From Spirosoma taeanense (lineage in GTDB: Bacteria; Bacteroidota; Bacteroidia; Cytophagales; Spirosomataceae): a stretch of 64,000 nucleotides of DNA. Where the stretch lies: positions 1,178,001 through 1,242,000 of the forward strand of contig NZ_CP053435.1 in NCBI RefSeq assembly GCF_013127955.1. Direction: 5' to 3'. Shown here one piece after another: positions 1 through 64,000 of the stretch. Below the pieces are notes generated by a model, which did not search any database, was not told the DNA's origin, and worked only from the letters and a program-made list of their open reading frames with translations. The position numbers and the translations under genes were made by a program. How positions within the stretch are numbered: the stretch's first letter is position 1; every line of letters begins with the position of its first letter.

Positions 1-225
1 CAGTTTCAGAACGCCGTTCCGTACTTCCGATTTAACCTCATCTTCGTCAATGCCTTTGACCTCCAGGGTTAGCTTTTCCGAATTACCCTGGGTCAGATAC
101 AGGTCAATGCCACTGCTTACGCTCAGCGCCGTAAAGCCCGATACGTTCCGGTCTTTTTTCCAGTCCTGACTGCTCGCGTTCAGGCCGGCTGCCAGCAAGA
201 AAATGAATAAGACAATTGTTTTCAT
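1..225 (-). CDS. GIN-domain (DUF2807) exported protein, 3' part missing
   Basis: Only the first 75 codons lie in the window; the gene runs off the left edge. The product starts with a signal peptide (MKTIVLFIFLLAAGLNASSQ), so it is exported. The following part (VSGFTALSVSSGIDLYLTQG, then EKLTLEVKG) has the pattern of the head GIN domain of putative auto-transporter adhesins (DUF2807), a beta-helical fold common in Bacteroidetes: F-x-x-L-x-V-x-x-G-I-D-L-x-L-x-Q-G. Its function in the family is not established. The start is the only ATG followed by a signal sequence. The gene is transcribed away from the ABC ATPase gene, across a 270-base divergent spacer in which I found no full consensus promoter. 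Confidence 0.8.
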   Translation of the reverse strand, partial: MKTIVLFIFLLAAGLNASSQDWKKDRNVSGFTALSVSSGIDLYLTQGNSEKLTLEVKGIDEDEVKSEVRNGVLKL

Positions 226-495
226 TAGCGAAAAGGAGGTTTTGGTTTACAGGTAGATGTCAGAAACGATCAGGGCGTTGCACGACGGGCTTAAAATATG
301 TCCGGTTTTGAGCCGACGGCTGTCCAGAAACGGACGAAGCAAAGATGAATAAAGTTTTTATTAGTTTATAAATCAGTGCTTTATCTTTCTGGCACGGCGC
401 TTGACTTTTATCAGATAACTTGTATTTATTTTAGAATTTAGCATAATCGGGTAGCTTAAGCGCCTGAACCCTAACTTAGTCAAAAAGTCTGGACT

Positions 496-1176
496 ATGAT
501 ACAACTTAACAACGTCTCCAAGTTTTACCCGGCCGGATTCGGGCGGGTGTATGTGCTGCGTAACATTGACTTAGACATCGCTCAGGGCGAGTTTGTGTCC
601 ATTATGGGACCGTCGGGGTCGGGTAAGAGTACGCTGCTGCATATTCTTGGTCTGCTCGAGGAACCATCCGAAGGGGAGTATCTGCTGGATGGGCGGCCCG
701 TTCAGAAACTAAGCGAAAAACAGCGAACAGAACTGCACCGGACGCAGATAGGCTTCGTCTTTCAGGCTTATCACCTGATCGACGAACTGACGGTTTATGA
801 AAACATTGAAACGCCTTTACTCTATAAAGGACTGAGTGGATCGGAACGGAAGAGCCGCGTGGCCGAACTGCTCGACCGCTTCAATATGGTGGCCAAGAAG
901 GATCTGTTTCCGGCCCAACTGTCGGGCGGCCAGCAGCAGCTGGTGGGCATTGCCCGGGCGCTGGCGGCCCGACCAACGGTTATCTTCGCCGACGAACCGA
1001 CCGGTAACCTGCATTCTGACCAGGCTCGTGAGATCATGGAGCTCTTTCTGGAGTTGAACAAAAAAGACGGCGTAACCATTGTGCAGGTGACTCACTCGGA
1101 AGTCAACGCCGAATACGGTTCGCGTATCGTCAGGCTGAAAGATGGCTGGCTGGAGCTGGAAAAGCTGGCTCAGTAA
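496..1176 (+). CDS. ABC transporter ATP-binding protein (MacB/LolD type)
   Basis: 226 aa, the usual length of a single nucleotide-binding subunit. Walker [10 protein letters not shown] is at residues 38-46, the Q-loop FQAYHL near 89-94, the signature LSGGQ at 142-146, Walker B VIFADE at 162-167 and an H-loop histidine near 199. The sequence after the signature ([11 protein letters not shown]) is close to the MacB/LolD/FtsE consensus QQQRVAIARAL but has L-V-G where R-V-A is usual. Such subunits power permeases of the FtsX/MacB fold that export lipoproteins, peptides or drugs, and act on the cytoplasmic side of the inner membrane. A TolC protein and a membrane-fusion protein follow at 2.0-5.0 kb, which fits a MacAB-TolC-like pump, but no FtsX/MacB permease is encoded in this window. 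The gene ends inside the end of the convergent aminotransferase gene (7-base overlap). Confidence 0.9.
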
Positions 1177-1967
1177 GCCATAAAGAGCTGACGAATGGAT
1201 GAGAACAGGGGCGTGTCGATTTCGCCTTTGAAAACCTGAATGCCTGCTACGTTGGCTGCAAAGATAACATTAGCAGCATCCAGCGCGTCTGGGAAGAAAA
1301 AACCTTCCTGCACGTTCGGTATCTTTTGGAGGATCTGTCGCCGGCTGATGCCATTAATGCAGCCGGTCTGGAGAGCCGGTGTATAGAGTATACCGTCCCG
1401 TAGCCAGTATAGATTCGAGGCCAGGCATTCAGCCAGATGCCCGTTGGTATCAAGCAGGATTACGTCGTCCAAATCGTTTTCCTGCTTAAAGACACCGGCC
1501 AGCACATACGGTAGCGAATTCAGGGTTTTAAAGGCTGAAATAGCGGAGGGTGCCAACCGAATCTGGTCATAAATTCCTAGTTTTGTTTTTCTGGTAACAG
1601 AAAATGCAGTGCCCGGCCGGACCATGATCAGGATGTTCGCTCGGTTTGTAGTTGGCGTGTAAAGGCCTCCCGTTTGGCGCCAGACCAGGAGCTTAATCCG
1701 GGCACACTCACTGGCGAGGCCATTGAGATCGAGCAGGTGCAGAATAGCCTGATGAATGGCTTCGGCGGTAAAGGTATTGGGCAGGCTCAGTCGAAGAGCC
1801 CCCATCCCGGTCGTTAATCGCTCGTAATGATCGGACCAGAACCAGACGCGGCCATTTTCCGCGCGAATGGTTTCAAATAAGCCGTCGCCATAGTGAAAGG
1901 CGCGGTCGTCCGCCAGCAGATGAAAGTCGTTTTCAGGAATAACATCCGAATTATAAACCAGAAACAT
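1170..1967 (-). CDS. Aminotransferase class IV (aminodeoxychorismate lyase / branched-chain aminotransferase-like)
   Basis: 265 aa. The pattern AFHYGDGLFETIR at residues 23-35 is typical of class IV PLP enzymes of fold type IV. The PLP lysine is expected at K147 (AFKTLNS) and the conserved glutamate at E180 (HLAECLASN). The short length and N-terminus (MFLVYNSDVIP) look more like 4-amino-4-deoxychorismate lyase (PabC, the p-aminobenzoate step of folate synthesis) than like IlvE, which is about 300 residues. D-amino-acid transaminase remains possible, so no symbol is given. A folate link is consistent with folA about 10 kb away but does not prove it. The 3' end overlaps the convergent ABC ATPase gene by 7 bases, leaving no room for a terminator between them. 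Confidence 0.8.
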   Translation of the reverse strand: MFLVYNSDVIPENDFHLLADDRAFHYGDGLFETIRAENGRVWFWSDHYERLTTGMGALRLSLPNTFTAEAIHQAILHLLDLNGLASECARIKLLVWRQTGGLYTPTTNRANILIMVRPGTAFSVTRKTKLGIYDQIRLAPSAISAFKTLNSLPYVLAGVFKQENDLDDVILLDTNGHLAECLASNLYWLRDGILYTPALQTGCINGISRRQILQKIPNVQEGFFFPDALDAANVIFAANVAGIQVFKGEIDTPLFSSIRQLFMAY

Positions 1968-2012
1968 GCTTGTTTTGCGCCGTTTATCCCAAAATGATAG
2001 TTGCGCCGAAGG

Positions 2013-2020
2013 TATGTTTG
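2013..2020 (+). promoter_or_regulatory. -7 box (TATGTTTG) ahead of the TolC-family gene
   Basis: Exact match to the Bacteroidetes -7 element TAnnTTTG, 22 bases before the ATG at 2043. I do not see a well-spaced TTG at -33, so this is a partial promoter. It argues against the upstream in-frame TTG at 2001 as a start, because that codon would precede the transcription start. Confidence 0.4.
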
Positions 2021-2042
2021 TAACATTAACTCACCAAAAATA

Positions 2043-3539
2043 ATGGGTATGCGAGTGGCGTATAAACAAATTTGGGTTGGCATGACCTTGTGCCTGGTAA
2101 CAGGTATGTCGGTAGTGTATGCGCAGAACACCCCAGGCGCCCTAGCGCCGGGCAACGGAACCGTTGCTTCAACGCGATTAAGCTTACAGCAGTGTATTGA
2201 AATTGCGCAACAGAATAACGTTCAGATTCGGCAGGGGCAGCTGACGGTTGATAATACTAACCTGCAGCTTCGGCAGTCGCGGCTGAACCTTTTGCCAACG
2301 GCCAATTTTCAAAGCAGCCAGTCGCTGAGTGGTGGCCGGAACATTGACCCGCGTTCTAACCAGTTCGTTCAGCAGAGCATTAACTCGGGCAACTACCAGT
2401 TCAACGCAACGGCTACGCTGTTCAATGGCTTTACGCTGAAAAATACTGTTAAGCAGAACGATCTGGCTCTGCAGGCGAGTCAGCAGGAACTGCGGGCCAC
2501 GCAGAACACGGTATCCCTTACAGTTGCCCAGAACTACCTGAACACGCTGACCGGAACTGAGCAACTGCTCATTGCACAGCGACAGGCCGATGTTACCCGG
2601 GCGCAGCTGGAGCGGATGCAGAAGCTGGTGAGTGCGGGTTCGGCACCCGAGGCTAACCTGCTGGAGTTGCAGGCTACCCTAGCCGGCAATGAGCTGGATA
2701 TTGTGAATGCTCAGAACACGCTCGATCTGGCCAGGGTAGCTCTGCTGCAGGCGATGAACGTTCCCATCAATCAGGCCTTTGAGGTGGAGCCGATCAACGT
2801 GCCCGATCCGGGTCTGACGCCTTACACCGAAACTGTTCAGCAGATTTTCGATGTAGCCGCATCTAACCTGCCCGAAGTAAAGGGTGCCGATCTGCGGGTG
2901 CGGAGCGCGGCTTTAGGTGTTGAAGTGGCCAAAGGGTACCTGTATCCAACGGTTGCGCTCAGTGGAAACCTCAGCACCTTGTATTCCAGCGCAGCCCGGC
3001 GGTTTTCGCCGAATGGCTCCACTACGCAGCAGCAGACGCTTTACTTCGTAACCGGCCCGGATGGCCTGCAAACGCCTATTTACCAGAACGTACCGGGCGG
3101 AGATATGGATATTTTCCCATATTTTGATCAAATTGCAAATAACTTTAACCGATCGGTTTCTTTAATTTTACGGGTACCGATTTTTCAGGGATACCAGTCG
3201 CGTAACCGCATTACAACGGCCCGGATTTCGCAGCAAAGCGCCGAACTGACGGCTCTGAACACGCGGTTGCAGCTACGGCAGCAGATTGAAACGGCTTATA
3301 CGAATATGCGGGCCGGGGCAAACCGGTACCGCGCTACCCAGACGCAGGTAGTATCGCTGGAGCGGGCGTTTCAGGTGGCCGAAAGCCGGTTGAACGCCGG
3401 TGCTATCAACGCGACTGACTATAGTATTGCCAAAACTAATCTCGACCGGGCACGGGCGAGTCTGGTGCAGGCCAAATATGATTACGTATTCCGCACCAAG
3501 ATATTAGACTATTACCAGAACAAACCAATTGCTTTTTAA
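2043..3539 (+). CDS. TolC family outer membrane efflux protein
   Basis: 498 aa from the chosen ATG, with a signal peptide (basic start, then VGMTLCLVTGMSVVYAQ). The mature part shows the two-fold TolC repeat: each half has long Q-, A- and L-rich helices (for example LSLQQCIEIAQQNNVQIRQG near residue 42, and later LTALNTRLQLRQQIETAYTN) joined by strand segments. The protein forms the outer membrane channel-tunnel of tripartite pumps or type I secretion. The next gene is a membrane-fusion protein, with a gap of 76 bases holding a heptad repeat, and an ABC ATPase lies just upstream. The set resembles MacAB-TolC without its permease. The in-frame TTG at 2001 lies upstream of the -7 box and is rejected as start. 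Confidence 0.9.
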   Translation: MGMRVAYKQIWVGMTLCLVTGMSVVYAQNTPGALAPGNGTVASTRLSLQQCIEIAQQNNVQIRQGQLTVDNTNLQLRQSRLNLLPTANFQSSQSLSGGRNIDPRSNQFVQQSINSGNYQFNATATLFNGFTLKNTVKQNDLALQASQQELRATQNTVSLTVAQNYLNTLTGTEQLLIAQRQADVTRAQLERMQKLVSAGSAPEANLLELQATLAGNELDIVNAQNTLDLARVALLQAMNVPINQAFEVEPINVPDPGLTPYTETVQQIFDVAASNLPEVKGADLRVRSAALGVEVAKGYLYPTVALSGNLSTLYSSAARRFSPNGSTTQQQTLYFVTGPDGLQTPIYQNVPGGDMDIFPYFDQIANNFNRSVSLILRVPIFQGYQSRNRITTARISQQSAELTALNTRLQLRQQIETAYTNMRAGANRYRATQTQVVSLERAFQVAESRLNAGAINATDYSIAKTNLDRARASLVQAKYDYVFRTKILDYYQNKPIAF

Positions 3540-3540
3540 G

Positions 3541-3606
3541 AGCGGAAGGGTGAATGGGTAAATGATTGACTCCTGGGGTCATTTGTTCGCTTTCACTTGT
3601 TCACTC
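3541..3606. repeat. Inverted pair of degenerate seven-base repeats
   Basis: The spacer between the TolC and membrane-fusion genes reads as consecutive seven-base units: AGCGGAA, GGGTGAA, TGGGTAA, ATGATTG. After a short centre come units whose reverse complements are GAGTGAA, CAAGTGA, AAGCGAA and CAAATGA. The two arms therefore carry related GTGAA-type heptads in opposite orientation and could pair imperfectly. The spacing is seen directly; any function is unknown. Confidence 0.55.
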
Positions 3607-3615
3607 TCCCTGATT

Positions 3616-5031
3616 ATGAAACGTAAGTCAAACCGTATTTGGTGGATATTAGGCGGACTGGTCGTTCTGCTCGTTGTCGGTCTGGTCGCTGCCAAGCAAA
3701 CCGGTATCATTGGAAAACCGAAGTCAACCGAAGTTGACTTCGCAGTCGTTAAACGGACCGATATAACGGAGCGGGTTAGCGCGTCGGGGCGCGTCCAGCC
3801 GCAGGTAGAGGTCAAAATCAGCCCCGATGTATCCGGCGAAATCATAGGGTTATACGTCAACGAGGGTGATCCGGTCAAGGCGGGTCAGCTGCTGTGCCGT
3901 ATCCGGCCCGACAATTATGAGTCGCTGCTGGCCCGTGCACGGGCAACGGTTAACCAAAGCCGGGCCCAGTTAGAACAGTCGAAAGCGTCGGTGGCGCAAT
4001 CGAGCGCCCGGCTGATCCGGGCCAAAGCCGACTACGAACGAAACCGTAAACTCTTTACCGATAAGGTAATTTCCTCGGCTGATTTTGAAACCAGCGAAGC
4101 CAACTACAACGTAGCTAAACAGGAAGTTGAAGCGGCTCGGGCCAACGTCCGGGCTGCGCAGTTCAGTATCCAGAGCGCCGAAGCGACGTTGCGTGACGCC
4201 AGCGAGAATTTGCGCAAAACAACCATCTACGCCCCCGTTAACGGGACGGTTTCCAAACTGAATATTGAACTTGGCGAACGGGTGGTCGGTACGTCGCAGA
4301 TGGCCGGTACGGAAATCATGCGGATCGCGAATCTGCAGAATATGGAGGTTCGGGTCAACGTGAACGAGAACGACATTGTGCGCGTCAACCTGGGCGACAC
4401 GGCCGATATTGAAGTAGATTCCTATACAACCTCCGGCCGAAAGTTTAAAGGTGTCGTTTATGAAATTGCCAACACAGCCAACGGGCTGACCAGCTCGTCG
4501 GGAGCCGCTGCGGCCGCCCTGTCGACGGATGCCGTAACCGAGTTCGAGGTTAAGGTTAAGATTCTAAACAACTCTTACAGTGATTTGCTGGCCGAAAAAG
4601 ATAAAAAAGGTTATCCGTTTAAACCGGGCATGACGGCCTCCGTCGAAATCATTACGGATCGAAAATCGGGCGTACTGGCCGTACCGATTGCGGCCGTTAC
4701 CACGCGCGGGACCGAGGATGCGAAGGCCGGGGAGCCTGAACAGAGAAACGGGGCGGTTGAGGAAAAACCCGCCGGTCAGCCGGAGAAAAAAGAAGAAGTC
4801 AAAGAGATCGTGTTTGTGAACGTAGGCGGTAAAGCCGTTCGGCGCGAGGTAAAAACAGGCATCAGCGACTTTGAAAATATCGAGGTTCTATCCGGGCTGA
4901 AACCCGGCGAACAAATCATTTCGGGACCTTTTATTGCCGTATCGAAGCGACTGAAAGACGGCGATCTGGTGGTTAAGCGTGATCCTAAGAAGGCAAAAAA
5001 GAAAGAACAGACGGAAGAAGAAAGCGATTAA
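3616..5031 (+). CDS. Efflux RND/ABC periplasmic adaptor (HlyD/MacA membrane-fusion protein)
   Basis: 471 aa. One N-terminal membrane anchor follows a basic start (KRKSNRIWWILGGLVVLLVVGLV, about residues 1-24). Next come the first half of the biotinyl-lipoyl-like domain (VSASGRVQPQVEVKISPDVSGEI), a long A-, R- and Q-rich coiled-coil hairpin (about residues 95-205), the second lipoyl half (TTIYAPVNGTVSKLNIELGE), and beta-barrel and membrane-proximal domains. A charged low-complexity insert rich in E, K, P and Q (about residues 372-400) sits inside the C-terminal part. The start at 3616 is chosen because the basic anchor begins there; the upstream in-frame ATG at 3562 lies within the heptad repeat. 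The protein bridges an inner membrane transporter and TolC. The preceding TolC gene and upstream ATPase are the likely partners. Confidence 0.88.
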   Translation: MKRKSNRIWWILGGLVVLLVVGLVAAKQTGIIGKPKSTEVDFAVVKRTDITERVSASGRVQPQVEVKISPDVSGEIIGLYVNEGDPVKAGQLLCRIRPDNYESLLARARATVNQSRAQLEQSKASVAQSSARLIRAKADYERNRKLFTDKVISSADFETSEANYNVAKQEVEAARANVRAAQFSIQSAEATLRDASENLRKTTIYAPVNGTVSKLNIELGERVVGTSQMAGTEIMRIANLQNMEVRVNVNENDIVRVNLGDTADIEVDSYTTSGRKFKGVVYEIANTANGLTSSSGAAAAALSTDAVTEFEVKVKILNNSYSDLLAEKDKKGYPFKPGMTASVEIITDRKSGVLAVPIAAVTTRGTEDAKAGEPEQRNGAVEEKPAGQPEKKEEVKEIVFVNVGGKAVRREVKTGISDFENIEVLSGLKPGEQIISGPFIAVSKRLKDGDLVVKRDPKKAKKKEQTEEESD

Positions 5032-5055
5032 TCTGTCTGCTCAGAATTTATTTCT

Positions 5056-5087
5056 CGAAACGCCCGGAGACACTTCCGGGCGTTTCG
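5056..5087 (+). terminator. Terminator hairpin after the membrane-fusion gene
   Basis: A 13-bp perfect stem (CGAAACGCCCGGA and its complement) with a six-base loop lies 25 bases after the stop codon. No long T run follows, so termination may be imperfect. Confidence 0.65.
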
Positions 5088-5212
5088 CATTTGAGAGCAA
5101 CACCAGTCCTGAGCCCTTCGCTACATTCGGCTAGCCCAGTTGTTACGGTTGAACCAATGACCGGTCAGAGCGCCTGCGTGATGAAATTGAAGGGGTTTTG
5201 TAGCTTTACCCC

Positions 5213-6232
5213 ATGAAAACTCAACACGGCACCGGCCAGCTGCCCGTGCGCCTGACCATGGTAGGGGGCGGAAGCTGGGCAACCGCACTCGTCAAGATCC
5301 TGTCTGAAAATAACGTTACGGTTAAATGGTGGATGCGCAGCGAGGCAGATGCAGACCACATCAAGCGGTATCATCATAACAAAAGCTACCTCAGCGACGT
5401 GCAGATCAACACTCGGAAAGTTAGGGTCTGCACCCGAATCCGGGACGCCTTCCGGGATAGTGAATACGTTATTCTGGCGGTTCCGGCGGCTTTCGTGGCG
5501 GATGCGCTAACGGGTATAAACGCCAGCCACTTTACCGACAAATGCGTCATATCGGCCATTAAAGGGATGATTCCAGGCGCCAACCAGTTAGTGACCGACT
5601 GGGTGAGCGATCAGTATGGCGTATCGGCCGAACGAATGTCGGTCATTGCCGGTCCGTGCCATGCTGAAGAAGTGGCACTTGAGAAACAGTCGTACCTGAC
5701 GATTGCCTCGCAGGACCCTTCCTGCGCCGAAGATGTAGCCGCCCTGTTGCGTTGCCGCTTCGTGCAGACAACACCCGTCGATGATATATACGGCATCGAA
5801 TACGCGGCTGTAATGAAAAATATCATCGCGCTGGCCTGTGGCATTACGCACGGGTTAGGCTACGGCGACAATTTTCAGGCGGTGCTGGTATCTAACGCCA
5901 TGCAGGAAATCCGACGGTTTGTTGATGCAATCTACCCTAAACACCGCGATCTGAGTGGCTCGGCTTATCTGGGCGATCTGCTGGTAACGGCTTATTCCCC
6001 CTTTAGCCGGAACCGGACATTCGGGACGCTCATCGGGCGGGGCTACACTATTCAGTCGGCGCAGGCCGAAATGAACATGATTGCTGAAGGTTATTATGCC
6101 GTGAAAAGTATTTACGAAATTAACCGGCGTTGTGGCGTAGATATGCCGATTGTCGATGCCGTTTATAAGATTCTTTACGATCGGGCCGCGCCAACGGGCG
6201 AGATGAATGGGCTAAAAGGATTATTAAAATAA
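5213..6232 (+). CDS. gpsA: NAD(P)-dependent glycerol-3-phosphate dehydrogenase
   Basis: 339 aa, the usual length of GpsA. The nucleotide-binding loop GGGSWATAL is near residue 18 and the AVPAAF motif near 90. The family signatures SAIKGM, VIAGPCHAEEVA and YAAVMKNIIALACGI follow in order; the last contains the catalytic lysine region. The enzyme reduces dihydroxyacetone phosphate to sn-glycerol-3-phosphate for phospholipid synthesis in the cytoplasm. The gene stands alone between terminators at 5056 and 6248. A near-consensus -7 box (TAGCTTTA) lies just before the ATG, implying a very short leader. Confidence 0.95.
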   Translation: MKTQHGTGQLPVRLTMVGGGSWATALVKILSENNVTVKWWMRSEADADHIKRYHHNKSYLSDVQINTRKVRVCTRIRDAFRDSEYVILAVPAAFVADALTGINASHFTDKCVISAIKGMIPGANQLVTDWVSDQYGVSAERMSVIAGPCHAEEVALEKQSYLTIASQDPSCAEDVAALLRCRFVQTTPVDDIYGIEYAAVMKNIIALACGITHGLGYGDNFQAVLVSNAMQEIRRFVDAIYPKHRDLSGSAYLGDLLVTAYSPFSRNRTFGTLIGRGYTIQSAQAEMNMIAEGYYAVKSIYEINRRCGVDMPIVDAVYKILYDRAAPTGEMNGLKGLLK

Positions 6233-6247
6233 GCAGGGAATAAAATT

Positions 6248-6301
6248 GCGAAAAGGTCGTGCATCCGGCATAGTTTTACCGTCAATACACGACCTTTTCG
6301 C
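6248..6301. terminator. Bidirectional hairpin between gpsA and the HIT gene
   Basis: A perfect 14-bp stem (GCGAAAAGGTCGTG and its complement) with a 26-base loop lies between two convergent genes. The A/T-rich part of the stem provides short U runs on both strands, so it can serve both. Confidence 0.7.
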
Positions 6302-6312
6302 GGTTGTTCAGC

Positions 6313-6702
6313 TTACAAAAACTGCCTTATCTTCGCGGCCGTTGCGGCCAGCTCGTCCTGAGTCGGCTTCATTTTATTGTTGAAGTTCATGTCGGCCATC
6401 GAGTTGAGCGGAATCAGGTGAACGTGCGCGTGCGGTACTTCCAGGCCAATCACCGCAACGCCGATACGTTTACAGGGCACGGCTTTTTCGATGGCGGGCG
6501 CAATCTGTTTGGCGAAAGCCATCAGCCCACTGTATAATTCGTCGTCGAGGTTGAACAGATAATCCACTTCTTTCTTCGGAATAACGAGCGTGTGGCCCGT
6601 CGTGGTGGGCATTACGTCCAGAAAGGCGAGATAGTCCTCGGTTTCGGCGATTGTATGGGCTGGAATCTCGCCAGCAACGATTCGGGAGAAGATAGAAGGC
6701 AT
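6313..6702 (-). CDS. HIT (histidine triad) family hydrolase
   Basis: 129 aa, typical for the family. The N-terminal CIFCxI-type start is here SIFSRIVAGEIPA, without the zinc cysteines of some members. The histidine triad is H91, H93 and H95 in HAHVHLIP, with an additional conserved region GHTLVIPKKEVDYLFNL. HIT proteins hydrolyse phosphoramidates or nucleotide derivatives such as AMP-NH2 or Ap4A in the cytoplasm; the exact substrate cannot be read from the sequence. It lies 36 bases downstream of greA on the same strand and may be co-transcribed with it. Its 3' end faces the shared hairpin with gpsA. Confidence 0.93.
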   Translation of the reverse strand: MPSIFSRIVAGEIPAHTIAETEDYLAFLDVMPTTTGHTLVIPKKEVDYLFNLDDELYSGLMAFAKQIAPAIEKAVPCKRIGVAVIGLEVPHAHVHLIPLNSMADMNFNNKMKPTQDELAATAAKIRQFL

Positions 6703-6738
6703 GAACCAGGCTTTTTTGATTCGTTGAGTTGTTAAGCG

Positions 6739-7212
6739 TTACCGACCAATCTCGACTACTTCAAACTCCATAATCCCGGCCGGTACTTTTATCTCGGCCG
6801 TATCGCCAACCCGTTTGCCCAGCAGGCCCTTGCCGATAGGTGACCCAACCGAAATCCGGCCTGATTTCAGATCAGCCTCTTCTTCCGAAACGAGCGTATA
6901 CAGCATCTCCGCTCCGTTTTTCTTATTCTTGATTTTGACCTTCGACAGCACCGATACCTGCGAGGTGTCAATTGTCGATTCGTCCAGGATGCGGGCATTG
7001 GCCAGTACCTCTTCAAGTTTTGAGATTTTCAACTCGTGGAGCCCCTGCGCGTCTTTAGCCGCATCATACTCTGCATTTTCGCTTAAGTCACCTTTATCGC
7101 GGGCTTCGGCAATCTGGCGGGCAATCTCGGCCCGGCCTTTGGTTTTAAGTTCGGCCAGCTCATTTTTGAGCCGATTGAGACCTTCTTCGGTGTAATATGA
7201 AATTTTTCCCAT
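6739..7212 (-). CDS. greA: Transcription elongation factor GreA
   Basis: 157 aa. The N-terminal coiled coil contains the diagnostic EARDKGDLSENAEYDAAKD (about residues 36-54), whose acidic tip enters the RNA polymerase secondary channel to stimulate transcript cleavage. The C-terminal FKBP-like domain follows (GRISVGSPIGKGLLGKRVGD). The factor rescues backtracked polymerase. The only consensus promoter I can find for it lies about 240 bases upstream (7453-7483), and a terminator-like hairpin (7262-7292) stands between that promoter and the start codon, so expression may depend on read-through. The HIT gene follows in the same direction. Confidence 0.96.
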   Translation of the reverse strand: MGKISYYTEEGLNRLKNELAELKTKGRAEIARQIAEARDKGDLSENAEYDAAKDAQGLHELKISKLEEVLANARILDESTIDTSQVSVLSKVKIKNKKNGAEMLYTLVSEEEADLKSGRISVGSPIGKGLLGKRVGDTAEIKVPAGIMEFEVVEIGR

Positions 7213-7261
7213 AATACGTTACGTAATTACTCGGTTATCACATTGTTTAGCGTCGCTCCCG

Positions 7262-7292
7262 AAAACAAAAAGAACGGTACACCGACCGTTCT
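7262..7292 (-). terminator. Intrinsic terminator between promoter and greA
   Basis: On the minus strand an 8-bp stem AGAACGGT/ACCGTTCT with a six-base loop is followed directly by TTTTGTTTT. It lies 50 bases before the greA start codon and has no gene upstream other than the structured RNA. Confidence 0.7.
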
Positions 7293-7447
7293 GCATCCAA
7301 ATTGGTTTTCTTTGCAGCCGCGTCAGTGTCGCCGTCGGAGTACCGAAGCGAGCGGTTCAGGAGTATGTTTTGTTGCTCGTCGCATAGGTAACGCCGTTTA
7401 CCGGCCTGTCACATTCTGACGCGACTCGTCTGAAAGTCGCGCTTCTT
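7262..7447 (-). ncRNA. Structured RNA or attenuated leader upstream of greA
   Basis: The interval is bounded by a full consensus promoter (7453-7483) and an intrinsic terminator (7262-7292) on the minus strand, predicting a transcript of about 186 nt. Read 5' to 3' on that strand, it starts with a small hairpin (GCGACT pairing with AGTCGC). A closing helix CGCGTCAG/CTGACGCG then encloses about 90 bases containing two more small hairpins (GGTAA/TTACC and ACCG/CGGT) and an A-rich single-stranded stretch. No open reading frame of note is present. It could be a stand-alone small RNA (its length is in the range of 6S RNA) or the terminated leader of greA. I could not match it to a named family. 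Confidence 0.5.
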
Positions 7448-7452
7448 TGAGA

Positions 7453-7483
7453 CAAAAATAGGAATACTTCCGGGCTATATCAA
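7453..7483 (-). promoter_or_regulatory. Consensus promoter for the greA leader RNA
   Basis: On the minus strand TTG is followed after 20 bases by TATTTTTG, an exact TAnnTTTG -7 element at the standard Bacteroidetes spacing. The expected transcription start is near 7447. Confidence 0.6.
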
Positions 7484-7524
7484 CAACTGACCCGTCCGTT
7501 GGTCAAAAACTGAGTTATCGTTTC

Positions 7525-8453
7525 ATGTCTCAACAGCTCCGTATTGTTTTCATGGGTACGCCCGATTTTGCCGTCGCCAGCCTAAACCGGCTGCTGGGGG
7601 GGGCTGTCATGTGGTGGCGGTCGTAACGGCGCCCGACCGACCCTCGGGCCGCGGATTGCAGCTTACCCCGTCGCCTGTCAAAAAAGCTGCCGAAGCGGCT
7701 AACCTACCCGTTCTGCAACCTGAGAAATTACGTGACCCGGTCTTTTTAGAGCAGTTGGCTAGTTACAACGCTGACCTGCAGGTCGTCGTCGCGTTCCGGA
7801 TGCTGCCGGAAGTGGTCTGGGCGATGCCAACCATCGGAACGTTCAACCTGCACGGCTCGCTGCTGCCTCAGTACCGGGGGGCGGCACCCATCAACTGGGC
7901 GATTATTAACGGCGAGACACAGACCGGCGTAACGACTTTCTTTATTGAGAAAGAGATTGACACCGGCCAGATGATTTTTCAGGATGTTGAACCCATTTAC
8001 CCCGACGATACGGCCGGAACGGTCCACGACCGGCTGATGGAACGCGGGGCCAATCTGGTGCTGAAAACGGTTCGGGCCATTGAAGCCGGTGAATATCCCC
8101 GAATTCCGCAACCCGGCGCCGACGATCTGAAATCCGCGCCGAAGCTGAGCCGGGAAACGACCGAAATCAACTGGAGCCAGCCGGTACATACCATTCGCAA
8201 TTTTGTACGCGGCCTTTCGCCTTATCCGGCTGCCTGGACTATCCTTAACGGTAAATTTTTTAAAATCTATGCCGTTTCGGTGGTTGATGAATCGCCGGTT
8301 GCCGCCGAGCCGGGGACAGCCTATACAAATCATAAGAAAACAATTCTGGTCCGGGCCGCCGATGGCTGGCTGAGTCTGGATGCGTTGCAGGCGGAGGGAA
8401 AACGACGCATGACGGCCGAAGAATTCCTGCGCGGCAATCGGTTAACCTTATGA
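7525..8453 (+). CDS. fmt: Methionyl-tRNA formyltransferase, frameshifted in a G8 run
   Basis: The reading begins at ATG 7525 with LRIVFMGTPDFAVASLNRLL, the canonical Fmt N-terminus, and then meets eight consecutive G (7596-7603). In the starting frame it would stop at TAA shortly after (7624). One frame over, HVVAVVTAPDRPSGRG continues without interruption to 8453 and contains the active-site region FNLHGSLLPQYRGAAPINWA. Adding a single G restores one reading frame and gives the spacing between LL and VV seen in E. coli Fmt. The enzyme formylates initiator Met-tRNA. The remaining reading frame is intact and conserved, so I favour a sequencing or assembly error in the homopolymer, or a switchable G tract, over old gene decay. 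Confidence 0.85.
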
Positions 8454-8524
8454 AAATTGGGCATTCTTGCTAATTGGCACGTTGTTTTTGGCTATTTTAC
8501 GGACTTAAACAACCTGATAACTTC

Positions 8525-11335
8525 ATGATACATCAACTTTATAGAAGATTCTTCTTCGCTATGATTTGTTGTCTGTCCGTAGCGGCACAGGCGCAGACCT
8601 TGCCAACACCGAAAGAACATTTCGGCTTCTCGATTGGCGACGACTACCAACTTGCTACCTATACGCAGACAGAGGCTTATTTTAAGAAGCTGGCGGCTCA
8701 GTCGGATCGGGTCAAGCTTGTTGACATTGGCGCAACAGAAGAGGGGCGCCGGCAGTGCATGCTGATAGTCTCGTCGCCGGCTAACCTGAAGAATCTGGCT
8801 CGCTACCAGGAAATTTCCCAGCGGATGGCCCGCGCCGAAAACCTGACCGATGAGCAGGCGCATGCCCTTGCCAACGAAGGGAAGGCGGTCGTCTGGATTG
8901 ACGGCGGTCTTCACGCTACCGAAACCGTCGGAACGCATCAGCTTATCGAAACGGCCTGGCAGCTGCTGAGCCGGAATGACCCCGAAACGCTTCGGATTCT
9001 GGACCAGGTTGTCATTCTGCTGACCCACGCTAACCCCGACGGGCAGGAACTGGTTACGAACTGGTACATGCGTGAGCAACAGCCAACGAAGCGCTCGCTG
9101 GAGAACCTGCCCCGGCTCTACCAGAAATATGTTGGTCATGACAATAACCGCGATTTCTTCATCATGAACATGAAGGAGTCACAGAATCTGGGCCACCAGT
9201 TGTTTATCGAGTGGTTGCCGCAGATCATGTATAATCACCACCAGCGTGGTCCGGCTGGTTCGGTGCTGGCGGGTCCGCCTTACCGCGATCCGTTCAATTA
9301 CGTTTTCGACCCGTTGATGATTACGGGGATTGATGCCCTGGGGGCGGCTATGTATAACCGGCTGAACGTAGAGAACAAGCCCGGCTACACGCGGCTTGGC
9401 GGTTCGAGTTTTTCGACCTGGTACAACGGTGGACTACGCACAACGACGGAATTTCACAACATGATTGGCCTGCTGACGGAAATCATTGGGGGGCCAACAC
9501 CCGAAGAAGTGCCCCTGGTGCCGCAGCGGCTGATTCCCAACGGCGCTACGCCCAATCCGGTGGCTCCTCAGAAATGGAATTTCCGGCAATCCATCGATTA
9601 CTCGCTTTCGCTGAACTACGCGGTACTGGATTACGCGGCCCGCCATCACGACGAACTGCTCTTTAATATCTACCGCATGGGCAAAAACTCTATTGAACAC
9701 GGCAACCGCGATTACTGGACACCTTACCCGAAGCGGATTGACGCCATTAACCAGGCGTACCGGAACGATCAGAAAAAAGCAGCTCCGGCTGAGTCGGGAA
9801 ATACCAACAGCGATCCATTCGGCTGGTCGAACCGGGGTGGCATTCCCGCTAAATATTACGACAGCGTTCTGAAAGACCCGACCCTACGTGATCCTCGGGG
9901 GTATATCCTATCGGCTGCACAGCCCGATTTTCCAACGGCGGTTTCGTTCATTAACGCGCTCATCAAAACAGGTCTGGTTGTGCACAAGGCTACGGCCGAC
10001 TTTACCGTTGCCGGAAAGAGTTACCCGGCCGGTTCTTACGTTGTGAAGACAAATCAGGCGTTCCGGCCACACGTACTCGATATGTTTGAGCCGCAGGATC
10101 ACCCTAACGACTTCCAGTATCCGGGTGGACCGCCCATCCGGCCCTATGATTCGGCGGGATGGACGCTGGCTTATCAGATGGGCGTGCAGTTCGACCGGTT
10201 GCTGGAGGATTTTGATGGGCCGTTTGCGCGCGTACCCTACGGTGAGCTGCAAAAGCCCACGGGCGGTTTGAAAGCAGGCTCATCTGTTGCAGGTTATACG
10301 CTCAGCCCGCGCGCTAATTACTCCTTCACGGTTGTCAACGATTTGCTTAAGGCGGGGGTTGATGTGTACCGGTTGTCGGGTGGACGTACCGGAAAGTCGG
10401 TTGTGGAGCCGGGTACATTCTTTGTGCCAGCATCAGCAAAGGCCAGGACTGCACTGGAGAAATCGGCCGCTGATTCTGGGCTTGAAGTGATGGGCGTAGC
10501 GCAACGGCCATCGGGTGTGGCTGGCAAAGTAAAGCCGCAACGAATCGCCCTCTGGGATACCTACGGCGGCTCAATGGCTTCCGGCTGGGTACGCTGGCTG
10601 GCCGAGCAGTACCACTTTCCGGCTCAGGTTATTTACGCTCAGGATATTGATGCCGGTAATCTTCACAAGAAATATGACGTCATTGTTTTTGTTACCCGCG
10701 CCATTCCGGCAACCGGCAGTCAGGAGAGCGAAGCTAACCGGACACCGGCGAGTCGGGAGCCAAAAGCTGAAGAACTGCCGACCGAGTACCGCCCCTGGCT
10801 TGGCAGGATTACAGCCAGCAAATCGATTCCTCAACTAAAGCAGTTTATGGAAGATGGCGGCTCTGTGGTAACGATCGGCAGCAGCACGAATCTAGCCTAT
10901 CACCTGGGCTTACCGGTGAAGAATGCGCTTGTTGAGATGACTGCCAGCGGGCAGAGCCGGCCGCTACCGGGCGAAAAGTATTACGTTCCGGGCAGTATCC
11001 TGCGCGTAAGTATGGATTCTACCCAGCAGGCTACCTGGGGTATGCCGTCGCAGGGCGATGTTTATTTCGACGCCAGCCCGGTGTTCAAAATTGCACCTGA
11101 TGCGATTGCAAATGGTAGCGTGAAGCCACTGGCCTGGTTTTCAAGCGCACACCCGCTGCGGAGCGGCTGGGCCTGGGGGCAGTCATACCTGCAGGATGGT
11201 GTAACAGCCTTTATGGCTCCTGTTGGCTCGGGCAAATTATACGCCTTCGGGCCGGAGATTACGTTCCGAGCGCAGGCTCATGGGACGTTTAAACTCTTGT
11301 TCAACCAGTTATATGCAACGGCCGTTACGCCTTAA
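8525..11335 (+). CDS. Secreted M14 family zinc carboxypeptidase-like metallopeptidase
   Basis: 936 aa with a signal peptide (IHQLYRRFFFAMICCLSVAAQAQ). The M14 domain fills the first part: zinc ligands H130 and E133 in GGLHATE, HANPDGQE near 169, the substrate-binding DNNRDF near 207, a further zinc histidine in YNHHQRG near 240, and a candidate catalytic glutamate in LLTEIIGG. The C-terminal half (from about residue 600) lacks these motifs and resembles the beta-rich or amidotransferase-like extensions of large Bacteroidetes M14 proteins. It probably trims peptides in the periplasm or outside the cell. The start at 8525 is preferred over an upstream in-frame TTG because the signal peptide begins there. 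The YdjC-type deacetylase gene follows 104 bases later. Confidence 0.85.
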   Translation: MIHQLYRRFFFAMICCLSVAAQAQTLPTPKEHFGFSIGDDYQLATYTQTEAYFKKLAAQSDRVKLVDIGATEEGRRQCMLIVSSPANLKNLARYQEISQRMARAENLTDEQAHALANEGKAVVWIDGGLHATETVGTHQLIETAWQLLSRNDPETLRILDQVVILLTHANPDGQELVTNWYMREQQPTKRSLENLPRLYQKYVGHDNNRDFFIMNMKESQNLGHQLFIEWLPQIMYNHHQRGPAGSVLAGPPYRDPFNYVFDPLMITGIDALGAAMYNRLNVENKPGYTRLGGSSFSTWYNGGLRTTTEFHNMIGLLTEIIGGPTPEEVPLVPQRLIPNGATPNPVAPQKWNFRQSIDYSLSLNYAVLDYAARHHDELLFNIYRMGKNSIEHGNRDYWTPYPKRIDAINQAYRNDQKKAAPAESGNTNSDPFGWSNRGGIPAKYYDSVLKDPTLRDPRGYILSAAQPDFPTAVSFINALIKTGLVVHKATADFTVAGKSYPAGSYVVKTNQAFRPHVLDMFEPQDHPNDFQYPGGPPIRPYDSAGWTLAYQMGVQFDRLLEDFDGPFARVPYGELQKPTGGLKAGSSVAGYTLSPRANYSFTVVNDLLKAGVDVYRLSGGRTGKSVVEPGTFFVPASAKARTALEKSAADSGLEVMGVAQRPSGVAGKVKPQRIALWDTYGGSMASGWVRWLAEQYHFPAQVIYAQDIDAGNLHKKYDVIVFVTRAIPATGSQESEANRTPASREPKAEELPTEYRPWLGRITASKSIPQLKQFMEDGGSVVTIGSSTNLAYHLGLPVKNALVEMTASGQSRPLPGEKYYVPGSILRVSMDSTQQATWGMPSQGDVYFDASPVFKIAPDAIANGSVKPLAWFSSAHPLRSGWAWGQSYLQDGVTAFMAPVGSGKLYAFGPEITFRAQAHGTFKLLFNQLYATAVTP

Positions 11336-11439
11336 CGAGCATTGACAAACACACGTTGAAAATGCTGAGGTATTCATCTAAAGAGTAGAAGTGCCCGCAA
11401 GTGGGTTTTGCTTTATGACTCACCAAAATCCAGCAAGGC

Positions 11440-12444
11440 ATGCTTAAGTTATTGTTCCTGCTCATAACCGGCATCGGTTTAATGGACTGTCTGACGGTTT
11501 GCGCACAGACAGAAACGTATGCCGAAAAGTTGGGCTTTCCCAAAGGCCGGAAAGTCGTGCTGTTTCACGTTGACGATGCCGGCATGAGTTATGAGTCGAA
11601 CGTTGGCACAATGAACGCCCTGGACAAAGGAATTGCGAGCTCCACTAGTGTCATGATGCCCTGCGGATGGGTACCTCAGTTTTTCGATTATCTCCGGAAA
11701 CACCCTACTATCGACGCCGGAGTTCACCTGACGTTAACGTCGGAGTGGGATAATTACCGCTGGACTCCGCTGGTTGGGCGTGAAAAGGCCCCGGGTCTTT
11801 ACGACGAGCAGGGCGCTTTCTGGCATTCAGTAGCGCAGGTTGTCGAGCATGCGTCGCCCGATGAAGTTGAGACCGAGATTCGGGCGCAACTGGCGCGCTA
11901 CCGGTCGTTTGGCCTTCAGCCAACGCATATGGATTCGCACATGGGTACGCTGTTTGAACCGAAGTTCCTGCCGAAATATGTTAAGCTAGCTATCGAGGAG
12001 AAAATCCCCATCCTGTTTCCGGGAGGTCATGCGTCGCTGATTATCAAAGCCAACAACATTCCAGCTAGTCTGCAACAGTTGCTTCAGCAAGTAGGACAGC
12101 AGCTCTGGAACGCAGGCTTGCCGGTTCTTGACGATCTCGACGGAACAAGCTACGGCTGGAATCTGCCCGCCGGGACGGCAATGACCGATGAAAACCTGCG
12201 TTCCTACAAAACCCAGAAATTTATCGAGCTGCTGAAAGCCGCGAGGCCCGGGCTGACGTATATTATTATGCACTGCACGGCGCCAACGGAAGTATTTAGC
12301 CAGATATCAACCTCGGGGCCAACCCGGAAAGGAGATATGCTGGCGATGATGGACCCGGCGCTGCGGGCGTTTGTCGAGAACGAAGGAATCATAGTGACGA
12401 CCTGGCGCGAGCTGGCAGAACGGCGCAGGAAAGTAGTGAAATAA
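11440..12444 (+). CDS. ChbG/YdjC-type carbohydrate deacetylase, exported
   Basis: 334 aa with a signal peptide (LKLLFLLITGIGLMDCLTVCAQ). The family's metal-binding pattern is visible: HVDDAGMS near residue 46 (D-D), a histidine in AGVHLTLTSEW, and THMDSHMGT in the middle. YdjC/ChbG/HpnK proteins remove acetyl groups from N-acetylated sugars such as chitin oligosaccharides using a divalent metal. The signal peptide places it in the periplasm or at the surface, unlike E. coli ChbG. Its stop codon is separated by one base from the start of folA, so the two are co-transcribed. I see no functional reason for that coupling. Confidence 0.85.
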   Translation: MLKLLFLLITGIGLMDCLTVCAQTETYAEKLGFPKGRKVVLFHVDDAGMSYESNVGTMNALDKGIASSTSVMMPCGWVPQFFDYLRKHPTIDAGVHLTLTSEWDNYRWTPLVGREKAPGLYDEQGAFWHSVAQVVEHASPDEVETEIRAQLARYRSFGLQPTHMDSHMGTLFEPKFLPKYVKLAIEEKIPILFPGGHASLIIKANNIPASLQQLLQQVGQQLWNAGLPVLDDLDGTSYGWNLPAGTAMTDENLRSYKTQKFIELLKAARPGLTYIIMHCTAPTEVFSQISTSGPTRKGDMLAMMDPALRAFVENEGIIVTTWRELAERRRKVVK

Positions 12445-12445
12445 C

Positions 12446-12958
12446 ATGAAAATTAGTCTCATTTCGGCCGTAGCGCAGAACGGCGTTATTGGTTGCACCA
12501 ACCCGCAGGGTAAACCGGACCTGCCCTGGCATTTGCCCGATGACTTCGCGTTCTTCAAAAAGAAAACCAGTCACCACCCAATCATCATGGGGCGTAAATC
12601 GCTCGAAGCGTTGGGAAAACCGTTGCCAAATCGCACAAACATTGTTATCACACGCAATCCCGAGTTTACGGCTGCTGGCGTAACCGTTGTGCATACGCTC
12701 GACAATGCGCTGGCCCAGGCCAGAACGGTCAATCAGGAAGAAATTTTTGTGATTGGCGGGGCCGAGATTTACGCCATGGCGCTGCCGATAGCGACAACGC
12801 TTTATCTGACCGAAATCCACCAGACGTATGAAGGTGACGCTTATTTTCCGGCGTTCGACCGCTCGGAGTGGAAAGAAGTGTCTCGCAAGCCACACCCGGC
12901 AGATGAACGGCATGAAGCTGGGTTTGACTTTGTTGAGTATGAAAAGCAGGTAAAGTAA
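12446..12958 (+). CDS. folA: Dihydrofolate reductase
   Basis: 170 aa. The N-terminus ISLISAVAQNGVIG is the typical DHFR start. LPWHLPDDFAFFKKKT contains the substrate-binding W and the catalytic acid (D in LPDD). IIMGRKSLEALGKPLPNRTNIVIT binds NADPH, and FVIGGAEIYAMALP is the conserved glycine pair region. The enzyme makes tetrahydrofolate for one-carbon metabolism, including the formyl donor used by Fmt. It follows the deacetylase gene with one base between and ends 26 bases from the convergent BatA-like gene. Confidence 0.95.
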   Translation: MKISLISAVAQNGVIGCTNPQGKPDLPWHLPDDFAFFKKKTSHHPIIMGRKSLEALGKPLPNRTNIVITRNPEFTAAGVTVVHTLDNALAQARTVNQEEIFVIGGAEIYAMALPIATTLYLTEIHQTYEGDAYFPAFDRSEWKEVSRKPHPADERHEAGFDFVEYEKQVK

Positions 12959-12984
12959 CCTGTGTAGGTCCCGGACCCCGACCC

Positions 12985-15054
12985 TTACCCTTTTAGGAAC
13001 CGCACCAGCCCAACCTCAATCAGCAGGAAAGCAAGCGCGGCCAGCAGAAAGTATTTCCACAGGCTCTTACCCAGGTTTTCCTGCTCCAGTACCTGAACAA
13101 AGTCGCCATCCTGAATGCTGTCGAAAACTTCGACATTAGGCTGGCTGGCAAAAGCCCGACGCAGTTCATCGGCGGAGTAAAACTCCATCGCCGATTCCTG
13201 GTTACCATGATTAAACGCCAGGAGCTGTTCGGTTTTTCCCTGTCCGTTGAGCAGGGTGTAATACCCTGCCTCAATGGTTTGTCCAGCCGCCAATTCATTG
13301 CTTTTCGGCATTTCGAGCAAGAGCTGGTTCCCCACTATGCGCTGCACGGGAATAATCTCCAGCTTATCGTGTTTCAGTTTATAGACGGCCCGTTCCGAAG
13401 GATTATTTACCGGAATGGTTATCAGGCCATCATCGAAGGAATAAGCGGTTCGCTGCGCCCGGACGCTCAAAGCGGCCATTTTATACATTACTGGCACAAA
13501 CAGCGCGTGTTCAGCCAGATTCCCGTACTGGTTCGCCAGCGGATTGGCCAGCAGATACAAATTGCCCTGACCCACCCGCGACTGCGTCAGGAAAGGGCTT
13601 CCGTCGCGCAGACTCAGCAGACGTTGCCCCGAACTCCACCGCCACACCGGAGCGGCCGAGGGCATATTCAACGGATCGGACTGATAGCTTTGCTGAAATA
13701 CGTCGCGGAAGAACGGACTGCGCCGGTCAGGATCGGCCATGGGTAGGAGCGAAGGTGATGTTCCTGGGCCCGTTACCTGCACGCTGCCTACACCCAGCGC
13801 ACTCAGAAATGGGCCATAACTGCCCGCATCCGGATTTGCCGGTGGAATAACGGCCAGACTGCCGCCCTGCCGAACGAATCGCTCCAGTTCAGAGCGGAGC
13901 GTTCCTGAAACCTGAGCCACGCCCTCCAGTACAACCAGATCCGTTTCTTTCAACTGCCCAACATCGAAATTCTGCGCATTGAAACTACGCCGGACAAACA
14001 GGCTGTCATTGGAGAAAACGGTCTGTACGTAATCGGTCTGCGCTTTCTGTTCAAACAAATGCAGCACCCGAACGGCGGGCGAAGCCTGAATGACAAAGAA
14101 GTACTGGTTATCAAACGTAATCGGAAAATCCTCGAAAACAATCCGGCCCCGGTGGTAGCCTTTGGTCGTTACGTTGAAGTTTAACGCAACCGTTACGGAG
14201 CCGTCCGGCGGGATGGTTGCCGAAGCTGTTGACGTTTGGGCATCGTCCAGATACAGGCGTATGGCCAGATTTCTGACGTTTTCCCGGCCGCCGTTATTCA
14301 GCTTTACGTTCAGGCTGTTATTCTGCATCTCGCGGATAAACGGCGTGGTGAGCCATACCGAATCAACATACACATTTTTGGTCGCCTGCGCATCCAGCGG
14401 TACGATGAAAAGGCGGTCGGTGGTGTCAATTTTCAGCTTCGACAGATCGCCGACGGTACTTTTCTGGAAATCTGAGAACCAGAATAACTGATTCCGCCCA
14501 CCCGGATTCAGCGAGCTGAGCAGGTTACGCTGCCGCCGGTAAACGGTTTCGAGCATCCGGGACGTATGCGCAAACCGGACGGACGTAACCCGGTCGCGCA
14601 CCGATTCAGCCGTTCCGGCCTGTTGCTCGGCTGCCGAAAAATCATTCGTGAGCAGTTGCAGCGACGTGGCGTTGCGAAATAAGGTCAGTAGTTCATCCAG
14701 CTTGCTGATGGCAATGTCCAGATAGCGTTTCTCGTTCCGCTCATTCTGCATACTGAACGAGTTGTCGAGGTATAGGCTCGTAACGCCCTGCCGGGATAGG
14801 CCCAGCCTGTTTTTACTCGGAATAAACGGCTGGGCAAACGCCAGAACCAGACAGGCCAGAAACAAACACCGGCAGGCCAGAATAAGCCAGTGCTTGAGCC
14901 GACGGAAGGATTTGGTTTCAGTCTGAACGGTACGCAGCAGGGCCACATTCGTAAAAAACACCCGGCGCGTTCGGCGGAAGTTGAACAGGTGAATGGCAAT
15001 TGGAACCGATACGGCCATCAGGCCAAATAAGAATGAGGGATATAGGAAATTCAT
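12985..15054 (-). CDS. BatA-domain (aerotolerance regulator N-terminal) membrane protein
   Basis: 689 aa. The N-terminus MNFLYPSFLFGLMAVSVPIA followed by HLFNFRRTRRVFFTNVALL is the double-transmembrane BatA signature: membrane segments at about 7-25 and 56-78 with an arginine-rich loop between. A von Willebrand A-like region follows (TSLYLDNSFSMQNERNEK, the MIDAS-type D-x-S-x-S at about 93-97). A long periplasmic part comes next, and a C-terminal membrane segment ends the protein (KYFLLAALAFLLIEVGLVRF). These proteins belong to the Bat/MoxR sphere of membrane-associated vWA proteins; a precise role is not established. No MoxR ATPase or other bat genes are adjacent, so this is an isolated member. 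Confidence 0.85.
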   Translation of the reverse strand: MNFLYPSFLFGLMAVSVPIAIHLFNFRRTRRVFFTNVALLRTVQTETKSFRRLKHWLILACRCLFLACLVLAFAQPFIPSKNRLGLSRQGVTSLYLDNSFSMQNERNEKRYLDIAISKLDELLTLFRNATSLQLLTNDFSAAEQQAGTAESVRDRVTSVRFAHTSRMLETVYRRQRNLLSSLNPGGRNQLFWFSDFQKSTVGDLSKLKIDTTDRLFIVPLDAQATKNVYVDSVWLTTPFIREMQNNSLNVKLNNGGRENVRNLAIRLYLDDAQTSTASATIPPDGSVTVALNFNVTTKGYHRGRIVFEDFPITFDNQYFFVIQASPAVRVLHLFEQKAQTDYVQTVFSNDSLFVRRSFNAQNFDVGQLKETDLVVLEGVAQVSGTLRSELERFVRQGGSLAVIPPANPDAGSYGPFLSALGVGSVQVTGPGTSPSLLPMADPDRRSPFFRDVFQQSYQSDPLNMPSAAPVWRWSSGQRLLSLRDGSPFLTQSRVGQGNLYLLANPLANQYGNLAEHALFVPVMYKMAALSVRAQRTAYSFDDGLITIPVNNPSERAVYKLKHDKLEIIPVQRIVGNQLLLEMPKSNELAAGQTIEAGYYTLLNGQGKTEQLLAFNHGNQESAMEFYSADELRRAFASQPNVEVFDSIQDGDFVQVLEQENLGKSLWKYFLLAALAFLLIEVGLVRFLKG

Positions 15055-15151
15055 GTTTTACTATAACGCTTCAAAAGCCGAATGTACGTACAAACGGCCT
15101 CATTTTTATGTAGTCCATGAACCGCTCATCAAAAGCCTGAACCGGGGTAAA

Positions 15152-15886
15152 CTAGTAAGCTAATAAATCGTCTGGATTTACTTGATCAGGCATCTCAAAT
15201 TCATAAAATGCCGTTTTTGTCTGTAATACGTCTGTATAGGTAATTGAACCCGTTGCATCGCCAATAGTTAGGAAGTCGTCCGTAGGAGTATGTCCTACAA
15301 CCTGATGAAAACCCTTTAGGTAATCGGCTCGGGTTTCCGTCCGATCGGCCCAGACCGGACCGCTGAACGGATCAGATCCGCCCCGTCTGGGGCCTGCTTC
15401 AAACAACAGATCCCGCACAGACTGGGACTGCCCATGTACGTCATTCAGCAGGTCAGCTACGTTGAAATCGGACGTAATTGTCGAGGTTTGACGACCGGTT
15501 TGGGTTAGCAGCCGCGCCAGCCATCGGTTTGTCACGCCCGCGTGCGTAAAGAGATAAGCACCTTCCTGATGGGCAATCTGAAACAGGGCTTTATGCCTGG
15601 CAAATAAATTGCTGAGCGAGGGTTGTGCCCACATCCGAAACCCTGAACAGCCGTAGTGCGGATAGTGCAGATACTGTGCGTCATGGTTGCCAATCAGCAG
15701 CACGACTTTTTGCGGGTATTGTTGCCTCAGCTGGATTATATCATTCAGATTCTTATAAATCGTTTCGTCATTTACCTCATAACTGTCTGTGTAGTCGCCT
15801 ATAAAAATAATCCGGTCATACGCGTCAAAATTGATCTGTTGCCAGACCGTCAGGCCATGCAGATCACTTATACTGAGGCATTTCAT
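15152..15886 (-). CDS. Calcineurin-like metallophosphoesterase
   Basis: 244 aa from the chosen ATG. Motifs in order are SDLHG (residues 6-10), GDYTD, GNHDA and THAGV, which supply the D, H, D, N and H ligands of a two-metal centre. The protein resembles serine/threonine phosphatases and diadenosine tetraphosphate hydrolases of the ApaH/PrpE type; the substrate is unknown. The start at 15886 (KCLSISDLHG) is chosen because this family usually begins within a few residues of the first motif. In-frame ATGs at 15910 and 15931 sit against or inside the infB terminator. The gene follows infB on the same strand, so read-through is possible. Confidence 0.85.
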   Translation of the reverse strand: MKCLSISDLHGLTVWQQINFDAYDRIIFIGDYTDSYEVNDETIYKNLNDIIQLRQQYPQKVVLLIGNHDAQYLHYPHYGCSGFRMWAQPSLSNLFARHKALFQIAHQEGAYLFTHAGVTNRWLARLLTQTGRQTSTITSDFNVADLLNDVHGQSQSVRDLLFEAGPRRGGSDPFSGPVWADRTETRADYLKGFHQVVGHTPTDDFLTIGDATGSITYTDVLQTKTAFYEFEMPDQVNPDDLLAY

Positions 15887-15910
15887 ACAGAAATAAAGCT
15901 TATCTTCCAT

Positions 15911-15944
15911 AAAAAACGCCCCAACCGTCAAAACAGTTGGGGCG
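15911..15944 (-). terminator. Intrinsic terminator of the rimP-nusA-infB operon
   Basis: On the minus strand CGCCCCAAC and GTTGGGGCG form a 9-bp stem (extendable by two pairs) followed directly by TTTTTT. It lies 44 bases after the infB stop codon and ends one base before an in-frame ATG of the phosphoesterase gene. Confidence 0.85.
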
Positions 15945-15987
15945 CAAACTAATCTTATTATACTCCGGTCAGTCCGGTTTGATTGAC

Positions 15988-18900
15988 TTACAGCGTCCGC
16001 TTCACTTCTTTGAGTTCGAAGCTTTCGATTACGTCGCCAACTTCGATGTCGTTGAAGTTACGGATGCTTAAACCGCACTCATAACCTGACCGAACTTCAT
16101 TGACATCATCTTTAAAGCGTTTCAGAGCACTGATTTCACCGGTGTGCACCACAATGAAGTCGCGGATAATCCGAATCTTGTTGTTCCGTTTGATCGTTCC
16201 ATCAGTGACGTAACAACCGGCAACCGTACCAACTTTACTGATCTTGAACACTTCACGTACTTCGACATTGCCGACGATGACTTCTTCGACAGTCGGAGCC
16301 AGCAGCCCTTCCATGGCATCTTTCACCTCGTTGATCGCATCGTAGATGATCGAATACAGGCGGATTTCAATCTGTTCCTGTTCAGCCAGTTTCCGGGCGC
16401 TGGCCGATGGCCGAACCTGGAAGCCAACGATGACCGCATCCGAGGCCGACGCCAGCAGAATATCCGACTCAGAAATCTGTCCGACGGCTTTATGGATGAT
16501 GTTCACCTGAACTTCTTCCGTTGACAGCTGCAGCAGTGAGTCCGACAAAGCCTCGACCGAACCATCCACGTCACCTTTCACGATTACATTCAACTCTTTA
16601 AAGGTACCAATCGCTTTCCGGCGACCGATCTCTTCCAGCGTGATGTGTTTGCGGGTACGCAGCGTCTGCTCGCGCAAAAGTTGCTCGCGTTTGTTCGCAA
16701 TTTCGCGGGCTTCACGCTCCGTTTCCATTACGTTAAACTTATCACCTGCCTGCGGTGCACCCGGCAGACCGAGAATCTGAACCGGCTGCGACGGCCCCGC
16801 TTCTTTAATGCGTTCGCCCCGGTCGTTCGTCATAGCCCGGATGCGACCGTAGTGCGCACCCACCAGCATGATATCGCCCTGACGCAGCGTACCGTTTTCA
16901 ACCAGCACGGTCGAAACGTAACCCCGGCCTTTGTCGAGCGAGGCTTCGATGACCGTACCCAGCGCGCGCCGGTTTGGATTGGCTTTCAGTTCGAGCAGTT
17001 CGGCTTCGAGCAGCACCTTTTCGAGCAGCTCGTCGACGCCCATTCCCGATTTCGAAGAAATCTCCTGGGCCTGGTATTTACCACCCCATTCTTCGACGAG
17101 GAAGTTCATAGCCGCCAGTTCCGTGCGGATCTTCTCGGCATCGGCACCGGGCTTATCGACCTTCGAGAAGGCAAAGACAATCGGTACGCCCGCGACCTGC
17201 GCGTGATTGATGGCTTCGCGCGTCTGCGGCATAACGCTATCGTCGGCCGCAATCACGATAATAACGACGTCGGTTACCTTTGCGCCCCGTGCACGCATAG
17301 CCGTAAAGGCTTCGTGACCCGGCGTATCCAAGAACGTGATCATTCGGTCGTCGGAGGTTTTCACGCTGTAGGCACCAATGTGCTGCGTGATACCACCGGC
17401 TTCGCCAGCGGCCACTTTTGCCCGGCGGATATAGTCGAGCAACGAAGTTTTACCGTGGTCGACGTGACCCATGATGGTTACGATCGGAGCGCGTGGCTCA
17501 AGTTCGTCCGGCTCATCGGCTTCAACATCCACACCAGCTTCTGTCTCGTCTTCAGCCGACACAAACTGTATGTCATAGCCAAACTCATCGGCAATGACCG
17601 TAATGGCTTCGGCGTCCAGACGCTGGTTGATCGACACGAACATACCCAGGTTCAGACAGACCGAAATGACTTCATTGATGGATACATCCATGAGTGAAGC
17701 CAGATCGTTGGCCGACACGAACTCGGTCACTTTCAGCGTTTTTGCTTCCAGTTCCTCCTGTTCGCTCAGCAAACGGCGATCTTCTTCGCGCTGGTTCCGA
17801 CGATCACGTCGGCGATCAGCGCCCCGGTTAGGCGTATTTCCCTGCATCCGGGCGTTGGTCTGCTGAATAGACTTCCGGACGTCTGCCTGCGATGGGGCTT
17901 CACGGCGGGTACCGCCCCGGTTGGCATTATTGCTCCCGCTCCGACCCTGTCCCTGACCACCACCCTGACGACCTGCATTGCGGTTATTGGTATTGGCACC
18001 AGCCTGACCACCCCGGTTAGCATTGGCGTTATTGCCGCCCTGGCTTCCCTGGTTCTGACCGCTGCCACCCGCGCGATTAGCTGGCGTCTGATTGCGGTCA
18101 CCCTGCGCACCTTGTCCCTGCGGACGGTTGGTATCGCGTGGTGCCTGCGGACGGTCACCCTGTGGACGGTCGCCCTGGGCCCGATTGACTGGTCCACGAT
18201 CAGCCTGACCGTCACGCGGTCCGCGGTCATTGCGGTTCTGTGGTTGCCCACCACCCGCCTGATTAGGCTGGTTGGTACTGCCAACGGCGCCTTCGCGGCC
18301 ACCGCGAATACGCTTACGTTTCTTTTTATCGGCGTTGCTATTGCCACCCTGACGTGGGTTGTTGACAGGCAACTCAATTTTGCCTAAAATTTTCAAACCA
18401 CCCAGTTGGTGGCTACCCGCAGCGCGGATTGTCTCTGTCGGTTCGATAGGTTCTTCGGTAGCGGTTGTATCGGCCTTAGGCGGTCCAGGTCGGCCTGCGT
18501 CACGGTCGTCCCGTTGTTGCGGCCGTTCCTGCGGTGCCGGCTGGCTTGCCGCTGGTGTGGTTGGTTTCGGTGCGTTTACCGGTTCGGCTGGCGTTGGCGC
18601 CGGACGGGGTGTTTCTGTGCGAGCCACGGCCGGAGCTACAGGTGACTGTGCTGATGGGGCCTGCGGCTGAATAGCAGCCGGTTTTGGGGTTTCAACCGGA
18701 GCCGGTGCAGGCTGCGTAGCTGGTTTTGACTCGGCAGGCTGGGCCACGGGAGCTGGCTTGGGCGTATCAGCTTTAGGCGCTTCAACCGTCGGCTGAGTGG
18801 CTACGGGCTGTGTAGCGGCTGGCTTTGGCGTTTGGGCCGGGCTGGGCGCCGGCCGAACTTCGGCACGCTGCTCAGGCACTTCGACACGGGGCGTGTCAAC

Positions 18901-19365
18901 AGGTTTTGCTTCCGGCTGAACTGGAGCCTTCGCGGCTGGAGCCGGTTTTGCATTCAAATCAATCTTGCCAAGCACTTTCAGGCCCGGTAAACCCGTTTGA
19001 ACAGTCTGGGGGGCTGGCTTTGGTTCGGCTGGAGCCGGTTTGGGCGCTTCAGCCTTAGAGGCATCTGCTTTTGCGTCCACAATAGGACGACCTGCGTCAT
19101 CACGACGGTACAAAATGACATCATCCTCCCGATGACGCGGTGGCTCGGCGACCGCAACCGACGGTTCGGACCGGCGAGCTCCGTTCAGGAGTTCCGTTGA
19201 TTTATACTCCTTCGCTAACACCTCCAACTGTTCCATGTTGATTTTGGTGTTAGGATTACTATCAACCTTAAACCCTCTGGCAGACAGACGTTCAACAACC
19301 CTGGCGGCTGCCTGGTTGAGAATTTTTGCCACTTGGCTCAGGCGCATTGACTTATCTTCTGCCAT
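15988..19365 (-). CDS. infB: Translation initiation factor IF-2
   Basis: 1125 aa, long even for Bacteroidetes. The N-terminal helix-turn region ([21 protein letters not shown]) is followed by a Pro/Ala/Lys/Gln-rich linker (about 100-310) and a Gly/Asn/Gln/Arg-rich linker (about 345-530). Then come the IF2_N subdomain (about 545-605), the GTPase domain (G1 GHVDHGKT at 633-640, [13 protein letters not shown]) and the C-terminal fMet-tRNA-binding domains. A short motif appears twice in the linker: [10 protein letters not shown] near 128 and [10 protein letters not shown] near 323. IF-2 brings formyl-Met-tRNA to the ribosome. It is the last gene of the rimP-nusA-infB operon and has an additional promoter candidate directly upstream. 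Confidence 0.97.
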
Positions 19366-19384
19366 ACGTTCGGTCTATATTCGG

Positions 19385-19417
19385 CAAATTTAATGGTTGC
19401 TGATATGGTATTAACAA
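19385..19417 (-). promoter_or_regulatory. Internal promoter candidate for infB
   Basis: On the minus strand TTG, 22 bases, then TAAATTTG (exact TAnnTTTG) lies 20 bases before the infB start. The spacing is at the long end of the range. It would allow IF-2 expression independent of the leader hairpin ahead of rimP. Confidence 0.45.
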
Positions 19418-19538
19418 GAGTTAAAGCAATTAAAATCCCTACGGTTAATATTTAAGGTGTTAAACACGCCAAACTAGACGATAAGCCAGCCCATTCAGGC
19501 TGGCTGACGTCCAGATATGCTGCCGGACGCATCGGAAC

Positions 19539-20783
19539 CTACTCGAATTCCTGCCGCAGAATACTCAGGATTTCTTCAACTGTGTCTTCTTCAAGGTCGG
19601 TCCGGCGAACCAGTTCCTCTTTGTTCAGAGCCAGTACGCTCTTGGCCGTGTCGAGGCCTACTTTGCGCAATTCCTGGATCATCCACTCGTCGATTTCATC
19701 AGAGAACTCCATCAGGTCAACGTCTTCGTCATCTTCCTGCCCTTCGTTATCCCGGAATACGTCGATTTCCATGTCAACCAGTCGGCCGGCCAGTTTAATG
19801 TTCTGTCCGCCTTTGCCAATCGCCAGCGATACCTGATCGGGTTTCAGGAAGACCGATACGCGTTTCGTTTCCCGGTCAATCTGCATCGAACTGATTTTGG
19901 CCGGACTCAGCGCCCGGCTGATCAGCAGTTCGAGGTTTTCGGTGTAATTGATTACGTCAATATTCTCGTTATTCAGCTCGCGCACGATGCCGTGAATCCG
20001 CGAACCTTTCATACCTACGCAGGCCCCAACGGGATCAATTCGGTCGTCGTAGGATTCTACGGCTACTTTAGCCCGCTCGCCCGGCTCACGGACAATCTTG
20101 CGGATTGAAATCAGACCATCGTAAATCTCCGGCACCTCAATCTCAAATAACCGTTCCAGGAAAACCGGCGAAGTGCGCGACAAAACAATCTTGGGCGTTC
20201 CGTTGAGCATCTCCACCCGGCTTACAACGGCTTTAACGGCTTCGCCCTTACGGTAACGATCTTTCGGAATCTGTTCCGTGCGGGGTAGGCTCAATTCATT
20301 GCTTTCCGCATCAATCAGAATAATCTCGTGCTTCAGCAACTGATAAACTTCGGCAGTAACGAGGTCGCCGACCTGATCCTTATATTTCTGATAAAGGAGT
20401 TCTTTCTCCATGTCCTTTATCTTCTGAATCAGGGTCTGACGGGCGGTCTGCACGACCCGGCGGCCAAAATCTTCCAGTTTTACTTCCTCGGCGACCTGTT
20501 CGCCAACTTCAAAGTCGTCCTGTATTTTGCGGGCTTCAGCCAGAGGGATCTTATCATAATCCCAGATGTCTTCTGAATCGTCGTCAACGATTTCGCGCGT
20601 CCGCCACATCTCTAAATCGCCACTTTCGGCGTTGATGATAACGTCGAAGTTCTCGTCGGTTCCGTATTTTTTACGAATCATCGTCCGGAAGACTTCTTCC
20701 AGAATAGCGATCATGGTAGGCCGATCAATATTCTTCGACCGGGCGAAATCGGCAAACGATTCGATTAATAATCCACTGGTCAT
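19539..20783 (-). CDS. nusA: Transcription termination/antitermination factor NusA
   Basis: 414 aa. The N-terminal polymerase-binding domain (IESFADFARSKNIDRPTMIAI) is followed by an S1 domain and two KH domains (VGACVGMKGSRIHGIVREL near residue 255, and VSLAIGKGGQNIKLAGRLVD near 325). The C-terminal tail is acidic (EGQEDDEDVDLMEFSDEID) with a helix-hairpin-helix-like end. NusA binds RNA polymerase and nascent RNA and modulates pausing and hairpin-dependent termination. It lies between rimP (75 bases upstream, with a heptad repeat in the gap) and infB. The terminator-like hairpin in the operon leader makes autoregulation plausible. Confidence 0.97.
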   Translation of the reverse strand: MTSGLLIESFADFARSKNIDRPTMIAILEEVFRTMIRKKYGTDENFDVIINAESGDLEMWRTREIVDDDSEDIWDYDKIPLAEARKIQDDFEVGEQVAEEVKLEDFGRRVVQTARQTLIQKIKDMEKELLYQKYKDQVGDLVTAEVYQLLKHEIILIDAESNELSLPRTEQIPKDRYRKGEAVKAVVSRVEMLNGTPKIVLSRTSPVFLERLFEIEVPEIYDGLISIRKIVREPGERAKVAVESYDDRIDPVGACVGMKGSRIHGIVRELNNENIDVINYTENLELLISRALSPAKISSMQIDRETKRVSVFLKPDQVSLAIGKGGQNIKLAGRLVDMEIDVFRDNEGQEDDEDVDLMEFSDEIDEWMIQELRKVGLDTAKSVLALNKEELVRRTDLEEDTVEEILSILRQEFE

Positions 20784-20791
20784 GTTCTGTG

Positions 20792-20826
20792 TTGGCAGTT
20801 TACAATTGGCAGGTAACAGTTGCTTT
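20792..20826. repeat. Seven-base periodic repeat between rimP and nusA
   Basis: On the plus strand the units TTGGCAG, TTTACAA, TTGGCAG, GTAACAG and TTGCTTT follow without gaps. The exact unit TTGGCAG occurs twice, 14 bases apart. Related GCAGT-type heptads occur at 23141 and 46433. Confidence 0.5.
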
Positions 20827-20858
20827 CAGTAAGGGTTAGGTCAACTGCTGGCTGTCTT

Positions 20859-21368
20859 TTATTTGAATGATACTTCTACGTTCGCTTTCTTAATCTGCTC
20901 ATAAGGGATTGGGGTTGGGCCACTCAGAGCGACAATGCCGGCTTCGCTATCTTTTTTCTGTTTCGTCTTCGACTTCTTTTCGGGTACAATATCCAGCACA
21001 ATCTGAGTATCATCGACTGATACGAGGGTTCCACGGTGGGTACTTCCGTCGTTTAGGATTACAACCAGTCCCCGGCCGATGTTGCGAGCGTACTGACGCG
21101 GAAATGTCAGCGGATAATCCACACCCGGCGACGAAACCTCAAGCGTAAAGGCGGTTTCGCCAAAAAAATCAGCTTCATCCATCTGCGCGCCCAGTCGGCG
21201 ACTGATATCGGCGCATTCGTCGATGGTAATTCCTGTGTCACTGTCTAACAGGACCGTAACTTTTATACGGCCTCCCTGGCGACCAACTACCTGAATGTCA
21301 ACAATGTAAAATTGCCCATCGTTCAGATAAGGCTGTAGCTGTTCGCGTATGCGTGCTGTATCGTCCAT
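20859..21368 (-). CDS. rimP: Ribosome maturation factor RimP
   Basis: 169 aa. The N-terminal domain (VDIQVVGRQGGRIKVTVLLD, then GITIDECADISRRLGAQMD) and the signature LEVSSPGVDYPL (near residue 77) are diagnostic, and an Sm-like C-terminal domain follows. A lysine-rich stretch (KKSKTKQKKDSE) sits in the C-terminal part. RimP is needed for 30S subunit maturation. It is the first gene of the classical rimP-nusA-infB cluster. Its leader, from a promoter at 21437-21467, contains a terminator-like hairpin. Confidence 0.95.
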   Translation of the reverse strand: MDDTARIREQLQPYLNDGQFYIVDIQVVGRQGGRIKVTVLLDSDTGITIDECADISRRLGAQMDEADFFGETAFTLEVSSPGVDYPLTFPRQYARNIGRGLVVILNDGSTHRGTLVSVDDTQIVLDIVPEKKSKTKQKKDSEAGIVALSGPTPIPYEQIKKANVEVSFK

Positions 21369-21382
21369 AAGGTAAGGCTAAC

Positions 21383-21409
21383 AAAAAAGGGAGTCCAACT
21401 CCCTTTTTT
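21383..21409 (-). terminator. Terminator-like hairpin in the rimP-nusA-infB leader
   Basis: A perfect inverted repeat, AAAAAAGGGAGT and ACTCCCTTTTTT, with a three-base loop. On the minus strand the G/C part of the stem is followed by six T. It lies between the promoter at 21437-21467 and the rimP start at 21368, with no upstream gene on either strand that needs terminating, so it looks like an attenuator. Confidence 0.75.
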
Positions 21410-21436
21410 TCTTCATGCCATACAGTATTTATGGGG

Positions 21437-21467
21437 CAAAGATAACATATTAATCCTTGTTTCGCAA
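21437..21467 (-). promoter_or_regulatory. Consensus promoter of rimP-nusA-infB
   Basis: On the minus strand TTG, 20 bases, then TATCTTTG (exact TAnnTTTG). The predicted start near 21430 gives a leader of about 60 nt that contains the terminator-like hairpin. Confidence 0.65.
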
Positions 21468-21512
21468 GTTCCAGTTATCGGCTGTATGACGTGATTTATA
21501 CGGCTTATCTTC

Positions 21513-21520
21513 TACTTTTG
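21513..21520 (+). promoter_or_regulatory. -7 box (TACTTTTG) of the EEP-domain membrane protein gene
   Basis: Exact TAnnTTTG, 33 bases before the ATG at 21554 and divergent to the rimP promoter. No clear TTG lies at -33. Confidence 0.4.
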
Positions 21521-21553
21521 CTCACAAACTGGTTTCAGCCTGCTTTAAAGTCT

Positions 21554-22672
21554 ATGGCGATAAGTGTTCGGATAGGTCAGCTCATTGCATTCTTTTTTCG
21601 GTCCTTATTCTGGTCGTTGAATCTGCTTTTAAGTTTGTTCACCCTGCTGGGCTACTGGCTATTGTATTCATTGCCAACTGAACACTGGTCGGCGGGCATG
21701 GTCATGATCTCGATTCCGGTTGTCTGGGTGCTTAATCTGGTCTGCGTTATTTTCTGGCTCATTACCCGGCCCTGGCGGAGCTGGCTGTCGGCTATTGTCC
21801 TAATCCTCGGTGTCGTGTTATTCGGCCAACGGACGTTTGCCTGGAATACAACTGCCGGGACGCCACCGGCAGGCATAGCCGTAAAAGTGTTTAGCTACAA
21901 TGTGCTGTCATTTGGTCTGGAGAATTACTGGGAACGCAGATATAGTTCCCCCAAAGCCCGGCGTATCATAAACTACGTGCTGCGTTACGATGCGCCGATT
22001 AAATGCTTTCAGGAGTTTCATGTAGCCGCTGGAGTGCCCGATTATGATGTGGTGCGTCGATTCCGGGAGGCCGGTTACCGGTACTCGGTTTTTCTGCACC
22101 CGGAAGCAGCTACTTCAAACGATGGCGCTGTTGGCGCGGCTATCTTCTCTATTTACCCCATTATTCATTCAGACCGGGAAGTTTTCAACACCAACAATGG
22201 TCTGGTATGGGCCAATATAAAAGTTGGTAACGATACAATCCGGATCATTAATGTACACTTACAGTCAATGGGCATACGGGTTGGCAATGTGCTCGTTCAG
22301 GACAAACTGACCGGGGTCAAACACGAAACCCGGGGCGTTCTGAGTGCGCTTCGGTATGGTTTTATTGAACGGAGGGAGCAGATTCAGCGGGTGGAGCGGC
22401 ACATTCGGGAGAGTCAGTACCCGGTTATTGTGACCGGCGACCATAATGATACGCCCTATAGCGTGGTTTATGAACGAATGCGCCGGATATTACCGAACAG
22501 CTTTGAAGAAGCAGGGCATGGGTTTGGTTTTACGTATAATCGGCTACCGGGCTTTATCCGCATCGATCATCAGTTTCATGATCCTGATCTGCCGGTTCTG
22601 AATTTTGAGACAATCAATTACGTCCGTTATTCCGACCATTACCCGATTGCGGGTACGTATCTGGTTAAATAG
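21554..22672 (+). CDS. Membrane-anchored endonuclease/exonuclease/phosphatase family protein
   Basis: 372 aa. Three hydrophobic segments occupy the first 95 residues (LIAFFFRSLFWSLNLLLSLF, then MVMISIPVVWVLNLVCVIFW, then WLSAIVLILGVVLFGQ). The EEP fold follows: VFSYNVLSFG, CFQEFH (the metal-binding E), IRIINVHLQSM, VTGDHNDTPYS and a final SDHYPIAGTY (D-H pair). The catalytic part is predicted outside the cytoplasm. Substrates of such proteins include DNA, phospholipids or inositol phosphates; this one cannot be assigned. The ATG at 21554 is preferred to an in-frame GTG at 21491 because that lies upstream of the -7 box. Confidence 0.85.
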   Translation: MAISVRIGQLIAFFFRSLFWSLNLLLSLFTLLGYWLLYSLPTEHWSAGMVMISIPVVWVLNLVCVIFWLITRPWRSWLSAIVLILGVVLFGQRTFAWNTTAGTPPAGIAVKVFSYNVLSFGLENYWERRYSSPKARRIINYVLRYDAPIKCFQEFHVAAGVPDYDVVRRFREAGYRYSVFLHPEAATSNDGAVGAAIFSIYPIIHSDREVFNTNNGLVWANIKVGNDTIRIINVHLQSMGIRVGNVLVQDKLTGVKHETRGVLSALRYGFIERREQIQRVERHIRESQYPVIVTGDHNDTPYSVVYERMRRILPNSFEEAGHGFGFTYNRLPGFIRIDHQFHDPDLPVLNFETINYVRYSDHYPIAGTYLVK

Positions 22673-22722
22673 GCAGCACCCTATGTAAATAAGTTATTAC
22701 TGAAACTTAGGCGTTTAGCGTC

Positions 22723-23133
22723 TCAGGGATGCGCATTTACCCAGACCTCGCCATCCGTAAAGACTTCCTTTTTCCAGATGGGAACGGTTTCTTTAATCGT
22801 ATCGATGATATAACGGCAGGCCTCAAAAGCGTCGGCACGGTGGGCAGTGGCTACACCGATCAGGACGGCCATTTCGCCGGTTTGTAGCGTTCCTTTTCGA
22901 TGGATGATTACGTGTCGCAGCAGCGGCCACCGGCGATTGGCTTCGTCGGCTATTTTCTGCATCTCGCTGATAGCCATACGGTCGTACGCTTCATACTCGA
23001 GCCGGTCAACCGGGCGGTCTTTAGTGTTGTCGCGAACGACGCCCAGGAACAGGTCAATGGCCCCGGCCTGACCGGAGTGCAGGTGTTCCAGCGCCGAAGT
23101 AACATCAATGGGGTCGGTGGTAATAGCAACCAT
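22723..23133 (-). CDS. moaE: Molybdopterin synthase catalytic subunit MoaE
   Basis: 136 aa. FLGVVRDNTKDRPVDRLEYEAYDRMA, HRKGTLQTGEMAVLIGVATAHR and ETVPIWKKEVF are the MoaE signatures; the last holds the catalytic lysine. MoaE, with the thiocarboxylated MoaD, converts precursor Z (cPMP) to molybdopterin. moaD is 47 bases upstream on the same strand. No other molybdenum cofactor genes are in the window. The gene ends facing the EEP-domain gene with a 50-base spacer in which I see no clear hairpin. Confidence 0.94.
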   Translation of the reverse strand: MVAITTDPIDVTSALEHLHSGQAGAIDLFLGVVRDNTKDRPVDRLEYEAYDRMAISEMQKIADEANRRWPLLRHVIIHRKGTLQTGEMAVLIGVATAHRADAFEACRYIIDTIKETVPIWKKEVFTDGEVWVNAHP

Positions 23134-23140
23134 AACAACG

Positions 23141-23154
23141 GGCAGTTAGCAGTA
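23141..23154. repeat. Two GCAGT-type heptads between moaD and moaE
   Basis: GGCAGTT and AGCAGTA follow directly in the 47-base spacer, similar to the heptads at 20792 and 46433. Two units alone would be weak; the recurrence elsewhere makes them worth noting. Confidence 0.35.
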
Positions 23155-23180
23155 TGTATAAAGACTGAAGTTGAGCAATG

Positions 23181-23429
23181 TTAACCTCCGCTAACAGGTG
23201 GAATTAGCGCAATTTCATCGTTGCTGCCGAGTGCCTGATCCCGTTCAGCATATTCACCGTTGACGGCAACAAGCAAGGATCGAATTCCCGCCAGTTCAGG
23301 ATACTGCAGATGCAGATGCGTGAGCAAATCACCAACGCGCATACCTTCGCTGAGGGGAACCGAAACCGCCGACTGCCCAGTCAAGTCGCGGGTAATGCCA
23401 AAAAGTAGTACCAAAACTGTCGTATTCAT
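23181..23429 (-). CDS. moaD: MoaD/ThiS-family sulfur carrier (molybdopterin synthase small subunit)
   Basis: 82 aa with a ubiquitin-like pattern and the essential C-terminal Gly-Gly (LIPPVSGG), which is adenylated and thiocarboxylated. ALGSNDEIALIPPVSGG matches the MoaD C-terminus. It donates sulfur to MoaE, encoded immediately downstream. Context separates it from ThiS. Confidence 0.92.
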   Translation of the reverse strand: MNTTVLVLLFGITRDLTGQSAVSVPLSEGMRVGDLLTHLHLQYPELAGIRSLLVAVNGEYAERDQALGSNDEIALIPPVSGG

Positions 23430-23493
23430 ACTTCAAAATAAGGTGTTAGCCAGCGTTAAGTCAACAGAAACGGCCTTGTTTGGTCAGGTAATG

Positions 23494-23534
23494 AAAAGCA
23501 AAACCACCACCCGAAGGGCAGTGGTTCGCTTTTT
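23494..23534 (-). terminator. Terminator after the LEA-like gene
   Basis: On the minus strand a stem of about 16 bp with one mismatch region and a TTCG tetraloop (ACCACTGCCC, TTCG, GGTGGTGGT) is followed by TTTTGCTTTT. It lies 22 bases after the stop codon at 23556. Confidence 0.65.
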
Positions 23535-23555
23535 GCCGGTCGATTACCGCCTGTT

Positions 23556-23903
23556 TTATTTCGAGTTGTCCAGTTTCCGTTCGGCTTTTTCCAGTTTCCG
23601 TTCGGTTTTGTTCAGGGCCTTGTTGGTGCCTTCTTTTACGTCTTCTTTGGTATTTCTGGCGGCTCTGGACACTTTCCGGCCTGCCTTCTTCGTACCCTCT
23701 TTTACGTCTTCTGCCGTATTTTCTGCCGCGTTTCCAACTTTACGAGCTGCTTTACGGGTTTCCCGACCAGCTTTATCAGCAGCCGCATTGGCAGTCCGGG
23801 CTGCCTGACGGGCTGTTTCTTTGGCGTTTTGCTTGGTATCCTGCGCTGATGCCGCAGCAATTGTGAAAAGCAGCGCAGCGGCCAGGGTCATTACTTTCTT
23901 CAT
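23556..23903 (-). CDS. Exported Ala/Lys/Thr-rich LEA-like protein
   Basis: 115 aa. A clean signal peptide (KKVMTLAAALLFTIAAASAQ) is followed by about 95 residues of degenerate helical repeats rich in A, K, E, R, T and N, for example NAKETARQAARTANAAADKA and two copies of EDVKEGT(K/N)KA. No cysteine or folded-domain motif is seen. The composition resembles group 3 LEA and other desiccation or envelope-stress proteins, but homology cannot be claimed from composition alone. It is transcribed in the same direction as the protease and ECF sigma genes upstream, with 89 bases between it and the protease, and has its own terminator. A stress role is inference. Confidence 0.75.
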   Translation of the reverse strand: MKKVMTLAAALLFTIAAASAQDTKQNAKETARQAARTANAAADKAGRETRKAARKVGNAAENTAEDVKEGTKKAGRKVSRAARNTKEDVKEGTNKALNKTERKLEKAERKLDNSK

Positions 23904-23992
23904 AGTCGTTGAGTTCTAGAGATTGCTAAAATCATTAGTAAAACTCAATTTCTGCCGAATTGTTCAACCTGGCTGTGGCAATTGACGCTGGG

Positions 23993-25024
23993 TTACTCTC
24001 TGTGCTTAAATACTTTTATCTGATACACGTAAGCCTGCACGCGCTTGATCTGCTGTTTGCGAGGCATATGAGCGAGTGTATTTTTACGGTTCAGGCGCAG
24101 CGGCTGACCTTTTAGCGAATCATTCGGAATACCATTCAGGGCTTCGAGCAGATAGTTTGTCTTAACCGCGAAACTGACCCCCTCCGAGGTGGTCTGTTTC
24201 CCGCTGATAATGCCAATTACGTTGCCTTTTTCGTCGAGCAGCGGCCCCCCTGAGTTACCGGGATTTACGCTGATTGCCACCTGATAGGCAGTTGAGTCGC
24301 CCCGGTACCCCGTGCCTGAGCTAAGGTAGCCTTCGCCATAAACGATCTCTTCGCGGGGATAGCCGAGGGTGTAAACCCGTTCGCCAAGATCAGAGGGCTG
24401 CGTTTCGAAGCTATAGGGTACTGGCGGCAGTGGCCGGAAGGAGTGATCATCGCACAGCTGCAGAATCGCCAGATCGTGTACCTGATCGTTATGAACAATC
24501 CGGGCTTTATAAATTTCTCCCGTCTGACTCTGCACGTAAACCGAATCGGCATCGCGAACGATATGGTTATTCGTGACCATGTAGCCGTCTGCCGTGAGCA
24601 GAAAACCAGAACCGGCTATCTGCGCCGGGTTGACGCTCAGCGCGCGGCCACGACCGCTAATATCATTGATCAGCTTACGCTGCGAAGATTTAACGGCCTG
24701 AATTTCTTTGCTCAGCAGCCGGTATTGCTGTTCCTGCTGCTGGTGGCCCTGCTGATAGGAGCGGTACAGGAAAATAGAACCAAAGGTGGTGATGGCCGCT
24801 ACTGATGCCGCTACCGCCAGCGTCGTACGATACGTCTGCCAGAGCGAACGAATCTGACTCGACTGCTCTGACCGGCTACTTCCGGCCTCAATAAGACTGG
24901 CCTGTTGACGCATTGCATCCATGTCCAGACCTGCCTGCACGGCCGCCAGCTTCCGGCGGAACCGAATCCGGTCGCCATACGCTTGCAGGGCGTTTTCGAT
25001 GTCTTTTTCCTCGTTCATTTCCAT
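23993..25024 (-). CDS. Membrane-anchored trypsin-like (S1C) serine protease with cytoplasmic N-terminus
   Basis: 343 aa. About 65 charged residues precede one membrane segment (about 68-88, TTLAVAASVAAITTFGSIFLY). A coiled-coil-like linker (QQGHQQQEQQYRLLSKEIQ) and a DegP/HtrA-type protease domain follow, with the triad H154 (NNHIV), D184 (HDLAIL) and S258 (GNSGGP). No PDZ domain is present. The topology puts the protease in the periplasm and the N-terminus in the cytoplasm, as in a membrane-bound anti-sigma factor. The ECF sigma gene is 76 bases upstream on the same strand. I infer that the N-terminal part may bind the sigma factor; no known anti-sigma motif is recognisable. An in-frame ATG two codons later is an equal start. 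Confidence 0.85.
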   Translation of the reverse strand: MEMNEEKDIENALQAYGDRIRFRRKLAAVQAGLDMDAMRQQASLIEAGSSRSEQSSQIRSLWQTYRTTLAVAASVAAITTFGSIFLYRSYQQGHQQQEQQYRLLSKEIQAVKSSQRKLINDISGRGRALSVNPAQIAGSGFLLTADGYMVTNNHIVRDADSVYVQSQTGEIYKARIVHNDQVHDLAILQLCDDHSFRPLPPVPYSFETQPSDLGERVYTLGYPREEIVYGEGYLSSGTGYRGDSTAYQVAISVNPGNSGGPLLDEKGNVIGIISGKQTTSEGVSFAVKTNYLLEALNGIPNDSLKGQPLRLNRKNTLAHMPRKQQIKRVQAYVYQIKVFKHRE

Positions 25025-25100
25025 GTCAGTGGGTATGATGTGTGTTAAACATTATCTGACTCCTGTGAAGGGCCACCAATTAACGATCATCAATCAGTTC

Positions 25101-25688
25101 TTACTGCTTGTACTCCGAAAAGAACAGCCGCTTGAGCCGCATCAGACATTTATACTTCTGCGTTTTCGCATTGTCGGCGTTGGTATAGCCAAACTTCTCT
25201 GTAATGGCCTGCATACTCAGATGCTGAATATAAAAATCTTCCAGCAGCGTTCGGCAAGGCTCGCCTAAACGATTCAGCGAGTCGGCCATCAGTTCAAACT
25301 GCCGGTCGCGCTCCTCATGATCGGCCAGGTCGTCGTTTAGCTGTTCAACGGCCATGGGGTCCGTTGCCGGGTTGTCAGAATCGCTGACCATAAACCGACT
25401 TTTGTGCGACAACTGCTTCAGCCACAGGCGTCGGCTTACCGAGTAGATGTAGGTCTTTAACTGACAATGCAATTCCAGCGAACCACTTCTGACCTTCTCG
25501 TAGAGAACAATCAGCGTCTCCTGGTAAATATCCTTAGCTTCGTCTTCGCCCCCGCTGTTAGTGGTTACGAAGTGCAGCACCATTGGAAAATACTGACGAT
25601 ATAATTGCGTCAGTGCAGCATCGGAGCCGTCGGCCAGGCCTGATAGCAATTCATCGTCGGTCAATCCCAACCGCCTGCTTTCCTTCAT
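25101..25688 (-). CDS. ECF-type RNA polymerase sigma factor
   Basis: 195 aa. Region 2 is visible as ALTQLYRQYFPMVLHFVTTN and EAKDIYQETLIVLYEKV, then TYIYSVSRRLWLKQL (regions 2.3-2.4). Region 4 is RTLLEDFYIQHLSMQAITEKFGYTN, a helix-turn-helix. The insertion between regions 2 and 4 is acidic (DSDNPATDP and DDLADHEERDRQ). ECF sigmas direct polymerase to stress or envelope genes. The protease gene follows directly. Upstream, 17 bases from the start codon, is one of two mirrored promoter-like motifs (25705-25736), which suggests the factor transcribes its own operon. ATG 25688 is chosen; a GTG one codon earlier is also possible. Confidence 0.92.
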   Translation of the reverse strand: MKESRRLGLTDDELLSGLADGSDAALTQLYRQYFPMVLHFVTTNSGGEDEAKDIYQETLIVLYEKVRSGSLELHCQLKTYIYSVSRRLWLKQLSHKSRFMVSDSDNPATDPMAVEQLNDDLADHEERDRQFELMADSLNRLGEPCRTLLEDFYIQHLSMQAITEKFGYTNADNAKTQKYKCLMRLKRLFFSEYKQ

Positions 25689-25704
25689 CACGTTGCTTCA
25701 TTAC

Positions 25705-25736
25705 TTAATACCGAAAACGTCTCGGACGTAACCCAA
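25705..25736 (-). promoter_or_regulatory. Putative ECF-type promoter of the sigma-protease operon
   Basis: On the minus strand TTGGGTTAC, 16 bases, then GTATTAA. The same pair of elements occurs facing the other way at 25754-25784. The arrangement differs from the general TTG/TAnnTTTG promoter, as expected for an ECF factor recognising its own site. Confidence 0.55.
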
Positions 25737-25753
25737 AAAAAAGTTAAAAAAAG

Positions 25754-25784
25754 TTGGGTTACCTTTTTCCCTATGGAGTATTAA
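25754..25784 (+). promoter_or_regulatory. Putative ECF-type promoter of the small lipoprotein gene
   Basis: TTGGGTTAC, 15 bases, then GTATTAA, mirroring the minus-strand copy. The two -35-like elements form a 9-bp inverted repeat separated by a 17-base A-rich spacer (25737-25753). The lipoprotein start codon is 50 bases downstream of the -10-like element. Confidence 0.55.
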
Positions 25785-25834
25785 CGTTGACATTGTTCCA
25801 TTAATCTCACTTAAACAAACAACGCCCCAAAACT

Positions 25835-26038
25835 ATGAAAGCAATCACGAAATCTGCCTTCTTTTTCATGGCCATGATCGCCCTTGCAACCTCTTGCAGC
25901 TCGAAAAAGACTGAATCTGAAACGACTATGTCGGATTCGACTTCGACGATGATGTCTGACTCGTCTTCGACGATGATGTCTGATTCGACGATGGCTACTG
26001 ATTCGGCTTCGACCATGTCGGCTGATAGCGCCCGTTAA
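25835..26038 (+). CDS. Small Ser/Thr/Met/Asp-rich repetitive lipoprotein
   Basis: 67 aa. A lipoprotein signal peptide ends in the lipobox LATS-C, so Cys21 is the likely lipidated residue. The short basic segment SSKKTESE follows. The rest is a low-complexity tail made almost only of S, T, M, D and A with repeats of the type MSDS(T/S)STM; it contains about nine methionines and many aspartates. Such a tail is probably unfolded and could bind metal or shield the surface; this is speculation. The gene is divergent from the ECF sigma-protease operon and shares its promoter-like motif. A strong terminator follows. Coding character is supported by the signal peptide and start. Confidence 0.75.
   Translation: MKAITKSAFFFMAMIALATSCSSKKTESETTMSDSTSTMMSDSSSTMMSDSTMATDSASTMSADSAR
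25940..25987 (+). repeat. 24-base tandem repeat inside the lipoprotein gene
   Basis: Two adjacent 24-base units, both containing CTTCGACGATGATGTCTGA, differ at two positions. The number of units could vary between strains without breaking the frame. Confidence 0.7.
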
Positions 26039-26091
26039 TCAAACTAAGGCACAACTGCCGGTAACATTACCGACAACGCTATAAACGTATG

Positions 26092-26119
26092 AAGGCCCAC
26101 TGAGCGATCGGTGGGCCTT
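26092..26119 (+). terminator. Terminator of the small lipoprotein gene
   Basis: A 9-bp perfect stem AAGGCCCAC/GTGGGCCTT with a ten-base loop is followed by TCGTTTT. It lies between the convergent lipoprotein and epimerase genes and may serve both. Confidence 0.75.
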
Positions 26120-26139
26120 TCGTTTTGGCAGACCGCGGA

Positions 26140-27336
26140 CTAGCGCAGATGGTCCAGTCGTTCGAGCATCTCCAGACAGGCCCGGCTGTTGTGATAGGGG
26201 CACTTCCACATACTGATTTTATCATTCCCCAGTACCTTATAATCGGCCGTAACACCACTGAACCACTCGCCATTTTTGGTGTCAAGCAGGAATTTTTTGA
26301 TAAACTCCCAACTATTAATCGACTTGTCCAGAAAGGGTTTTTCGTGCGTAAGCTGGTAAGCGTTCAGAAACCCAACCATGGCTTCGGCCATTACCCACCA
26401 GGAGCGTTCACGGTTGTGATGACCCGTTACGGTATCGTATTCATAATTCATACCGCCGTCCGGATCTAGACCATCGGAGGCCGCCCTGGCCATTCGGATA
26501 GCTACGGTATTCACTTTTTTCTGCAAGGCCTTATCGGGTAGTACGTCGGCTGCCTCGGGCAGAAGCCACGATGCTTCGATATCGTGTCCGTACGAAATAG
26601 CTGTCTGCCGCACGCGCCAATCATCGTCCATGAACAGATTCATCCGGTACGTCCTGGGATCGATAATATGGTTCAGAAACGAGTCGAGCATACCCCGAAT
26701 CTGCACATCGACAGTTTTGTCGGGCCAGACGCGATACAGGTTGGTAAAAGCCTCCAGAATGTGGAGATGGGTGTTCATGGTCTTGGTTTCCCGGTTGTCG
26801 CGTTTGCTCAGAATATAGTTATCTGCCTCTGACCAGTCGCGGGCGAGGGCTTCATGAAACCCACCTTTGGCCGGATCATAAGCATGTTTCACCATCAGCT
26901 GAAATAGCTCTTTAGCCATTGTTAAGGCAGGAACTGAGCGCGTAGCCCGGACGTACTCACTTAGCCCGTACAGGGCAAACGCCTGTCCATAAAGTTGTTT
27001 GATGAGTTGCTTCGGCTGCCCTTTAGCGTCAACTGACCAGTAAACCCCTCCGTATTGCGGATCAATAAAGTATTTTCGGATATAGTCAAAGGCCTGGTCG
27101 GCGGTGGCGCGGTAGTCCTCGTGCTGCGTATGCCGCAAACCGGCCGAGAACGTCCAGAGAATCCGGCTGTTTAAAACGATTCCTTTGTCGGCATTGGGAT
27201 CAGGCCGGTTCTGATAGTCAACACGTCCGTAGAATCCACCGTTGACGGGATCTGGCGCATAACGTTGCCAGTAGGCCAGAATGTCTTTATACTCCTGCCG
27301 AAGTTCGGCGCGGACTTGATTTAAGTCAGGCAGCAT
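26140..27336 (-). CDS. Cellobiose 2-epimerase (AGE superfamily)
   Basis: 398 aa, the family's usual length for an (alpha/alpha)6 barrel. NPVNGGF-type N-terminus (DPVNGGFYGRVD), MNTHLHILEAFTNLYR, SYGHDIEASWLL, RSWWVMAEAMVGFLNAYQ and WKCPYHNSRACLEML match the cellobiose 2-epimerase branch. They include the histidines that act as acid/base catalysts. The enzyme converts the reducing-end glucose of cellobiose or mannobiose to its C2 epimer for beta-mannan or beta-glucan use. No signal peptide is seen, so it is cytoplasmic. N-acylglucosamine 2-epimerase is the main alternative. The SusD-SusC pair lies 0.5 kb upstream on the same strand, but terminators stand between. A terminator stem ends one base before its start codon. 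Confidence 0.85.
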   Translation of the reverse strand: MLPDLNQVRAELRQEYKDILAYWQRYAPDPVNGGFYGRVDYQNRPDPNADKGIVLNSRILWTFSAGLRHTQHEDYRATADQAFDYIRKYFIDPQYGGVYWSVDAKGQPKQLIKQLYGQAFALYGLSEYVRATRSVPALTMAKELFQLMVKHAYDPAKGGFHEALARDWSEADNYILSKRDNRETKTMNTHLHILEAFTNLYRVWPDKTVDVQIRGMLDSFLNHIIDPRTYRMNLFMDDDWRVRQTAISYGHDIEASWLLPEAADVLPDKALQKKVNTVAIRMARAASDGLDPDGGMNYEYDTVTGHHNRERSWWVMAEAMVGFLNAYQLTHEKPFLDKSINSWEFIKKFLLDTKNGEWFSGVTADYKVLGNDKISMWKCPYHNSRACLEMLERLDHLR

Positions 27337-27337
27337 G

Positions 27338-27390
27338 AAAATGCGGGTTTAGGAAACGCTCACATGAGTGAAATCCTAAACCCGCATTTT
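27338..27390 (-). terminator. Long hairpin between the disordered-protein gene and the epimerase gene
   Basis: A perfect 17-bp stem (TCCTAAACCCGCATTTT and complement) encloses a 19-base loop. On the minus strand it ends in TTTT and then, after one base, the epimerase ATG. It can terminate the upstream small gene and also sequester the region before the start codon. Confidence 0.75.
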
Positions 27391-27410
27391 TTTACTGATT
27401 GTTGTGTTGG

Positions 27411-27677
27411 TTACTGCTGTTTGCGGCTGCCGTTACGGCTACCGCTATGCCCCGAGTGTCCATGACCACCCCGCTCGTCGGCGAGCTCCTCTTTACTTTT
27501 GCCGTGCAGCACGTTATCATCTTCGGGACCCTGCTTGCTCTTATTGGCATTTGTCATATTCCGTTCTGCATTAGGACGCATGCCGCTTGTATCGTGCGCT
27601 TCCTGGTTGCGTGTCCGCTCTTCATGCGGCTGCTTATCATTTGAGCCAGGCTGGTTCGTGGTTTTGTTGTTAGCCAT
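27411..27677 (-). CDS. Small hydrophilic disordered protein
   Basis: 88 aa without signal peptide or hydrophobic segment. It is rich in N, Q, K, E, G, S and H and almost free of aromatic residues; the tail is RGGHGHSGHSGSRNGSRK. I do not recognise a family. Such proteins are often cytoplasmic stress or desiccation proteins. The start codon gives MANNKTTNQPG and no upstream alternative fits. Support for coding is moderate: composition like known small disordered proteins, and a strong terminator after the stop. It lies between the SusD terminator and the epimerase. Confidence 0.6.
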   Translation of the reverse strand: MANNKTTNQPGSNDKQPHEERTRNQEAHDTSGMRPNAERNMTNANKSKQGPEDDNVLHGKSKEELADERGGHGHSGHSGSRNGSRKQQ

Positions 27678-27737
27678 GATTCTGTCTATTTGTTGAGTAG
27701 AATAACAACTCCTGAGAATAACGTTTGTTTAAACCAA

Positions 27738-27770
27738 AAAAGCCGGCTCTGATGTCAGAGCCGGCTTTTT
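27738..27770 (-). terminator. Terminator of the SusC-SusD operon
   Basis: A 16-bp perfect stem (AAAAAGCCGGCTCTGA and complement) with a two-base centre, followed on the minus strand by A/T. It lies 29 bases after the SusD stop codon. Confidence 0.85.
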
Positions 27771-27798
27771 CATAAAGAGCTAATTCGTATTATAAGAA

Positions 27799-29559
27799 TT
27801 AATACCCTGGGTTTTGCTTCAGCACACCTCTCTGGATATCAATCTGCGTTTGCGGAATCGGCATGTATTCGTCCTGGTTAGACTGAAACTTCGCACCCAG
27901 GAAGCCAGTAGGCAGTTTTGGGGCTTCGTAGGCCAGGTACGAATTCAGCACGGGCTCAGCAATACCCCAGCGAACCAGGTCATAGAACCGGTGACCTTCG
28001 CCCGACAGTTCCAGCTTACGCTCAAACCGAACGGCCGAACGGGCTGCGTCTTTACTGGCAAATGCCGTGGTGTATGGGCTGATTACGTAGTTGGCGGCTG
28101 CTTTGCCCCCCTGCATTACGAAGCCTTCCGGATTAGCAGCCCGGCTACGAACTAGGTTGACATAATCCCGGGCTTTCTCCAGGCTACCTACTTCAATTTC
28201 TGCCTCGGCTGCCATCAGCAGGACGTCCGCATAACGAATGATGTTATAGTTAATGGCCGAGTACCCATCCGTCCAGGAGCTACCATCCGTCAGCACTTTA
28301 CTCTGCGTTCTGTAGAAGACAAACTTCTTCGGCGAATACGGGCCAGCAAAACCCTGGTCACGAATCCAGTCCAAGCCGGGGTGCGGCTGCCAGTCAAGGT
28401 ACTGAATACCACGGCGACCAATAGAGTGGTCCAGACGGGGATCAACCGGGCCTGCATCGGGCGTAAAAGCTTCGCTCGATTTAATGCCCTGGTCATTCTT
28501 CAACTGGTTAGCACCCTGGTCATACAGACCGCCAGCCTGATCCTTTTCAGAAACCCCGGTCAGTAACGGCAAACCCTTAGCATCAACCCGGAACGAATTG
28601 GCCAGGTCGAAGCTTGGCGCAAAGAAACCGCAGCAACCGGCCGGACCATTCGAGCCCGTGTTATAGGGGAAGTTCAGTACCAGATCCGGGTTGGCATTGT
28701 CCGAGCTACCGGCGTTGGCAGCGGCCTGAATAGCAAAGACCGATTCTTCATTATTATCAAACTCAGCATTGAAAACCCGGGAGTATTGCGGTACCAGACC
28801 GTACTTTTTACCGTTTGCGGTTTTACCATTGGCAATGATCAGATCGAAAAGTGCTTTGGCTTCTGCATACTTCTTCTGGTACATATAGGTCTTGGCCAGA
28901 TAGGAAGCTGCTGCCCATTTGTTGGCGCGGCCAGCAGCCGACTGCGTTTCGGGCAGGTTATCGTAGGCAGCTTTGAAATCAGCCTCGATGTTTGGCCAGA
29001 TATCCTTGTCATTTGCTATTGTTTCGACACCGGTTCCGTAATCCTTGGTCTCATCGACGTAAGGAACCATGTTGAAATTCCGCTTCAGCTCAAAGTAATA
29101 GTGGCCGCGCAGAAAGCGGGCTTCAGAACCAATGCGTTTTTTATCCGCATCCGAAACGTCAGAGCCGGCGCTGGCCAGAGTTCTGAGCGTAGCATTAGCC
29201 CGGCTAACACCTTCAAACATGGCCTGCCATTTCTGGTTTACCTCGCCACTAACAGCCTGAAGCTCATAACGCTGATAAGGAGTCAGGGCGTTGAAGTCAC
29301 CCGAGTTAGAGCCTTTATTCGCATCACCGCCCGAGATACTGCCGCGTACCCAGTTGAACGAACTGGCTGACTGGGTGAAACCCCGCGCGTTTAACTGAGC
29401 ATACGCTGAAAGCAGAAGGCCATCGAGACCGGCTCTGCTTGACAATTGAGCGCCCGCTAATTGACCGGTAGGTTGAACCTGCAGGAACTGGTCTTTACAG
29501 GCAAATGTGATACAGGTGAGTAAGACAATCCCAGCACCTGTTTTTAGGGTTTTTTTCAT
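27799..29559 (-). CDS. RagB/SusD family nutrient-binding outer membrane lipoprotein
   Basis: 586 aa. The lipoprotein signal peptide (KKTLKTGAGIVLLTCITFAC) places Cys21 at the lipidation site. The TPR-like helical SusD features follow: FLRGHYYFELKRNFNMVPYVDET, AAASYLAKTYMYQKKYAEAK, ILRYADVLLMAAEAEIE-type segment (NIIRYADVLLMAAEAEIEVG) and the C-terminal FERKLELSGEGHRFYDLVRWG, which are hallmark SusD sequences. With SusC it forms a pedal-bin importer for glycans or peptides. The chosen ATG 29559 starts the signal peptide; an upstream in-frame ATG lies within a palindrome. It is downstream of susC with a 90-base gap. Substrate cannot be read from the sequence. Confidence 0.94.
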   Translation of the reverse strand: MKKTLKTGAGIVLLTCITFACKDQFLQVQPTGQLAGAQLSSRAGLDGLLLSAYAQLNARGFTQSASSFNWVRGSISGGDANKGSNSGDFNALTPYQRYELQAVSGEVNQKWQAMFEGVSRANATLRTLASAGSDVSDADKKRIGSEARFLRGHYYFELKRNFNMVPYVDETKDYGTGVETIANDKDIWPNIEADFKAAYDNLPETQSAAGRANKWAAASYLAKTYMYQKKYAEAKALFDLIIANGKTANGKKYGLVPQYSRVFNAEFDNNEESVFAIQAAANAGSSDNANPDLVLNFPYNTGSNGPAGCCGFFAPSFDLANSFRVDAKGLPLLTGVSEKDQAGGLYDQGANQLKNDQGIKSSEAFTPDAGPVDPRLDHSIGRRGIQYLDWQPHPGLDWIRDQGFAGPYSPKKFVFYRTQSKVLTDGSSWTDGYSAINYNIIRYADVLLMAAEAEIEVGSLEKARDYVNLVRSRAANPEGFVMQGGKAAANYVISPYTTAFASKDAARSAVRFERKLELSGEGHRFYDLVRWGIAEPVLNSYLAYEAPKLPTGFLGAKFQSNQDEYMPIPQTQIDIQRGVLKQNPGY

Positions 29560-29598
29560 CTGATAGTTTTCGAATGAATTAGCGTAAAAACTTTGTTG

Positions 29599-29632
29599 GA
29601 GGAGAGAGTGATTCATGAATCACTCTCTCCTC
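29599..29632. repeat. 34-base perfect palindrome between SusC and SusD genes
   Basis: Arms of 17 bases (GAGGAGAGAGTGATTCA and its complement) form a near loop-free hairpin in the mRNA. It lies 17 bases after the susC stop and 40 bases before the susD start. A 3' protecting or attenuating role that sets the SusC:SusD ratio is possible. Confidence 0.8.
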
Positions 29633-29649
29633 TGAACATGAAGTTGCGA

Positions 29650-32600
29650 TTAGAAACCGATGCTCAATCCAACGTTGTAGCTACGGGTTAATGGGTAGTT
29701 ACCAATGTCAACACCGAAGTTAGAGTCAGCAGCACCACCAACTGCCGGGTCCAGGCCTGTGTAGCTGGTAACCGTCAGTATGTTGTTAGCCGAAGCCGAC
29801 ACACGAACTCGCTGCAGACCAATACCGCTCAGCAGGCTGGTCGGCAGGTTGTAACCCACCGAGATGTTCTGCAGACGCATGTATGAACCGTTTTCAACGT
29901 AGTACGAGTTAGGTACGGTATTGGTGCTGAAGTTCGAAACACCCTCGAAAATTGGGATGTTTGTATCCATGTTCGAAGGCGTCCAGGAATCTTTCACCCG
30001 TGCGCTAACGGCAGCACCGGTAAATGATGGATAGAAGTCCGTGAACCATTTCGAGTTATTGAAGATCTGGTTGCCCAGCGACGTATACGCATACGCGCTG
30101 AAGTCAAATCCTCTGTAACGAAGCGTTACGGTCAGACCACCCGTGAAGTTCGGTACCGGGCTGCCCAGGAATGTCCGGTCGTCGCCAGAGATTTTACCAT
30201 CTCCGTTGAGGTCAGCATACCGGAACCGGCCCAGACCAGCACCTTCCTGCGTGGGAGCACTTCTGATTTCTTCGGTCGTGTTGAACAGGCCAAGGACTTT
30301 GTAGCCGTAGAAAGAAGAAATTGGGTGACCTGGCTGGTTCCGTACTACGTTACCGTTCAGACGCGTACCACCGGCATCAAAATAAGGAGAGCCTGGTGCC
30401 AGCGACTGAATCGTGTTCTGCAGGAAGCCGCCTGTTGCGTTCAGTTCATAGGTCAGGTCGCCCGAAACTTTACCGCGGGTGATCACCTGAATATCGATAC
30501 CCTGGTTACGCATGCTGGCGATGTTTACTGCTGGTGCGCTTGCTCTTACGCCCACAACACCTGGGAGCGGAACCGTGTATAACAGGTCGCGGGTGTCTTT
30601 ACGCCACAGGTCGAAGATAACTTCCAGACGATTGTTCAGGAAAGCACCGTCGATACCGATGTTTGTGGTGGTACTGGTTTCCCATTTTGCATTCGGGTTA
30701 CCAATCCGGTTCCGGAAGAAGCCCGGGCTGATCGACGTATTAGCACCGCCAATGTCGTAGCCGTTGCCTGGATTCGATGCGTACAGGCTGTACTGGTTGT
30801 TCGGGTCAACGTTGTTCGAGTTACCCATCAGGCCGTAGCCACCGCGAACTTTCAGGTCACTCACCCAGGGGAGGTTCTTCATGAAGTTCTCCGACGAGAG
30901 ACGCCATGCAGCCGAGAAGGCAGGGAACACACCATACCGGTTGTTGGAACCAAAGCGCGACGAACCATCCCGACGAACTACGCCTGTCAGGATATACTTA
31001 TCGTTGAAGATATAGTTAACCCGGCTGAACAGAGAATAGAAGTTTACACCACTGAACAGATCACTGTTTACCTGACGGCCCGTTGTTGACAGGTTGCTGA
31101 GCGTTACGTAAGAGATGTCTTCCGAGAAGGGGTTCGTACCGTTACCACTCACGTTCCGGCCTCTGCCCGTATTCAGAGCTTCCATACCTACCAGCACGTC
31201 TACGTCGTGGATACCAAACTTCTTCTTATACTGAGCAGTGTTCGTGAAGGTGTAGCCAAACGAATAGCCTGCGCCTTCGCTGAACGTATAGGTCGTGTTG
31301 TTCTCCGAGTTCTCGTATTGTCTTGGCCCGTAGTTATTGAAATAGTAGTTGCTGTACTGACCAGCAATGTTGCTCCGCAGCGTCAGGCCTGGAATCAGGT
31401 CATACTCCAGGTAGGCATTACCAAAGGCCAGTCCGTTGAAGGTACCGTTATTCTTGATCCGGTCGCGGCTAGCCACCGGGTTCCGTGGGTTGTTAAAGCC
31501 CGGAGCCGCCGTACCGGCATAGCCACCAAATTCATCATAAATTGGGATGATTGGGGGCATCCGGAAAGCGGAAAGAATATCGTTCTCATCGGCCGATACA
31601 CCCCGTCCGCCGTTACCGCCCGTGATACCTTTGTTCGACAGGTAGGTCAGCTGAAGGTTCTGACCAAACCGCAGTCTCTTGCTCAGATCGAACTCCGTGT
31701 TTACGCGGAAGTTATAACGCGTAGAGCTGTTATTCAGCAGGATACCCTGCAGGTTCTGATTGCCTAAGCTAATATAGAACCGGCTGGTTTCCGTACCGCC
31801 CGAGAAGCCCAGCGTCTGGCGCAGGATAGGCGCAACACGCGTAATGGCATCATACCAGTCGGTACCGGCTTTGTTTGCCCGAACAACCTGGTATATAGGA
31901 CCCGCATTGATGTTCGTGTTGTATTTAGCTTTGGCTGCCGCCAGGTCAACATTACCAATGATACCGCCTACGCCACCTACGTTGATATAATCGGGCAGAA
32001 CAGGCGTCTGTCCCGATCCATACTGGTTATTAGCAACGTTGCTGAAATCGGGCTGTACGCCATTAGCTGCTGCAGTGTTCCGGATAGCCTGCCATGTCCA
32101 GTCAGCCTGCTCCTGTGGATTCAGAATAGGCTGTCCTTTACCGGGATCGGTTACGCCGTAGAGACCATCGTAGCTGATGCTCAGTTTCTGCGCTTTCCGC
32201 TGACCTTTCTTGGTCGTGATAACAATAACGCCGTTAGCAGCCCGTGCACCGTAAATAGAAGCAGCAGCCGCGTCTTTCAGAACGGTCGTTGACTCTACGT
32301 CATCAGGAGCTACGAAGTTGATGCCGCCGGTGGGTACGCCGTCAACGACGTACAAAGGTTCGTTACCGCCAAAAGCGCCAAAACCCCGAACCCGAACGAT
32401 ACTGGTGGTACCTGGCTGACCGTTGGTGATTACGGTTAAGCCGGATACCCGGCCCTGCAATTGCTGTTCAACGTTACCCGAAGGGATAGCCGCTAAATCC
32501 TTGGCTTTCACCGTCGAAACAGCACCTGTGTTATCACGCTTTGTTTCGGTGGTGTAACCTGTTACGATTACTTCGCTCAGAGCCGTTGCATCGTCTTCGA

Positions 32601-32898
32601 GCGTTACATTCACAGTAGAACGGTTGCCAACTGTTACTTCCTGTGTTTTGGCACCAATGGACGAGATAACCAATACTGGGTTGGCTCCCCGAACACTAAT
32701 CGAATAGTTACCTTCTGCATCCGTTGACGTACCTGTCTGGGTGCCTTTCAACACGACGTTCGCGCCTGGTATAGGTCCGTCAACACCGGTAACTTTACCC
32801 GCCACTCGACGGTCTTGGGCAGAAGCGTTCAGGCTCCATAGCAGTAATACTGCTCCCAGCAAAGTAGTCTGCAGAAACCTGTAGAACATTGCTTTCAT
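29650..32898 (-). CDS. SusC/RagA family TonB-linked outer membrane protein
   Basis: 1082 aa. The signal peptide (about residues 1-27, ending NASAQ) is followed by a carboxypeptidase-regulatory-like domain (VAGKVTGVDGPIPGANVVLKG). The TonB-box region is SEVIVTGYTT. The plug contains the classical GNVEQQLQGRVSGLTV, SIVRVRGFGAFGGNEPLYVV and DVESTTVLKDAAAASIYGAR. A large beta-barrel follows, ending in an aromatic residue (VGLSIGF). The protein is the TonB-dependent channel of the SusCD importer. No STN domain, FecR/anti-sigma, hybrid two-component regulator or glycoside hydrolase adjoins it, so regulation and substrate are unclear. The upstream 289 bases are A/T-rich. Confidence 0.95.
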   Translation of the reverse strand: MKAMFYRFLQTTLLGAVLLLWSLNASAQDRRVAGKVTGVDGPIPGANVVLKGTQTGTSTDAEGNYSISVRGANPVLVISSIGAKTQEVTVGNRSTVNVTLEDDATALSEVIVTGYTTETKRDNTGAVSTVKAKDLAAIPSGNVEQQLQGRVSGLTVITNGQPGTTSIVRVRGFGAFGGNEPLYVVDGVPTGGINFVAPDDVESTTVLKDAAAASIYGARAANGVIVITTKKGQRKAQKLSISYDGLYGVTDPGKGQPILNPQEQADWTWQAIRNTAAANGVQPDFSNVANNQYGSGQTPVLPDYINVGGVGGIIGNVDLAAAKAKYNTNINAGPIYQVVRANKAGTDWYDAITRVAPILRQTLGFSGGTETSRFYISLGNQNLQGILLNNSSTRYNFRVNTEFDLSKRLRFGQNLQLTYLSNKGITGGNGGRGVSADENDILSAFRMPPIIPIYDEFGGYAGTAAPGFNNPRNPVASRDRIKNNGTFNGLAFGNAYLEYDLIPGLTLRSNIAGQYSNYYFNNYGPRQYENSENNTTYTFSEGAGYSFGYTFTNTAQYKKKFGIHDVDVLVGMEALNTGRGRNVSGNGTNPFSEDISYVTLSNLSTTGRQVNSDLFSGVNFYSLFSRVNYIFNDKYILTGVVRRDGSSRFGSNNRYGVFPAFSAAWRLSSENFMKNLPWVSDLKVRGGYGLMGNSNNVDPNNQYSLYASNPGNGYDIGGANTSISPGFFRNRIGNPNAKWETSTTTNIGIDGAFLNNRLEVIFDLWRKDTRDLLYTVPLPGVVGVRASAPAVNIASMRNQGIDIQVITRGKVSGDLTYELNATGGFLQNTIQSLAPGSPYFDAGGTRLNGNVVRNQPGHPISSFYGYKVLGLFNTTEEIRSAPTQEGAGLGRFRYADLNGDGKISGDDRTFLGSPVPNFTGGLTVTLRYRGFDFSAYAYTSLGNQIFNNSKWFTDFYPSFTGAAVSARVKDSWTPSNMDTNIPIFEGVSNFSTNTVPNSYYVENGSYMRLQNISVGYNLPTSLLSGIGLQRVRVSASANNILTVTSYTGLDPAVGGAADSNFGVDIGNYPLTRSYNVGLSIGF

Positions 32899-33133
32899 GA
32901 AAAATAGGTTGGTTTAAAATAGATAAACGTTTCAATATTATGTGGATTAAATGATATTTCAAAAGGAAATCTGAATATTTAAATCAATGATATATTGAAA
33001 TAAGTTTATATATTATTAGAAAAATTATAACATGCTTTTGTGTAAGTAGCTGACAAATAGACACTTGTGCTAATATTATTTCTATGTTATCTATAACTAC
33101 TTATATTTTGCGTAAAATTTTATTACCTAAATA

Positions 33134-33151
33134 GTCATAAATACTTATGAC
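33134..33151. promoter_or_regulatory. Inverted repeat GTCATAA-N4-TTATGAC in the SusC / NFACT spacer
   Basis: A perfect 7-bp inverted repeat with a four-base centre lies 22 bases before the -7 box of the NFACT gene, where the -33 region should be. The 289-base spacer from 32899 is strongly A/T-rich and has no other gene. The site could be an operator for either divergent gene. Confidence 0.35.
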
Positions 33152-33172
33152 TCACACTTTGTTATACCGGCC

Positions 33173-33180
33173 TACCTTTG
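33173..33180 (+). promoter_or_regulatory. -7 box (TACCTTTG) of the NFACT gene
   Basis: Exact TAnnTTTG ending seven bases before the ATG at 33188. The transcript would start at or within a base or two of the start codon, implying a leaderless mRNA. No TTG is seen at -33. Confidence 0.45.
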
Positions 33181-33187
33181 TGCCATT

Positions 33188-34822
33188 ATGCATACCAATT
33201 ACTACTTTCTTCGGCAGCTCGCTCCCGCTCTGAAAACATATTTACAGGGGAATTTTGGGCAAGATCTTCGTTATATGGAGTGTTACAGTCAGGATCGTGA
33301 CGAGCTGGTCCTGGTGTTTGCCCAAGCCAGAGGAAAGCTGAACTATTATAAACCATTTTATATAAAAGCCACACTTAAACCCGACTTTTCCGGTCTACTG
33401 TTTCCCGAAAAAGTACAACGCGCCCGCCTTAACAGTGTTAACCTTTTTGAGTCAGTAATTGGTATCTCAGGTGAGCCGCCGAGAGTCCTTGGTATACGAT
33501 CCTTTCTGAACGAACGGTGTTTAGCTATCGAACTGGAAAATGACTTTACGCTGGTGTTTAAGTTCTTTGGAAATCGGCCTAATCTGGTAGCATTTCAGGG
33601 GAATACGGTTACGGAATTATTCAATCATAAACTCGTTGCAGATGAGCAGCTGAGGCTTGATGCGCTCGACCGCCCAATTGATCAGTCATATGCGGCTTTC
33701 GAGCGGGCGGGGTATGACCATCGAAAGCTTTTCCCTACGTTTGGTAAGCTGGCAAATGAGTGGTTCGCCCACGAAGAACAAAAGCGGGGAGGACTTGCGT
33801 CCGGGCCAGATAAGTGGGCGCTGATTCAGGAACTCCTTCAGCGGCTTGAGCACCCCCGTTTCTACCTGACCCGGCAGCATCATAAGCCAGCATTGAGCTT
33901 ATTGCCCGTAGGAGAAATTCAGCGGGAATTCGATGAGCCCATTGAGGCTGCCAACCGCTCTTATATTGCTTATAACGGGCTAACTACATTTGAGCAGGAG
34001 AAAGCCGGGCTGCTGCGTCTGCTTGATAAGCGCCGGAAGCGGGCCGAGGCTCAGATTGAAGCCACTCTGCAACGGCTGATTAGTCGCGAAGAAGGTGCCT
34101 CCCACGAAGAAATAGGCCATATCCTGATGGCGAATCTGCACGCTATTGAACCCGTGCCGGGTGCCCGATCGCCGGAACGGTTGACCCTGTTCGATTTTTA
34201 CCGCAATGAGCCGATTACGGTAAAGCTAAAGCCCGACCTAAGTCCGCAGAAAAACGCTGAAAACTTTTACCGCAAAGCAAAAAATGAGAAGATTGAGGAA
34301 GAATACCTGACTAATCAGGTGGCCGCCCGTGAGGCCGACCTACTGCGCTTTCAACAGCAAACAAAAGACCTGGAAGCTATCCAGACTCTAAAGGATTTAC
34401 GTCGATACAGTAAGCAGCATAATCTGTTGACTGAATCAAATGAGGGAACGGCCCCCGGCGAAGGAACTCCCTTGTTCAAAGAAGTCGTTATTGACAATTT
34501 TCGTATTCTGATTGGCCGGAATGCGAAGAATAATGATCTGCTGACTCAGAAATACGCTCACAAAGAAGACTTATGGCTGCACGCCCGCGATGTAGCCGGT
34601 TCGCATGTCATCATCAAATATAAGGCTGGTCAAACCTTCCCCAAAAATGTGATTGAACGAGCGGCTGAGCTGGCGGCCTGGTACTCCAAACGCCGGACCG
34701 ATAGTCTTTGTCCGGTCACCGTAACTCCCAAAAAGTTTATTCGAAAACCTAAAGGGCTGGCTGAGGGGCAGGTTATTGTCGAGAAAGAAGATGTAGTGAT
34801 GGTTGTTCCGAAAGGAGAATAA
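33188..34822 (+). CDS. NFACT family protein (RqcH-like ribosome quality control factor)
   Basis: 544 aa. An N-terminal NFACT-N-like region (residues 1-170, with VNLFESVIGISGEPPRVLGI) and coiled coils (about 265-310 and 340-400, rich in E, K and Q) lead to a C-terminal NFACT-R domain. That domain is recognisable as NFRILIGRNAKNNDLLTQKYAHKEDLWLHARDVAGSHVIIK, ending in CPVTVTPKKFIRKPKGLAEGQV. In Bacillus, RqcH binds stalled 50S subunits carrying peptidyl-tRNA and adds C-terminal alanine tails for degradation. The family was earlier called fibronectin-binding protein A. The start gives MHTNYYFLRQLAPAL, the usual N-terminus. It stands alone, divergent from SusC. Confidence 0.88.
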   Translation: MHTNYYFLRQLAPALKTYLQGNFGQDLRYMECYSQDRDELVLVFAQARGKLNYYKPFYIKATLKPDFSGLLFPEKVQRARLNSVNLFESVIGISGEPPRVLGIRSFLNERCLAIELENDFTLVFKFFGNRPNLVAFQGNTVTELFNHKLVADEQLRLDALDRPIDQSYAAFERAGYDHRKLFPTFGKLANEWFAHEEQKRGGLASGPDKWALIQELLQRLEHPRFYLTRQHHKPALSLLPVGEIQREFDEPIEAANRSYIAYNGLTTFEQEKAGLLRLLDKRRKRAEAQIEATLQRLISREEGASHEEIGHILMANLHAIEPVPGARSPERLTLFDFYRNEPITVKLKPDLSPQKNAENFYRKAKNEKIEEEYLTNQVAAREADLLRFQQQTKDLEAIQTLKDLRRYSKQHNLLTESNEGTAPGEGTPLFKEVVIDNFRILIGRNAKNNDLLTQKYAHKEDLWLHARDVAGSHVIIKYKAGQTFPKNVIERAAELAAWYSKRRTDSLCPVTVTPKKFIRKPKGLAEGQVIVEKEDVVMVVPKGE

Positions 34823-34823
34823 G

Positions 34824-34879
34824 CAACCAGAGTCAGAACCACGCTTGATTCACCTTCTGCGCGGTCCTGGCCCTGGTTG
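34824..34879. terminator. Bidirectional hairpin between the NFACT and glycosyltransferase genes
   Basis: Two 21-base arms (34824-34844 and 34859-34879) around a 14-base loop pair imperfectly; on the minus strand the mismatches become G-U pairs. A T-rich run (TTGTTTTCTTA) follows on the plus strand. It lies between convergent genes. Confidence 0.6.
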
Positions 34880-34887
34880 TTGTTTTC

Positions 34888-36102
34888 TTACTGCTCAACG
34901 GGTAAACTCATCTGAGCCACCATCAGGCGGTTCATCTCGCCCCAGGTATGATCCCAGGAATTTTTGATTAAAAACCCGTCAATGCTGTTCCAGTCGCTGG
35001 GGTGTTTTCTGGCTAAGGCCAGTTCAATAGCCTTTTCAAATGCTTCGGCTGTATCGGCAATCTGTACAAAATCTTCACTGCCGTAGGTACGAACCACATC
35101 GCGAATGGGCGTTGAGACAACCGGTAAGCCAGCCGCCAGATACTCGGGCGTTTTGGTTGGACTAATAAATCGGGTTGAGTCATTCAGGGCGAATGGCAGC
35201 ATGCCTACGTTCCAGTTGCTGAAATAAGTAGGCAGCTCTTTATACGCTTTCATCCCCAGGTAATGCACATTGGGCGCCTTGGGCAGCAACGCAGGGTTGA
35301 TTTTAACGATTGGGCCGAGGAGGATGAACTGCCATTCGGGCCGGCGTTGGGCCAGTTTGCCCAGTAGTTCATAATCAAACCGTTCATCAATTACGCCACT
35401 GAAGCCGATCCGGGGCGTGGGCAGCGAACGCTGATCGATCGGATCAGGTTGCGGCCGGCGGGAAACCGAGAAATGCGCGAAGTCAATACTGCTCGGAAAA
35501 GCAAAGACGTGAGGATGCCGGTTCTGCTTGGCTTCATAAAGACTGTAACCCCCTGTAAAAACAACCCCGGCGCGTTCAATAAGCTTACGTTCCTGTTCAA
35601 GCAGTTGGGGCGGTGCTCCCCAGAACGCCGAAAGTTCATCCATGCAGTCATAGACAGTTAGGCGGGGTTTCAAATGATCCGAAAACAGAAGAGCCATCGG
35701 CGTATAATACCAGGCAACGTAATCGGTCATGCGCCGTTGGCTTATGAACTCATCCACCAGTTGACGCTGCAGCCGCACGGCTTCTTCGGGACTGGTACCG
35801 TGGGGAAGGTGTGGCACCAGAACGGTCAGCCGGTCGGTCTGCTGGCAGACGTTGAGCCGAAAATCATTATCCCAAATAGGTTCTTCTATAAACCAGACCC
35901 GGAAATTTTTTGTGGCCCGACTCAGCAGATGCTGTGGGCGCTGGTAAACAAAGTTCCAGCGCAGGTGCGAAAAGCAAATTAAGTCCTGAACTTCGCCGGC
36001 CCCGGACAGGGTAGAGGCAGGCATTGCACCCGCCGAAGTCGTTGACCGGGAAGGTGTATTGACGACATCAGCAGAAACAGGCGTAGAGTCTGTTACTTTC
36101 AT
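34888..36102 (-). CDS. Glycosyltransferase (GT4/GT1-like)
   Basis: 404 aa. After a low-complexity, S/T/P-rich N-terminus (about 35 residues) comes LICFSHLRWNFVYQRPQHLL, then VYDCMDELSAFWGAP, VFTGGYSLYEAKQNRHPHV and the nucleotide-sugar-binding part PTPRIGFSGVIDERFDYELL. The GT-B donor motif is near the C-terminus (RFISPTKTPEYLAAGLPVVS). The pattern of Q-R-P-Q-H and F-S-G-V-I-D fits TuaH-like glycosyltransferases of polysaccharide synthesis; the sugar and acceptor are unknown. No signal peptide is seen. The gene follows the histidine kinase gene on the same strand after 123 bases. No other polysaccharide genes are adjacent. Confidence 0.8.
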   Translation of the reverse strand: MKVTDSTPVSADVVNTPSRSTTSAGAMPASTLSGAGEVQDLICFSHLRWNFVYQRPQHLLSRATKNFRVWFIEEPIWDNDFRLNVCQQTDRLTVLVPHLPHGTSPEEAVRLQRQLVDEFISQRRMTDYVAWYYTPMALLFSDHLKPRLTVYDCMDELSAFWGAPPQLLEQERKLIERAGVVFTGGYSLYEAKQNRHPHVFAFPSSIDFAHFSVSRRPQPDPIDQRSLPTPRIGFSGVIDERFDYELLGKLAQRRPEWQFILLGPIVKINPALLPKAPNVHYLGMKAYKELPTYFSNWNVGMLPFALNDSTRFISPTKTPEYLAAGLPVVSTPIRDVVRTYGSEDFVQIADTAEAFEKAIELALARKHPSDWNSIDGFLIKNSWDHTWGEMNRLMVAQMSLPVEQ

Positions 36103-36225
36103 ACGAATTAAGAGGGGGAGTTAGATAAAACAGTCGAAGCCGAACTGGCCAAACTGCGGGGCTTTACCTAAAAAACTCAAATTCCTATGAAATGTTAATC
36201 ACGTATTCAGTATTTGAGCAAATGG

Positions 36226-37851
36226 CTACATCATAGGTAGATAGACGCTGAACGTAGCGCCCTTGCCTTCCTGGCTGCTGGCTGTGATGTGACCATTATG
36301 TATCTCAACGACTTTTTTGCAAATGGCCAGCCCCATACCGGTTCCGGCGTACTGCATGCGGCCGTGTAGCCGCTGAAATATCGTGAAGATTCTGTCCAGA
36401 TACTGCTCATTGAAGCCAATACCATTGTCAGAAACAGTCAGCAGGGCAAACCGCCGGCCCGCCTGCGATGCATCAGCCAGGGCCAGTTCGTCAGGGAGTT
36501 CGGTTGCCGCAGCCACCCGGCCACTGATTACAATCCGGGGTGGAATTGGTGCGCCAGTCGAATCTTTCTGCTGAAATTTAAGCGCGTTGCTCAACAGATT
36601 CTGAAACAGTTGCCGCAACAGAGCTGCATCGCCCCATACAGCGGGTAGCGGACTGGCCGTAAGTTTGGCTTTCCGCTCGTAAACGGTCATTTCCAGATCG
36701 TCGATTACGGTCGCAACCAACTGATTTAGATCGACCAGTCCATATGATTCCGTATCGCCAGCCAGCCGGGCATAGGTCAATAAATCCTGAACCAGCGATC
36801 GCATACGGCCCGCCGATATCTGCATTCGGCGAATCAGGTCTGACGCCGACTCGCTCATTTCGCTGGTAAAATGATTGTTCAGAACGTCGCCGAACGAAAC
36901 AATTTTGCGTAGCGGTTCCTGCAGATCATGGCTGGCTACGTAGGCAAACTGCTCCAGATTCTGATTCGATCGGTGGAGTGCATGCACCGTTGCCTCCAGT
37001 TGCTGACGTACCTGTTTATCGGCTGTAATGTCCTGTATCGTGGCAACGAAGCCATCATTCAGGTGAGTTAAGGTGATGTCGAGCCACCGGCCAATCGCCG
37101 AAAAAAATTCTTCGAAATGAATTGGTTCGCCTGTCCCCAGCATTTGCTCCAAACGCCCCATTTTCCGGTCGTCGAGCGGATAGATTCTTGTTAACAGCAG
37201 ACCGTTGAGTTGCCCGCTGGCCTGACCCGTGAGTAAATCAAACTGTTTGTTAGTCAGCGTAATCTGAAAATCCGAAATGTCTTTGTGGGCGTTGCGGACA
37301 GCTTCAAATACCACAATGGCATTGGGCGATGAATTGAGTACGCTATTTAACAGCGTGGTCTGGCGGGCAAGCCGACGGGTGGTATGCTGTAGGGCGCTTG
37401 TTTCGGAGTAAGTCAATAATAAGCCATCGCGCCCGAACGGAGCCGCTGACTGAACGACGCTGATGTCGCGTTCATCGGCGGTATAGGTTTGCTCAAGCCG
37501 CTGCGCCTGGCCCGTTTCAATCACGTTGACATAAATTTGCCAGAGAGTTGTTTCCCGGATAGTGGGGTAAAAATCGGTTAATAAGCGGCCAACAATGGGC
37601 TGCCTGCTGTTCCTATGGGCCCGAAACGTATCGTTCAGGGCGATCTGATTCAGAAACCGGTAGCGGAAGTTAATGATTACCCCTTTAGGGTGATTTCCCT
37701 GCCGGACGGCAGTTAAGCCGACTAATCCATTAATGGAATGTGCCAGAACCTGATGCCAGAGTGCAGTCTGTTCGTCGGCGGTTAAATCAGGAAGGGATAG
37801 TTCCGGCATCAGATCGTTGCCGGCTTCAACGGGAGATACAGCCTGATTCAT
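36226..37851 (-). CDS. Cytoplasmic PAS-domain sensor histidine kinase
   Basis: 541 aa with no membrane segment. Two PAS-like modules fill about residues 30-145 and 165-275 (the second with VLNSSPNAIVVFEAVR and FVATIQDITADK). A short coiled coil follows, then the dimerisation helix with H308 (ASHDLQEPLRKIVSF, the bacteriophytochrome-like HisKA type). The ATPase has N (NLLSNALKFQ), G1 (DNGIGF) and G2 (GTGMGLAICKKV) boxes. It autophosphorylates and passes phosphate to a response regulator, but none is encoded nearby. I infer a soluble redox, light or small-molecule sensor, since the PAS domains carry no clear cofactor residue that I can see. Confidence 0.9.
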   Translation of the reverse strand: MNQAVSPVEAGNDLMPELSLPDLTADEQTALWHQVLAHSINGLVGLTAVRQGNHPKGVIINFRYRFLNQIALNDTFRAHRNSRQPIVGRLLTDFYPTIRETTLWQIYVNVIETGQAQRLEQTYTADERDISVVQSAAPFGRDGLLLTYSETSALQHTTRRLARQTTLLNSVLNSSPNAIVVFEAVRNAHKDISDFQITLTNKQFDLLTGQASGQLNGLLLTRIYPLDDRKMGRLEQMLGTGEPIHFEEFFSAIGRWLDITLTHLNDGFVATIQDITADKQVRQQLEATVHALHRSNQNLEQFAYVASHDLQEPLRKIVSFGDVLNNHFTSEMSESASDLIRRMQISAGRMRSLVQDLLTYARLAGDTESYGLVDLNQLVATVIDDLEMTVYERKAKLTASPLPAVWGDAALLRQLFQNLLSNALKFQQKDSTGAPIPPRIVISGRVAAATELPDELALADASQAGRRFALLTVSDNGIGFNEQYLDRIFTIFQRLHGRMQYAGTGMGLAICKKVVEIHNGHITASSQEGKGATFSVYLPMM

Positions 37852-38162
37852 GAAGGAAGGTTACGATGGGTTATTAGGATAGATACGTAATTATACAACA
37901 GATGGATTGGCTGTTTCGTATAAATAAAATCGTAAAACTTTACCGAAATGCCTACCTTTTAATAAATAAACCCTGGCCTTGCAGGGTTATAACGTTTACA
38001 ACTAATACTTGATAATGAGTTGATTAATTGATAACTCAGCGACAGAGTTATTGCTGAGCCGGAGTGCATACGTTAACGCAGCGCCGGCAACAGCGAACCG
38101 GCCACGAACTATTGAAGATTAAATCAGCAGAGAAAGATTTTGTATCGCCCTCTGCTGATTTG
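37852..38162. other. Non-coding spacer upstream of the histidine kinase gene
   Basis: No gene is supported in these 311 bases. The middle part holds two mutually exclusive small inverted repeats, TGAGTT/AACTCA (38016-38038) and CTCAGC/GCTGAG (38035-38058). The left end is A/T-rich. The right end holds the terminator at 38121-38161. No consensus promoter is seen. Confidence 0.5.
38121..38161 (-). terminator. Terminator after the VOC gene
   Basis: A perfect 12-bp stem AAATCAGCAGAG/CTCTGCTGATTT with a 17-base loop starts immediately beyond the VOC gene stop on the minus strand. Confidence 0.7.
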
Positions 38163-38621
38163 TCAGAACCCTCTGGTTGACTTTTTTCCCTCGTTCAGTT
38201 CAAACAGATAGCCATCCGGGTCGGAGAAGTAGAGTTGCACAACGCCGTCGAAACGCACCTGCCGGTGGTAGGGCAGATTTTTAGCTTTTAGAAACGCTTC
38301 AGATTTATTGATGTCTTCAACAAACAGCGCATAGTGCGTGCCGTTCCGATCGTGGGTAATCTGTTCGGTACGTCCATCTAACAGGTGAATCTGCTGTCCA
38401 TCGCCAATGTCGAACCAGGCGCGGGTAAGCTTCAGGTTTTCAGGCACTGGAATGGGTTTCAGTCCAAGTACATCGCGGTAAAATGCTGCGCTGGTTGGGA
38501 TGTCTTTTACGTGAATACCCAGGTGATTATGGCGCATGATACCCAGGCTGCTCTGGCCGAATGAAACAACGGATGTTGTTAGGCTAAACACTGTCAGCCA
38601 ATAGAATAACTGTTTTTTCAT
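38163..38621 (-). CDS. Exported VOC (glyoxalase/bleomycin resistance) family protein
   Basis: 152 aa. A signal peptide (KKQLFYWLTVFSLTTSVVSFGQ) precedes one glyoxalase-fold domain: RHNHLGIHVKDIPTSAAFYRDVLGL (a histidine ligand at the start), DGQQIHLLDG, and the C-terminal VQLYFSDPDGYLFELNEG (a glutamate ligand). VOC proteins bind a metal and act on diverse small molecules; here the export signal is unusual, since most are cytoplasmic. The ATG 38621 is preferred because the basic start of the signal peptide begins there; the ATG at 38636 touches the stop of the upstream peptidase gene. It forms an operon with the secreted M1 peptidase. Confidence 0.8.
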   Translation of the reverse strand: MKKQLFYWLTVFSLTTSVVSFGQSSLGIMRHNHLGIHVKDIPTSAAFYRDVLGLKPIPVPENLKLTRAWFDIGDGQQIHLLDGRTEQITHDRNGTHYALFVEDINKSEAFLKAKNLPYHRQVRFDGVVQLYFSDPDGYLFELNEGKKSTRGF

Positions 38622-38635
38622 ATTCATAAAAAGCA

Positions 38636-40627
38636 TCAGGGAACCAAAACTACCCGATTTTGTCGCCCGGCGGGAGTTTCAACGGCCAGAATATACTGCC
38701 CTGCCGATACGCCCTGGAGGTTCAACGTTCGCGTATACTGTCCCGCTCTGAGCAAGGGTTCGGTCAGGTTTCGAACCGGTTGACCCAGCAGATTTGTAAG
38801 CGTAAGCGTAACGGGGCCTGTCTGATCAAGGCTAAAATCGACCCGCAGATTTTCGGTGGCTGGATTTGGGTAAATCCGCAGATTTGTCGGCTCTTGTTCA
38901 TCAACCGCCGTAACGATGTTGGCCGCTTCGACGGTTTTCAGGATTCGGTTGCTGGGGTCAATGATTACGCCCGTCACTGGCCCACGGGCGGGAAGTAAAA
39001 ACGTCTGCTCGGGCCGGTCGTTCAGAACCGTTACGGTTGTGTCGCCAGCCGTCGACTGAATCTGAAGCTGTACCGGCATGGTAAACAACGTTGGGTTAGT
39101 GCTGCCTGCACTGTTACGTTGGGTAAGCTGTACGGTAATAGTACTGGCCGACATTCCGGGCTGGATCGTGGCGCGGTAAACGGGATACCCCTCGCCGTAA
39201 ATCCATTGTCTGAAGAAATACCCCAGATTCTGCCCGGATACCTGCTGAGCAATATTCTGAAAATCCTCCGTCACGGCTGTTCCGTAGGCTAAGCCCGGCG
39301 TAGCGGTATAGGTGCGTAGTATGCGGAAAAACAAACTGTCACCCACAACGCCCCGTAGCATATGCAGCACGGTAGCTCCTTTGGCGTAGCTACGGTTACT
39401 ATTAAATATGTCTCCAAAATTGGTAATATCCTGCACATAGATGCTGCCCTGGGCATTGCGGGCGCGGGCCATGAAATTGTTCATGGTTGTCTGGTAGCCC
39501 GCAACCGAGCGAACCGACTCCACATACACCGCTTCGGCATACGATGCGAAGCCTTCATTTAGCCAGATATTCTGCCAGTCGCGGCAGGTGATTTTATCCC
39601 CGAACCACTGATGCGCCAATTCATGCGCGATTACAGCCGGAGTGAAGGCATTGGCTTCCATGGAACTGATGGTCTGGTGCTCCATACCGCCATTGCCCTG
39701 GCCAAACTGCGCATGACCATACTTCTCGCGCAGGAACGGATAGGGGCCAAACCGGTCGCTGAACAGTTGCAGCATGCCGGGCGTCAGATCCAGATTGGCT
39801 TTGACCTGGGGTAAGGTTTCCGGATAGAGGTAATGCGTAACCGGCATTGTCTGACCGGCATACGTAAAGGGCGTGTCGTACCGCTCGTAATTTGAGAGAG
39901 CTACCGAGATGAGGTACTGCGCAATGGGATAATGATTTCGCCACTGGTAGGTGCGAGTGCCGTCGGGGTTATCCGTTCTACTCTCGAGCGTTCCGTTCGA
40001 CACCGATACAAACTGCGCCGGCGCCGTAATGCGCACGGCCGAGGAATCGGCTTTATCAGCGGGTGTATCCTTGCACGGGAACCAGTCAGGTGCGCCATAG
40101 GGTTCGCTCAGACTCCAGATCGACGGGTCGGTTGTGAACTCATGCCTGCTGAATCTGAAGCTGCCCAGGTCGCGGCTGTTGGGAACGCCCTGGTAGAAAA
40201 CCGTTAGCGTCAACGCCTGGCCATTGGTCAGGGTTTGGGGGAGCGTAATGGCTAACCGGTTCTGCGCGTGCTGAAACGTTAGTCTCTGCGCGCCGACTTT
40301 TACCGAGTCTACCCGAAGCCCCTCGCCTGTAGTGGCAGTGGTTGAGTTCAAGTCCAGGAAGAAACTGCTGAGGTTCTCTGCTGTGCTTTTAAGGGCAATG
40401 GTTGCTACCCCGCGCAGGTAACTGGGCGTGTGCGTCAGGTAAAGATCGAGTCCGTAATACGTAACGTCAATAGTGGCGTCGCCGGGGTAGGCCAGCCGCG
40501 CTTTAGGATTGGTCGCCAGTCGCTCGAAGAAGCGTATTTTGCCCTGCTGACAGAACTGTCCGCCGTCGTCGGACTGCGCCAGGGTGAAATAGGGACACAG
40601 GAGAAGGATTACGTAGACAAAGCGCAT
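38636..40627 (-). CDS. Secreted M1 family aminopeptidase with type IX sorting domain
   Basis: 663 aa. A signal peptide (RFVYVILLLCPYFTLAQ) is followed by the N-terminal beta-saddle. The zinc site is HELAHQW (H335, E336, H339) with E358 in NEGFASY as third ligand. The exopeptidase motif GXMEN appears here as GGMEHQ (about 313-318), an unusual variant. The last 80 residues are a type IX secretion C-terminal domain (LRIYPNPATENLRVDFSL, ending GRQNRVVLVP). The protein is therefore exported across the outer membrane and probably surface-attached or released, to digest peptides. The VOC gene follows with a 14-base gap, indicating co-transcription. Confidence 0.9.
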   Translation of the reverse strand: MRFVYVILLLCPYFTLAQSDDGGQFCQQGKIRFFERLATNPKARLAYPGDATIDVTYYGLDLYLTHTPSYLRGVATIALKSTAENLSSFFLDLNSTTATTGEGLRVDSVKVGAQRLTFQHAQNRLAITLPQTLTNGQALTLTVFYQGVPNSRDLGSFRFSRHEFTTDPSIWSLSEPYGAPDWFPCKDTPADKADSSAVRITAPAQFVSVSNGTLESRTDNPDGTRTYQWRNHYPIAQYLISVALSNYERYDTPFTYAGQTMPVTHYLYPETLPQVKANLDLTPGMLQLFSDRFGPYPFLREKYGHAQFGQGNGGMEHQTISSMEANAFTPAVIAHELAHQWFGDKITCRDWQNIWLNEGFASYAEAVYVESVRSVAGYQTTMNNFMARARNAQGSIYVQDITNFGDIFNSNRSYAKGATVLHMLRGVVGDSLFFRILRTYTATPGLAYGTAVTEDFQNIAQQVSGQNLGYFFRQWIYGEGYPVYRATIQPGMSASTITVQLTQRNSAGSTNPTLFTMPVQLQIQSTAGDTTVTVLNDRPEQTFLLPARGPVTGVIIDPSNRILKTVEAANIVTAVDEQEPTNLRIYPNPATENLRVDFSLDQTGPVTLTLTNLLGQPVRNLTEPLLRAGQYTRTLNLQGVSAGQYILAVETPAGRQNRVVLVP

Positions 40628-40712
40628 GCGAACCAGACGTTTATGAAGGAGTTTTTGCGTGTCAGAACCAGGGGGCTGATACCAAAAAATAAACGTCCGA
40701 ACCGCTCAAAAG

Positions 40713-41366
40713 TTATTCCTCAGCCGGTCGCGTTGCAGACTTGCTGGTCAGTTCTTCGGCCTGCGCTTTAATAGCTTCCAGCTTACGCTGTTCGGCTTCG
40801 GGGAGCTGAAGCTGCCAGTCCATCGAGCTGGCCAACTGATACATCATATACTGAATCTGATTGTTGGCAATTTTGGGCAGATCGCTCTGCATGGCCCGCT
40901 CGTTCATGGCCTGCTTGGCTTCCTCCAGAATCTGGGTGTAATCGGCACCGCTGAAGTGATTCAGAATACCAGCCTGAATGTCATAAAACCGGTAGTCTGT
41001 ATCGATGGACAGCACCTCCGGCTCCGGAAACGATTCAATTACAAGTTTACGCTCACCAGTAACCGGCACCCGAAACCGTACTTTGGCGAAATCGAACCCC
41101 ACCAGCACTTTCGATTTGGCAATGACCATGGCTTTTTTGGGGTCGTTCAACAGATAAAGAATCTTTTTCTGATCCTGATAATTGTAGATTTCCGAGAAGT
41201 AGCCCTCGGCCATCACAACCTTGAACACCTTTTCGATACGTTCCAGCAGGAGTACCGAATCACGCTGTACGTTCGTAATGCCTGAGCGTTTCTGAAGAAA
41301 GCTGGCCAAACCGATACCCCCGCCAGCGCCGACAAGAAGCAGTAATACGGTGGTTAAAAAATCCAT
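40713..41366 (-). CDS. DUF4230 domain protein with N-terminal membrane anchor
   Basis: 217 aa. One N-terminal hydrophobic segment (LTTVLLLLVGAGGGIGLASFL) is followed by the DUF4230 pattern: LERIEKVFKVVMAEGYFSEIY, KKAMVIAKSKVLVGFDFAKV and IESFPEPEVLSIDTDYRFYDIQ. The tail is polar with charged residues. The family is widespread in Bacteroidetes, Firmicutes and others, without a known function. The protein is predicted outside the cytoplasm or facing it from a single anchor; topology is uncertain. It sits between the rny terminator and the M1 peptidase gene, transcribed in the same direction as both. Confidence 0.82.
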   Translation of the reverse strand: MDFLTTVLLLLVGAGGGIGLASFLQKRSGITNVQRDSVLLLERIEKVFKVVMAEGYFSEIYNYQDQKKILYLLNDPKKAMVIAKSKVLVGFDFAKVRFRVPVTGERKLVIESFPEPEVLSIDTDYRFYDIQAGILNHFSGADYTQILEEAKQAMNERAMQSDLPKIANNQIQYMMYQLASSMDWQLQLPEAEQRKLEAIKAQAEELTSKSATRPAEE

Positions 41367-41423
41367 TCGTGAGGGTTATGATTATCTGAATAACCGGCTT
41401 TTCGGCTGCTTTGTTGATACATA

Positions 41424-41451
41424 GAAAAAGGGGACGTAATGCCCCCTTTCT
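41424..41451 (-). terminator. Terminator after rny
   Basis: On the minus strand AAAGGGGG, an eight-base loop and CCCCTTTTT form a strong hairpin ending in five T. It lies 29 bases after the rny stop codon. Confidence 0.75.
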
Positions 41452-41479
41452 GTATAGACTGCAGATTGCGACTCGCGAC

Positions 41480-43090
41480 TTACTTGGCGTAGGCTACGGC
41501 CCGCATCTCCCGAATGACCGTCACTTTGATCTGGCCGGGGTACTGCATTTCTTTTTCGATTTTCTGCGAAATTTCGTACGACAGAACACCCGCCCGCTCG
41601 TCGGAAACATGGTCAGCATCGACCATGATCCGCAACTCACGACCCGCCTGGATGGCGTAGCACTTGGTTACGCCGGGGAAATTACCGGCCAGTTCTTCGA
41701 GTTCTTTCAGTCGCCGGATATACGATTCCATCATTTCGCGACGTGCGCCCGGCCGCGAACCCGACACGGCGTCGCAAACCTGTACGATGGGCGAAATCAT
41801 GCTCGTCATCTCGATTTCATCATGGTGCGCACCGATCGCGTTGATGACCTCCGGATTTTCTTTGTATTTCTTGGCCAGTTCCATGCCCAGAATCGCGTGG
41901 GGCAGTTCAGCTTCTTCGGGCCAGACCTTACCAATGTCGTGAAGCAATCCGGCGCGTTTGGCCAGCTTGGCGTTCAGGCCCAGTTCAGCAGCCATCGTCG
42001 CACAGAGTTTAGCTACCTCGCGGGAGTGCTGGAGCAGGTTCTGCCCGTAGCTCGACCGGAAGCGCATCCGCCCGATCATCTTAATCAGCTCGGGATGAAG
42101 GCCGTGAATGCCGAGGTCGATAACTGTCCGCTCGCCAATTTCGACGATTTCGTCTTCGATGTTCTTGCGGGTCTTGGCCACAATTTCTTCAATGCGGGCC
42201 GGGTGAATACGACCGTCCTGCACAAGCCGGTGCAGCGACAGCCGGGCAATCTCGCGCCGAACGGGATCAAAGCCCGAAATGATGATGGCTTCAGGTGTAT
42301 CGTCCACGATGATTTCAACACCCGTAGCGGCTTCCAGCGCCCGGATATTACGACCTTCCCGACCAATTACTTTCCCCTTTACGTCGTCGGATTCGATGTT
42401 GAAGACCGACACGCAGTTTTCGATGGCGTGTTCAGTTGCCGTACGCTGAATGGTCTCAATAACGACTTTCTTGGCTTCCTTGGTAGCCGTCAGCTTGGCT
42501 TCTTCAACGATGTTCTTGATGTAGGAGGATGCCCGTGTTTCGGCTTCGGCTTTCAGGTTTTCAACAAGCTGTTCACGTGCCTGATCGGCCGACAGACCCG
42601 CAATTTTTTCGAGTTGAGAAACCTGGTCAGCCAGCATCCGATCGGCTTCCTGCTGACGCCGGTCTACTTCTTCGCGCCGTTTGTTGAGCGCTTCAATCTG
42701 CTGCGAAAGGCTGTTTTTCTGCTGCGCAATTTCGTTACGCTGCTGATTCAGTTCGCTCTCGCGGGTACGCTGCTGTTCGGCCTGCTGGTTGAGTTGCTGC
42801 TCGCGCTGCTTGAGTTTTGTTTCGTTCTGGAGGAGTAGATTTCGCTTCTGATTCGTCGTTTCTTCAAATTCAGACTTTAGTTTCAGGTACTTCTCTTTGG
42901 CCTCCAGCATCCGATCTTTCTTGATGGTCTCGGCCTGCAGCTCCGCATTTTTAAGAATGGCGGTTGCTTTTTCCTCTGCTTCCTGTTCGTGCTTCGCACG
43001 AACGCCCGCCATCATCTGGCGGCCAATTAATATGCCTATGCCACCCCCAGCAAGGGTAGCAAGAATCAATAACCAAACTGGAATGTCCAT
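41480..43090 (-). CDS. rny: Ribonuclease Y
   Basis: 536 aa. An N-terminal membrane anchor ([19 protein letters not shown]) leads into a long coiled coil rich in E, K, Q and R (about 30-200). A KH domain follows ([20 protein letters not shown]), then the HD domain with [12 protein letters not shown] and the conserved GAHHDE. RNase Y is an endoribonuclease that starts mRNA decay at the inner membrane. The gene order pheT, coiled-coil gene, zapA, rny is shared by many Bacteroidetes. Between zapA and rny lies a structured non-coding stretch. A strong terminator follows the gene. Confidence 0.96.
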
Positions 43091-43190
43091 TGGACTATAT
43101 CGTTAGGGTTGAACAAATGAATTATCAACCTGCCGCGATACGAGCTCACTGAACGTCAACTCAGACTAATAGGGGGTGGAGAACCACCAT
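43091..43190 (-). ncRNA. Structured spacer between zapA and rny, candidate 6S RNA
   Basis: No protein gene fits these 100 bases. On the minus strand a nested hairpin is visible: TATCG, five bases, GGTTGA, a 12-base loop, TCAACC, four bases, CGATA. A G/C-rich small hairpin GGTGG/CCACC lies just after the zapA stop. I recall 6S RNA being annotated between zapA and rny in some Bacteroidetes, so this position suggests it. I cannot confirm from the sequence alone, as the classical rod-shaped 6S structure is not obvious. Confidence 0.35.
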
Positions 43191-43193
43191 TTT

Positions 43194-43481
43194 CTACGTT
43201 GTAATGGCCGACGTAACGACCTGATCTAATTGAGTTATTTTGTCAAACACCATTTGTTGTAATCGTTGCATTTTCCGTTCTCCTCTGAGGTGATTAACCA
43301 GACAGTCGAAGGCAATCATTGCCAGAGCGTTTTGCGTATCCGTAACGCCCATTTCGCGGTATTGCTTCAGTTGATCCTGAATCAGCTTGGCGGCTTCGCG
43401 CACAATGGCCTCTGACTCCGACTCTACCGTCATGGGGTAAAACCGATCGGCAATCTTGACGCGAATTGACAGTTCTTCCAT
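43194..43481 (-). CDS. zapA: Cell division protein ZapA
   Basis: 95 aa. The N-terminus (SIRVKIADRFYPMTVESESE) and the following EAIVREAAKLIQDQLKQYRE, then NALAMIAFDCLVNHL, match ZapA: a beta-hairpin domain followed by a dimerising coiled-coil helix. ZapA bundles FtsZ filaments at the division site. It lies 48 bases downstream of a small coiled-coil gene, with rny following. Length and arrangement are typical of Bacteroidetes. Confidence 0.88.
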   Translation of the reverse strand: MEELSIRVKIADRFYPMTVESESEAIVREAAKLIQDQLKQYREMGVTDTQNALAMIAFDCLVNHLRGERKMQRLQQMVFDKITQLDQVVTSAITT

Positions 43482-43529
43482 CGCTGCGGTCGACTCAGAT
43501 AGGGCCAGAGCCCCGGAGCCAATTTGGGT

Positions 43530-43892
43530 TTATGACAAACTACTCAAGTGAGCAATACACCGTTCCAGGTCCCGGATATACTCGTCGAGTTGTTGTTTTA
43601 ATTCAGCATTCGTATCTGTACCAGACAGATTGTCTTTTACAAGTTTACCAAAATCTTTCGACTTTGTTGTATTTTTTTCTGATTCCTCCTGTTTTCTCTG
43701 TAACTGCTTTATCTGGTCCTGTTGTTCCTTTAGCTTCTTATTCAGTTCAGAGTTTGTCTTTTCCAGATCTTTTATCCGTCGCTTTGCATCATCACAAATA
43801 ACCTTCAGCACCCCGACCTTGCGTTCGAGCTGCTCCATGAAGTCGTTAAATCGATGCTCGTTGTACACGGGTAAACTCACTGGCTGAGTCAA
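43530..43892 (-). CDS. Small coiled-coil protein next to zapA
   Basis: 120 aa without signal peptide or membrane segment. About residues 15-75 form a continuous coiled coil (LERKVGVLKVICDDAKRRIK, then LNKKLKEQQDQIKQLQRKQE), and a second helix near the C-terminus (ELKQQLDEYIRDLERCIAHL) ends the protein. I do not recognise a named family. The conserved position between pheT and zapA suggests a division or chromosome-linking partner of ZapA, like ZapB in Proteobacteria, which is a small coiled coil binding ZapA. This is inference from size, structure and neighbourhood, not from sequence identity. Confidence 0.75.
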   Translation of the reverse strand: MTQPVSLPVYNEHRFNDFMEQLERKVGVLKVICDDAKRRIKDLEKTNSELNKKLKEQQDQIKQLQRKQEESEKNTTKSKDFGKLVKDNLSGTDTNAELKQQLDEYIRDLERCIAHLSSLS

Positions 43893-43942
43893 TCTGCCGA
43901 CTGATTTGCCAGCTTATTGAACGGTCAAGGATGAACTAACAA

Positions 43943-46387
43943 TTACTTTCGGATAACGGCTCCCAAGTCCCGCTCGAAGACGCTCATCAGCCGCTGCATG
44001 GTTTTTTCAATGGTCGCGTCGGTCAGCGTCTGGCCTGGGTCCTGCAGTGTAAAACTTACTGAATACGCCTTTTTACCTCCGCCAAGATTCTCTCCTTCGT
44101 AAACATCGAAAATATTTACTGAACGTAATAGTTTTCGCTCGGTCTGGTGAGCCAGCCGGTTGATCTGCTCAAACGTAACGGCCTTATCAAGAACGAGCGA
44201 CAGGTCGCGCCGAACTTCCGGGAAACGCGGCACTTCCTCGTAGCGGGTTTTGGCGCTGGTCTGCTTCAACAGGAATGCCCAATCGAAGTCAGCGTAGAAG
44301 ACCGGCTGCTTCAGGTCGACCAGTCTGGTCAGGTTTGGATGCACCAGCCCCAGGCTGACCAGCGGTTTCTTATTGACGATGTACGTCAGACCGTACTGAA
44401 ACAGGGTTGAATCAGCGGGCTGCGTTTCAACCGTTTTGACCCGGAACAAATTCAGCACGCGCTGCACGGCCGTAGCCAGATCATGAAAGGCGACGGGCTG
44501 ACTTTTCTGCAGCCAGCTTTCGGCCTGTTGGTTGCCAACCATTGCCAGACTCAGGCGCATCTGCTCAACGTATCTGGTTGTGCCGTCTTCCTGCTGATCT
44601 TTCCGATACACCTTACCGAACTCAAACGTTTTCAGGTCTTTCTGCCGACGGTTGATGTTATACAGCAGGGTTTCCAGGGCCGAGAACAAGAGCGTCTGGC
44701 GCATTACGGACAATTCGTCGCTGAGCGGATTGAGCAGCGTTACGTCGGCCCCCGACAGGGTCGGACGGATGGCGTCATTGTAGGCCGGTCGGGTGAGCGA
44801 TAGCGTCAGGATTTCGTAGAAACCATTGGCCGCCATTAGTTGGCCGACGCGGCTCTGCCACTGATCCGGGTCGGTTTTCGGGAACTCCGACAGAGATTCG
44901 GCCGACAGGTTCGTCGAGAGTGGGATGCTATCCAGCCCGTATATCCGCAGAATTTCTTCAATTACGTCGGCTTCGCGCGTTACGTCGACGCGGTAGGGCG
45001 GCACCACCGCCACGAAGCTATCCGGCGACTGCTCATCGGCCTGAATATCGAGTGCATTGAGAATCCGGTGAATCTCGGTGCGATCAATCTGAATACCAAT
45101 CAGCCGGTCAATGTTCCGATAGCGCACCAGGACCCGGAAGGGTTCAATCGGGCTGGGGTACAGATCGGTTACGTCGGAGGTAACCGTTCCGCCAGCAATC
45201 GCCTGAATCAGCAAGGCGGCCCGTTTGAGCGCGTAGACAGGCATGTTCGGGTCCGTTCCGCGCTCGAACCGGAACGAAGCGTCCGTTTTGAGGCCGTGGT
45301 GCTGCGCCGTCCGGCGAACCGATGTAGGCGAAAAATAGGCCGATTCCAGGAAGATGCGGGTTGTCTGGCTCGTTACGCCCGAATTCTGTCCGCCGAACAC
45401 GCCCGCAATGCACATGGGCTTCCCGGCATCGCAGATCATCAGGTCGGTGGCCGTCAGTTTGCGCTCTATCCCGTCGAGCGTTACAAAGGGCGTACCCTCG
45501 GCAACGGTTTTCACAATCACCTGTCCGCCCGTAATCTTGTCGGCGTCGAAGGCGTGCAGCGGCTGACCGAGGTCATGGCAGACGTAGTTCGTTACGTCCA
45601 CGATGTTGTTGATCGGGTTGAGACCAATGGCCAGCAGCCGTTGTTTAAGCCAGTCGGGCGATTCGCCAACGGTTAGGCCGCTAATCGTCAGGCCACTGTA
45701 GCGGGGGCAGGCGGCTCTGTCTTCCACCCGAACGTCCAGCGTCAGGCTGGTATCGTTTACGGTGAATGCCTCGATCGAAGGCATCCGCAGCGGACGGTTC
45801 AGAACGGCTTTTAGATCGCGGGCCGTACCAAAATGAGAAGCTGCGTCGATTCGGTTGGGGGTTAGCCCAATAGCGATCTGATAGTCGGCTTCGAGATTGA
45901 AATAGCGGGCGGCAGGGGTGCCGTTGGGCAGGTCGGTATCCAGAACCATAATCCCGGCATGCGACGTACCTAAGCCGATCTCATCTTCGGCGCAGATCAT
46001 CCCTTCAGATGCCGCCCCGCGAATTTTGGCTTTTTTGATCTGGAACGGCTCGGCGGGGGTACCGGTGCTGGACGCAGGATGCAGCGTAGCCCCCACGAGC
46101 GCGACAATGACTTTCTGGCCAGCCGCTACGTTGGGTGCGCCACAGACAATAGGCAGCGGCTGTTCGGCCCCTACATCCACCGTCGTCAGGCTTAGTTTGT
46201 CGGCGTCGGGGTGTTTGGTGCAGGTCAGCACCTCGCCAATGACAACGCCTTCCAGCCCGCCCGGAACAGCGTCGATCTTTTCAATTCCTTCTACTTCCAA
46301 ACCCGTGCCGGTCAGCAGTTTGCCAACTTCTTCGGGCGATTCGGGTAACTCAATGAACTCTTGTAACCATTTATAGGAAACTTCCAT
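43943..46387 (-). CDS. pheT: Phenylalanine-tRNA ligase beta subunit
   Basis: 814 aa, the usual long-form length. The N-terminus (MEVSYKWLQEFIELPESPEE), a tRNA-binding/EMAP-like domain (VVIGEVLTCTKHPDADKLSL), the B3/B4 editing region (ARDLKAVLNRP onward), the B5 domain, the catalytic-like core (DVIEEILRIYGLD) and the C-terminal FDX-ACB anticodon-binding domain (YEEVPRFPEVRRDLSLVLDK, near residue 720) appear in order. With PheS it charges tRNA-Phe. pheS is not in the window, so the two are not adjacent here. It leads the pheT, coiled-coil, zapA, rny series; a -7 box lies 26 bases before its start. Confidence 0.97.
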   Translation of the reverse strand: MEVSYKWLQEFIELPESPEEVGKLLTGTGLEVEGIEKIDAVPGGLEGVVIGEVLTCTKHPDADKLSLTTVDVGAEQPLPIVCGAPNVAAGQKVIVALVGATLHPASSTGTPAEPFQIKKAKIRGAASEGMICAEDEIGLGTSHAGIMVLDTDLPNGTPAARYFNLEADYQIAIGLTPNRIDAASHFGTARDLKAVLNRPLRMPSIEAFTVNDTSLTLDVRVEDRAACPRYSGLTISGLTVGESPDWLKQRLLAIGLNPINNIVDVTNYVCHDLGQPLHAFDADKITGGQVIVKTVAEGTPFVTLDGIERKLTATDLMICDAGKPMCIAGVFGGQNSGVTSQTTRIFLESAYFSPTSVRRTAQHHGLKTDASFRFERGTDPNMPVYALKRAALLIQAIAGGTVTSDVTDLYPSPIEPFRVLVRYRNIDRLIGIQIDRTEIHRILNALDIQADEQSPDSFVAVVPPYRVDVTREADVIEEILRIYGLDSIPLSTNLSAESLSEFPKTDPDQWQSRVGQLMAANGFYEILTLSLTRPAYNDAIRPTLSGADVTLLNPLSDELSVMRQTLLFSALETLLYNINRRQKDLKTFEFGKVYRKDQQEDGTTRYVEQMRLSLAMVGNQQAESWLQKSQPVAFHDLATAVQRVLNLFRVKTVETQPADSTLFQYGLTYIVNKKPLVSLGLVHPNLTRLVDLKQPVFYADFDWAFLLKQTSAKTRYEEVPRFPEVRRDLSLVLDKAVTFEQINRLAHQTERKLLRSVNIFDVYEGENLGGGKKAYSVSFTLQDPGQTLTDATIEKTMQRLMSVFERDLGAVIRK

Positions 46388-46413
46388 ACGGCGGCAATGC
46401 AGGTAAAAGAAGG

Positions 46414-46421
46414 CAAAGATA
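46414..46421 (-). promoter_or_regulatory. -7 box (TATCTTTG) of pheT
   Basis: Exact TAnnTTTG on the minus strand. The element 19 bases further upstream reads CTG, not TTG, so the -33 part is weak. Seven-base repeats (46433-46453) overlap the -33 position. Confidence 0.45.
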
Positions 46422-46432
46422 GCAGGCTATGC

Positions 46433-46453
46433 GCAGTAGGCAGTAGGCAATTG
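46433..46453. repeat. GCAGTAG heptads upstream of pheT
   Basis: GCAGTAG, GCAGTAG and GCAATTG follow directly on the plus strand. The first two are identical. Similar seven-base units occur between rimP and nusA (20792) and between moaD and moaE (23141). Confidence 0.55.
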
Positions 46454-46473
46454 AGAGAAAAAGCATCGAGCTA

Positions 46474-47118
46474 TTACTCGTGCGCTACGTAGCGTTCACC
46501 CGCCCGCACCGCCACCGGGAGTGTGTTTTCGGCGGGGGGAAGCGGGCAGCTATACGTCGGATTATATGCACAGTAGGGGTTGTAGGCGGCATTAAAATCC
46601 AGCAGTACGCGATTGTCGGCCATGTTTGCCGGATCAATATCGAGGTAGCGGCCTCCGCCATAGGTTTCCTTCCCCGAAGTGGCATCGCGGAACAGAATCG
46701 AGTAATTATCCTCAAGTTTTACGATCAGGAGCCGGCAGGCTTCGTCGTTGAGACTGAACACGGCGTGGGCAAATTTATCATACACTTCCTCGCTGCCGTC
46801 GCTCATGCGAACCACGAGCTTCTGCGTCTTGTCGGCGAATGGCTCCAGCCGGGCTACGACGCGGTAGGATGGGTCAGGTGCAAAATAGGCGAGCCCTTTG
46901 AAATTGCTCCTATCGGGCAGGGGTGACGTGTCTCCGGTCCGGAACGATTCGTCTTTCTTCTGCCGCTCCTGCTCGACCTGCTGGCGATAGGCGGCTGGAT
47001 CGACAGACGCATCAAGACCACCCGCCGAGGTCCCGTTACTGCTGTCAAAAAAAGCATAATACAGAATGACGAGCGCGAGCAGAACCAGACCGGCGAGGAA
47101 GAATTTATTCTTAACCAT
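46474..47118 (-). CDS. DUF1684 domain membrane-anchored protein
   Basis: 214 aa. An N-terminal membrane anchor (VKNKFFLAGLVLLALVILYYAFF) precedes a polar linker and the DUF1684 domain: RVVARLEPFADKTQKLVVRM, CRLLIVKLEDNYSILFRDAT, GGGRYLDID and the diagnostic C-terminus LLDFNAAYNPYCAYNPTYSCPLPPAEN. The function of the family is unknown. ATG 47118 starts the basic anchor; the longer reading from 47238 would put a promoter-like element inside the gene and is rejected. A full consensus promoter (47139-47170) lies 20 bases upstream. It is divergent to the dTDP-sugar genes. Confidence 0.88.
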   Translation of the reverse strand: MVKNKFFLAGLVLLALVILYYAFFDSSNGTSAGGLDASVDPAAYRQQVEQERQKKDESFRTGDTSPLPDRSNFKGLAYFAPDPSYRVVARLEPFADKTQKLVVRMSDGSEEVYDKFAHAVFSLNDEACRLLIVKLEDNYSILFRDATSGKETYGGGRYLDIDPANMADNRVLLDFNAAYNPYCAYNPTYSCPLPPAENTLPVAVRAGERYVAHE

Positions 47119-47138
47119 AACGATAAAAAGACGATCAG

Positions 47139-47170
47139 CAAAAGTAGAGGATTGACAACAATCAGTCCAA
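47139..47170 (-). promoter_or_regulatory. Consensus promoter of the DUF1684 gene
   Basis: On the minus strand TTG, 21 bases, then TACTTTTG (exact TAnnTTTG), with the start codon 20 bases beyond. This supports ATG 47118. On the plus strand a TATATTTG box (47209-47216) may serve the divergent dTDP-sugar pair. Confidence 0.55.
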
Positions 47171-47254
47171 CTCTCTTTGTTTACGGGTGCTGCGCTTTTA
47201 AGTTTTCCTATATTTGGTATTGTTTCGCTTATGTTCATACGTAGCTCTGACTGA

Positions 47255-47662
47255 ATGGCTTATTTGCACGAATTGAAGACCTATGCCTCAGATCGTGGTA
47301 CTCTGACGGTATTGGAAAACCTAATGCCTGGCACGATTCAACGCGTATTTTATATTCACGGAGCTGGTTCATCGCCCCGGGCGGGGCACCGACACCAGCG
47401 GGCCTGGAATGCGCTGGTTTGCCTGAGCGGCCATTGCCGGGTGTATAGCCATAATGGCCGGGAAGAAATAACGTATATTTTGTCTGATCCGCAGCAATGT
47501 CTGGTTCTGGAGCCGGAAGACTGGCACATCACTGACAGATTCTCGGCGGATGCTATCCTGCTCGTGGTGTCGAATGAGGCATACGACCGGGCGGAGTATA
47601 TTTATGAGCCGTATTCCAATAGCCAATACGTCTATGAACCGGCGCTGGCCCACCTGGAATGA
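47255..47662 (+). CDS. WxcM/FdtA-like dTDP-4-keto-sugar 3,4-ketoisomerase (cupin)
   Basis: 135 aa, one cupin domain. The family pattern is [39 protein letters not shown], with candidate metal or catalytic histidines H45 and H47, then [39 protein letters not shown]. In FdtA and QdtA the protein moves the keto group of dTDP-4-keto-6-deoxyglucose from C4 to C3 for amination. The next gene, an aminotransferase, overlaps its stop codon by four bases (ATGA), a strong sign of a two-step pathway. The sequence is more diverged than textbook members, so the exact sugar (Fuc3N, Qui3N or other) is unknown. Confidence 0.78.
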
Positions 47663-48768
47663 TTCCATTTCTTGAGTTGAGCCGCGTAAACCAGCCGCAT
47701 GAGGAACGTATCCGGCTGGCTATGAATCGGGTCATGGAATCGGGCTGGTATGTGCTTGGTCGGGAGGTAAGCGCTTTTGAAGAACAATTTGCCCGCCTTT
47801 GCGGTGTCCGCCAGTGCATTGGCGTTGGCAATGGCCTCGATGCCCTGACGCTGGTGCTAAAAGCATGGAATTTTCCGCCCGGCAGCGAAGTTATCGTACC
47901 GGCGAATACCTACATCGCTTCGGCGCTGAGCGTTACGCTGGCCGGGCTGACGCCCGTCTGGGTAGAGCCGGACCCGCACACATACCTGCTCGATCCGGCC
48001 CGTATCGAAGCCGCCATTACGTCCCGAACGAAAGCGATTCTGGCAGTGCATTTATATGGTCGCTGTTGCGAGATGGACCCAATCAATACCCTGGCGCAGC
48101 AGCACGGACTGAACATTCTCGAAGATGCCGCGCAGGCGCATGGTGCCCTGTATCATTCCGCTACGTCGGTGACGCGTCTGGCTGGTAGCCTCGGCGACGC
48201 GTCTGGCTGGAGCTTTTACCCCAGCAAAAACCTTGGTGCCCTGGGCGATGCCGGAGCCGTTACGACCAACGACGACCAACTGGCCGACCGGTTGCGGGCG
48301 TTACGTAATTACGGTTCTATTCAGAAGTACGTGAACGAGTATCCGGGCCATAACAGCCGCTTAGATGAGCTACAGGCCGCTGTCCTGTCGGCCAAACTTC
48401 CATTCCTGGCCACTGAGAATGCCCGGCGCCGGACGCTGGTCCGGCTGTACCTAACAGGTATTACGAACCCGGCCGTGACGCTGCCCCCGGCCGATCGGAT
48501 TGACCTGGATGTCTGGCATCTGTTTGTAATTCGGCATTCCCGACGCGATGAACTGCGGGCGTTTCTGTCCGGGCGAGGGATAGGAACAGAGATTCATTAC
48601 CCGATTCCACCGCATCGGCAGGAGGCTTACGCAGCTTATAAACACCAATCGCTGCCTGTTTCGGAACAACTGCATCGGGAAGTGCTCAGCCTGCCCCTTA
48701 ACCCGGCCCTGACCGATGAAGAAGTAAGGTATATTTGCGATGCCGTCAATCAGTTTGCGCCGTGCTGA
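47659..48768 (+). CDS. DegT/DnrJ/EryC1/StrS family sugar aminotransferase
   Basis: 369 aa. PLP-binding features are [15 protein letters not shown] (phosphate-binding region near 58), the D156 region ([11 protein letters not shown]) and the PLP lysine K190 in [42 protein letters not shown] is also characteristic of the family. It is the probable transaminase that adds an amino group at C3 of the keto sugar formed by the preceding ketoisomerase (FdtB/QdtB role). No rmlA/rmlB, acetyltransferase or glycosyltransferase lies beside the pair, so donor supply must come from elsewhere. The product is likely used in a surface glycan. Confidence 0.88.
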
Positions 48769-48901
48769 GCAACATGAGAACCCGTTGATTCGAACCCCAT
48801 TCGGTTATTCGCTGTTCAATACGCGGAAAAGGACAGGCATAAGCCCAACCGGAAGGATCGGTTCGTTTCTGTACCTTTACCGATCTTACTGATTACCTTG
48901 T

Positions 48902-49510
48902 ATGTTCACTGGCATTGTTGAAACCACCGGCCTTGTTGCCGGGATTGAGTCTGAGGGTACCAATCTTACGTTCCGCATTGAGTCGTCGCTGGCGGCCGAG
49001 CTTAAGATTGACCAGAGCGTTAGCCATAACGGCGTCTGCCTGACCGTAACGAGCGTAGCCGATGGCAGTTACACGGTTACGGCGGTCGACGAAACGCTCA
49101 AAAAAACGAATCTGGGCCGGGTTCAGGTCGGCGACCGCGTTAACCTCGAACGCTGCATGCCCGCCAATGGCCGGTTTGATGGACATATTGTGCAGGGACA
49201 CGTTGACCAGACCGGCATCTGTACGCAGGTGCAGGATATGAACGGGAGCTGGCTCTTTGATTTTCAGTATGATCCGGCAGACGGTAATTCCGATTCGGCG
49301 GGTAACGTAACGGTCGAAAAAGGATCTATTTGTATCAACGGCGTCAGTTTAACCGTTTTTAACTCGCGCGACGATAGCTTCCGGGTGACCATTATTCCGT
49401 ACACTTACGAGCATACGAGTTTTCGGGACCTGAAGCCCGGCGATGTCGTTAATCTTGAATTTGATATCGTCGGCAAGTACATTAAAAAAATGCTGGCGGG
49501 GTATCGGTAA
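48902..49510 (+). CDS. ribE: Riboflavin synthase alpha subunit
   Basis: 202 aa. MFTGIVETTG is the classical N-terminus. The two lumazine-binding repeats each start with a FTGIV/GHIVQGH-type segment: SHNGVCLTVTSV and CINGVSLTVFN, plus GHIVQGHVDQ in the middle. The trimeric enzyme makes riboflavin from two molecules of 6,7-dimethyl-8-ribityllumazine. Other rib genes are not in the window. The ATG is preceded by a near-consensus TACCTTTA box. It lies 134 bases after the aminotransferase gene and 49 bases before a PASTA gene that has its own -7 box. Confidence 0.96.
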   Translation: MFTGIVETTGLVAGIESEGTNLTFRIESSLAAELKIDQSVSHNGVCLTVTSVADGSYTVTAVDETLKKTNLGRVQVGDRVNLERCMPANGRFDGHIVQGHVDQTGICTQVQDMNGSWLFDFQYDPADGNSDSAGNVTVEKGSICINGVSLTVFNSRDDSFRVTIIPYTYEHTSFRDLKPGDVVNLEFDIVGKYIKKMLAGYR

Positions 49511-49527
49511 GCGCTTTCAGATTCTGC

Positions 49528-49535
49528 TACTTTTG
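49528..49535 (+). promoter_or_regulatory. -7 box (TACTTTTG) before the PASTA gene
   Basis: Exact TAnnTTTG, 24 bases before the start codon and just after ribE. No TTG at -33. Confidence 0.35.
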
Positions 49536-49559
49536 CCCACTAATCACTGTACCACCTGA

Positions 49560-50336
49560 ATGGCTAAAATCAGCACCCGATCCTTCTTTGACCTGCTGAT
49601 TCAGATTGGCATTATCGTAGCCTTCGTGGCTGCCTTGTTTCTGGGATTCTTTTTTATTTACCTACCCTATACGACTAATCACGGCCAGACCATCACCGTA
49701 CCGGATGTTTCCAAGCTGAGCCTCGACGAAATGCGGAATATCCTGTCCGACCGCGATTTACGGTACGAGGTCAGCGACTGCACCTTCGTGGCTGGGGCGC
49801 AGCCGCTGACGGTGATTCAGCAATACCCGAGGGCCAACTCGAAGGTAAAGGAAGGGCGTAAGATTTACGTCACCATCACCAAACGCATGGCGCCTATGGT
49901 ATCGATGCCGAACCTGGTCAGTATGATTGACCGGAGTGCGGCCCTGATGCTGCGGTCGCTCGGTCTGGAAGAAGGCGAACGCACGTACGTACCCGACGTT
50001 GCCAAGAACTCGGTCCTGCGCCAACTCTATAACGGTAAGGAAATTGCGCCGGGCACTCCCATTCCAAAAGGCTCGCGGATTGATCTGGAAGTAGGCGACG
50101 GGCTGGGGAATACGATGTTTGAAATTCCAAACGTTGTAGGGTTACCGCTCGACGAAGCCAAACCGGCCATTCGGGGCGTCAACCTGAAAGTGGGTACGGT
50201 AATCTCCGTCGACGATCCCGAAAAAGAAGTCGGAACGGTGGTTCGGCAACGACCCGAAGCCCGGCCGGGCGAACGTATCCGCGTTGGCGAAACGATGGAT
50301 CTGTGGGTAGTTGGGCCGGTTGAGCCGGATCAATAA
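49560..50336 (+). CDS. PASTA domain membrane protein
   Basis: 258 aa. One membrane segment (IQIGIIVAFVAALFLGFFFIYLP, about 14-36) is followed by three PASTA repeats: about 45-110 (TVPDVSKLSLDEMRNIL), 112-180 (VSMPNLVSMIDRSAALMLRS) and 184-254 (FEIPNVVGLPLDEAKPAIRG). PASTA domains bind peptidoglycan fragments or mediate wall contacts. No kinase or transpeptidase domain is attached, as in many Bacteroidetes PASTA proteins. It probably monitors or anchors to the cell wall in the periplasm. The next gene, a type IX cargo protein, starts 25 bases after its stop. Confidence 0.88.
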   Translation: MAKISTRSFFDLLIQIGIIVAFVAALFLGFFFIYLPYTTNHGQTITVPDVSKLSLDEMRNILSDRDLRYEVSDCTFVAGAQPLTVIQQYPRANSKVKEGRKIYVTITKRMAPMVSMPNLVSMIDRSAALMLRSLGLEEGERTYVPDVAKNSVLRQLYNGKEIAPGTPIPKGSRIDLEVGDGLGNTMFEIPNVVGLPLDEAKPAIRGVNLKVGTVISVDDPEKEVGTVVRQRPEARPGERIRVGETMDLWVVGPVEPDQ

Positions 50337-50361
50337 ACCTATATCCGGTAGCCCTAATCGA

Positions 50362-52203
50362 ATGACATCAACTTTGTTTATCTGGCCACGGCGAGCGGAT
50401 ATCCGCCGGTTTCTGGGCAGCTTTGTGCTGGGGCTGGCCTGGCTAATCGGTACGGCAGCAGAGGCACAAACGCCGTTAAACCTGCCCTTCTTCGACGATT
50501 TTTCGACCGCGTCGGGCCGGCTCGGTCTCGATCAGCCCGATCCTTCCCGCTGGCAGCCGGGCAGTGGCGTTTATATCAACAACACACTGGCCGTTAACCA
50601 GCCGACCGTGAATGTGGCTTCGTTCGACGGACTCCGGGCGAACGGCCTGCCGTATACCCAGAATAATCAATTTTCTCAGGGTTATACCGACACACTTGCA
50701 TCGCGCCCGATAAACCTGGCGGGCCTGACGGCTGCCGATTCGGTCTACCTGAGCTTTTACTGGCAGATTCGCGGTCTGGGCGAAGCACCCGACCCCGGCG
50801 ACTCGTTGACGCTGCAATTTCTGGATCGGACCGGCGCGTGGCAAACGGTCTGGCGCGTGGAGGGCGGTGCGCCCAATAACAATTTTCCGCAGGTCTTTAT
50901 CCCGCTGCGAAACACCAATTACTTTCACGCCGGATTTGCGTTCCGGTTTCGCTCCTACGGTCGGGAATCGGGGCCGTTTGATACGTGGAATCTCGACTAC
51001 ATTTACCTAAATAAGGGTCGGCGACTGAACGATCGGTTCGTGAAGGACGTAGCGGTCCGTCAGGCGCTCAGCCCGCTGCTCAAACGCTATACGGCCATGC
51101 CGTTGTCGCAGTATCTGGTGAATCCGGCGGCTGAAACCGCCGATTCGGTCACGACGGAGATCGTCAACCTGTTCAATAACTTCAACTTTACAACCTTTCG
51201 GTTTACGGTGCGGGATGAAGTATCCGGCCGGCTAGTTCAGGATTCTCCGCAAAATTCATCCGTCCTGATCCAGTCGCTTAGCTCGCAGCGTAAAAGTGTT
51301 CAGCCAGCGCCTGTTTCGGGATTCGGTACGGGCGCAAGAGCCGTTTTACGGTATAAGTTCGATCTGCTGACAACCGACGATCAGAACCCGTCGATTCCCG
51401 GCGTTAACCTGCGGCAGAACGACACCGTATCGGCGCAGGCCGTACTGGATGATTATTATGCCTACGACGACGGAACCTGGGAGTTTGGTTTGCAGATTGG
51501 GCAGCGTGAACGGGTTGCCGTGCGGTTTGTGCTCAACAAGCCCGACGTAGTGGCAGGCGTTCGGGCGAGCATTGTGCCGTTTCGGACAAATCAGAGCGGT
51601 CAGCCGTTTGTCATCACTGTATACAGCAACACCAGAGGACGCCCCGGCAACGCCATTTACCAGAAATCCTTCGCGACTCAATACCCGACGACCCGAAATG
51701 GCTTTGTTACGTTCCTGTTCGATAGAGGAGTGTCTGTCACCGACACTTTTTACGTAGGGTATCAGCAGGTCAGCGCCAGCGATACGACGCTGTTACGCTT
51801 AGGGTTTGACAAGAACAGCCCGTTTGGGCGGCAGATTTTTTACAATGGCGGCAGTAACTGGGACCAGAACCAGAGCTCACCGGCTTTGAACCTTCAGGGC
51901 GCGTTCATGCTGCGGCCCATTATGGGTGGGCAGGTTAGCGGAGTCGTTACTGCTACGCCCGAGCCCGAAGCGTTGGCTTCGCTGCAGGTGTATCCGAACC
52001 CAACAACCGGTCTGATTCGCTGGGAGAACCCCCGGCTTAGCCGCCTTGAAGTGATTGCACCGAGTGGCCGTTTAGTGCAGACGCTCGAACCAAGTCGCGG
52101 TCAGCAAACGTTAGACCTGAGTTATCTGCCCGATGGGTTGTATCTGCTCCGGCTTTTCGAGCGGGAGCGGGCCGTGGTGCAGAAAATCATTATTCAACAT
52201 TAA
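50362..52203 (+). CDS. Secreted protein with type IX secretion C-terminal domain
   Basis: 613 aa from ATG 50362. An arginine-containing N-terminus with a hydrophobic core (RRFLGSFVLGLAWLIGTAAEAQ) is the export signal. The middle part (NLPFFDDFSTAS and LYLDRTGAWQTVWRVEGG-type beta-rich segments) has no catalytic motif that I recognise and looks like an adhesin or beta-sandwich protein. The last 75 residues form the sorting domain (LQVYPNPTTGLIRWENP, ending VQKIIIQH). It is expected to pass the outer membrane and be attached. The in-frame start further upstream would overlap the PASTA gene; 50362 is chosen for the signal peptide. Confidence 0.85.
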   Translation: MTSTLFIWPRRADIRRFLGSFVLGLAWLIGTAAEAQTPLNLPFFDDFSTASGRLGLDQPDPSRWQPGSGVYINNTLAVNQPTVNVASFDGLRANGLPYTQNNQFSQGYTDTLASRPINLAGLTAADSVYLSFYWQIRGLGEAPDPGDSLTLQFLDRTGAWQTVWRVEGGAPNNNFPQVFIPLRNTNYFHAGFAFRFRSYGRESGPFDTWNLDYIYLNKGRRLNDRFVKDVAVRQALSPLLKRYTAMPLSQYLVNPAAETADSVTTEIVNLFNNFNFTTFRFTVRDEVSGRLVQDSPQNSSVLIQSLSSQRKSVQPAPVSGFGTGARAVLRYKFDLLTTDDQNPSIPGVNLRQNDTVSAQAVLDDYYAYDDGTWEFGLQIGQRERVAVRFVLNKPDVVAGVRASIVPFRTNQSGQPFVITVYSNTRGRPGNAIYQKSFATQYPTTRNGFVTFLFDRGVSVTDTFYVGYQQVSASDTTLLRLGFDKNSPFGRQIFYNGGSNWDQNQSSPALNLQGAFMLRPIMGGQVSGVVTATPEPEALASLQVYPNPTTGLIRWENPRLSRLEVIAPSGRLVQTLEPSRGQQTLDLSYLPDGLYLLRLFERERAVVQKIIIQH

Positions 52204-52250
52204 CCGGCTTAGGGGCCGTCAGGCATCCAGATCATAAACCAAAACCAGCT

Positions 52251-52544
52251 ATGGATATTACCGTACAGGAGTTGAAAGAGCGGCTCGACAAGGGCGAAAA
52301 ACTGAATCTAATCGACGTTCGGGAGCCGAACGAATACGAAGCCGACAACATCGGCGCAACGCTCATTCCATTGGGTGACCTTCCGTACCGCATCGACGAA
52401 CTCGATGGGCTGCAGGATGAGGAAGTAATCGTTCACTGCCGGTCGGGTGCGCGTAGCGCGCGGGCGCAGCAGTACCTCGAAGAAAACGGGTTCAATAATG
52501 TCCGCAACGTCACGGGCGGCATGCTGGCTTACCGGGCTCAGTAA
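52251..52544 (+). CDS. Rhodanese-like domain protein
   Basis: 97 aa, a single rhodanese domain. LNLIDVREPNEYEADNIGAT is the typical first half, and the active-site loop is HCRSGARS with the catalytic cysteine. FNNVRNVTGGMLAY ends the fold. Single-domain rhodaneses of this size move sulfur or act as thiol carriers in the cytoplasm. It is 47 bases after the type IX cargo gene and ends before a hairpin shared with miaA. Confidence 0.93.
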   Translation: MDITVQELKERLDKGEKLNLIDVREPNEYEADNIGATLIPLGDLPYRIDELDGLQDEEVIVHCRSGARSARAQQYLEENGFNNVRNVTGGMLAYRAQ

Positions 52545-52558
52545 AACCACGCGACCGA

Positions 52559-52597
52559 TCAGCCGTAACCTATCAGCAAAAGATGGGTTACGGCTGA
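52559..52597. terminator. Hairpin between rhodanese and miaA genes
   Basis: A perfect 12-bp stem TCAGCCGTAACC/GGTTACGGCTGA with a 15-base loop, followed by GCTTTTAT on the plus strand. The right arm overlaps the last codons and stop of miaA, so it mainly serves the rhodanese gene. Confidence 0.65.
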
Positions 52598-53487
52598 GCT
52601 TTTATCAGTAGGGCTAAAATCCCGTCGTCATCCTCCGGACCGAACCAGTGATAGTCCCCCTGATTGTGAAACCAGGTAAGCTGTCGTTTGGCGTAACGTC
52701 GCGAGTTGCGTTTAAGCAGACGGACCATTTCATCGTACCCGTAAGCGCCATCGAGGTACGGAAACACCTCCTGGTAGCCAACCGTTTGCAGAGCCGATAA
52801 CTGACGGTAGGGCAGAAGCGACCGGACTTCCTCAACCAGACCGCCCGCCAGCATCGCATCCATCCGGGAGTCGATGCGGGCGTATAGCTCAGCGCGTGGC
52901 CGGTCGAGTGCAACCAGCACCGACCGAAAAGGACGTTCTACCGTCTGCTGCCGACGAAAGGACGAAAAAGGTTGCCCCGACGTCAGACAAACTTCCAGCG
53001 CCCGAAGAACCCGGACCGGATTTTGCAGATCGGCCGTTCGCGCGTACTGGGGGTCAAGTTGCCATAACTCGGCCCGGAGCGTATCTAATCCTTCCGTTTG
53101 CCAGCGTAAGCGTAATTGTTCGCGTAATGCAGAATTTGCGGGGGGCATATCATCCAGCCCGAAGCATACGGCGTTGATATACAGGCCCGTGCCACCTGAT
53201 AGAATAACCACTTCGTTTTTGCGGAACAGATCATCCAGCAGGGCAAGGCACTCTCGTTCGTAACGTCCGGCGTTTACGGCATCTGTAATGGAGTGTGAGT
53301 TGATGAAATGATGAGGTATGCCGTCCATCTCGGCCTCAGTGGGTTTGGCGGTGCCAATCGTCAGTTCGCGATAGAGTTGTCTGGAGTCGGCCGATACTAT
53401 ATCGGTCTGGAGCCGTTTGGCCAGGCGAACACAAAGAGTTGTTTTTCCCACAGCCGTTGGGCCGGCTACCACGAGCAATGTTTTCAA
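52588..53487 (-). CDS. miaA: tRNA dimethylallyltransferase
   Basis: 299 aa with a predicted TTG start. The P-loop AGPTAVGKTTL is near residue 8, followed by IVSADSRQLYRELTIGTAKPT, GGTGLYINAVCFGLDDMP and KRNSRRYAKRQLTWF, all MiaA signatures. The enzyme transfers dimethylallyl from DMAPP to A37 of tRNAs that read U-starting codons. No ATG lies at the proper place. A TTG at 53517 would fall inside the -7 box TATTTTTG (53515-53522), so TTG 53487 giving KTLLVVAGPTA is preferred. It faces the rhodanese gene convergently. Confidence 0.93.
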   Translation of the reverse strand: MKTLLVVAGPTAVGKTTLCVRLAKRLQTDIVSADSRQLYRELTIGTAKPTEAEMDGIPHHFINSHSITDAVNAGRYERECLALLDDLFRKNEVVILSGGTGLYINAVCFGLDDMPPANSALREQLRLRWQTEGLDTLRAELWQLDPQYARTADLQNPVRVLRALEVCLTSGQPFSSFRRQQTVERPFRSVLVALDRPRAELYARIDSRMDAMLAGGLVEEVRSLLPYRQLSALQTVGYQEVFPYLDGAYGYDEMVRLLKRNSRRYAKRQLTWFHNQGDYHWFGPEDDDGILALLIKAQP

Positions 53488-53514
53488 AACAGACGTATAA
53501 CGGTGATCAGTGCG

Positions 53515-53522
53515 CAAAAATA
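53515..53522 (-). promoter_or_regulatory. -7 box (TATTTTTG) of miaA
   Basis: Exact TAnnTTTG on the minus strand, 27 bases before the TTG start at 53487. No CAA on the plus strand at the -33 place. Confidence 0.4.
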
Positions 53523-53896
53523 CGGTCTTTTATGTCGCTGTAGGTGATGCTGGCAGATGCCCGGACCGTTGCATAAATTGAACTAATCCAGAAGGCCGCA
53601 CTGGCAACTGTTTAGTTATCTGATTATTGATGCTCTGATTACAGGAAGAATAGTATCGAATCTTAGAACTCATCGGTGCTTAATTTAGATGACCACCGTA
53701 GAGTTCTTACGCTGATAGCCGCCGACAATCCAATCCGACAGCTTGCAGGATTGAATAACCAGATCGGGCTTGCGTAAGCTGATTTTTCCAAAAGTGTTTT
53801 CCAATGAAGAAACAGTAGAGGAGTGAATCAACTTATTTAATAAATTAATAAATTTTTATGTTTTCATATTAATATAGTGTTTAGGTTCCCTCCCTT
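53523..53896. other. Non-coding spacer before the HxlR gene
   Basis: No gene is supported. The right end (about 53830-53885) is strongly A/T-rich with short palindromes, as in promoter regions. A 12-bp interrupted hairpin lies in the middle: AGAACTC (53665-53671), two bases, CGGTG, a 15-base loop, CACCG, two bases, GAGTTCT (53701-53707). It could be an operator pair, an attenuator or a small RNA element. Confidence 0.45.
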
Positions 53897-54256
53897 ATGC
53901 TATTGGACTCATCAGCCATGAACCAACCCATTCGCGTCCATAAACCAGTGGATATGTCGCAACTGGTTATAAAAAGAACATTGGATATTATATGCGGCAA
54001 GTGGCGCCTGTATATCATCTTTCAGCTAAGCGAGAAAGCCCGCCGATACGGTGAACTACGCCGGATGATTCCCGATGTCAGTGAAAAGGTTTTGGTCCAG
54101 GAGCTCAAGGCGCTGGTTGAGCTTGGGGTCTTGCAAAAAACATCGTTTGGTGAGATGCCGCCCCGCGTTGAATACGGTCTGACTAAAAAAGGCCAGCAGG
54201 TGTTACCTATCTTATCGCAGCTACCAACCGTCGGCGAAACCTTTCTCGATTCCTGA
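53897..54256 (+). CDS. HxlR family winged-helix transcriptional regulator
   Basis: 119 aa. The fold is recognisable from VIKRTLDIICGKWRLYIIFQ, then RRYGELRRMIPDVSEKVLVQELKALVELGVL and the wing PPRVEYGLTKKGQQVLPIL. HxlR regulators bind DNA as dimers and often respond to redox or small electrophiles; the usual N-terminal redox cysteine before the first helix is absent here, although one cysteine lies in IICGKW. Most members regulate a neighbouring gene; the next gene downstream is 58 bases away. ATG 53918 (NQPIRVHKP) is an alternative start. Confidence 0.9.
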   Translation: MLLDSSAMNQPIRVHKPVDMSQLVIKRTLDIICGKWRLYIIFQLSEKARRYGELRRMIPDVSEKVLVQELKALVELGVLQKTSFGEMPPRVEYGLTKKGQQVLPILSQLPTVGETFLDS

Positions 54257-54314
54257 TGGACTAACTATTTTTGAATTCGTGTCGTTATTCTTCCGAATAA
54301 TAGATCTGAATTCG

Positions 54315-54926
54315 ATGCGAATAGGGCTTGGCAGTATGCTGGTAGGTGCTTTGTGGCTGGCGAAAGCTGGGTACGGCCGGCCCGGATTTGACCACCCTGC
54401 CCCGGATGCCGTTCAACCAATTCAGACCATTATTACTGCTGATTTTTCTAAAGTACACTATCAAAAGCTGCTTCGGTTCAATATTTATTCGTTTCATGTG
54501 ACCGCTACGGATAGCGGAGCGGTACGCAACTTACGATTTAAAGCGTACCGGGGCGCTTTATTGTTAACCAATTTCCAGACGCGCGTCGATGGTGCCGTCG
54601 TAGGGGCTGAAGTAGCCGATCTGGACGGTAACCGGTATCCTGAGCTCTACGTTTACAGTTCCAGCGAAGGTAGTGGTTCTTTCGGGCGCGTATATGGGTG
54701 GCAGTTTTTGGCCGAACGTAAAGCTGATATTTCGGCCGTCAACTGGCAGTCTATGGGCGAAGGCTACATGGGCCATGATAGCCTGTGGGTGGAGCGTACA
54801 GTGCTGTGTCGTAAGTTCCCGGTCTACCGGCCCGGTGATGTAAACGCCCGCCCAACCGGTGGCCAACGGATGGTACGTTACCGGCTCAGAACCTTCAAAC
54901 AAGGATTTGTTCTAATGGCTGACTAA
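54315..54926 (+). CDS. Exported protein with PliI-like pattern, function uncertain
   Basis: 203 aa from ATG 54315, with a weak signal sequence (RIGLGSMLVGALWLAKAGYG). The middle part reads VVGAEVADLDGNRYPELYVYSSSEGSGSFGRVYGW, which resembles the core of periplasmic I-type lysozyme inhibitors (PliI) or FG-GAP/VCBS-like repeats (D-x-D-G-N-x-x-P-E-L). The family link is from motif memory only. If right, it would bind and inhibit lysozymes in the periplasm. It follows the HxlR gene after 58 bases, which suggests co-regulation. A GTG upstream (54279) is a possible alternative start but gives a worse signal sequence. Confidence 0.6.
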   Translation: MRIGLGSMLVGALWLAKAGYGRPGFDHPAPDAVQPIQTIITADFSKVHYQKLLRFNIYSFHVTATDSGAVRNLRFKAYRGALLLTNFQTRVDGAVVGAEVADLDGNRYPELYVYSSSEGSGSFGRVYGWQFLAERKADISAVNWQSMGEGYMGHDSLWVERTVLCRKFPVYRPGDVNARPTGGQRMVRYRLRTFKQGFVLMAD

Positions 54927-54945
54927 TAGGTTAGTCAATAAACTT

Positions 54946-54983
54946 CGCGGCCCGGTCCTGAGAATCTCCTGGATCGGGCCGCG
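54946..54983. terminator. Bidirectional terminator between convergent genes
   Basis: A perfect 9-bp stem CGCGGCCCG/CGGGCCGCG, extended by three further pairs, is followed by TGATTTT on the plus strand. Confidence 0.7.
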
Positions 54984-55007
54984 TGATTTTAAATTAGGCA
55001 GAATCAA

Positions 55008-55811
55008 TTAAAAAACCTTCAAACCCAGTGAGACGGTTGCAATTCCGAGGAAACCGGTAATATTTTTATCGCGATAAACGCCACCGACCGGTATCGCATA
55101 TCGCACATCAATATCCAGAAACCGAACCGGCGAGATTCCTACACCTAATTCGAGGGCGTAGGTAAAATCTTTTACTTCCAGGTTCTGTGCTTCGTATTTA
55201 TTCAGCAGGTTGGTGGTGCTGGTCGTGGCCGGTATTTCTGTTTGTGGAAAGCCAATAGTCGCGTTTCCATTAATCTGGCCGGTATTCGTACGGGTCGCTT
55301 CGGCTTTCTGTACGAAGATAAAATTCGGGCCGACATAACCACGTAATTTCCCATCCAGCCAGCGTTTCCCAATCAGGACCGGTACATTAATGGCCTCCAG
55401 AACGGATTCCGACGTAACGTTGAGGGTCGCGTTTATCAGGCCGGGCTGCACCGAAACAGGCAGCGCATTCGCCAGGGCCGGGTTGGCGTTGATGTCGAGC
55501 GTAACGTTGGTTTTCTGCTTCAGGACGAAGCGGTTATACGTCACTTCGGCCTGAATGAAAAACGACGAAAAGTTTTTTCTCGCCCACAGGCCGCCCGTGT
55601 AGCCGTACCCTATGCCGTTGTTATCGTTTTGGAGTTTTGGAACCTCTACGCTGGTATTGCGCACCGAAAAAGCCGGAATGACCGTGTAGCCGTGGGTGAA
55701 CGTTCCGCCCCCTTTAATACCAAATTCCAGACTGCGGGCGGGCGTTTGCGCCAATACGACCGAGGTGCTCAGAGCGAACAGAGCGGCCAGAGAAAGTTTG
55801 CTTAATTTCAT
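55008..55811 (-). CDS. PorT-like outer membrane beta-barrel protein
   Basis: 267 aa. A signal peptide (KLSKLSLAALFALSTSVVLAQ) is followed by alternating hydrophobic/polar strands typical of an eight-stranded barrel: SLEFGIKGGGTFTHG, GYTGGLWARKNFSSFFIQAEVTYN, DIDVRYAIPVGGVY. The protein ends with hydrophobic KVF. PorT-family barrels are abundant in Bacteroidetes; some take part in type IX secretion. The SGNH hydrolase gene ends six bases upstream of its start, so the two are one operon. The function is not readable. Confidence 0.85.
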   Translation of the reverse strand: MKLSKLSLAALFALSTSVVLAQTPARSLEFGIKGGGTFTHGYTVIPAFSVRNTSVEVPKLQNDNNGIGYGYTGGLWARKNFSSFFIQAEVTYNRFVLKQKTNVTLDINANPALANALPVSVQPGLINATLNVTSESVLEAINVPVLIGKRWLDGKLRGYVGPNFIFVQKAEATRTNTGQINGNATIGFPQTEIPATTSTTNLLNKYEAQNLEVKDFTYALELGVGISPVRFLDIDVRYAIPVGGVYRDKNITGFLGIATVSLGLKVF

Positions 55812-55817
55812 GAGCGC

Positions 55818-57158
55818 TTATTCTTGTTGCAACAGCACACGACGATACGCAGCTGGATTCACCTGAGGGATGGTTGAGCCGTATTTGGAGTTAATTCCCT
55901 TAATAATTTCATTGGACATGAGGGCGTAGCCGGCGGGCGTCAGGTGCAGCCCGTCGAGGCTATAAACACCGCCTTGTACAAAGGTCGATGAATAGGTTAT
56001 GCCATTTTGCACCAGGCCCGTTGCCGAGGTGAGCTGGCCCAGAATGGTGTTTGGGTCAATATAAACCAACCCTTTGACATCAGCCTGGGCTTTCATGATG
56101 CTATTGTATTCAGCTATTCGGGCATTTAGTGCGGTCACTTCGCCCGCGTCGAGCACAAGCTGTGTAGGCAGGGGATTCAGGGCGCTTAGTCCGTACGGTC
56201 CCTGTCTGGTTCCGGCCGTTGTGCTACCAATCTTCGCGTATTCAAGAACGTTCGCCAGCATCAGCAAATCGCCCGTCTGCGTAGCCCGGATACCGCCGGG
56301 CGTCTGAACGACCAGCGCCGTGATGGGCGTAGCGGGTTTGACGACGGCGTTAACCGTAGTCAGCACAAGCGGAATGGTGTAGGTAGTAAAAAACGGCGCG
56401 GTAGTGATGTTTGGAATACCGATGACTACGCCTTTACGGTTATTCTCCGTCAGTTTGTTGATCATCGCCGTAAAATTCGTGGTGAACGGCGCGGTTTCGG
56501 TCATTGGCGATACGCCACCCGACACGGCATACCCCAGCGCATCGTTATTGCCCAGCCAGCAGCTAAAGAAGGTAGCTCCGTTCAGGTTATTGCCGACGTA
56601 CTGCAGATAAGTTGTTGCGGGAGCTGTGCTGACAAAGCGCTCAAAATACGGGTTACCCTGTGTGGAGCCATAACCGGGTGTCTGGATGTCTGACATACGA
56701 ATACCCGGAACCCCCAGGTTCTGATTCGCACTGGTAAACGGCGTGAGCAGGGGCGCCCCACCAGTGGTGGTACCACCCCGTGCCGCGCCCGGCGCGACCG
56801 CTACAATAGAGGTTGCGAGTGTGGCTGGAGTTGGCACCCGGATCAGCCGTACATAGCCAGAGCCATTGGCCTGCACTTCCGTGAATAACGGCTGGATAAA
56901 ATCACCCCCGCCAACGGTTTTGAACTGACCCGCCAGGATATTCGGGTAAGACTTGAGCTGGCCTTCGCGGTAGAGGCCATTATCGGCGTAACCAGCCGTG
57001 AGCGAATTGCCAACGGCGACGTATTTTGTGAAATCAGCCGTTCCCTTCAACGGCACCAAACCTGCCGCGTTGGGGTCAATGTCATTGTTGTTGCAGGCCG
57101 CCATCCCGACCAATGTCGCAATGATCAGCCACCACCGGAACCTTTTGTCAACTTGCAT
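55818..57158 (-). CDS. SGNH/GDSL hydrolase lipoprotein
   Basis: 446 aa. Signal peptide with a lipobox-like end (LIIATLVGMAAC), Cys22 the likely lipidation site. Block I is GNSLTAG (catalytic Ser52), block III LGNNDA and block V DGLHLTPAGY (catalytic D and H). SGNH hydrolases are esterases, lipases or acetyl-esterases. The long middle part, rich in P, T, V and G, distinguishes this from short esterases. It lies six bases ahead of the PorT-like barrel on the same strand, so both probably act at the outer membrane. The pair resembles operons in which an SGNH lipoprotein accompanies an outer membrane transporter, with the substrate unknown. Confidence 0.88.
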   Translation of the reverse strand: MQVDKRFRWWLIIATLVGMAACNNNDIDPNAAGLVPLKGTADFTKYVAVGNSLTAGYADNGLYREGQLKSYPNILAGQFKTVGGGDFIQPLFTEVQANGSGYVRLIRVPTPATLATSIVAVAPGAARGGTTTGGAPLLTPFTSANQNLGVPGIRMSDIQTPGYGSTQGNPYFERFVSTAPATTYLQYVGNNLNGATFFSCWLGNNDALGYAVSGGVSPMTETAPFTTNFTAMINKLTENNRKGVVIGIPNITTAPFFTTYTIPLVLTTVNAVVKPATPITALVVQTPGGIRATQTGDLLMLANVLEYAKIGSTTAGTRQGPYGLSALNPLPTQLVLDAGEVTALNARIAEYNSIMKAQADVKGLVYIDPNTILGQLTSATGLVQNGITYSSTFVQGGVYSLDGLHLTPAGYALMSNEIIKGINSKYGSTIPQVNPAAYRRVLLQQE

Positions 57159-57380
57159 TTAAGATAGATCAGTTGATTCTAAGAAAATAGGAAAATTCAT
57201 AGAAAAGTCCGCTAAAGTAACGGCTGTTATTCTGATAAGTTTGGTCTTATGAAGGATTTATTACCCACGGCTACGCCTTAAAAACAAAACATTCACGTAA
57301 CCAATGGGTTGTTCAAACGAATACGTTGGCGGGTTCGCCGACGAATCTGTTTTTACTCATCAAAAAAATCATTCCAAACC

Positions 57381-57854
57381 ATGGGTATTTTATCATTCTT
57401 CAAAGGTGTAGGCGAGAAAATATTTCATAAAGAACAGGTAGCAGCACCGGCTGATCCTGCACAGGCTGAAAAGGTAGAGCCGGTACGGGCGCAGGCGCTT
57501 CTTGACCACGTAAAGCAACTGGGTCTGGCCTATAATAGCCTGACGATTAAAACCAAGGGAGATACGGTCACCATAACCGGTTCGGTGAAATCGCAGGAAG
57601 ACGCTGAGAAGATCGCCCTGGCTGTCGGTAACGTAGAAGGCGTGTCGGCAGTTGACAATCAGTTGCAGGTTGACCAGCCAACCCCGGAAGGCAAGTTTTA
57701 TACAGTGAAGTCGGGGGATACGCTATCGAAGATTTCCAAGGAAGTTTATGGCGACCCGATGAAGTACGGTATCATCTTTGAAGCGAATAAGCCTATGCTG
57801 AAAAGCCCCGATCTGATTTATCCCGATCAGGTGCTGCGTATTCCGCAGTTGTAA
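57381..57854 (+). CDS. kbp: Potassium-binding protein Kbp (BON and LysM domains)
   Basis: 157 aa. The N-terminus GILSFFKGVGEKIFHKE is almost the same as that of E. coli Kbp (YgaU). A BON domain (about 35-100, KTKGDTVTITGSVKSQEDAE and VEGVSAVDNQLQ) and a C-terminal LysM domain (FYTVKSGDTLSKISKEVYGD, then FEANKPMLKSPDLIYPDQVLRIP) follow. In E. coli the protein binds potassium in the cytoplasm and changes shape. No signal peptide is present. ATG 57381 is chosen over an upstream in-frame ATG because the conserved start begins here. A DUF937 gene follows. Confidence 0.92.
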   Translation: MGILSFFKGVGEKIFHKEQVAAPADPAQAEKVEPVRAQALLDHVKQLGLAYNSLTIKTKGDTVTITGSVKSQEDAEKIALAVGNVEGVSAVDNQLQVDQPTPEGKFYTVKSGDTLSKISKEVYGDPMKYGIIFEANKPMLKSPDLIYPDQVLRIPQL

Positions 57855-57873
57855 TCAACAGAACTAACACATA

Positions 57874-57937
57874 GGGTCGGCAGAAAGTAAAGACAATTAC
57901 TCCACTGAGAGTATCTGGCTTTCCCTTCTGCCGACCC
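57874..57937 (+). terminator. Terminator after kbp
   Basis: A perfect 12-bp stem GGGTCGGCAGAA/TTCTGCCGACCC around a 40-base loop is followed by TTAAGTTTTT. Confidence 0.65.
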
Positions 57938-58022
57938 TTAAGTTTTTAGGGGCACGCAGAATAGCCTTTCCGAACATTCGGGCCGGTGCCCGGTTTATGG
58001 CTTGTCAACCAACGTATAAGAA

Positions 58023-58937
58023 ATGGCCGTTCATCTATTATCCCTTCTGAGAGAGCAATTCACGCCGACTGTTATTGATCAGCTCAGCGCCGAACTGAAC
58101 GAAACGCCTGAAAATACGCTCAAAGCGGTCAACGGTGCTGTGCCGGTGCTGCTGGGCGGGCTAACCCGGCGTGTTCAGCACTCGGGCGGGGCATCGTCTA
58201 TTGTCAGCTTTCTGGACAAGGGCGACTACGGCAAAACTCCTCTGGACGTAGGGCAGGTGACCGATACGCATCAGGAACTGGTCGAATCCAGTGCTGCCGG
58301 ACGGAATTTTCTGGACAAGGTTTTTGATGATAAGCTTACCCGAACCACTGAGTTGATCGGCACATTCAGCGGTACCAGGCCGCAGTCGGCGCTGACGATT
58401 ATGGAACTGGCCGGATCGGTTCTGATGGGCATTCTGGGGCGGCAGGAGAAAGAAAAAGGATTAACCGCCGAGAATCTTGAAACGCTCATGCTGGGGCAGG
58501 CCTCTGAACTCAGGCAGGCCGTTCCGGGTGGTCTGGACGGGGTCGGCAGCCTGCTCGGTTTTGATGAACTTGTAACGCCCGCTGGTCCACAAACAGAGGT
58601 TCAGGGCACCGATAATTTTAGCGGCACCATCATCAACCCCAATATCCCGAAGAGTCCGGAAGGAGAACGTCGACATGAAAATGTCAGATGGCTGCGGTGG
58701 GCCATGATTGCCATGGCGATACTGGTGATCGCGCTGGTGGTACAGAAGTGCAGCCAAAACCAGAATGGGATCGACGGCGTCAGCACCGATTCAACCGCCC
58801 GTGTTGAATCCAATGCTGTTGAAGATACGTCTGCGCGAACAAAAGAAAGCATTCGGGATGCAAACGGGCAGGTACGCGACTCTACGGCACCCGGCGCGCT
58901 CGGTATACGTGACTCATCGGCGATCAAGAATGAATAA
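58023..58937 (+). CDS. DUF937 domain protein with a single membrane segment
   Basis: 304 aa. The first 190 residues are the DUF937 domain (LLSLLREQFTPTVIDQLSAEL, then VNGAVPVLLGGLTRRV and LMGILGRQEKEKGL), alpha-helical and of unknown function. A membrane segment follows at about 225-243 (LRWAMIAMAILVIALVVQK). The tail is a low-complexity S/D/T/A/R-rich stretch of about 60 residues (GVSTDSTARVESNAVEDTSA, then SIRDANGQVRDSTA). DUF937 is often fused to an OmpA peptidoglycan-binding domain; here none is present. The Ser/Asp-rich tail is similar in composition to the small lipoprotein at 25835. Confidence 0.8.
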   Translation: MAVHLLSLLREQFTPTVIDQLSAELNETPENTLKAVNGAVPVLLGGLTRRVQHSGGASSIVSFLDKGDYGKTPLDVGQVTDTHQELVESSAAGRNFLDKVFDDKLTRTTELIGTFSGTRPQSALTIMELAGSVLMGILGRQEKEKGLTAENLETLMLGQASELRQAVPGGLDGVGSLLGFDELVTPAGPQTEVQGTDNFSGTIINPNIPKSPEGERRHENVRWLRWAMIAMAILVIALVVQKCSQNQNGIDGVSTDSTARVESNAVEDTSARTKESIRDANGQVRDSTAPGALGIRDSSAIKNE

Positions 58938-58945
58938 GAGACTGG

Positions 58946-58979
58946 TAGCTAATCCTGGGCTTTAGACCAGGATTAGCTA
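58946..58979 (+). terminator. Hairpin after the DUF937 gene
   Basis: A perfect 13-bp stem TAGCTAATCCTGG/CCAGGATTAGCTA with an eight-base loop. No T run follows, and the next ATG is four bases away. Confidence 0.5.
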
Positions 58980-58982
58980 TTC

Positions 58983-59251
58983 ATGGCACGGAATTCCCTA
59001 AATCAACTAAGATACTACTGGCTGGCGGCTCTGCTGGCTGGTGCAGGCCTGACGTCTGGAATTGCTCAGGTTAGAAGAAGTCTGAAACCAGCACTGACGA
59101 ATCGGCTACGGCCGACAGTTCATTTATGGGTCAGCAGGGCGATACCGCAAATTCGTCCAGTATGAATGCCCCACAGAAGGCGCCACCCGTTAGCGCCAGC
59201 ACGTGCGGAGTGGTAGTGCCAGCCGAGGTGAAAGTAACGCCTAAAGAATAG
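58983..59251 (+). pseudogene. Candidate broken small exported protein gene
   Basis: The first frame reads RNSLNQLRYYWLAALLAGAG then LTSGIAQ, a signal-like sequence, but continues as a basic, unlikely peptide and ends after 60 codons. In another frame, from 59075 to 59251, an open stretch reads KKSETSTDESATADSSFMGQ and continues S-, A- and P-rich to TAG. In that frame the sequence just upstream is N-C-S-G followed by a TAG stop, reminiscent of a lipobox region. The pieces look like one small Ser/Asp-rich lipoprotein with a frameshift and a stop. A sequence error or a real decayed gene are both possible. The resemblance to the 25835 lipoprotein is in composition, not alignment. Confidence 0.45.
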
Positions 59252-59322
59252 ACTGGCCGGTAAGTCGGCCGGTATTGCCTAACTTGCGGGACTTACAACC
59301 CGACCGACTTACTGTTTGTTTT

Positions 59323-60213
59323 ATGTTTGCCGACGCCATTGAGCGCATTGATCCCTTTACCCGTCCTATACATTCGATTGTCCGGCTTTACGGCCATAAC
59401 GAGATTATACCCGGTTGCGCTACCCTGTTTTTCGTTAACGAAGAGGGATGCGCCATCACCTGTCGGCACGTTGCGGACCTGATTACGTCTGCAGGCACCA
59501 TTAATGCCCATTACCGCAAATTTAAGGGGGCCCGCCGGGAGGTTCTCAGCGAACGCGATGCCGCCCAGCGCATCAGCCAGTTAGAAACCAGCTATAAGCT
59601 TAAATCGGACACCATTATCCAGATTCGCAACACCTTTATTGGGTGCGTCGATCTCTATGAACGGCTGACCATCCATTCACATCCAACGCAGGATCTGGCT
59701 CTGTTGCGGTTCGAAGGGTATAACCGGGCCCTGTACCGGTCTCATGCTACGTTCCTGGGCGATACCAGCCGCGTAAAAGCCGGGCGGAGCCTGTGCCGGC
59801 TGGGGTACCCGTTTCCCGAATTTACCAACTACCGCTATAACAAAACCGCCGACGAGATCGAGTGGACAACGGAGGGACGAATCAACTCGCCCCGGTTTCC
59901 CATCGATGGAATCGTGACGCGCCTGCTGAGTGAAAGTGAAGCTGGTGCCATTACAGGGATTGAAATGAGTACGCCCGGTCTGAAGGGTCAGAGTGGCGGC
60001 CCGCTGTTCGATACTAACGGACTGATTTTCGGCATGCAGTCGGCTACGAACCATCTGCATTTAGGATTCGACATCGAAGACCGCGAAGTGCTGGTCAACG
60101 GCCGTCGGAGCCGGGTGTCGAACTATCCGTTTCTGAACGTGGGCCAGTGCGTTCACGTAAGCGTGATCAAGGCGTTTCTGCGTGAACACAATGTGAAATT
60201 TTACGAAGGTTGA
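59323..60213 (+). CDS. Trypsin-like serine protease without signal peptide
   Basis: 296 aa from ATG 59323, which starts FADAIERIDPFTRPI. The trypsin-fold triad is H49 (CRHVAD), D124 (TQDLALLRF) and S224 (GQSGGPLF). No signal peptide or membrane segment is seen, so it is predicted to be cytoplasmic, which is unusual for a trypsin-like enzyme. Between H and D there is an insertion of charged helices (SERDAAQRISQLETSYKLK). It may process an intracellular protein or act as a toxin- or defence-type protease; neither is shown. The broken small gene lies just upstream and argE downstream has its own promoter. Confidence 0.82.
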   Translation: MFADAIERIDPFTRPIHSIVRLYGHNEIIPGCATLFFVNEEGCAITCRHVADLITSAGTINAHYRKFKGARREVLSERDAAQRISQLETSYKLKSDTIIQIRNTFIGCVDLYERLTIHSHPTQDLALLRFEGYNRALYRSHATFLGDTSRVKAGRSLCRLGYPFPEFTNYRYNKTADEIEWTTEGRINSPRFPIDGIVTRLLSESEAGAITGIEMSTPGLKGQSGGPLFDTNGLIFGMQSATNHLHLGFDIEDREVLVNGRRSRVSNYPFLNVGQCVHVSVIKAFLREHNVKFYEG

Positions 60214-60267
60214 GTTTCCGTTAAGTCGGAGCGGGCTCTGTCGGCTCAGTTCAGAACGCCACAAACG

Positions 60268-60296
60268 TTGGTTTCGAAGCGTTGGTACTATATTTG
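60268..60296 (+). promoter_or_regulatory. Consensus promoter of argE
   Basis: TTG, 18 bases, then TATATTTG (exact TAnnTTTG). The expected start is about 14 bases before the argE ATG. Confidence 0.65.
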
Positions 60297-60315
60297 AGCG
60301 GCCAACGCTCTTTCT

Positions 60316-61401
60316 ATGACCTCACTCTCCGACAATTCCGTTCGGCAAACGTCTCTCGCAGCCGACGCCCTTACGCTGCTTAAGCGGTTAATCGCGACCC
60401 CCTCCTTTAGTCGGGAAGAAGACCGGACGGCGGTTTTGCTTGAAGATTTCTTCCGGGTAAAGCAGATTCCGTTGGAGCGGCTGAAAAACAACGTTTGGGC
60501 GCGTAATCGTCATTTCGACCCGGCCAAGCCTACCGTGCTGCTCAACTCACACCACGACACCGTTAAGCCCAATAAATCGTGGACGCTGGACCCTTTCGAG
60601 CCGCTGGTGGCCGACGGAAAACTGTTTGGTCTGGGTAGTAATGACGCCGGTGGCTGTCTGGTTTCGCTGCTGGCTACCTTCGCTTATTTCTACGATCGGC
60701 CAGACATGGCCTACAATATTGTTATGGCCGCTACGGCCGAAGAAGAAATATCGGGTCGCGACGGGCTGGAACTGCTGCTCCCTCATCTGCCGCCAGTGAG
60801 CTTTGCCATCGTTGGCGAACCGACCGAGATGGAGCTGGCCATTGCCGAGAAAGGATTGCTGGTGCTGGACTGCACAGCGCACGGCATAAGTGGTCATGCA
60901 GCCCGTGAAGAGGGCCACAACGCTATCTATAAGGCAATTCAGGATATCAACTGGCTGACGGCGTATCAGTTCCCTAAAGTGTCGCCCACGCTGGGACCGG
61001 TTAAACTGTCGGTAACGATCATCAACTCCGGAACGCAGCATAACGTTGTGCCTGATGCCTGCACCTTTACGGTCGATGTGCGGGTGACAGAGCAGTACAC
61101 ACTCGAAGAAGTGATTGAAACGATCCGGGCTAATATCCAGTCGGAGGTGAAGCCACGCTCGATCCGGCTGAAGCCGTCGAGCATCCCGGCCGATCATCCG
61201 ATTGTGCAGGCTGGACTCGCGCTGGGTCGGCATACCTACGGTTCGCCCACCACCTCCGACCAGGCCGTACTGAACTGTCCGTCGCTCAAATGTGGTCCCG
61301 GACACTCGGGGCGGTCGCACTCGGCCGATGAGTTTATCTATCTGCGCGAAATCGACGAAGGCGTGGATGGGTATATCCGAATGCTGGAGCAGATTCTCTG
61401 A
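60316..61401 (+). CDS. argE: M20 family deacetylase, N-acetylornithine deacetylase (or N-succinyl type)
   Basis: 361 aa. The metal site pattern is NSHHDTVK (H79, D81), GSNDAGG (D110), AEEEISG (E142-E143 region) and GEPTEMELAIAEKG; the C-terminal histidine lies in SLKCGPGHSGRSHSADEF. The overall pattern is that of the Bacteroidetes enzyme that deacylates N-acetyl- or N-succinyl-ornithine in arginine synthesis. Other arg genes are not in the window. A close relative in lysine synthesis (DapE) is the main alternative, but the C-terminal CGPGHSGRSHSADE suits ArgE. It has its own promoter. Confidence 0.82.
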   Translation: MTSLSDNSVRQTSLAADALTLLKRLIATPSFSREEDRTAVLLEDFFRVKQIPLERLKNNVWARNRHFDPAKPTVLLNSHHDTVKPNKSWTLDPFEPLVADGKLFGLGSNDAGGCLVSLLATFAYFYDRPDMAYNIVMAATAEEEISGRDGLELLLPHLPPVSFAIVGEPTEMELAIAEKGLLVLDCTAHGISGHAAREEGHNAIYKAIQDINWLTAYQFPKVSPTLGPVKLSVTIINSGTQHNVVPDACTFTVDVRVTEQYTLEEVIETIRANIQSEVKPRSIRLKPSSIPADHPIVQAGLALGRHTYGSPTTSDQAVLNCPSLKCGPGHSGRSHSADEFIYLREIDEGVDGYIRMLEQIL

Positions 61402-61515
61402 TTGTCGGGTAAGAAAAGCCAGGGCTAATGCTTTTGCTTACGAACCAATCAGAGGCAGACGCGCTCCGGGCTGCCCGGCTTAACTCAGTCCATTTTTTCT
61501 AACCTTACCGGCTTT

Positions 61516-62385
61516 ATGCTCAACTTAAACAGATTCTCTTGGTTAGCGGTCGTTGTGCTGCTCTTGAACGTACTAAATGGTCAATCGTTGTTGGCGCAAC
61601 GGTCGTTATTCCCGCAAAAGCCGGGTATGGTTTCCTATACCTACCGGAAGAGTTTCGAAAAGAACGTAGCAGCCACGCTCGATACCATCAAGGCGCTGGG
61701 TATAACCGACATGGAGTTTTCCAATCTGTTCGGCAAAACGGCCGCTGAACTCCGGAAACTGCTCGATGAGCGGGGAATGCGCTGCTCGTCGTTCGGCATC
61801 AACTACGCCGATGCACTCAATAAAACCCAGGAGGTAGGCCAGAATGCCAAAACCCTTGGCGCGAGCTTCGTGCGGGTGGCGTGGGTGCCGCATGATGGCC
61901 CCTTTACGCTGAATATGGCCAAAAAAACCGTGGCTGATTTCAACCAGATCGGTAAAAGCCTGAAGGACGACTACGGCCTGACGTTCTGTTACCACAATCA
62001 TGGTTACGAGTTTCAGCCTTACGAGAAGGGTACTCTCTTCGACTATATCGTTCAGCAGACCGACCCCAGGTATGTGAGCTTTGAGATGGATATTCTATGG
62101 ACGGTATTTCCGGGGCAGGACCCGGTTGCGCTGCTCAACAAATATCCCAAACGCTTTAAGTTGATGCACCTGAAAGACCTGCGCAAAGGCGTTGTCGGTA
62201 ATCTGTCAGGCGGCACGCCCGTTGAGAACGATGTTGCGTTGGGCACGGGTCAGATTAACCTGCCCGCCATCTTGAAAGCCGCCCGGAAAGCGGGTATTGA
62301 GCACTATTACATCGAGGACGAAAGCCCGAATATTACGACGCAGGTACCGCAGAGTATTGCTTATCTGAGCCGTCTTACTGAGTAA
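61516..62385 (+). CDS. Exported sugar phosphate isomerase/epimerase-like (xylose isomerase-like TIM barrel) protein
   Basis: 289 aa with a signal peptide (NRFSWLAVVVLLLNVLNGQSLLAQ). The barrel motifs are MVSYTYRKSFEKNVAATLDT, MEFSNLFGKTAAELRKLLDE, LTFCYHNHGYEF (metal-binding H region), VSFEMDILWTV, FKLMHLKDLRKG and a final HYYIEDES, matching the AP-endonuclease family 2 fold. The signal peptide suggests a periplasmic sugar-processing enzyme of unknown substrate, as in many Bacteroidetes clusters. The GH29 fucosidase gene starts 53 bases later. Confidence 0.85.
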   Translation: MLNLNRFSWLAVVVLLLNVLNGQSLLAQRSLFPQKPGMVSYTYRKSFEKNVAATLDTIKALGITDMEFSNLFGKTAAELRKLLDERGMRCSSFGINYADALNKTQEVGQNAKTLGASFVRVAWVPHDGPFTLNMAKKTVADFNQIGKSLKDDYGLTFCYHNHGYEFQPYEKGTLFDYIVQQTDPRYVSFEMDILWTVFPGQDPVALLNKYPKRFKLMHLKDLRKGVVGNLSGGTPVENDVALGTGQINLPAILKAARKAGIEHYYIEDESPNITTQVPQSIAYLSRLTE

Positions 62386-62438
62386 CACTTATCTACCAAC
62401 GAGCAGCGGTCCGAATAAAACGACTGCGCTGGTGTCCA

Positions 62439-63776
62439 ATGAAAAAAATCATTCCATTCACTTTGCTGGCGCTGAGCGGTTTTGCGCAGCCCAAACCCAC
62501 GCCCCGCCAACTGGCCTGGCAGCCCCTGGAAACAACGGCCTTTCTGCATTTTACAGTCAACACCTTCACCGATAAAGAGTGGGGCGATGGTACCGAAAGC
62601 CCCGCTATTTTTAACCCGACCAAACTGGACGCCCGGCAGTGGATTCGGGCGCTGAAAGACGCCGGGTTTAAAATGGCCATCCTGACGGCCAAGCATCACG
62701 ACGGTTTTTGTCTGTGGCCCTCCAAGATGACTGAGCATTCGGTTAAAAACAGTCCGTGGAAGGAGGGCAAAGGCGATGTGGTGCGCGAGGTGGCGGATGC
62801 ATGCCGCGAGTTTGGTTTGAAATTCGGCGTCTATCTGTCGCCCTGGGACCGGCACGAACCCCGCTACGGTACGGCTGCCTATAACGATTACTACAAAAGC
62901 CAGCTCCGCGAACTCCTGACCAACTACGGCCCTATTTCGGAGGTGTGGTTCGATGGCGCAAAGGGCGAAAACGCCAAGGACATGACCTACGACTTTGACG
63001 GGTACTGGGCGTTGGTACGGGAGCTGCAACCGAATGCCGTCCTGTTTTCCGACGCGGGACCCGATGTTCGCTGGGTGGGCAACGAGGCCGGTAACGCGGG
63101 CGAAACCTGCTGGTCGACGATCAACACCGAAGGGCTGGCTCCCGGCAAAGCCGATCCCAAGTACCTGAACCGGGGCGACCCAACGGGCAAGCAATGGGTT
63201 CCGGCCGAAACCGACGTGTCCATCCGGCCGGGCTGGTTCTATCACCCCGCTGAGGATACCAAAGTTCGTTCGGCCAGCAATCTGGTGAATCTGTATTATC
63301 AGTCGGTAGGACGTAACAGTCTGTTACTGCTCAACGTACCGCCGAACCGCGAGGGGTTGCTATCCGAAGCGGACGTAACGAGTCTGCGGGAGTTCCGGCG
63401 GATTCTGGACGAAACATTCCGCAAAAACCTGGTTGCGAAGAATCCCAAACTGACGGACAGGCAGCTGGCAACGTTCGTTACGGTATCGGCAACGCAGCCG
63501 CTGACGATTGAACTGGGCAGCGAACAAACCTTCGACCGGATTCTGATTCAGGAGAATATTGCCAATGGTCAGCACATTGCCTCAGGGCGGGTCGAACACT
63601 GGAACGGCAGCGGCTGGGAACCACTTCAGACCTTTACGACGGTCGGCTACAAGCGGTTGCTTCGCTTTCCGGCGGTTCGCTCGTCAAAAGTCCGGCTTAC
63701 GGTCACGAACGCCAACGGAACGGTTCAGCTTGCCGAATTTGGTGTCTTCAAGGCATCGGAAGGGGAAGGGAAATAA
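62439..63776 (+). CDS. Alpha-L-fucosidase (GH29) with discoidin-like C-terminus
   Basis: 445 aa. After a signal peptide (KKIIPFTLLALSGFAQ) comes the GH29 barrel: FKMAILTAKHHDGFCLWPS (H86-H87), GLKFGVYLSPWDRHEP and the nucleophile D172 in SEVWFDGAKGENAK. The C-terminal 110 residues (TIELGSEQTFDRILIQENI, then VRLTVTNANGTVQLAEFGVF) form a discoidin/F5-8C-like carbohydrate-binding domain. The enzyme releases fucose from glycans in the periplasm or at the surface. The preceding isomerase-like gene and the following manA (mannose metabolism) may make a small sugar-use cluster, though only by position. Confidence 0.92.
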   Translation: MKKIIPFTLLALSGFAQPKPTPRQLAWQPLETTAFLHFTVNTFTDKEWGDGTESPAIFNPTKLDARQWIRALKDAGFKMAILTAKHHDGFCLWPSKMTEHSVKNSPWKEGKGDVVREVADACREFGLKFGVYLSPWDRHEPRYGTAAYNDYYKSQLRELLTNYGPISEVWFDGAKGENAKDMTYDFDGYWALVRELQPNAVLFSDAGPDVRWVGNEAGNAGETCWSTINTEGLAPGKADPKYLNRGDPTGKQWVPAETDVSIRPGWFYHPAEDTKVRSASNLVNLYYQSVGRNSLLLLNVPPNREGLLSEADVTSLREFRRILDETFRKNLVAKNPKLTDRQLATFVTVSATQPLTIELGSEQTFDRILIQENIANGQHIASGRVEHWNGSGWEPLQTFTTVGYKRLLRFPAVRSSKVRLTVTNANGTVQLAEFGVFKASEGEGK

Positions 63777-63866
63777 CCAACAAATAGCGTACTTTGCCCG
63801 TTAGTTGACAGGCATAGCTGCTCAACGAATGGTTTGTGATTGCCGGTTGATTACGAGCCATAAATT

Positions 63867-64000
63867 ATGAAACCCAAACTCATTATGCTGTATCCGCTTA
63901 CATTCGAGACCATTTTCAAAGACAAGATCTGGGGTGGCCAGAAAATTAAAACCGTACTGGGAAAGGATTTTTCACCCTTGCCGAACTGTGGTGAGACCTG
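63867..64000 (+). CDS. manA: Mannose-6-phosphate isomerase, 5' end only
   Basis: 44 codons are in the window. The N-terminus KPKLIMLYPLTFETIFKDKI, followed by WGGQKIKTVLGKDFSPLPNCGET, is characteristic of type I phosphomannose isomerase (the IWGG motif and SPLPNCGE). The enzyme interconverts mannose-6-phosphate and fructose-6-phosphate with zinc. The gene continues past the right edge. It is 90 bases after the fucosidase gene on the same strand and may belong to the same sugar region. Confidence 0.85.
   Translation, partial: MKPKLIMLYPLTFETIFKDKIWGGQKIKTVLGKDFSPLPNCGET

Follow-up and report, generated by a model that had tools for sequence, protein, structure and literature searches.

The window analyzed here, a 64,000-nucleotide stretch of the Spirosoma taeanense genome, carries a candidate three-gene regulatory locus (Table 1). 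A gene for an ECF sigma factor and one for a membrane-anchored serine protease form an operon on the minus strand, and a gene for a small lipoprotein points away from them on the plus strand. The sigma factor scored 64.5 bits against TIGR02937 (cutoff, 42.9) and is about 195 amino acids long. Its start is probably the ATG at 25688, which gives 195 amino acids and is the position used by its orthologues, rather than the GTG at 25691. Immediately 3′ of the protease gene, positions 23556-23903 of the minus strand encode a secreted, repetitive protein of 115 amino acids that is rich in K, A and E and weakly matches Ag473-type lipoprotein models. A GGGTTAC promoter of its own was not seen for this gene.

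Table 1. Predicted genes, protein domains and promoter elements of the locus (positions in the window)
Feature	Position	Strand	Basis or detail
HtrA/DegS-type serine protease, membrane-anchored, without PDZ, 343 aa, second gene of the operon	23993..25024	-	Trypsin_2, 5e-28
Periplasmic trypsin-fold domain of the protease (residues 138-272)	24209..24613	-	Pfam
Predicted transmembrane helix of the protease (~residues 68-90)	24755..24823	-	hydropathy maximum at residue 68; conserved in alignment
Cytoplasmic N-terminus of the protease (residues 1-66)	24827..25024	-	matches positions 40-93 of the anti-sigma-like domain
ECF sigma factor gene	25101..25691	-	TIGR02937 above cutoff, Pfam Sigma70_r2; orthologues
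-10 element, sigma-protease operon	25705..25711	-	GTATTAA (minus-strand reading 25711..25705)
-35 element, sigma-protease operon	25728..25736	-	TTGGGTTAC (minus-strand reading 25736..25728)
A/T-rich (A-rich) 17-base spacer between the back-to-back -35 elements	25737..25753		candidate shared UP element
-35 element, lipoprotein gene	25754..25762	+	TTGGGTTAC, core GGGTTAC
-10 element, lipoprotein gene	25778..25784	+	GTATTAA
Small lipoprotein, 67 aa, lipobox ALATSC (Cys21), D-S/T-rich tail	25835..26038	+	divergent homologues in Spirosomaceae and other families

An earlier note, made from the letters of this DNA alone, had described a two-part motif facing away from itself between the divergent genes, with 15 or 16 bases preceding GTATTAA and with a 9-bp inverted repeat around an A-rich spacer of 17 bases. 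Both descriptions were confirmed. The site on the sigma side reads TTGGGTTAC-N16-GTATTAA on the minus strand and that on the lipoprotein side reads TTGGGTTAC-N15-GTATTAA on the plus strand, with 21 bp from core to core. The full pattern matched twice in the window, compared to an expectation of zero in shuffled sequences, and a search of the complete 5.72-Mb Spirosoma genome with N15/16 returned only these two sites. The motif thus far exceeds chance expectation and is confined to this intergenic region. When the genome was scanned with relaxed N15 patterns, no additional site was found with zero or one mismatch, and allowing up to three mismatches gave a total of 105 sites versus 84 in a reversed control. 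A larger regulon in this genome was therefore rejected, there being no site with zero or one mismatch and no clear excess over the control. When the region was searched for the housekeeping TAnnTTTG box, a single match turned up (minus strand, 25835-25828), and this motif occurs at chance frequency in the window. The sigma-side -10 box ends only about 16 nt from the likely start codon (box and start codon together span 25688-25711, minus strand), a short distance that is kept in most Spirosomaceae. With the box so close, the sigma mRNA would be nearly leaderless.

To determine how widely this arrangement is shared, 222 genomes of the family were scanned. Sigma orthologues were recovered at 62-87% identity, with the next best matches falling to at most 40%. 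The exact sigma-side motif lay directly upstream of the orthologues and was nearly confined to genomes bearing them, with about zero hits per genome in the reversed control. Fifty-six further loci and the window were compared, for a set of 57. The sigma gene was present at 56 of the 56 further loci, with the protease gene next in line at all except one, where the contig ends. The divergent lipoprotein was detected by tblastn at nearly all of them and by ORF inspection at all. The earlier note had expected the motif pair upstream of the sigma and lipoprotein genes of related species and had named its absence, in advance, as the refuting outcome; the pair was present at 57 of 57 loci. Spacer letters have diverged and the 9-mer differs among loci at its outer positions, which leaves GGGTTAC-N15/16-GTATTAA as the common core. 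The spacing had been called constant. That holds for the lipoprotein side, with 15 bases at 56 loci and 16 at one, and mostly for the sigma side, where 15 bases (n=47) give way to 16 at 10 of the 57 loci.

Beyond this family, sigma orthologues at 53-61% identity were found in Hymenobacter, Pontibacter, Rufibacter and Adhaeribacter, and in Sphingobacteriales such as Mucilaginibacter, Hufsiella and Daejeonella. Loci of the Hymenobacteraceae and Sphingobacteriales have matching promoters and the same layout, with proteases 34-45% identical. In a class-wide sample, the sigma factor occurred in 47 of 295 genomes, representing 24 genera. We assembled 162 loci, a few genomes being counted twice because they came from two collections. 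The sigma-side motif, with GAATTA or GTATAA allowed, was present in 149 of these, a downstream protease in 155 and a recognizable divergent partner in 117. Two of the seven loci without a protease are the same contig end, and the other five are among those with the most distant sigma factors. Comparison of loci shows the promoter pair and the gene triad to be shared, and by sequence there is a sigma/protease/lipoprotein module with nearly letter-for-letter control sites across many families of Bacteroidota. This conservation supports the central claim of the earlier note, that the mirrored sites are promoters of one autoregulated ECF sigma factor that joins the three genes. We infer that the sites are recognized by the adjoining ECF sigma factor, and the case for their being its promoters is strong. 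Variants of the -10 box were seen on the sigma side (GAATTAA, in some clades) and on the lipoprotein side (GTATGAA, in Pontibacter). Co-evolution by a joint change of the -10 box on both sides was considered and was not seen, the changes being one-sided. In the sigma tree, a locus labeled Flavobacterium sp. SUN052 (contig12) groups within the Spirosomaceae, beside Rudanella-type sequences; the record is probably mislabeled or contaminated.

Where the two promoters form a close pair, the gap between cores was 20-25, 30-35 or 41-43 bp, with none at 26-29 or 36-40 bp even though the order-wide pattern search admitted gaps of 16-46, so that the -35 elements are separated by approximately two, three or four helical turns; some clades have longer gaps, of at least 109 bp. 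A switch from 21 to 32 bp is seen at one Spirosoma locus, and the sigma tree requires seven changes of gap mode. Taking one value per genus (29 values, some of them from that order-wide search), the Rayleigh R was 0.72 at 10.5 bp, and the best period was 9.6 bp. For 11 hand-picked lineages, the periodicity had a p of about 0.001 against a uniform null. The distance from the lipoprotein -10 box to the ATG, mostly 30 to 51, has no comparable holes. A helical register of the two promoters is only suggested by these values because the lineages are few and the choice of independent ones is subjective. Such a register would be explained by a UP element that the two promoters share and both polymerases contact, or by another constraint of helix face. 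The same clustering about one turn apart is expected of cooperative sites, and together with the clean inverted repeat in the window it fits a different explanation, in which a distinct dimeric regulator uses the repeat as its operator and the GTATTAA boxes are there by chance or serve a different sigma factor. We regard this as very improbable, however, since the gap differs by about 10 and 20 bp among clades and extends to at least 109 bp, yet each half stays N15/16 away from a -10 box of its own, and since unlinked lipoprotein genes bear a single half with its -10 box.

Those unlinked copies also bear on the size of the regulon. The earlier note had proposed a motif search of this genome and its relatives. 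Across 36 Spirosoma genomes, 10 exact N15/16 sites lay outside the sigma locus, and for nine of them a gene for a small paralogous lipoprotein begins 36-47 nt downstream. Across other families, most of the unlinked sites in 30 genomes likewise lie ahead of genes for small lipoproteins whose tails are of low complexity, and some of these genes form tandem arrays in which every gene has its motif; a few sites, perhaps chance matches, lie ahead of unrelated ORFs. The search thus led back to the same lipoprotein family, and the regulon appears from these sites to be essentially the sigma operon plus that single family. Sphingobacteriales-type genomes have lipoprotein genes in tandem, two or three in number, with a separate GGGTTAC-N15-GTATTAA promoter ahead of each and with repeats such as AAKVDSAA. 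In a Pontibacter-type genome (contig positions 36878-37618), the lipoprotein promoter region occurs in two near-identical copies 656 bp apart, which suggests a recent duplication.

The second gene of the operon offers a candidate for the control of the sigma factor. The solved structures nearest to protease residues 135-295 are those of DegP/DegS, and the triad of His154, Asp184 and Ser258 is invariant in 151 of 151 homologues. Comparison thus shows the catalytic triad to be intact, indicating that the protein is kept as an active enzyme. A Pfam scan of the protease found no PDZ domain, and about 50 residues follow the trypsin domain. A conserved C-terminal tail (23996-24070, minus strand; Q-x-K-x-x-x-x-Y/F-V/I-x-x-V-K-V-F/Y) lies where DegS has its PDZ, and it is possibly a regulatory element.

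A full cytoplasmic N-terminal domain of about 75 residues precedes the transmembrane helix in Larkinella, one other Spirosomaceae genus, Hymenobacteraceae and Sphingobacteriales, with the consensus IERYLxGxMxAxERxxFExLLxxDPxLAxxVxEH...YGQR. When 40 such domains were compared with two profile libraries, anti-sigma families were the most matched in both, with all matches below the curated cutoffs: the NCBIfam "anti-sigma factor" model by 26 of the 40 (best, 3.2e-5), Pfam zf-HC2 by 16 (best, 2.9e-4) and "putative anti-sigmaE" by nine. AlphaFold2, run on the domain alignment, predicted three helices with a mean pLDDT above 90. Foldseek returned only five matches to this model, two of them M. tuberculosis RslA bound to SigL, and the RslA match is weak (rmsd 1.6 over 37 columns, Foldseek E 4.3, VIA Z 5.2). 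A PDB profile search with the domain gave nothing useful. The whole protease modeled poorly from its single sequence (pLDDT 41), and that model was left out of the evidence. The HMM and fold matches are weak but convergent, and they suggest that the protease N-terminus resembles an anti-sigma domain in most families. With such a start, the protease has the look of an HtrA protease joined to an anti-sigma factor. Five genera, namely Spirosoma, Fibrisoma, Rudanella, Fibrella and one other, have lost the first 40 or so residues of the domain. Its second half is recognizable in 56 of 56 Spirosomaceae proteases (window residues 3-65; E 1e-7 among 56 proteins), so the best description of the window protein is that it descends, in truncated form, from an anti-sigma/protease fusion. 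Its grip on the sigma factor may differ, given the missing residues. The suggestion that a membrane protease stands in the place of an anti-sigma factor is strengthened by the anti-sigma-like character of the cytoplasmic part in most families.

The protease could instead be a periplasmic effector or site-1 protease that is merely co-regulated with the sigma factor, which would then be controlled by an unlinked anti-sigma factor or by transcription alone. The truncated domain in Spirosoma fits this explanation, and there is a precedent in E. coli, where the anti-sigma factor RseA is cleaved by DegS, a stand-alone protease of the same kind (PMC8103513). We consider it improbable in view of the anti-sigma-like cytoplasmic part in most families, the position of the protease gene directly after the sigma gene in nearly all loci, and the half-domain retained in every Spirosomaceae protease tested.

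The lipoprotein had been described as rich in Met, Ser and Asp. The Met part of this description proved to be lineage-specific. Although the window tail has seven Met in 46 residues, Met is frequent in no family but Spirosomaceae; some paralogues have just 0-1, and outside the family it is absent from the eight commonest tail residues. The pairing of Asp with Ser/Thr is common to the families. In tails of Spirosomaceae orthologues, Asp is followed by Ser or Thr in 263 of 264 cases. D-S/T-[A/I/L/V/M/T] is the O-glycosylation motif of exported proteins in Bacteroidota (PMC12871550), and D-S/T-[AILVMT] occurs 221 times in Spirosomaceae tails (68 +/- 7 shuffled, 148 reversed) and 122 times in tails outside the family (32 +/- 5 shuffled, 37 reversed). 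By this comparison of tails, the conserved property is the sequon D-S/T-x rather than Met, and the protein is probably a glycosylated envelope lipoprotein. A Met-rich metal or oxidant scavenger was rejected as the shared function, as Met is not conserved. It is nevertheless possible, if somewhat doubtful, that the module is as proposed while the tail is plainly disordered or a Met-rich binder of metals or oxidants, its sequon excess being a by-product of repeat growth. The low-complexity repeats and the Met content of the window copy agree with this, and repeat growth could be a partial source of the excess. The distribution of Met argues against it, as does the finding that outside Spirosomaceae Ser or Thr follows Asp in 130 of 173 cases versus 95 of 386 for Glu, across tails of unrelated repeats.

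Taken together, we think it likely that the locus is a self-regulating sigma/protease/lipoprotein module with the protease as the membrane partner of the sigma factor. Basal expression would supply the sigma factor and this partner. The protease, descended from a protein in which an anti-sigma-type domain in the cytoplasm was fused through a single transmembrane helix to an HtrA-type serine protease in the periplasm, would retain the sigma factor at the membrane until a periplasmic signal changes or triggers its protease domain. The sigma factor would then be released, probably by cleavage, amplify its own operon in one direction and switch on the small lipoprotein in the other, and newly made protease would close the loop down. 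Driven on both sides by one sigma factor, the locus would form an almost self-sufficient positive-feedback module, and its regulon would be minimal. A role in envelope response is plausible. A more elaborate version seems unlikely to us: a one-chain switch (anti-sigma domain, transmembrane helix and HtrA protease) that cleaves itself or a neighbor to free the sigma factor, with the sequon-rich lipoprotein as both output and monitored client, a circuit that reports lipoprotein sorting or O-glycosylation, and promoters that share an RNAP alpha-CTD/UP element keeping their helical register.

Autoregulation of ECF sigma factors is ordinary. The predicted module resembles RpoE/RseA/DegS of E. coli in its ECF sigma factor, single-pass membrane anti-sigma component, HtrA-family serine protease on the periplasmic side and positive autoregulation. 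In contrast to E. coli, where RseA and DegS are two proteins, the protease of this module and its anti-sigma-like domain, full or remnant, are one chain; the PDZ is missing, and the regulon seems not to extend beyond the locus and a single lipoprotein family. With class I (zf-HC2-type) anti-sigma factors such as M. tuberculosis RslA, the protease shares a short cytoplasmic helical domain before a single transmembrane helix, a gene directly downstream of the sigma gene and the pattern Y-L-x-G-E-x-x-x-x-E-R-x-x-F-E. It differs from them in having no zinc-binding Cys, in its fusion to a trypsin-fold protease, in its sub-cutoff matches and in its truncation in Spirosoma. In a survey, class I anti-sigma factors adjoined only 6% of Bacteroidetes ECFs (PMC7406223), which makes an anti-sigma/HtrA fusion a plausible alternative arrangement. 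In the non-subscription literature searched, we found no earlier description of a fusion of an anti-sigma-like domain and an HtrA protease that accompanies a sigma factor, or of a conserved one-family lipoprotein regulon. The locus is a widespread candidate answer to how most Bacteroidota ECF sigma factors, few of which have recognizable class I anti-sigma neighbors, are controlled, and it provides a regulatory link to short, sequon-rich lipoproteins. These are exported proteins with D-S/T-[A/I/L/V/M/T] sites, like known targets of general O-glycosylation in Bacteroidota (PMC12871550), from which they differ in being very short, with predicted sites only, a whole tail that is a sequon array and a seemingly dedicated sigma factor. 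The combination of GGGTTAC-N15-GTATTAA with a very small regulon is testable in a single strain. The promoters of F. psychrophilum SM6 (PMC9723704) are likewise of the Bacteroidota ECF type; however, they have a CGT -10 box and T9SS-related targets, whereas the promoters described here have GTATTAA and precede small lipoproteins.
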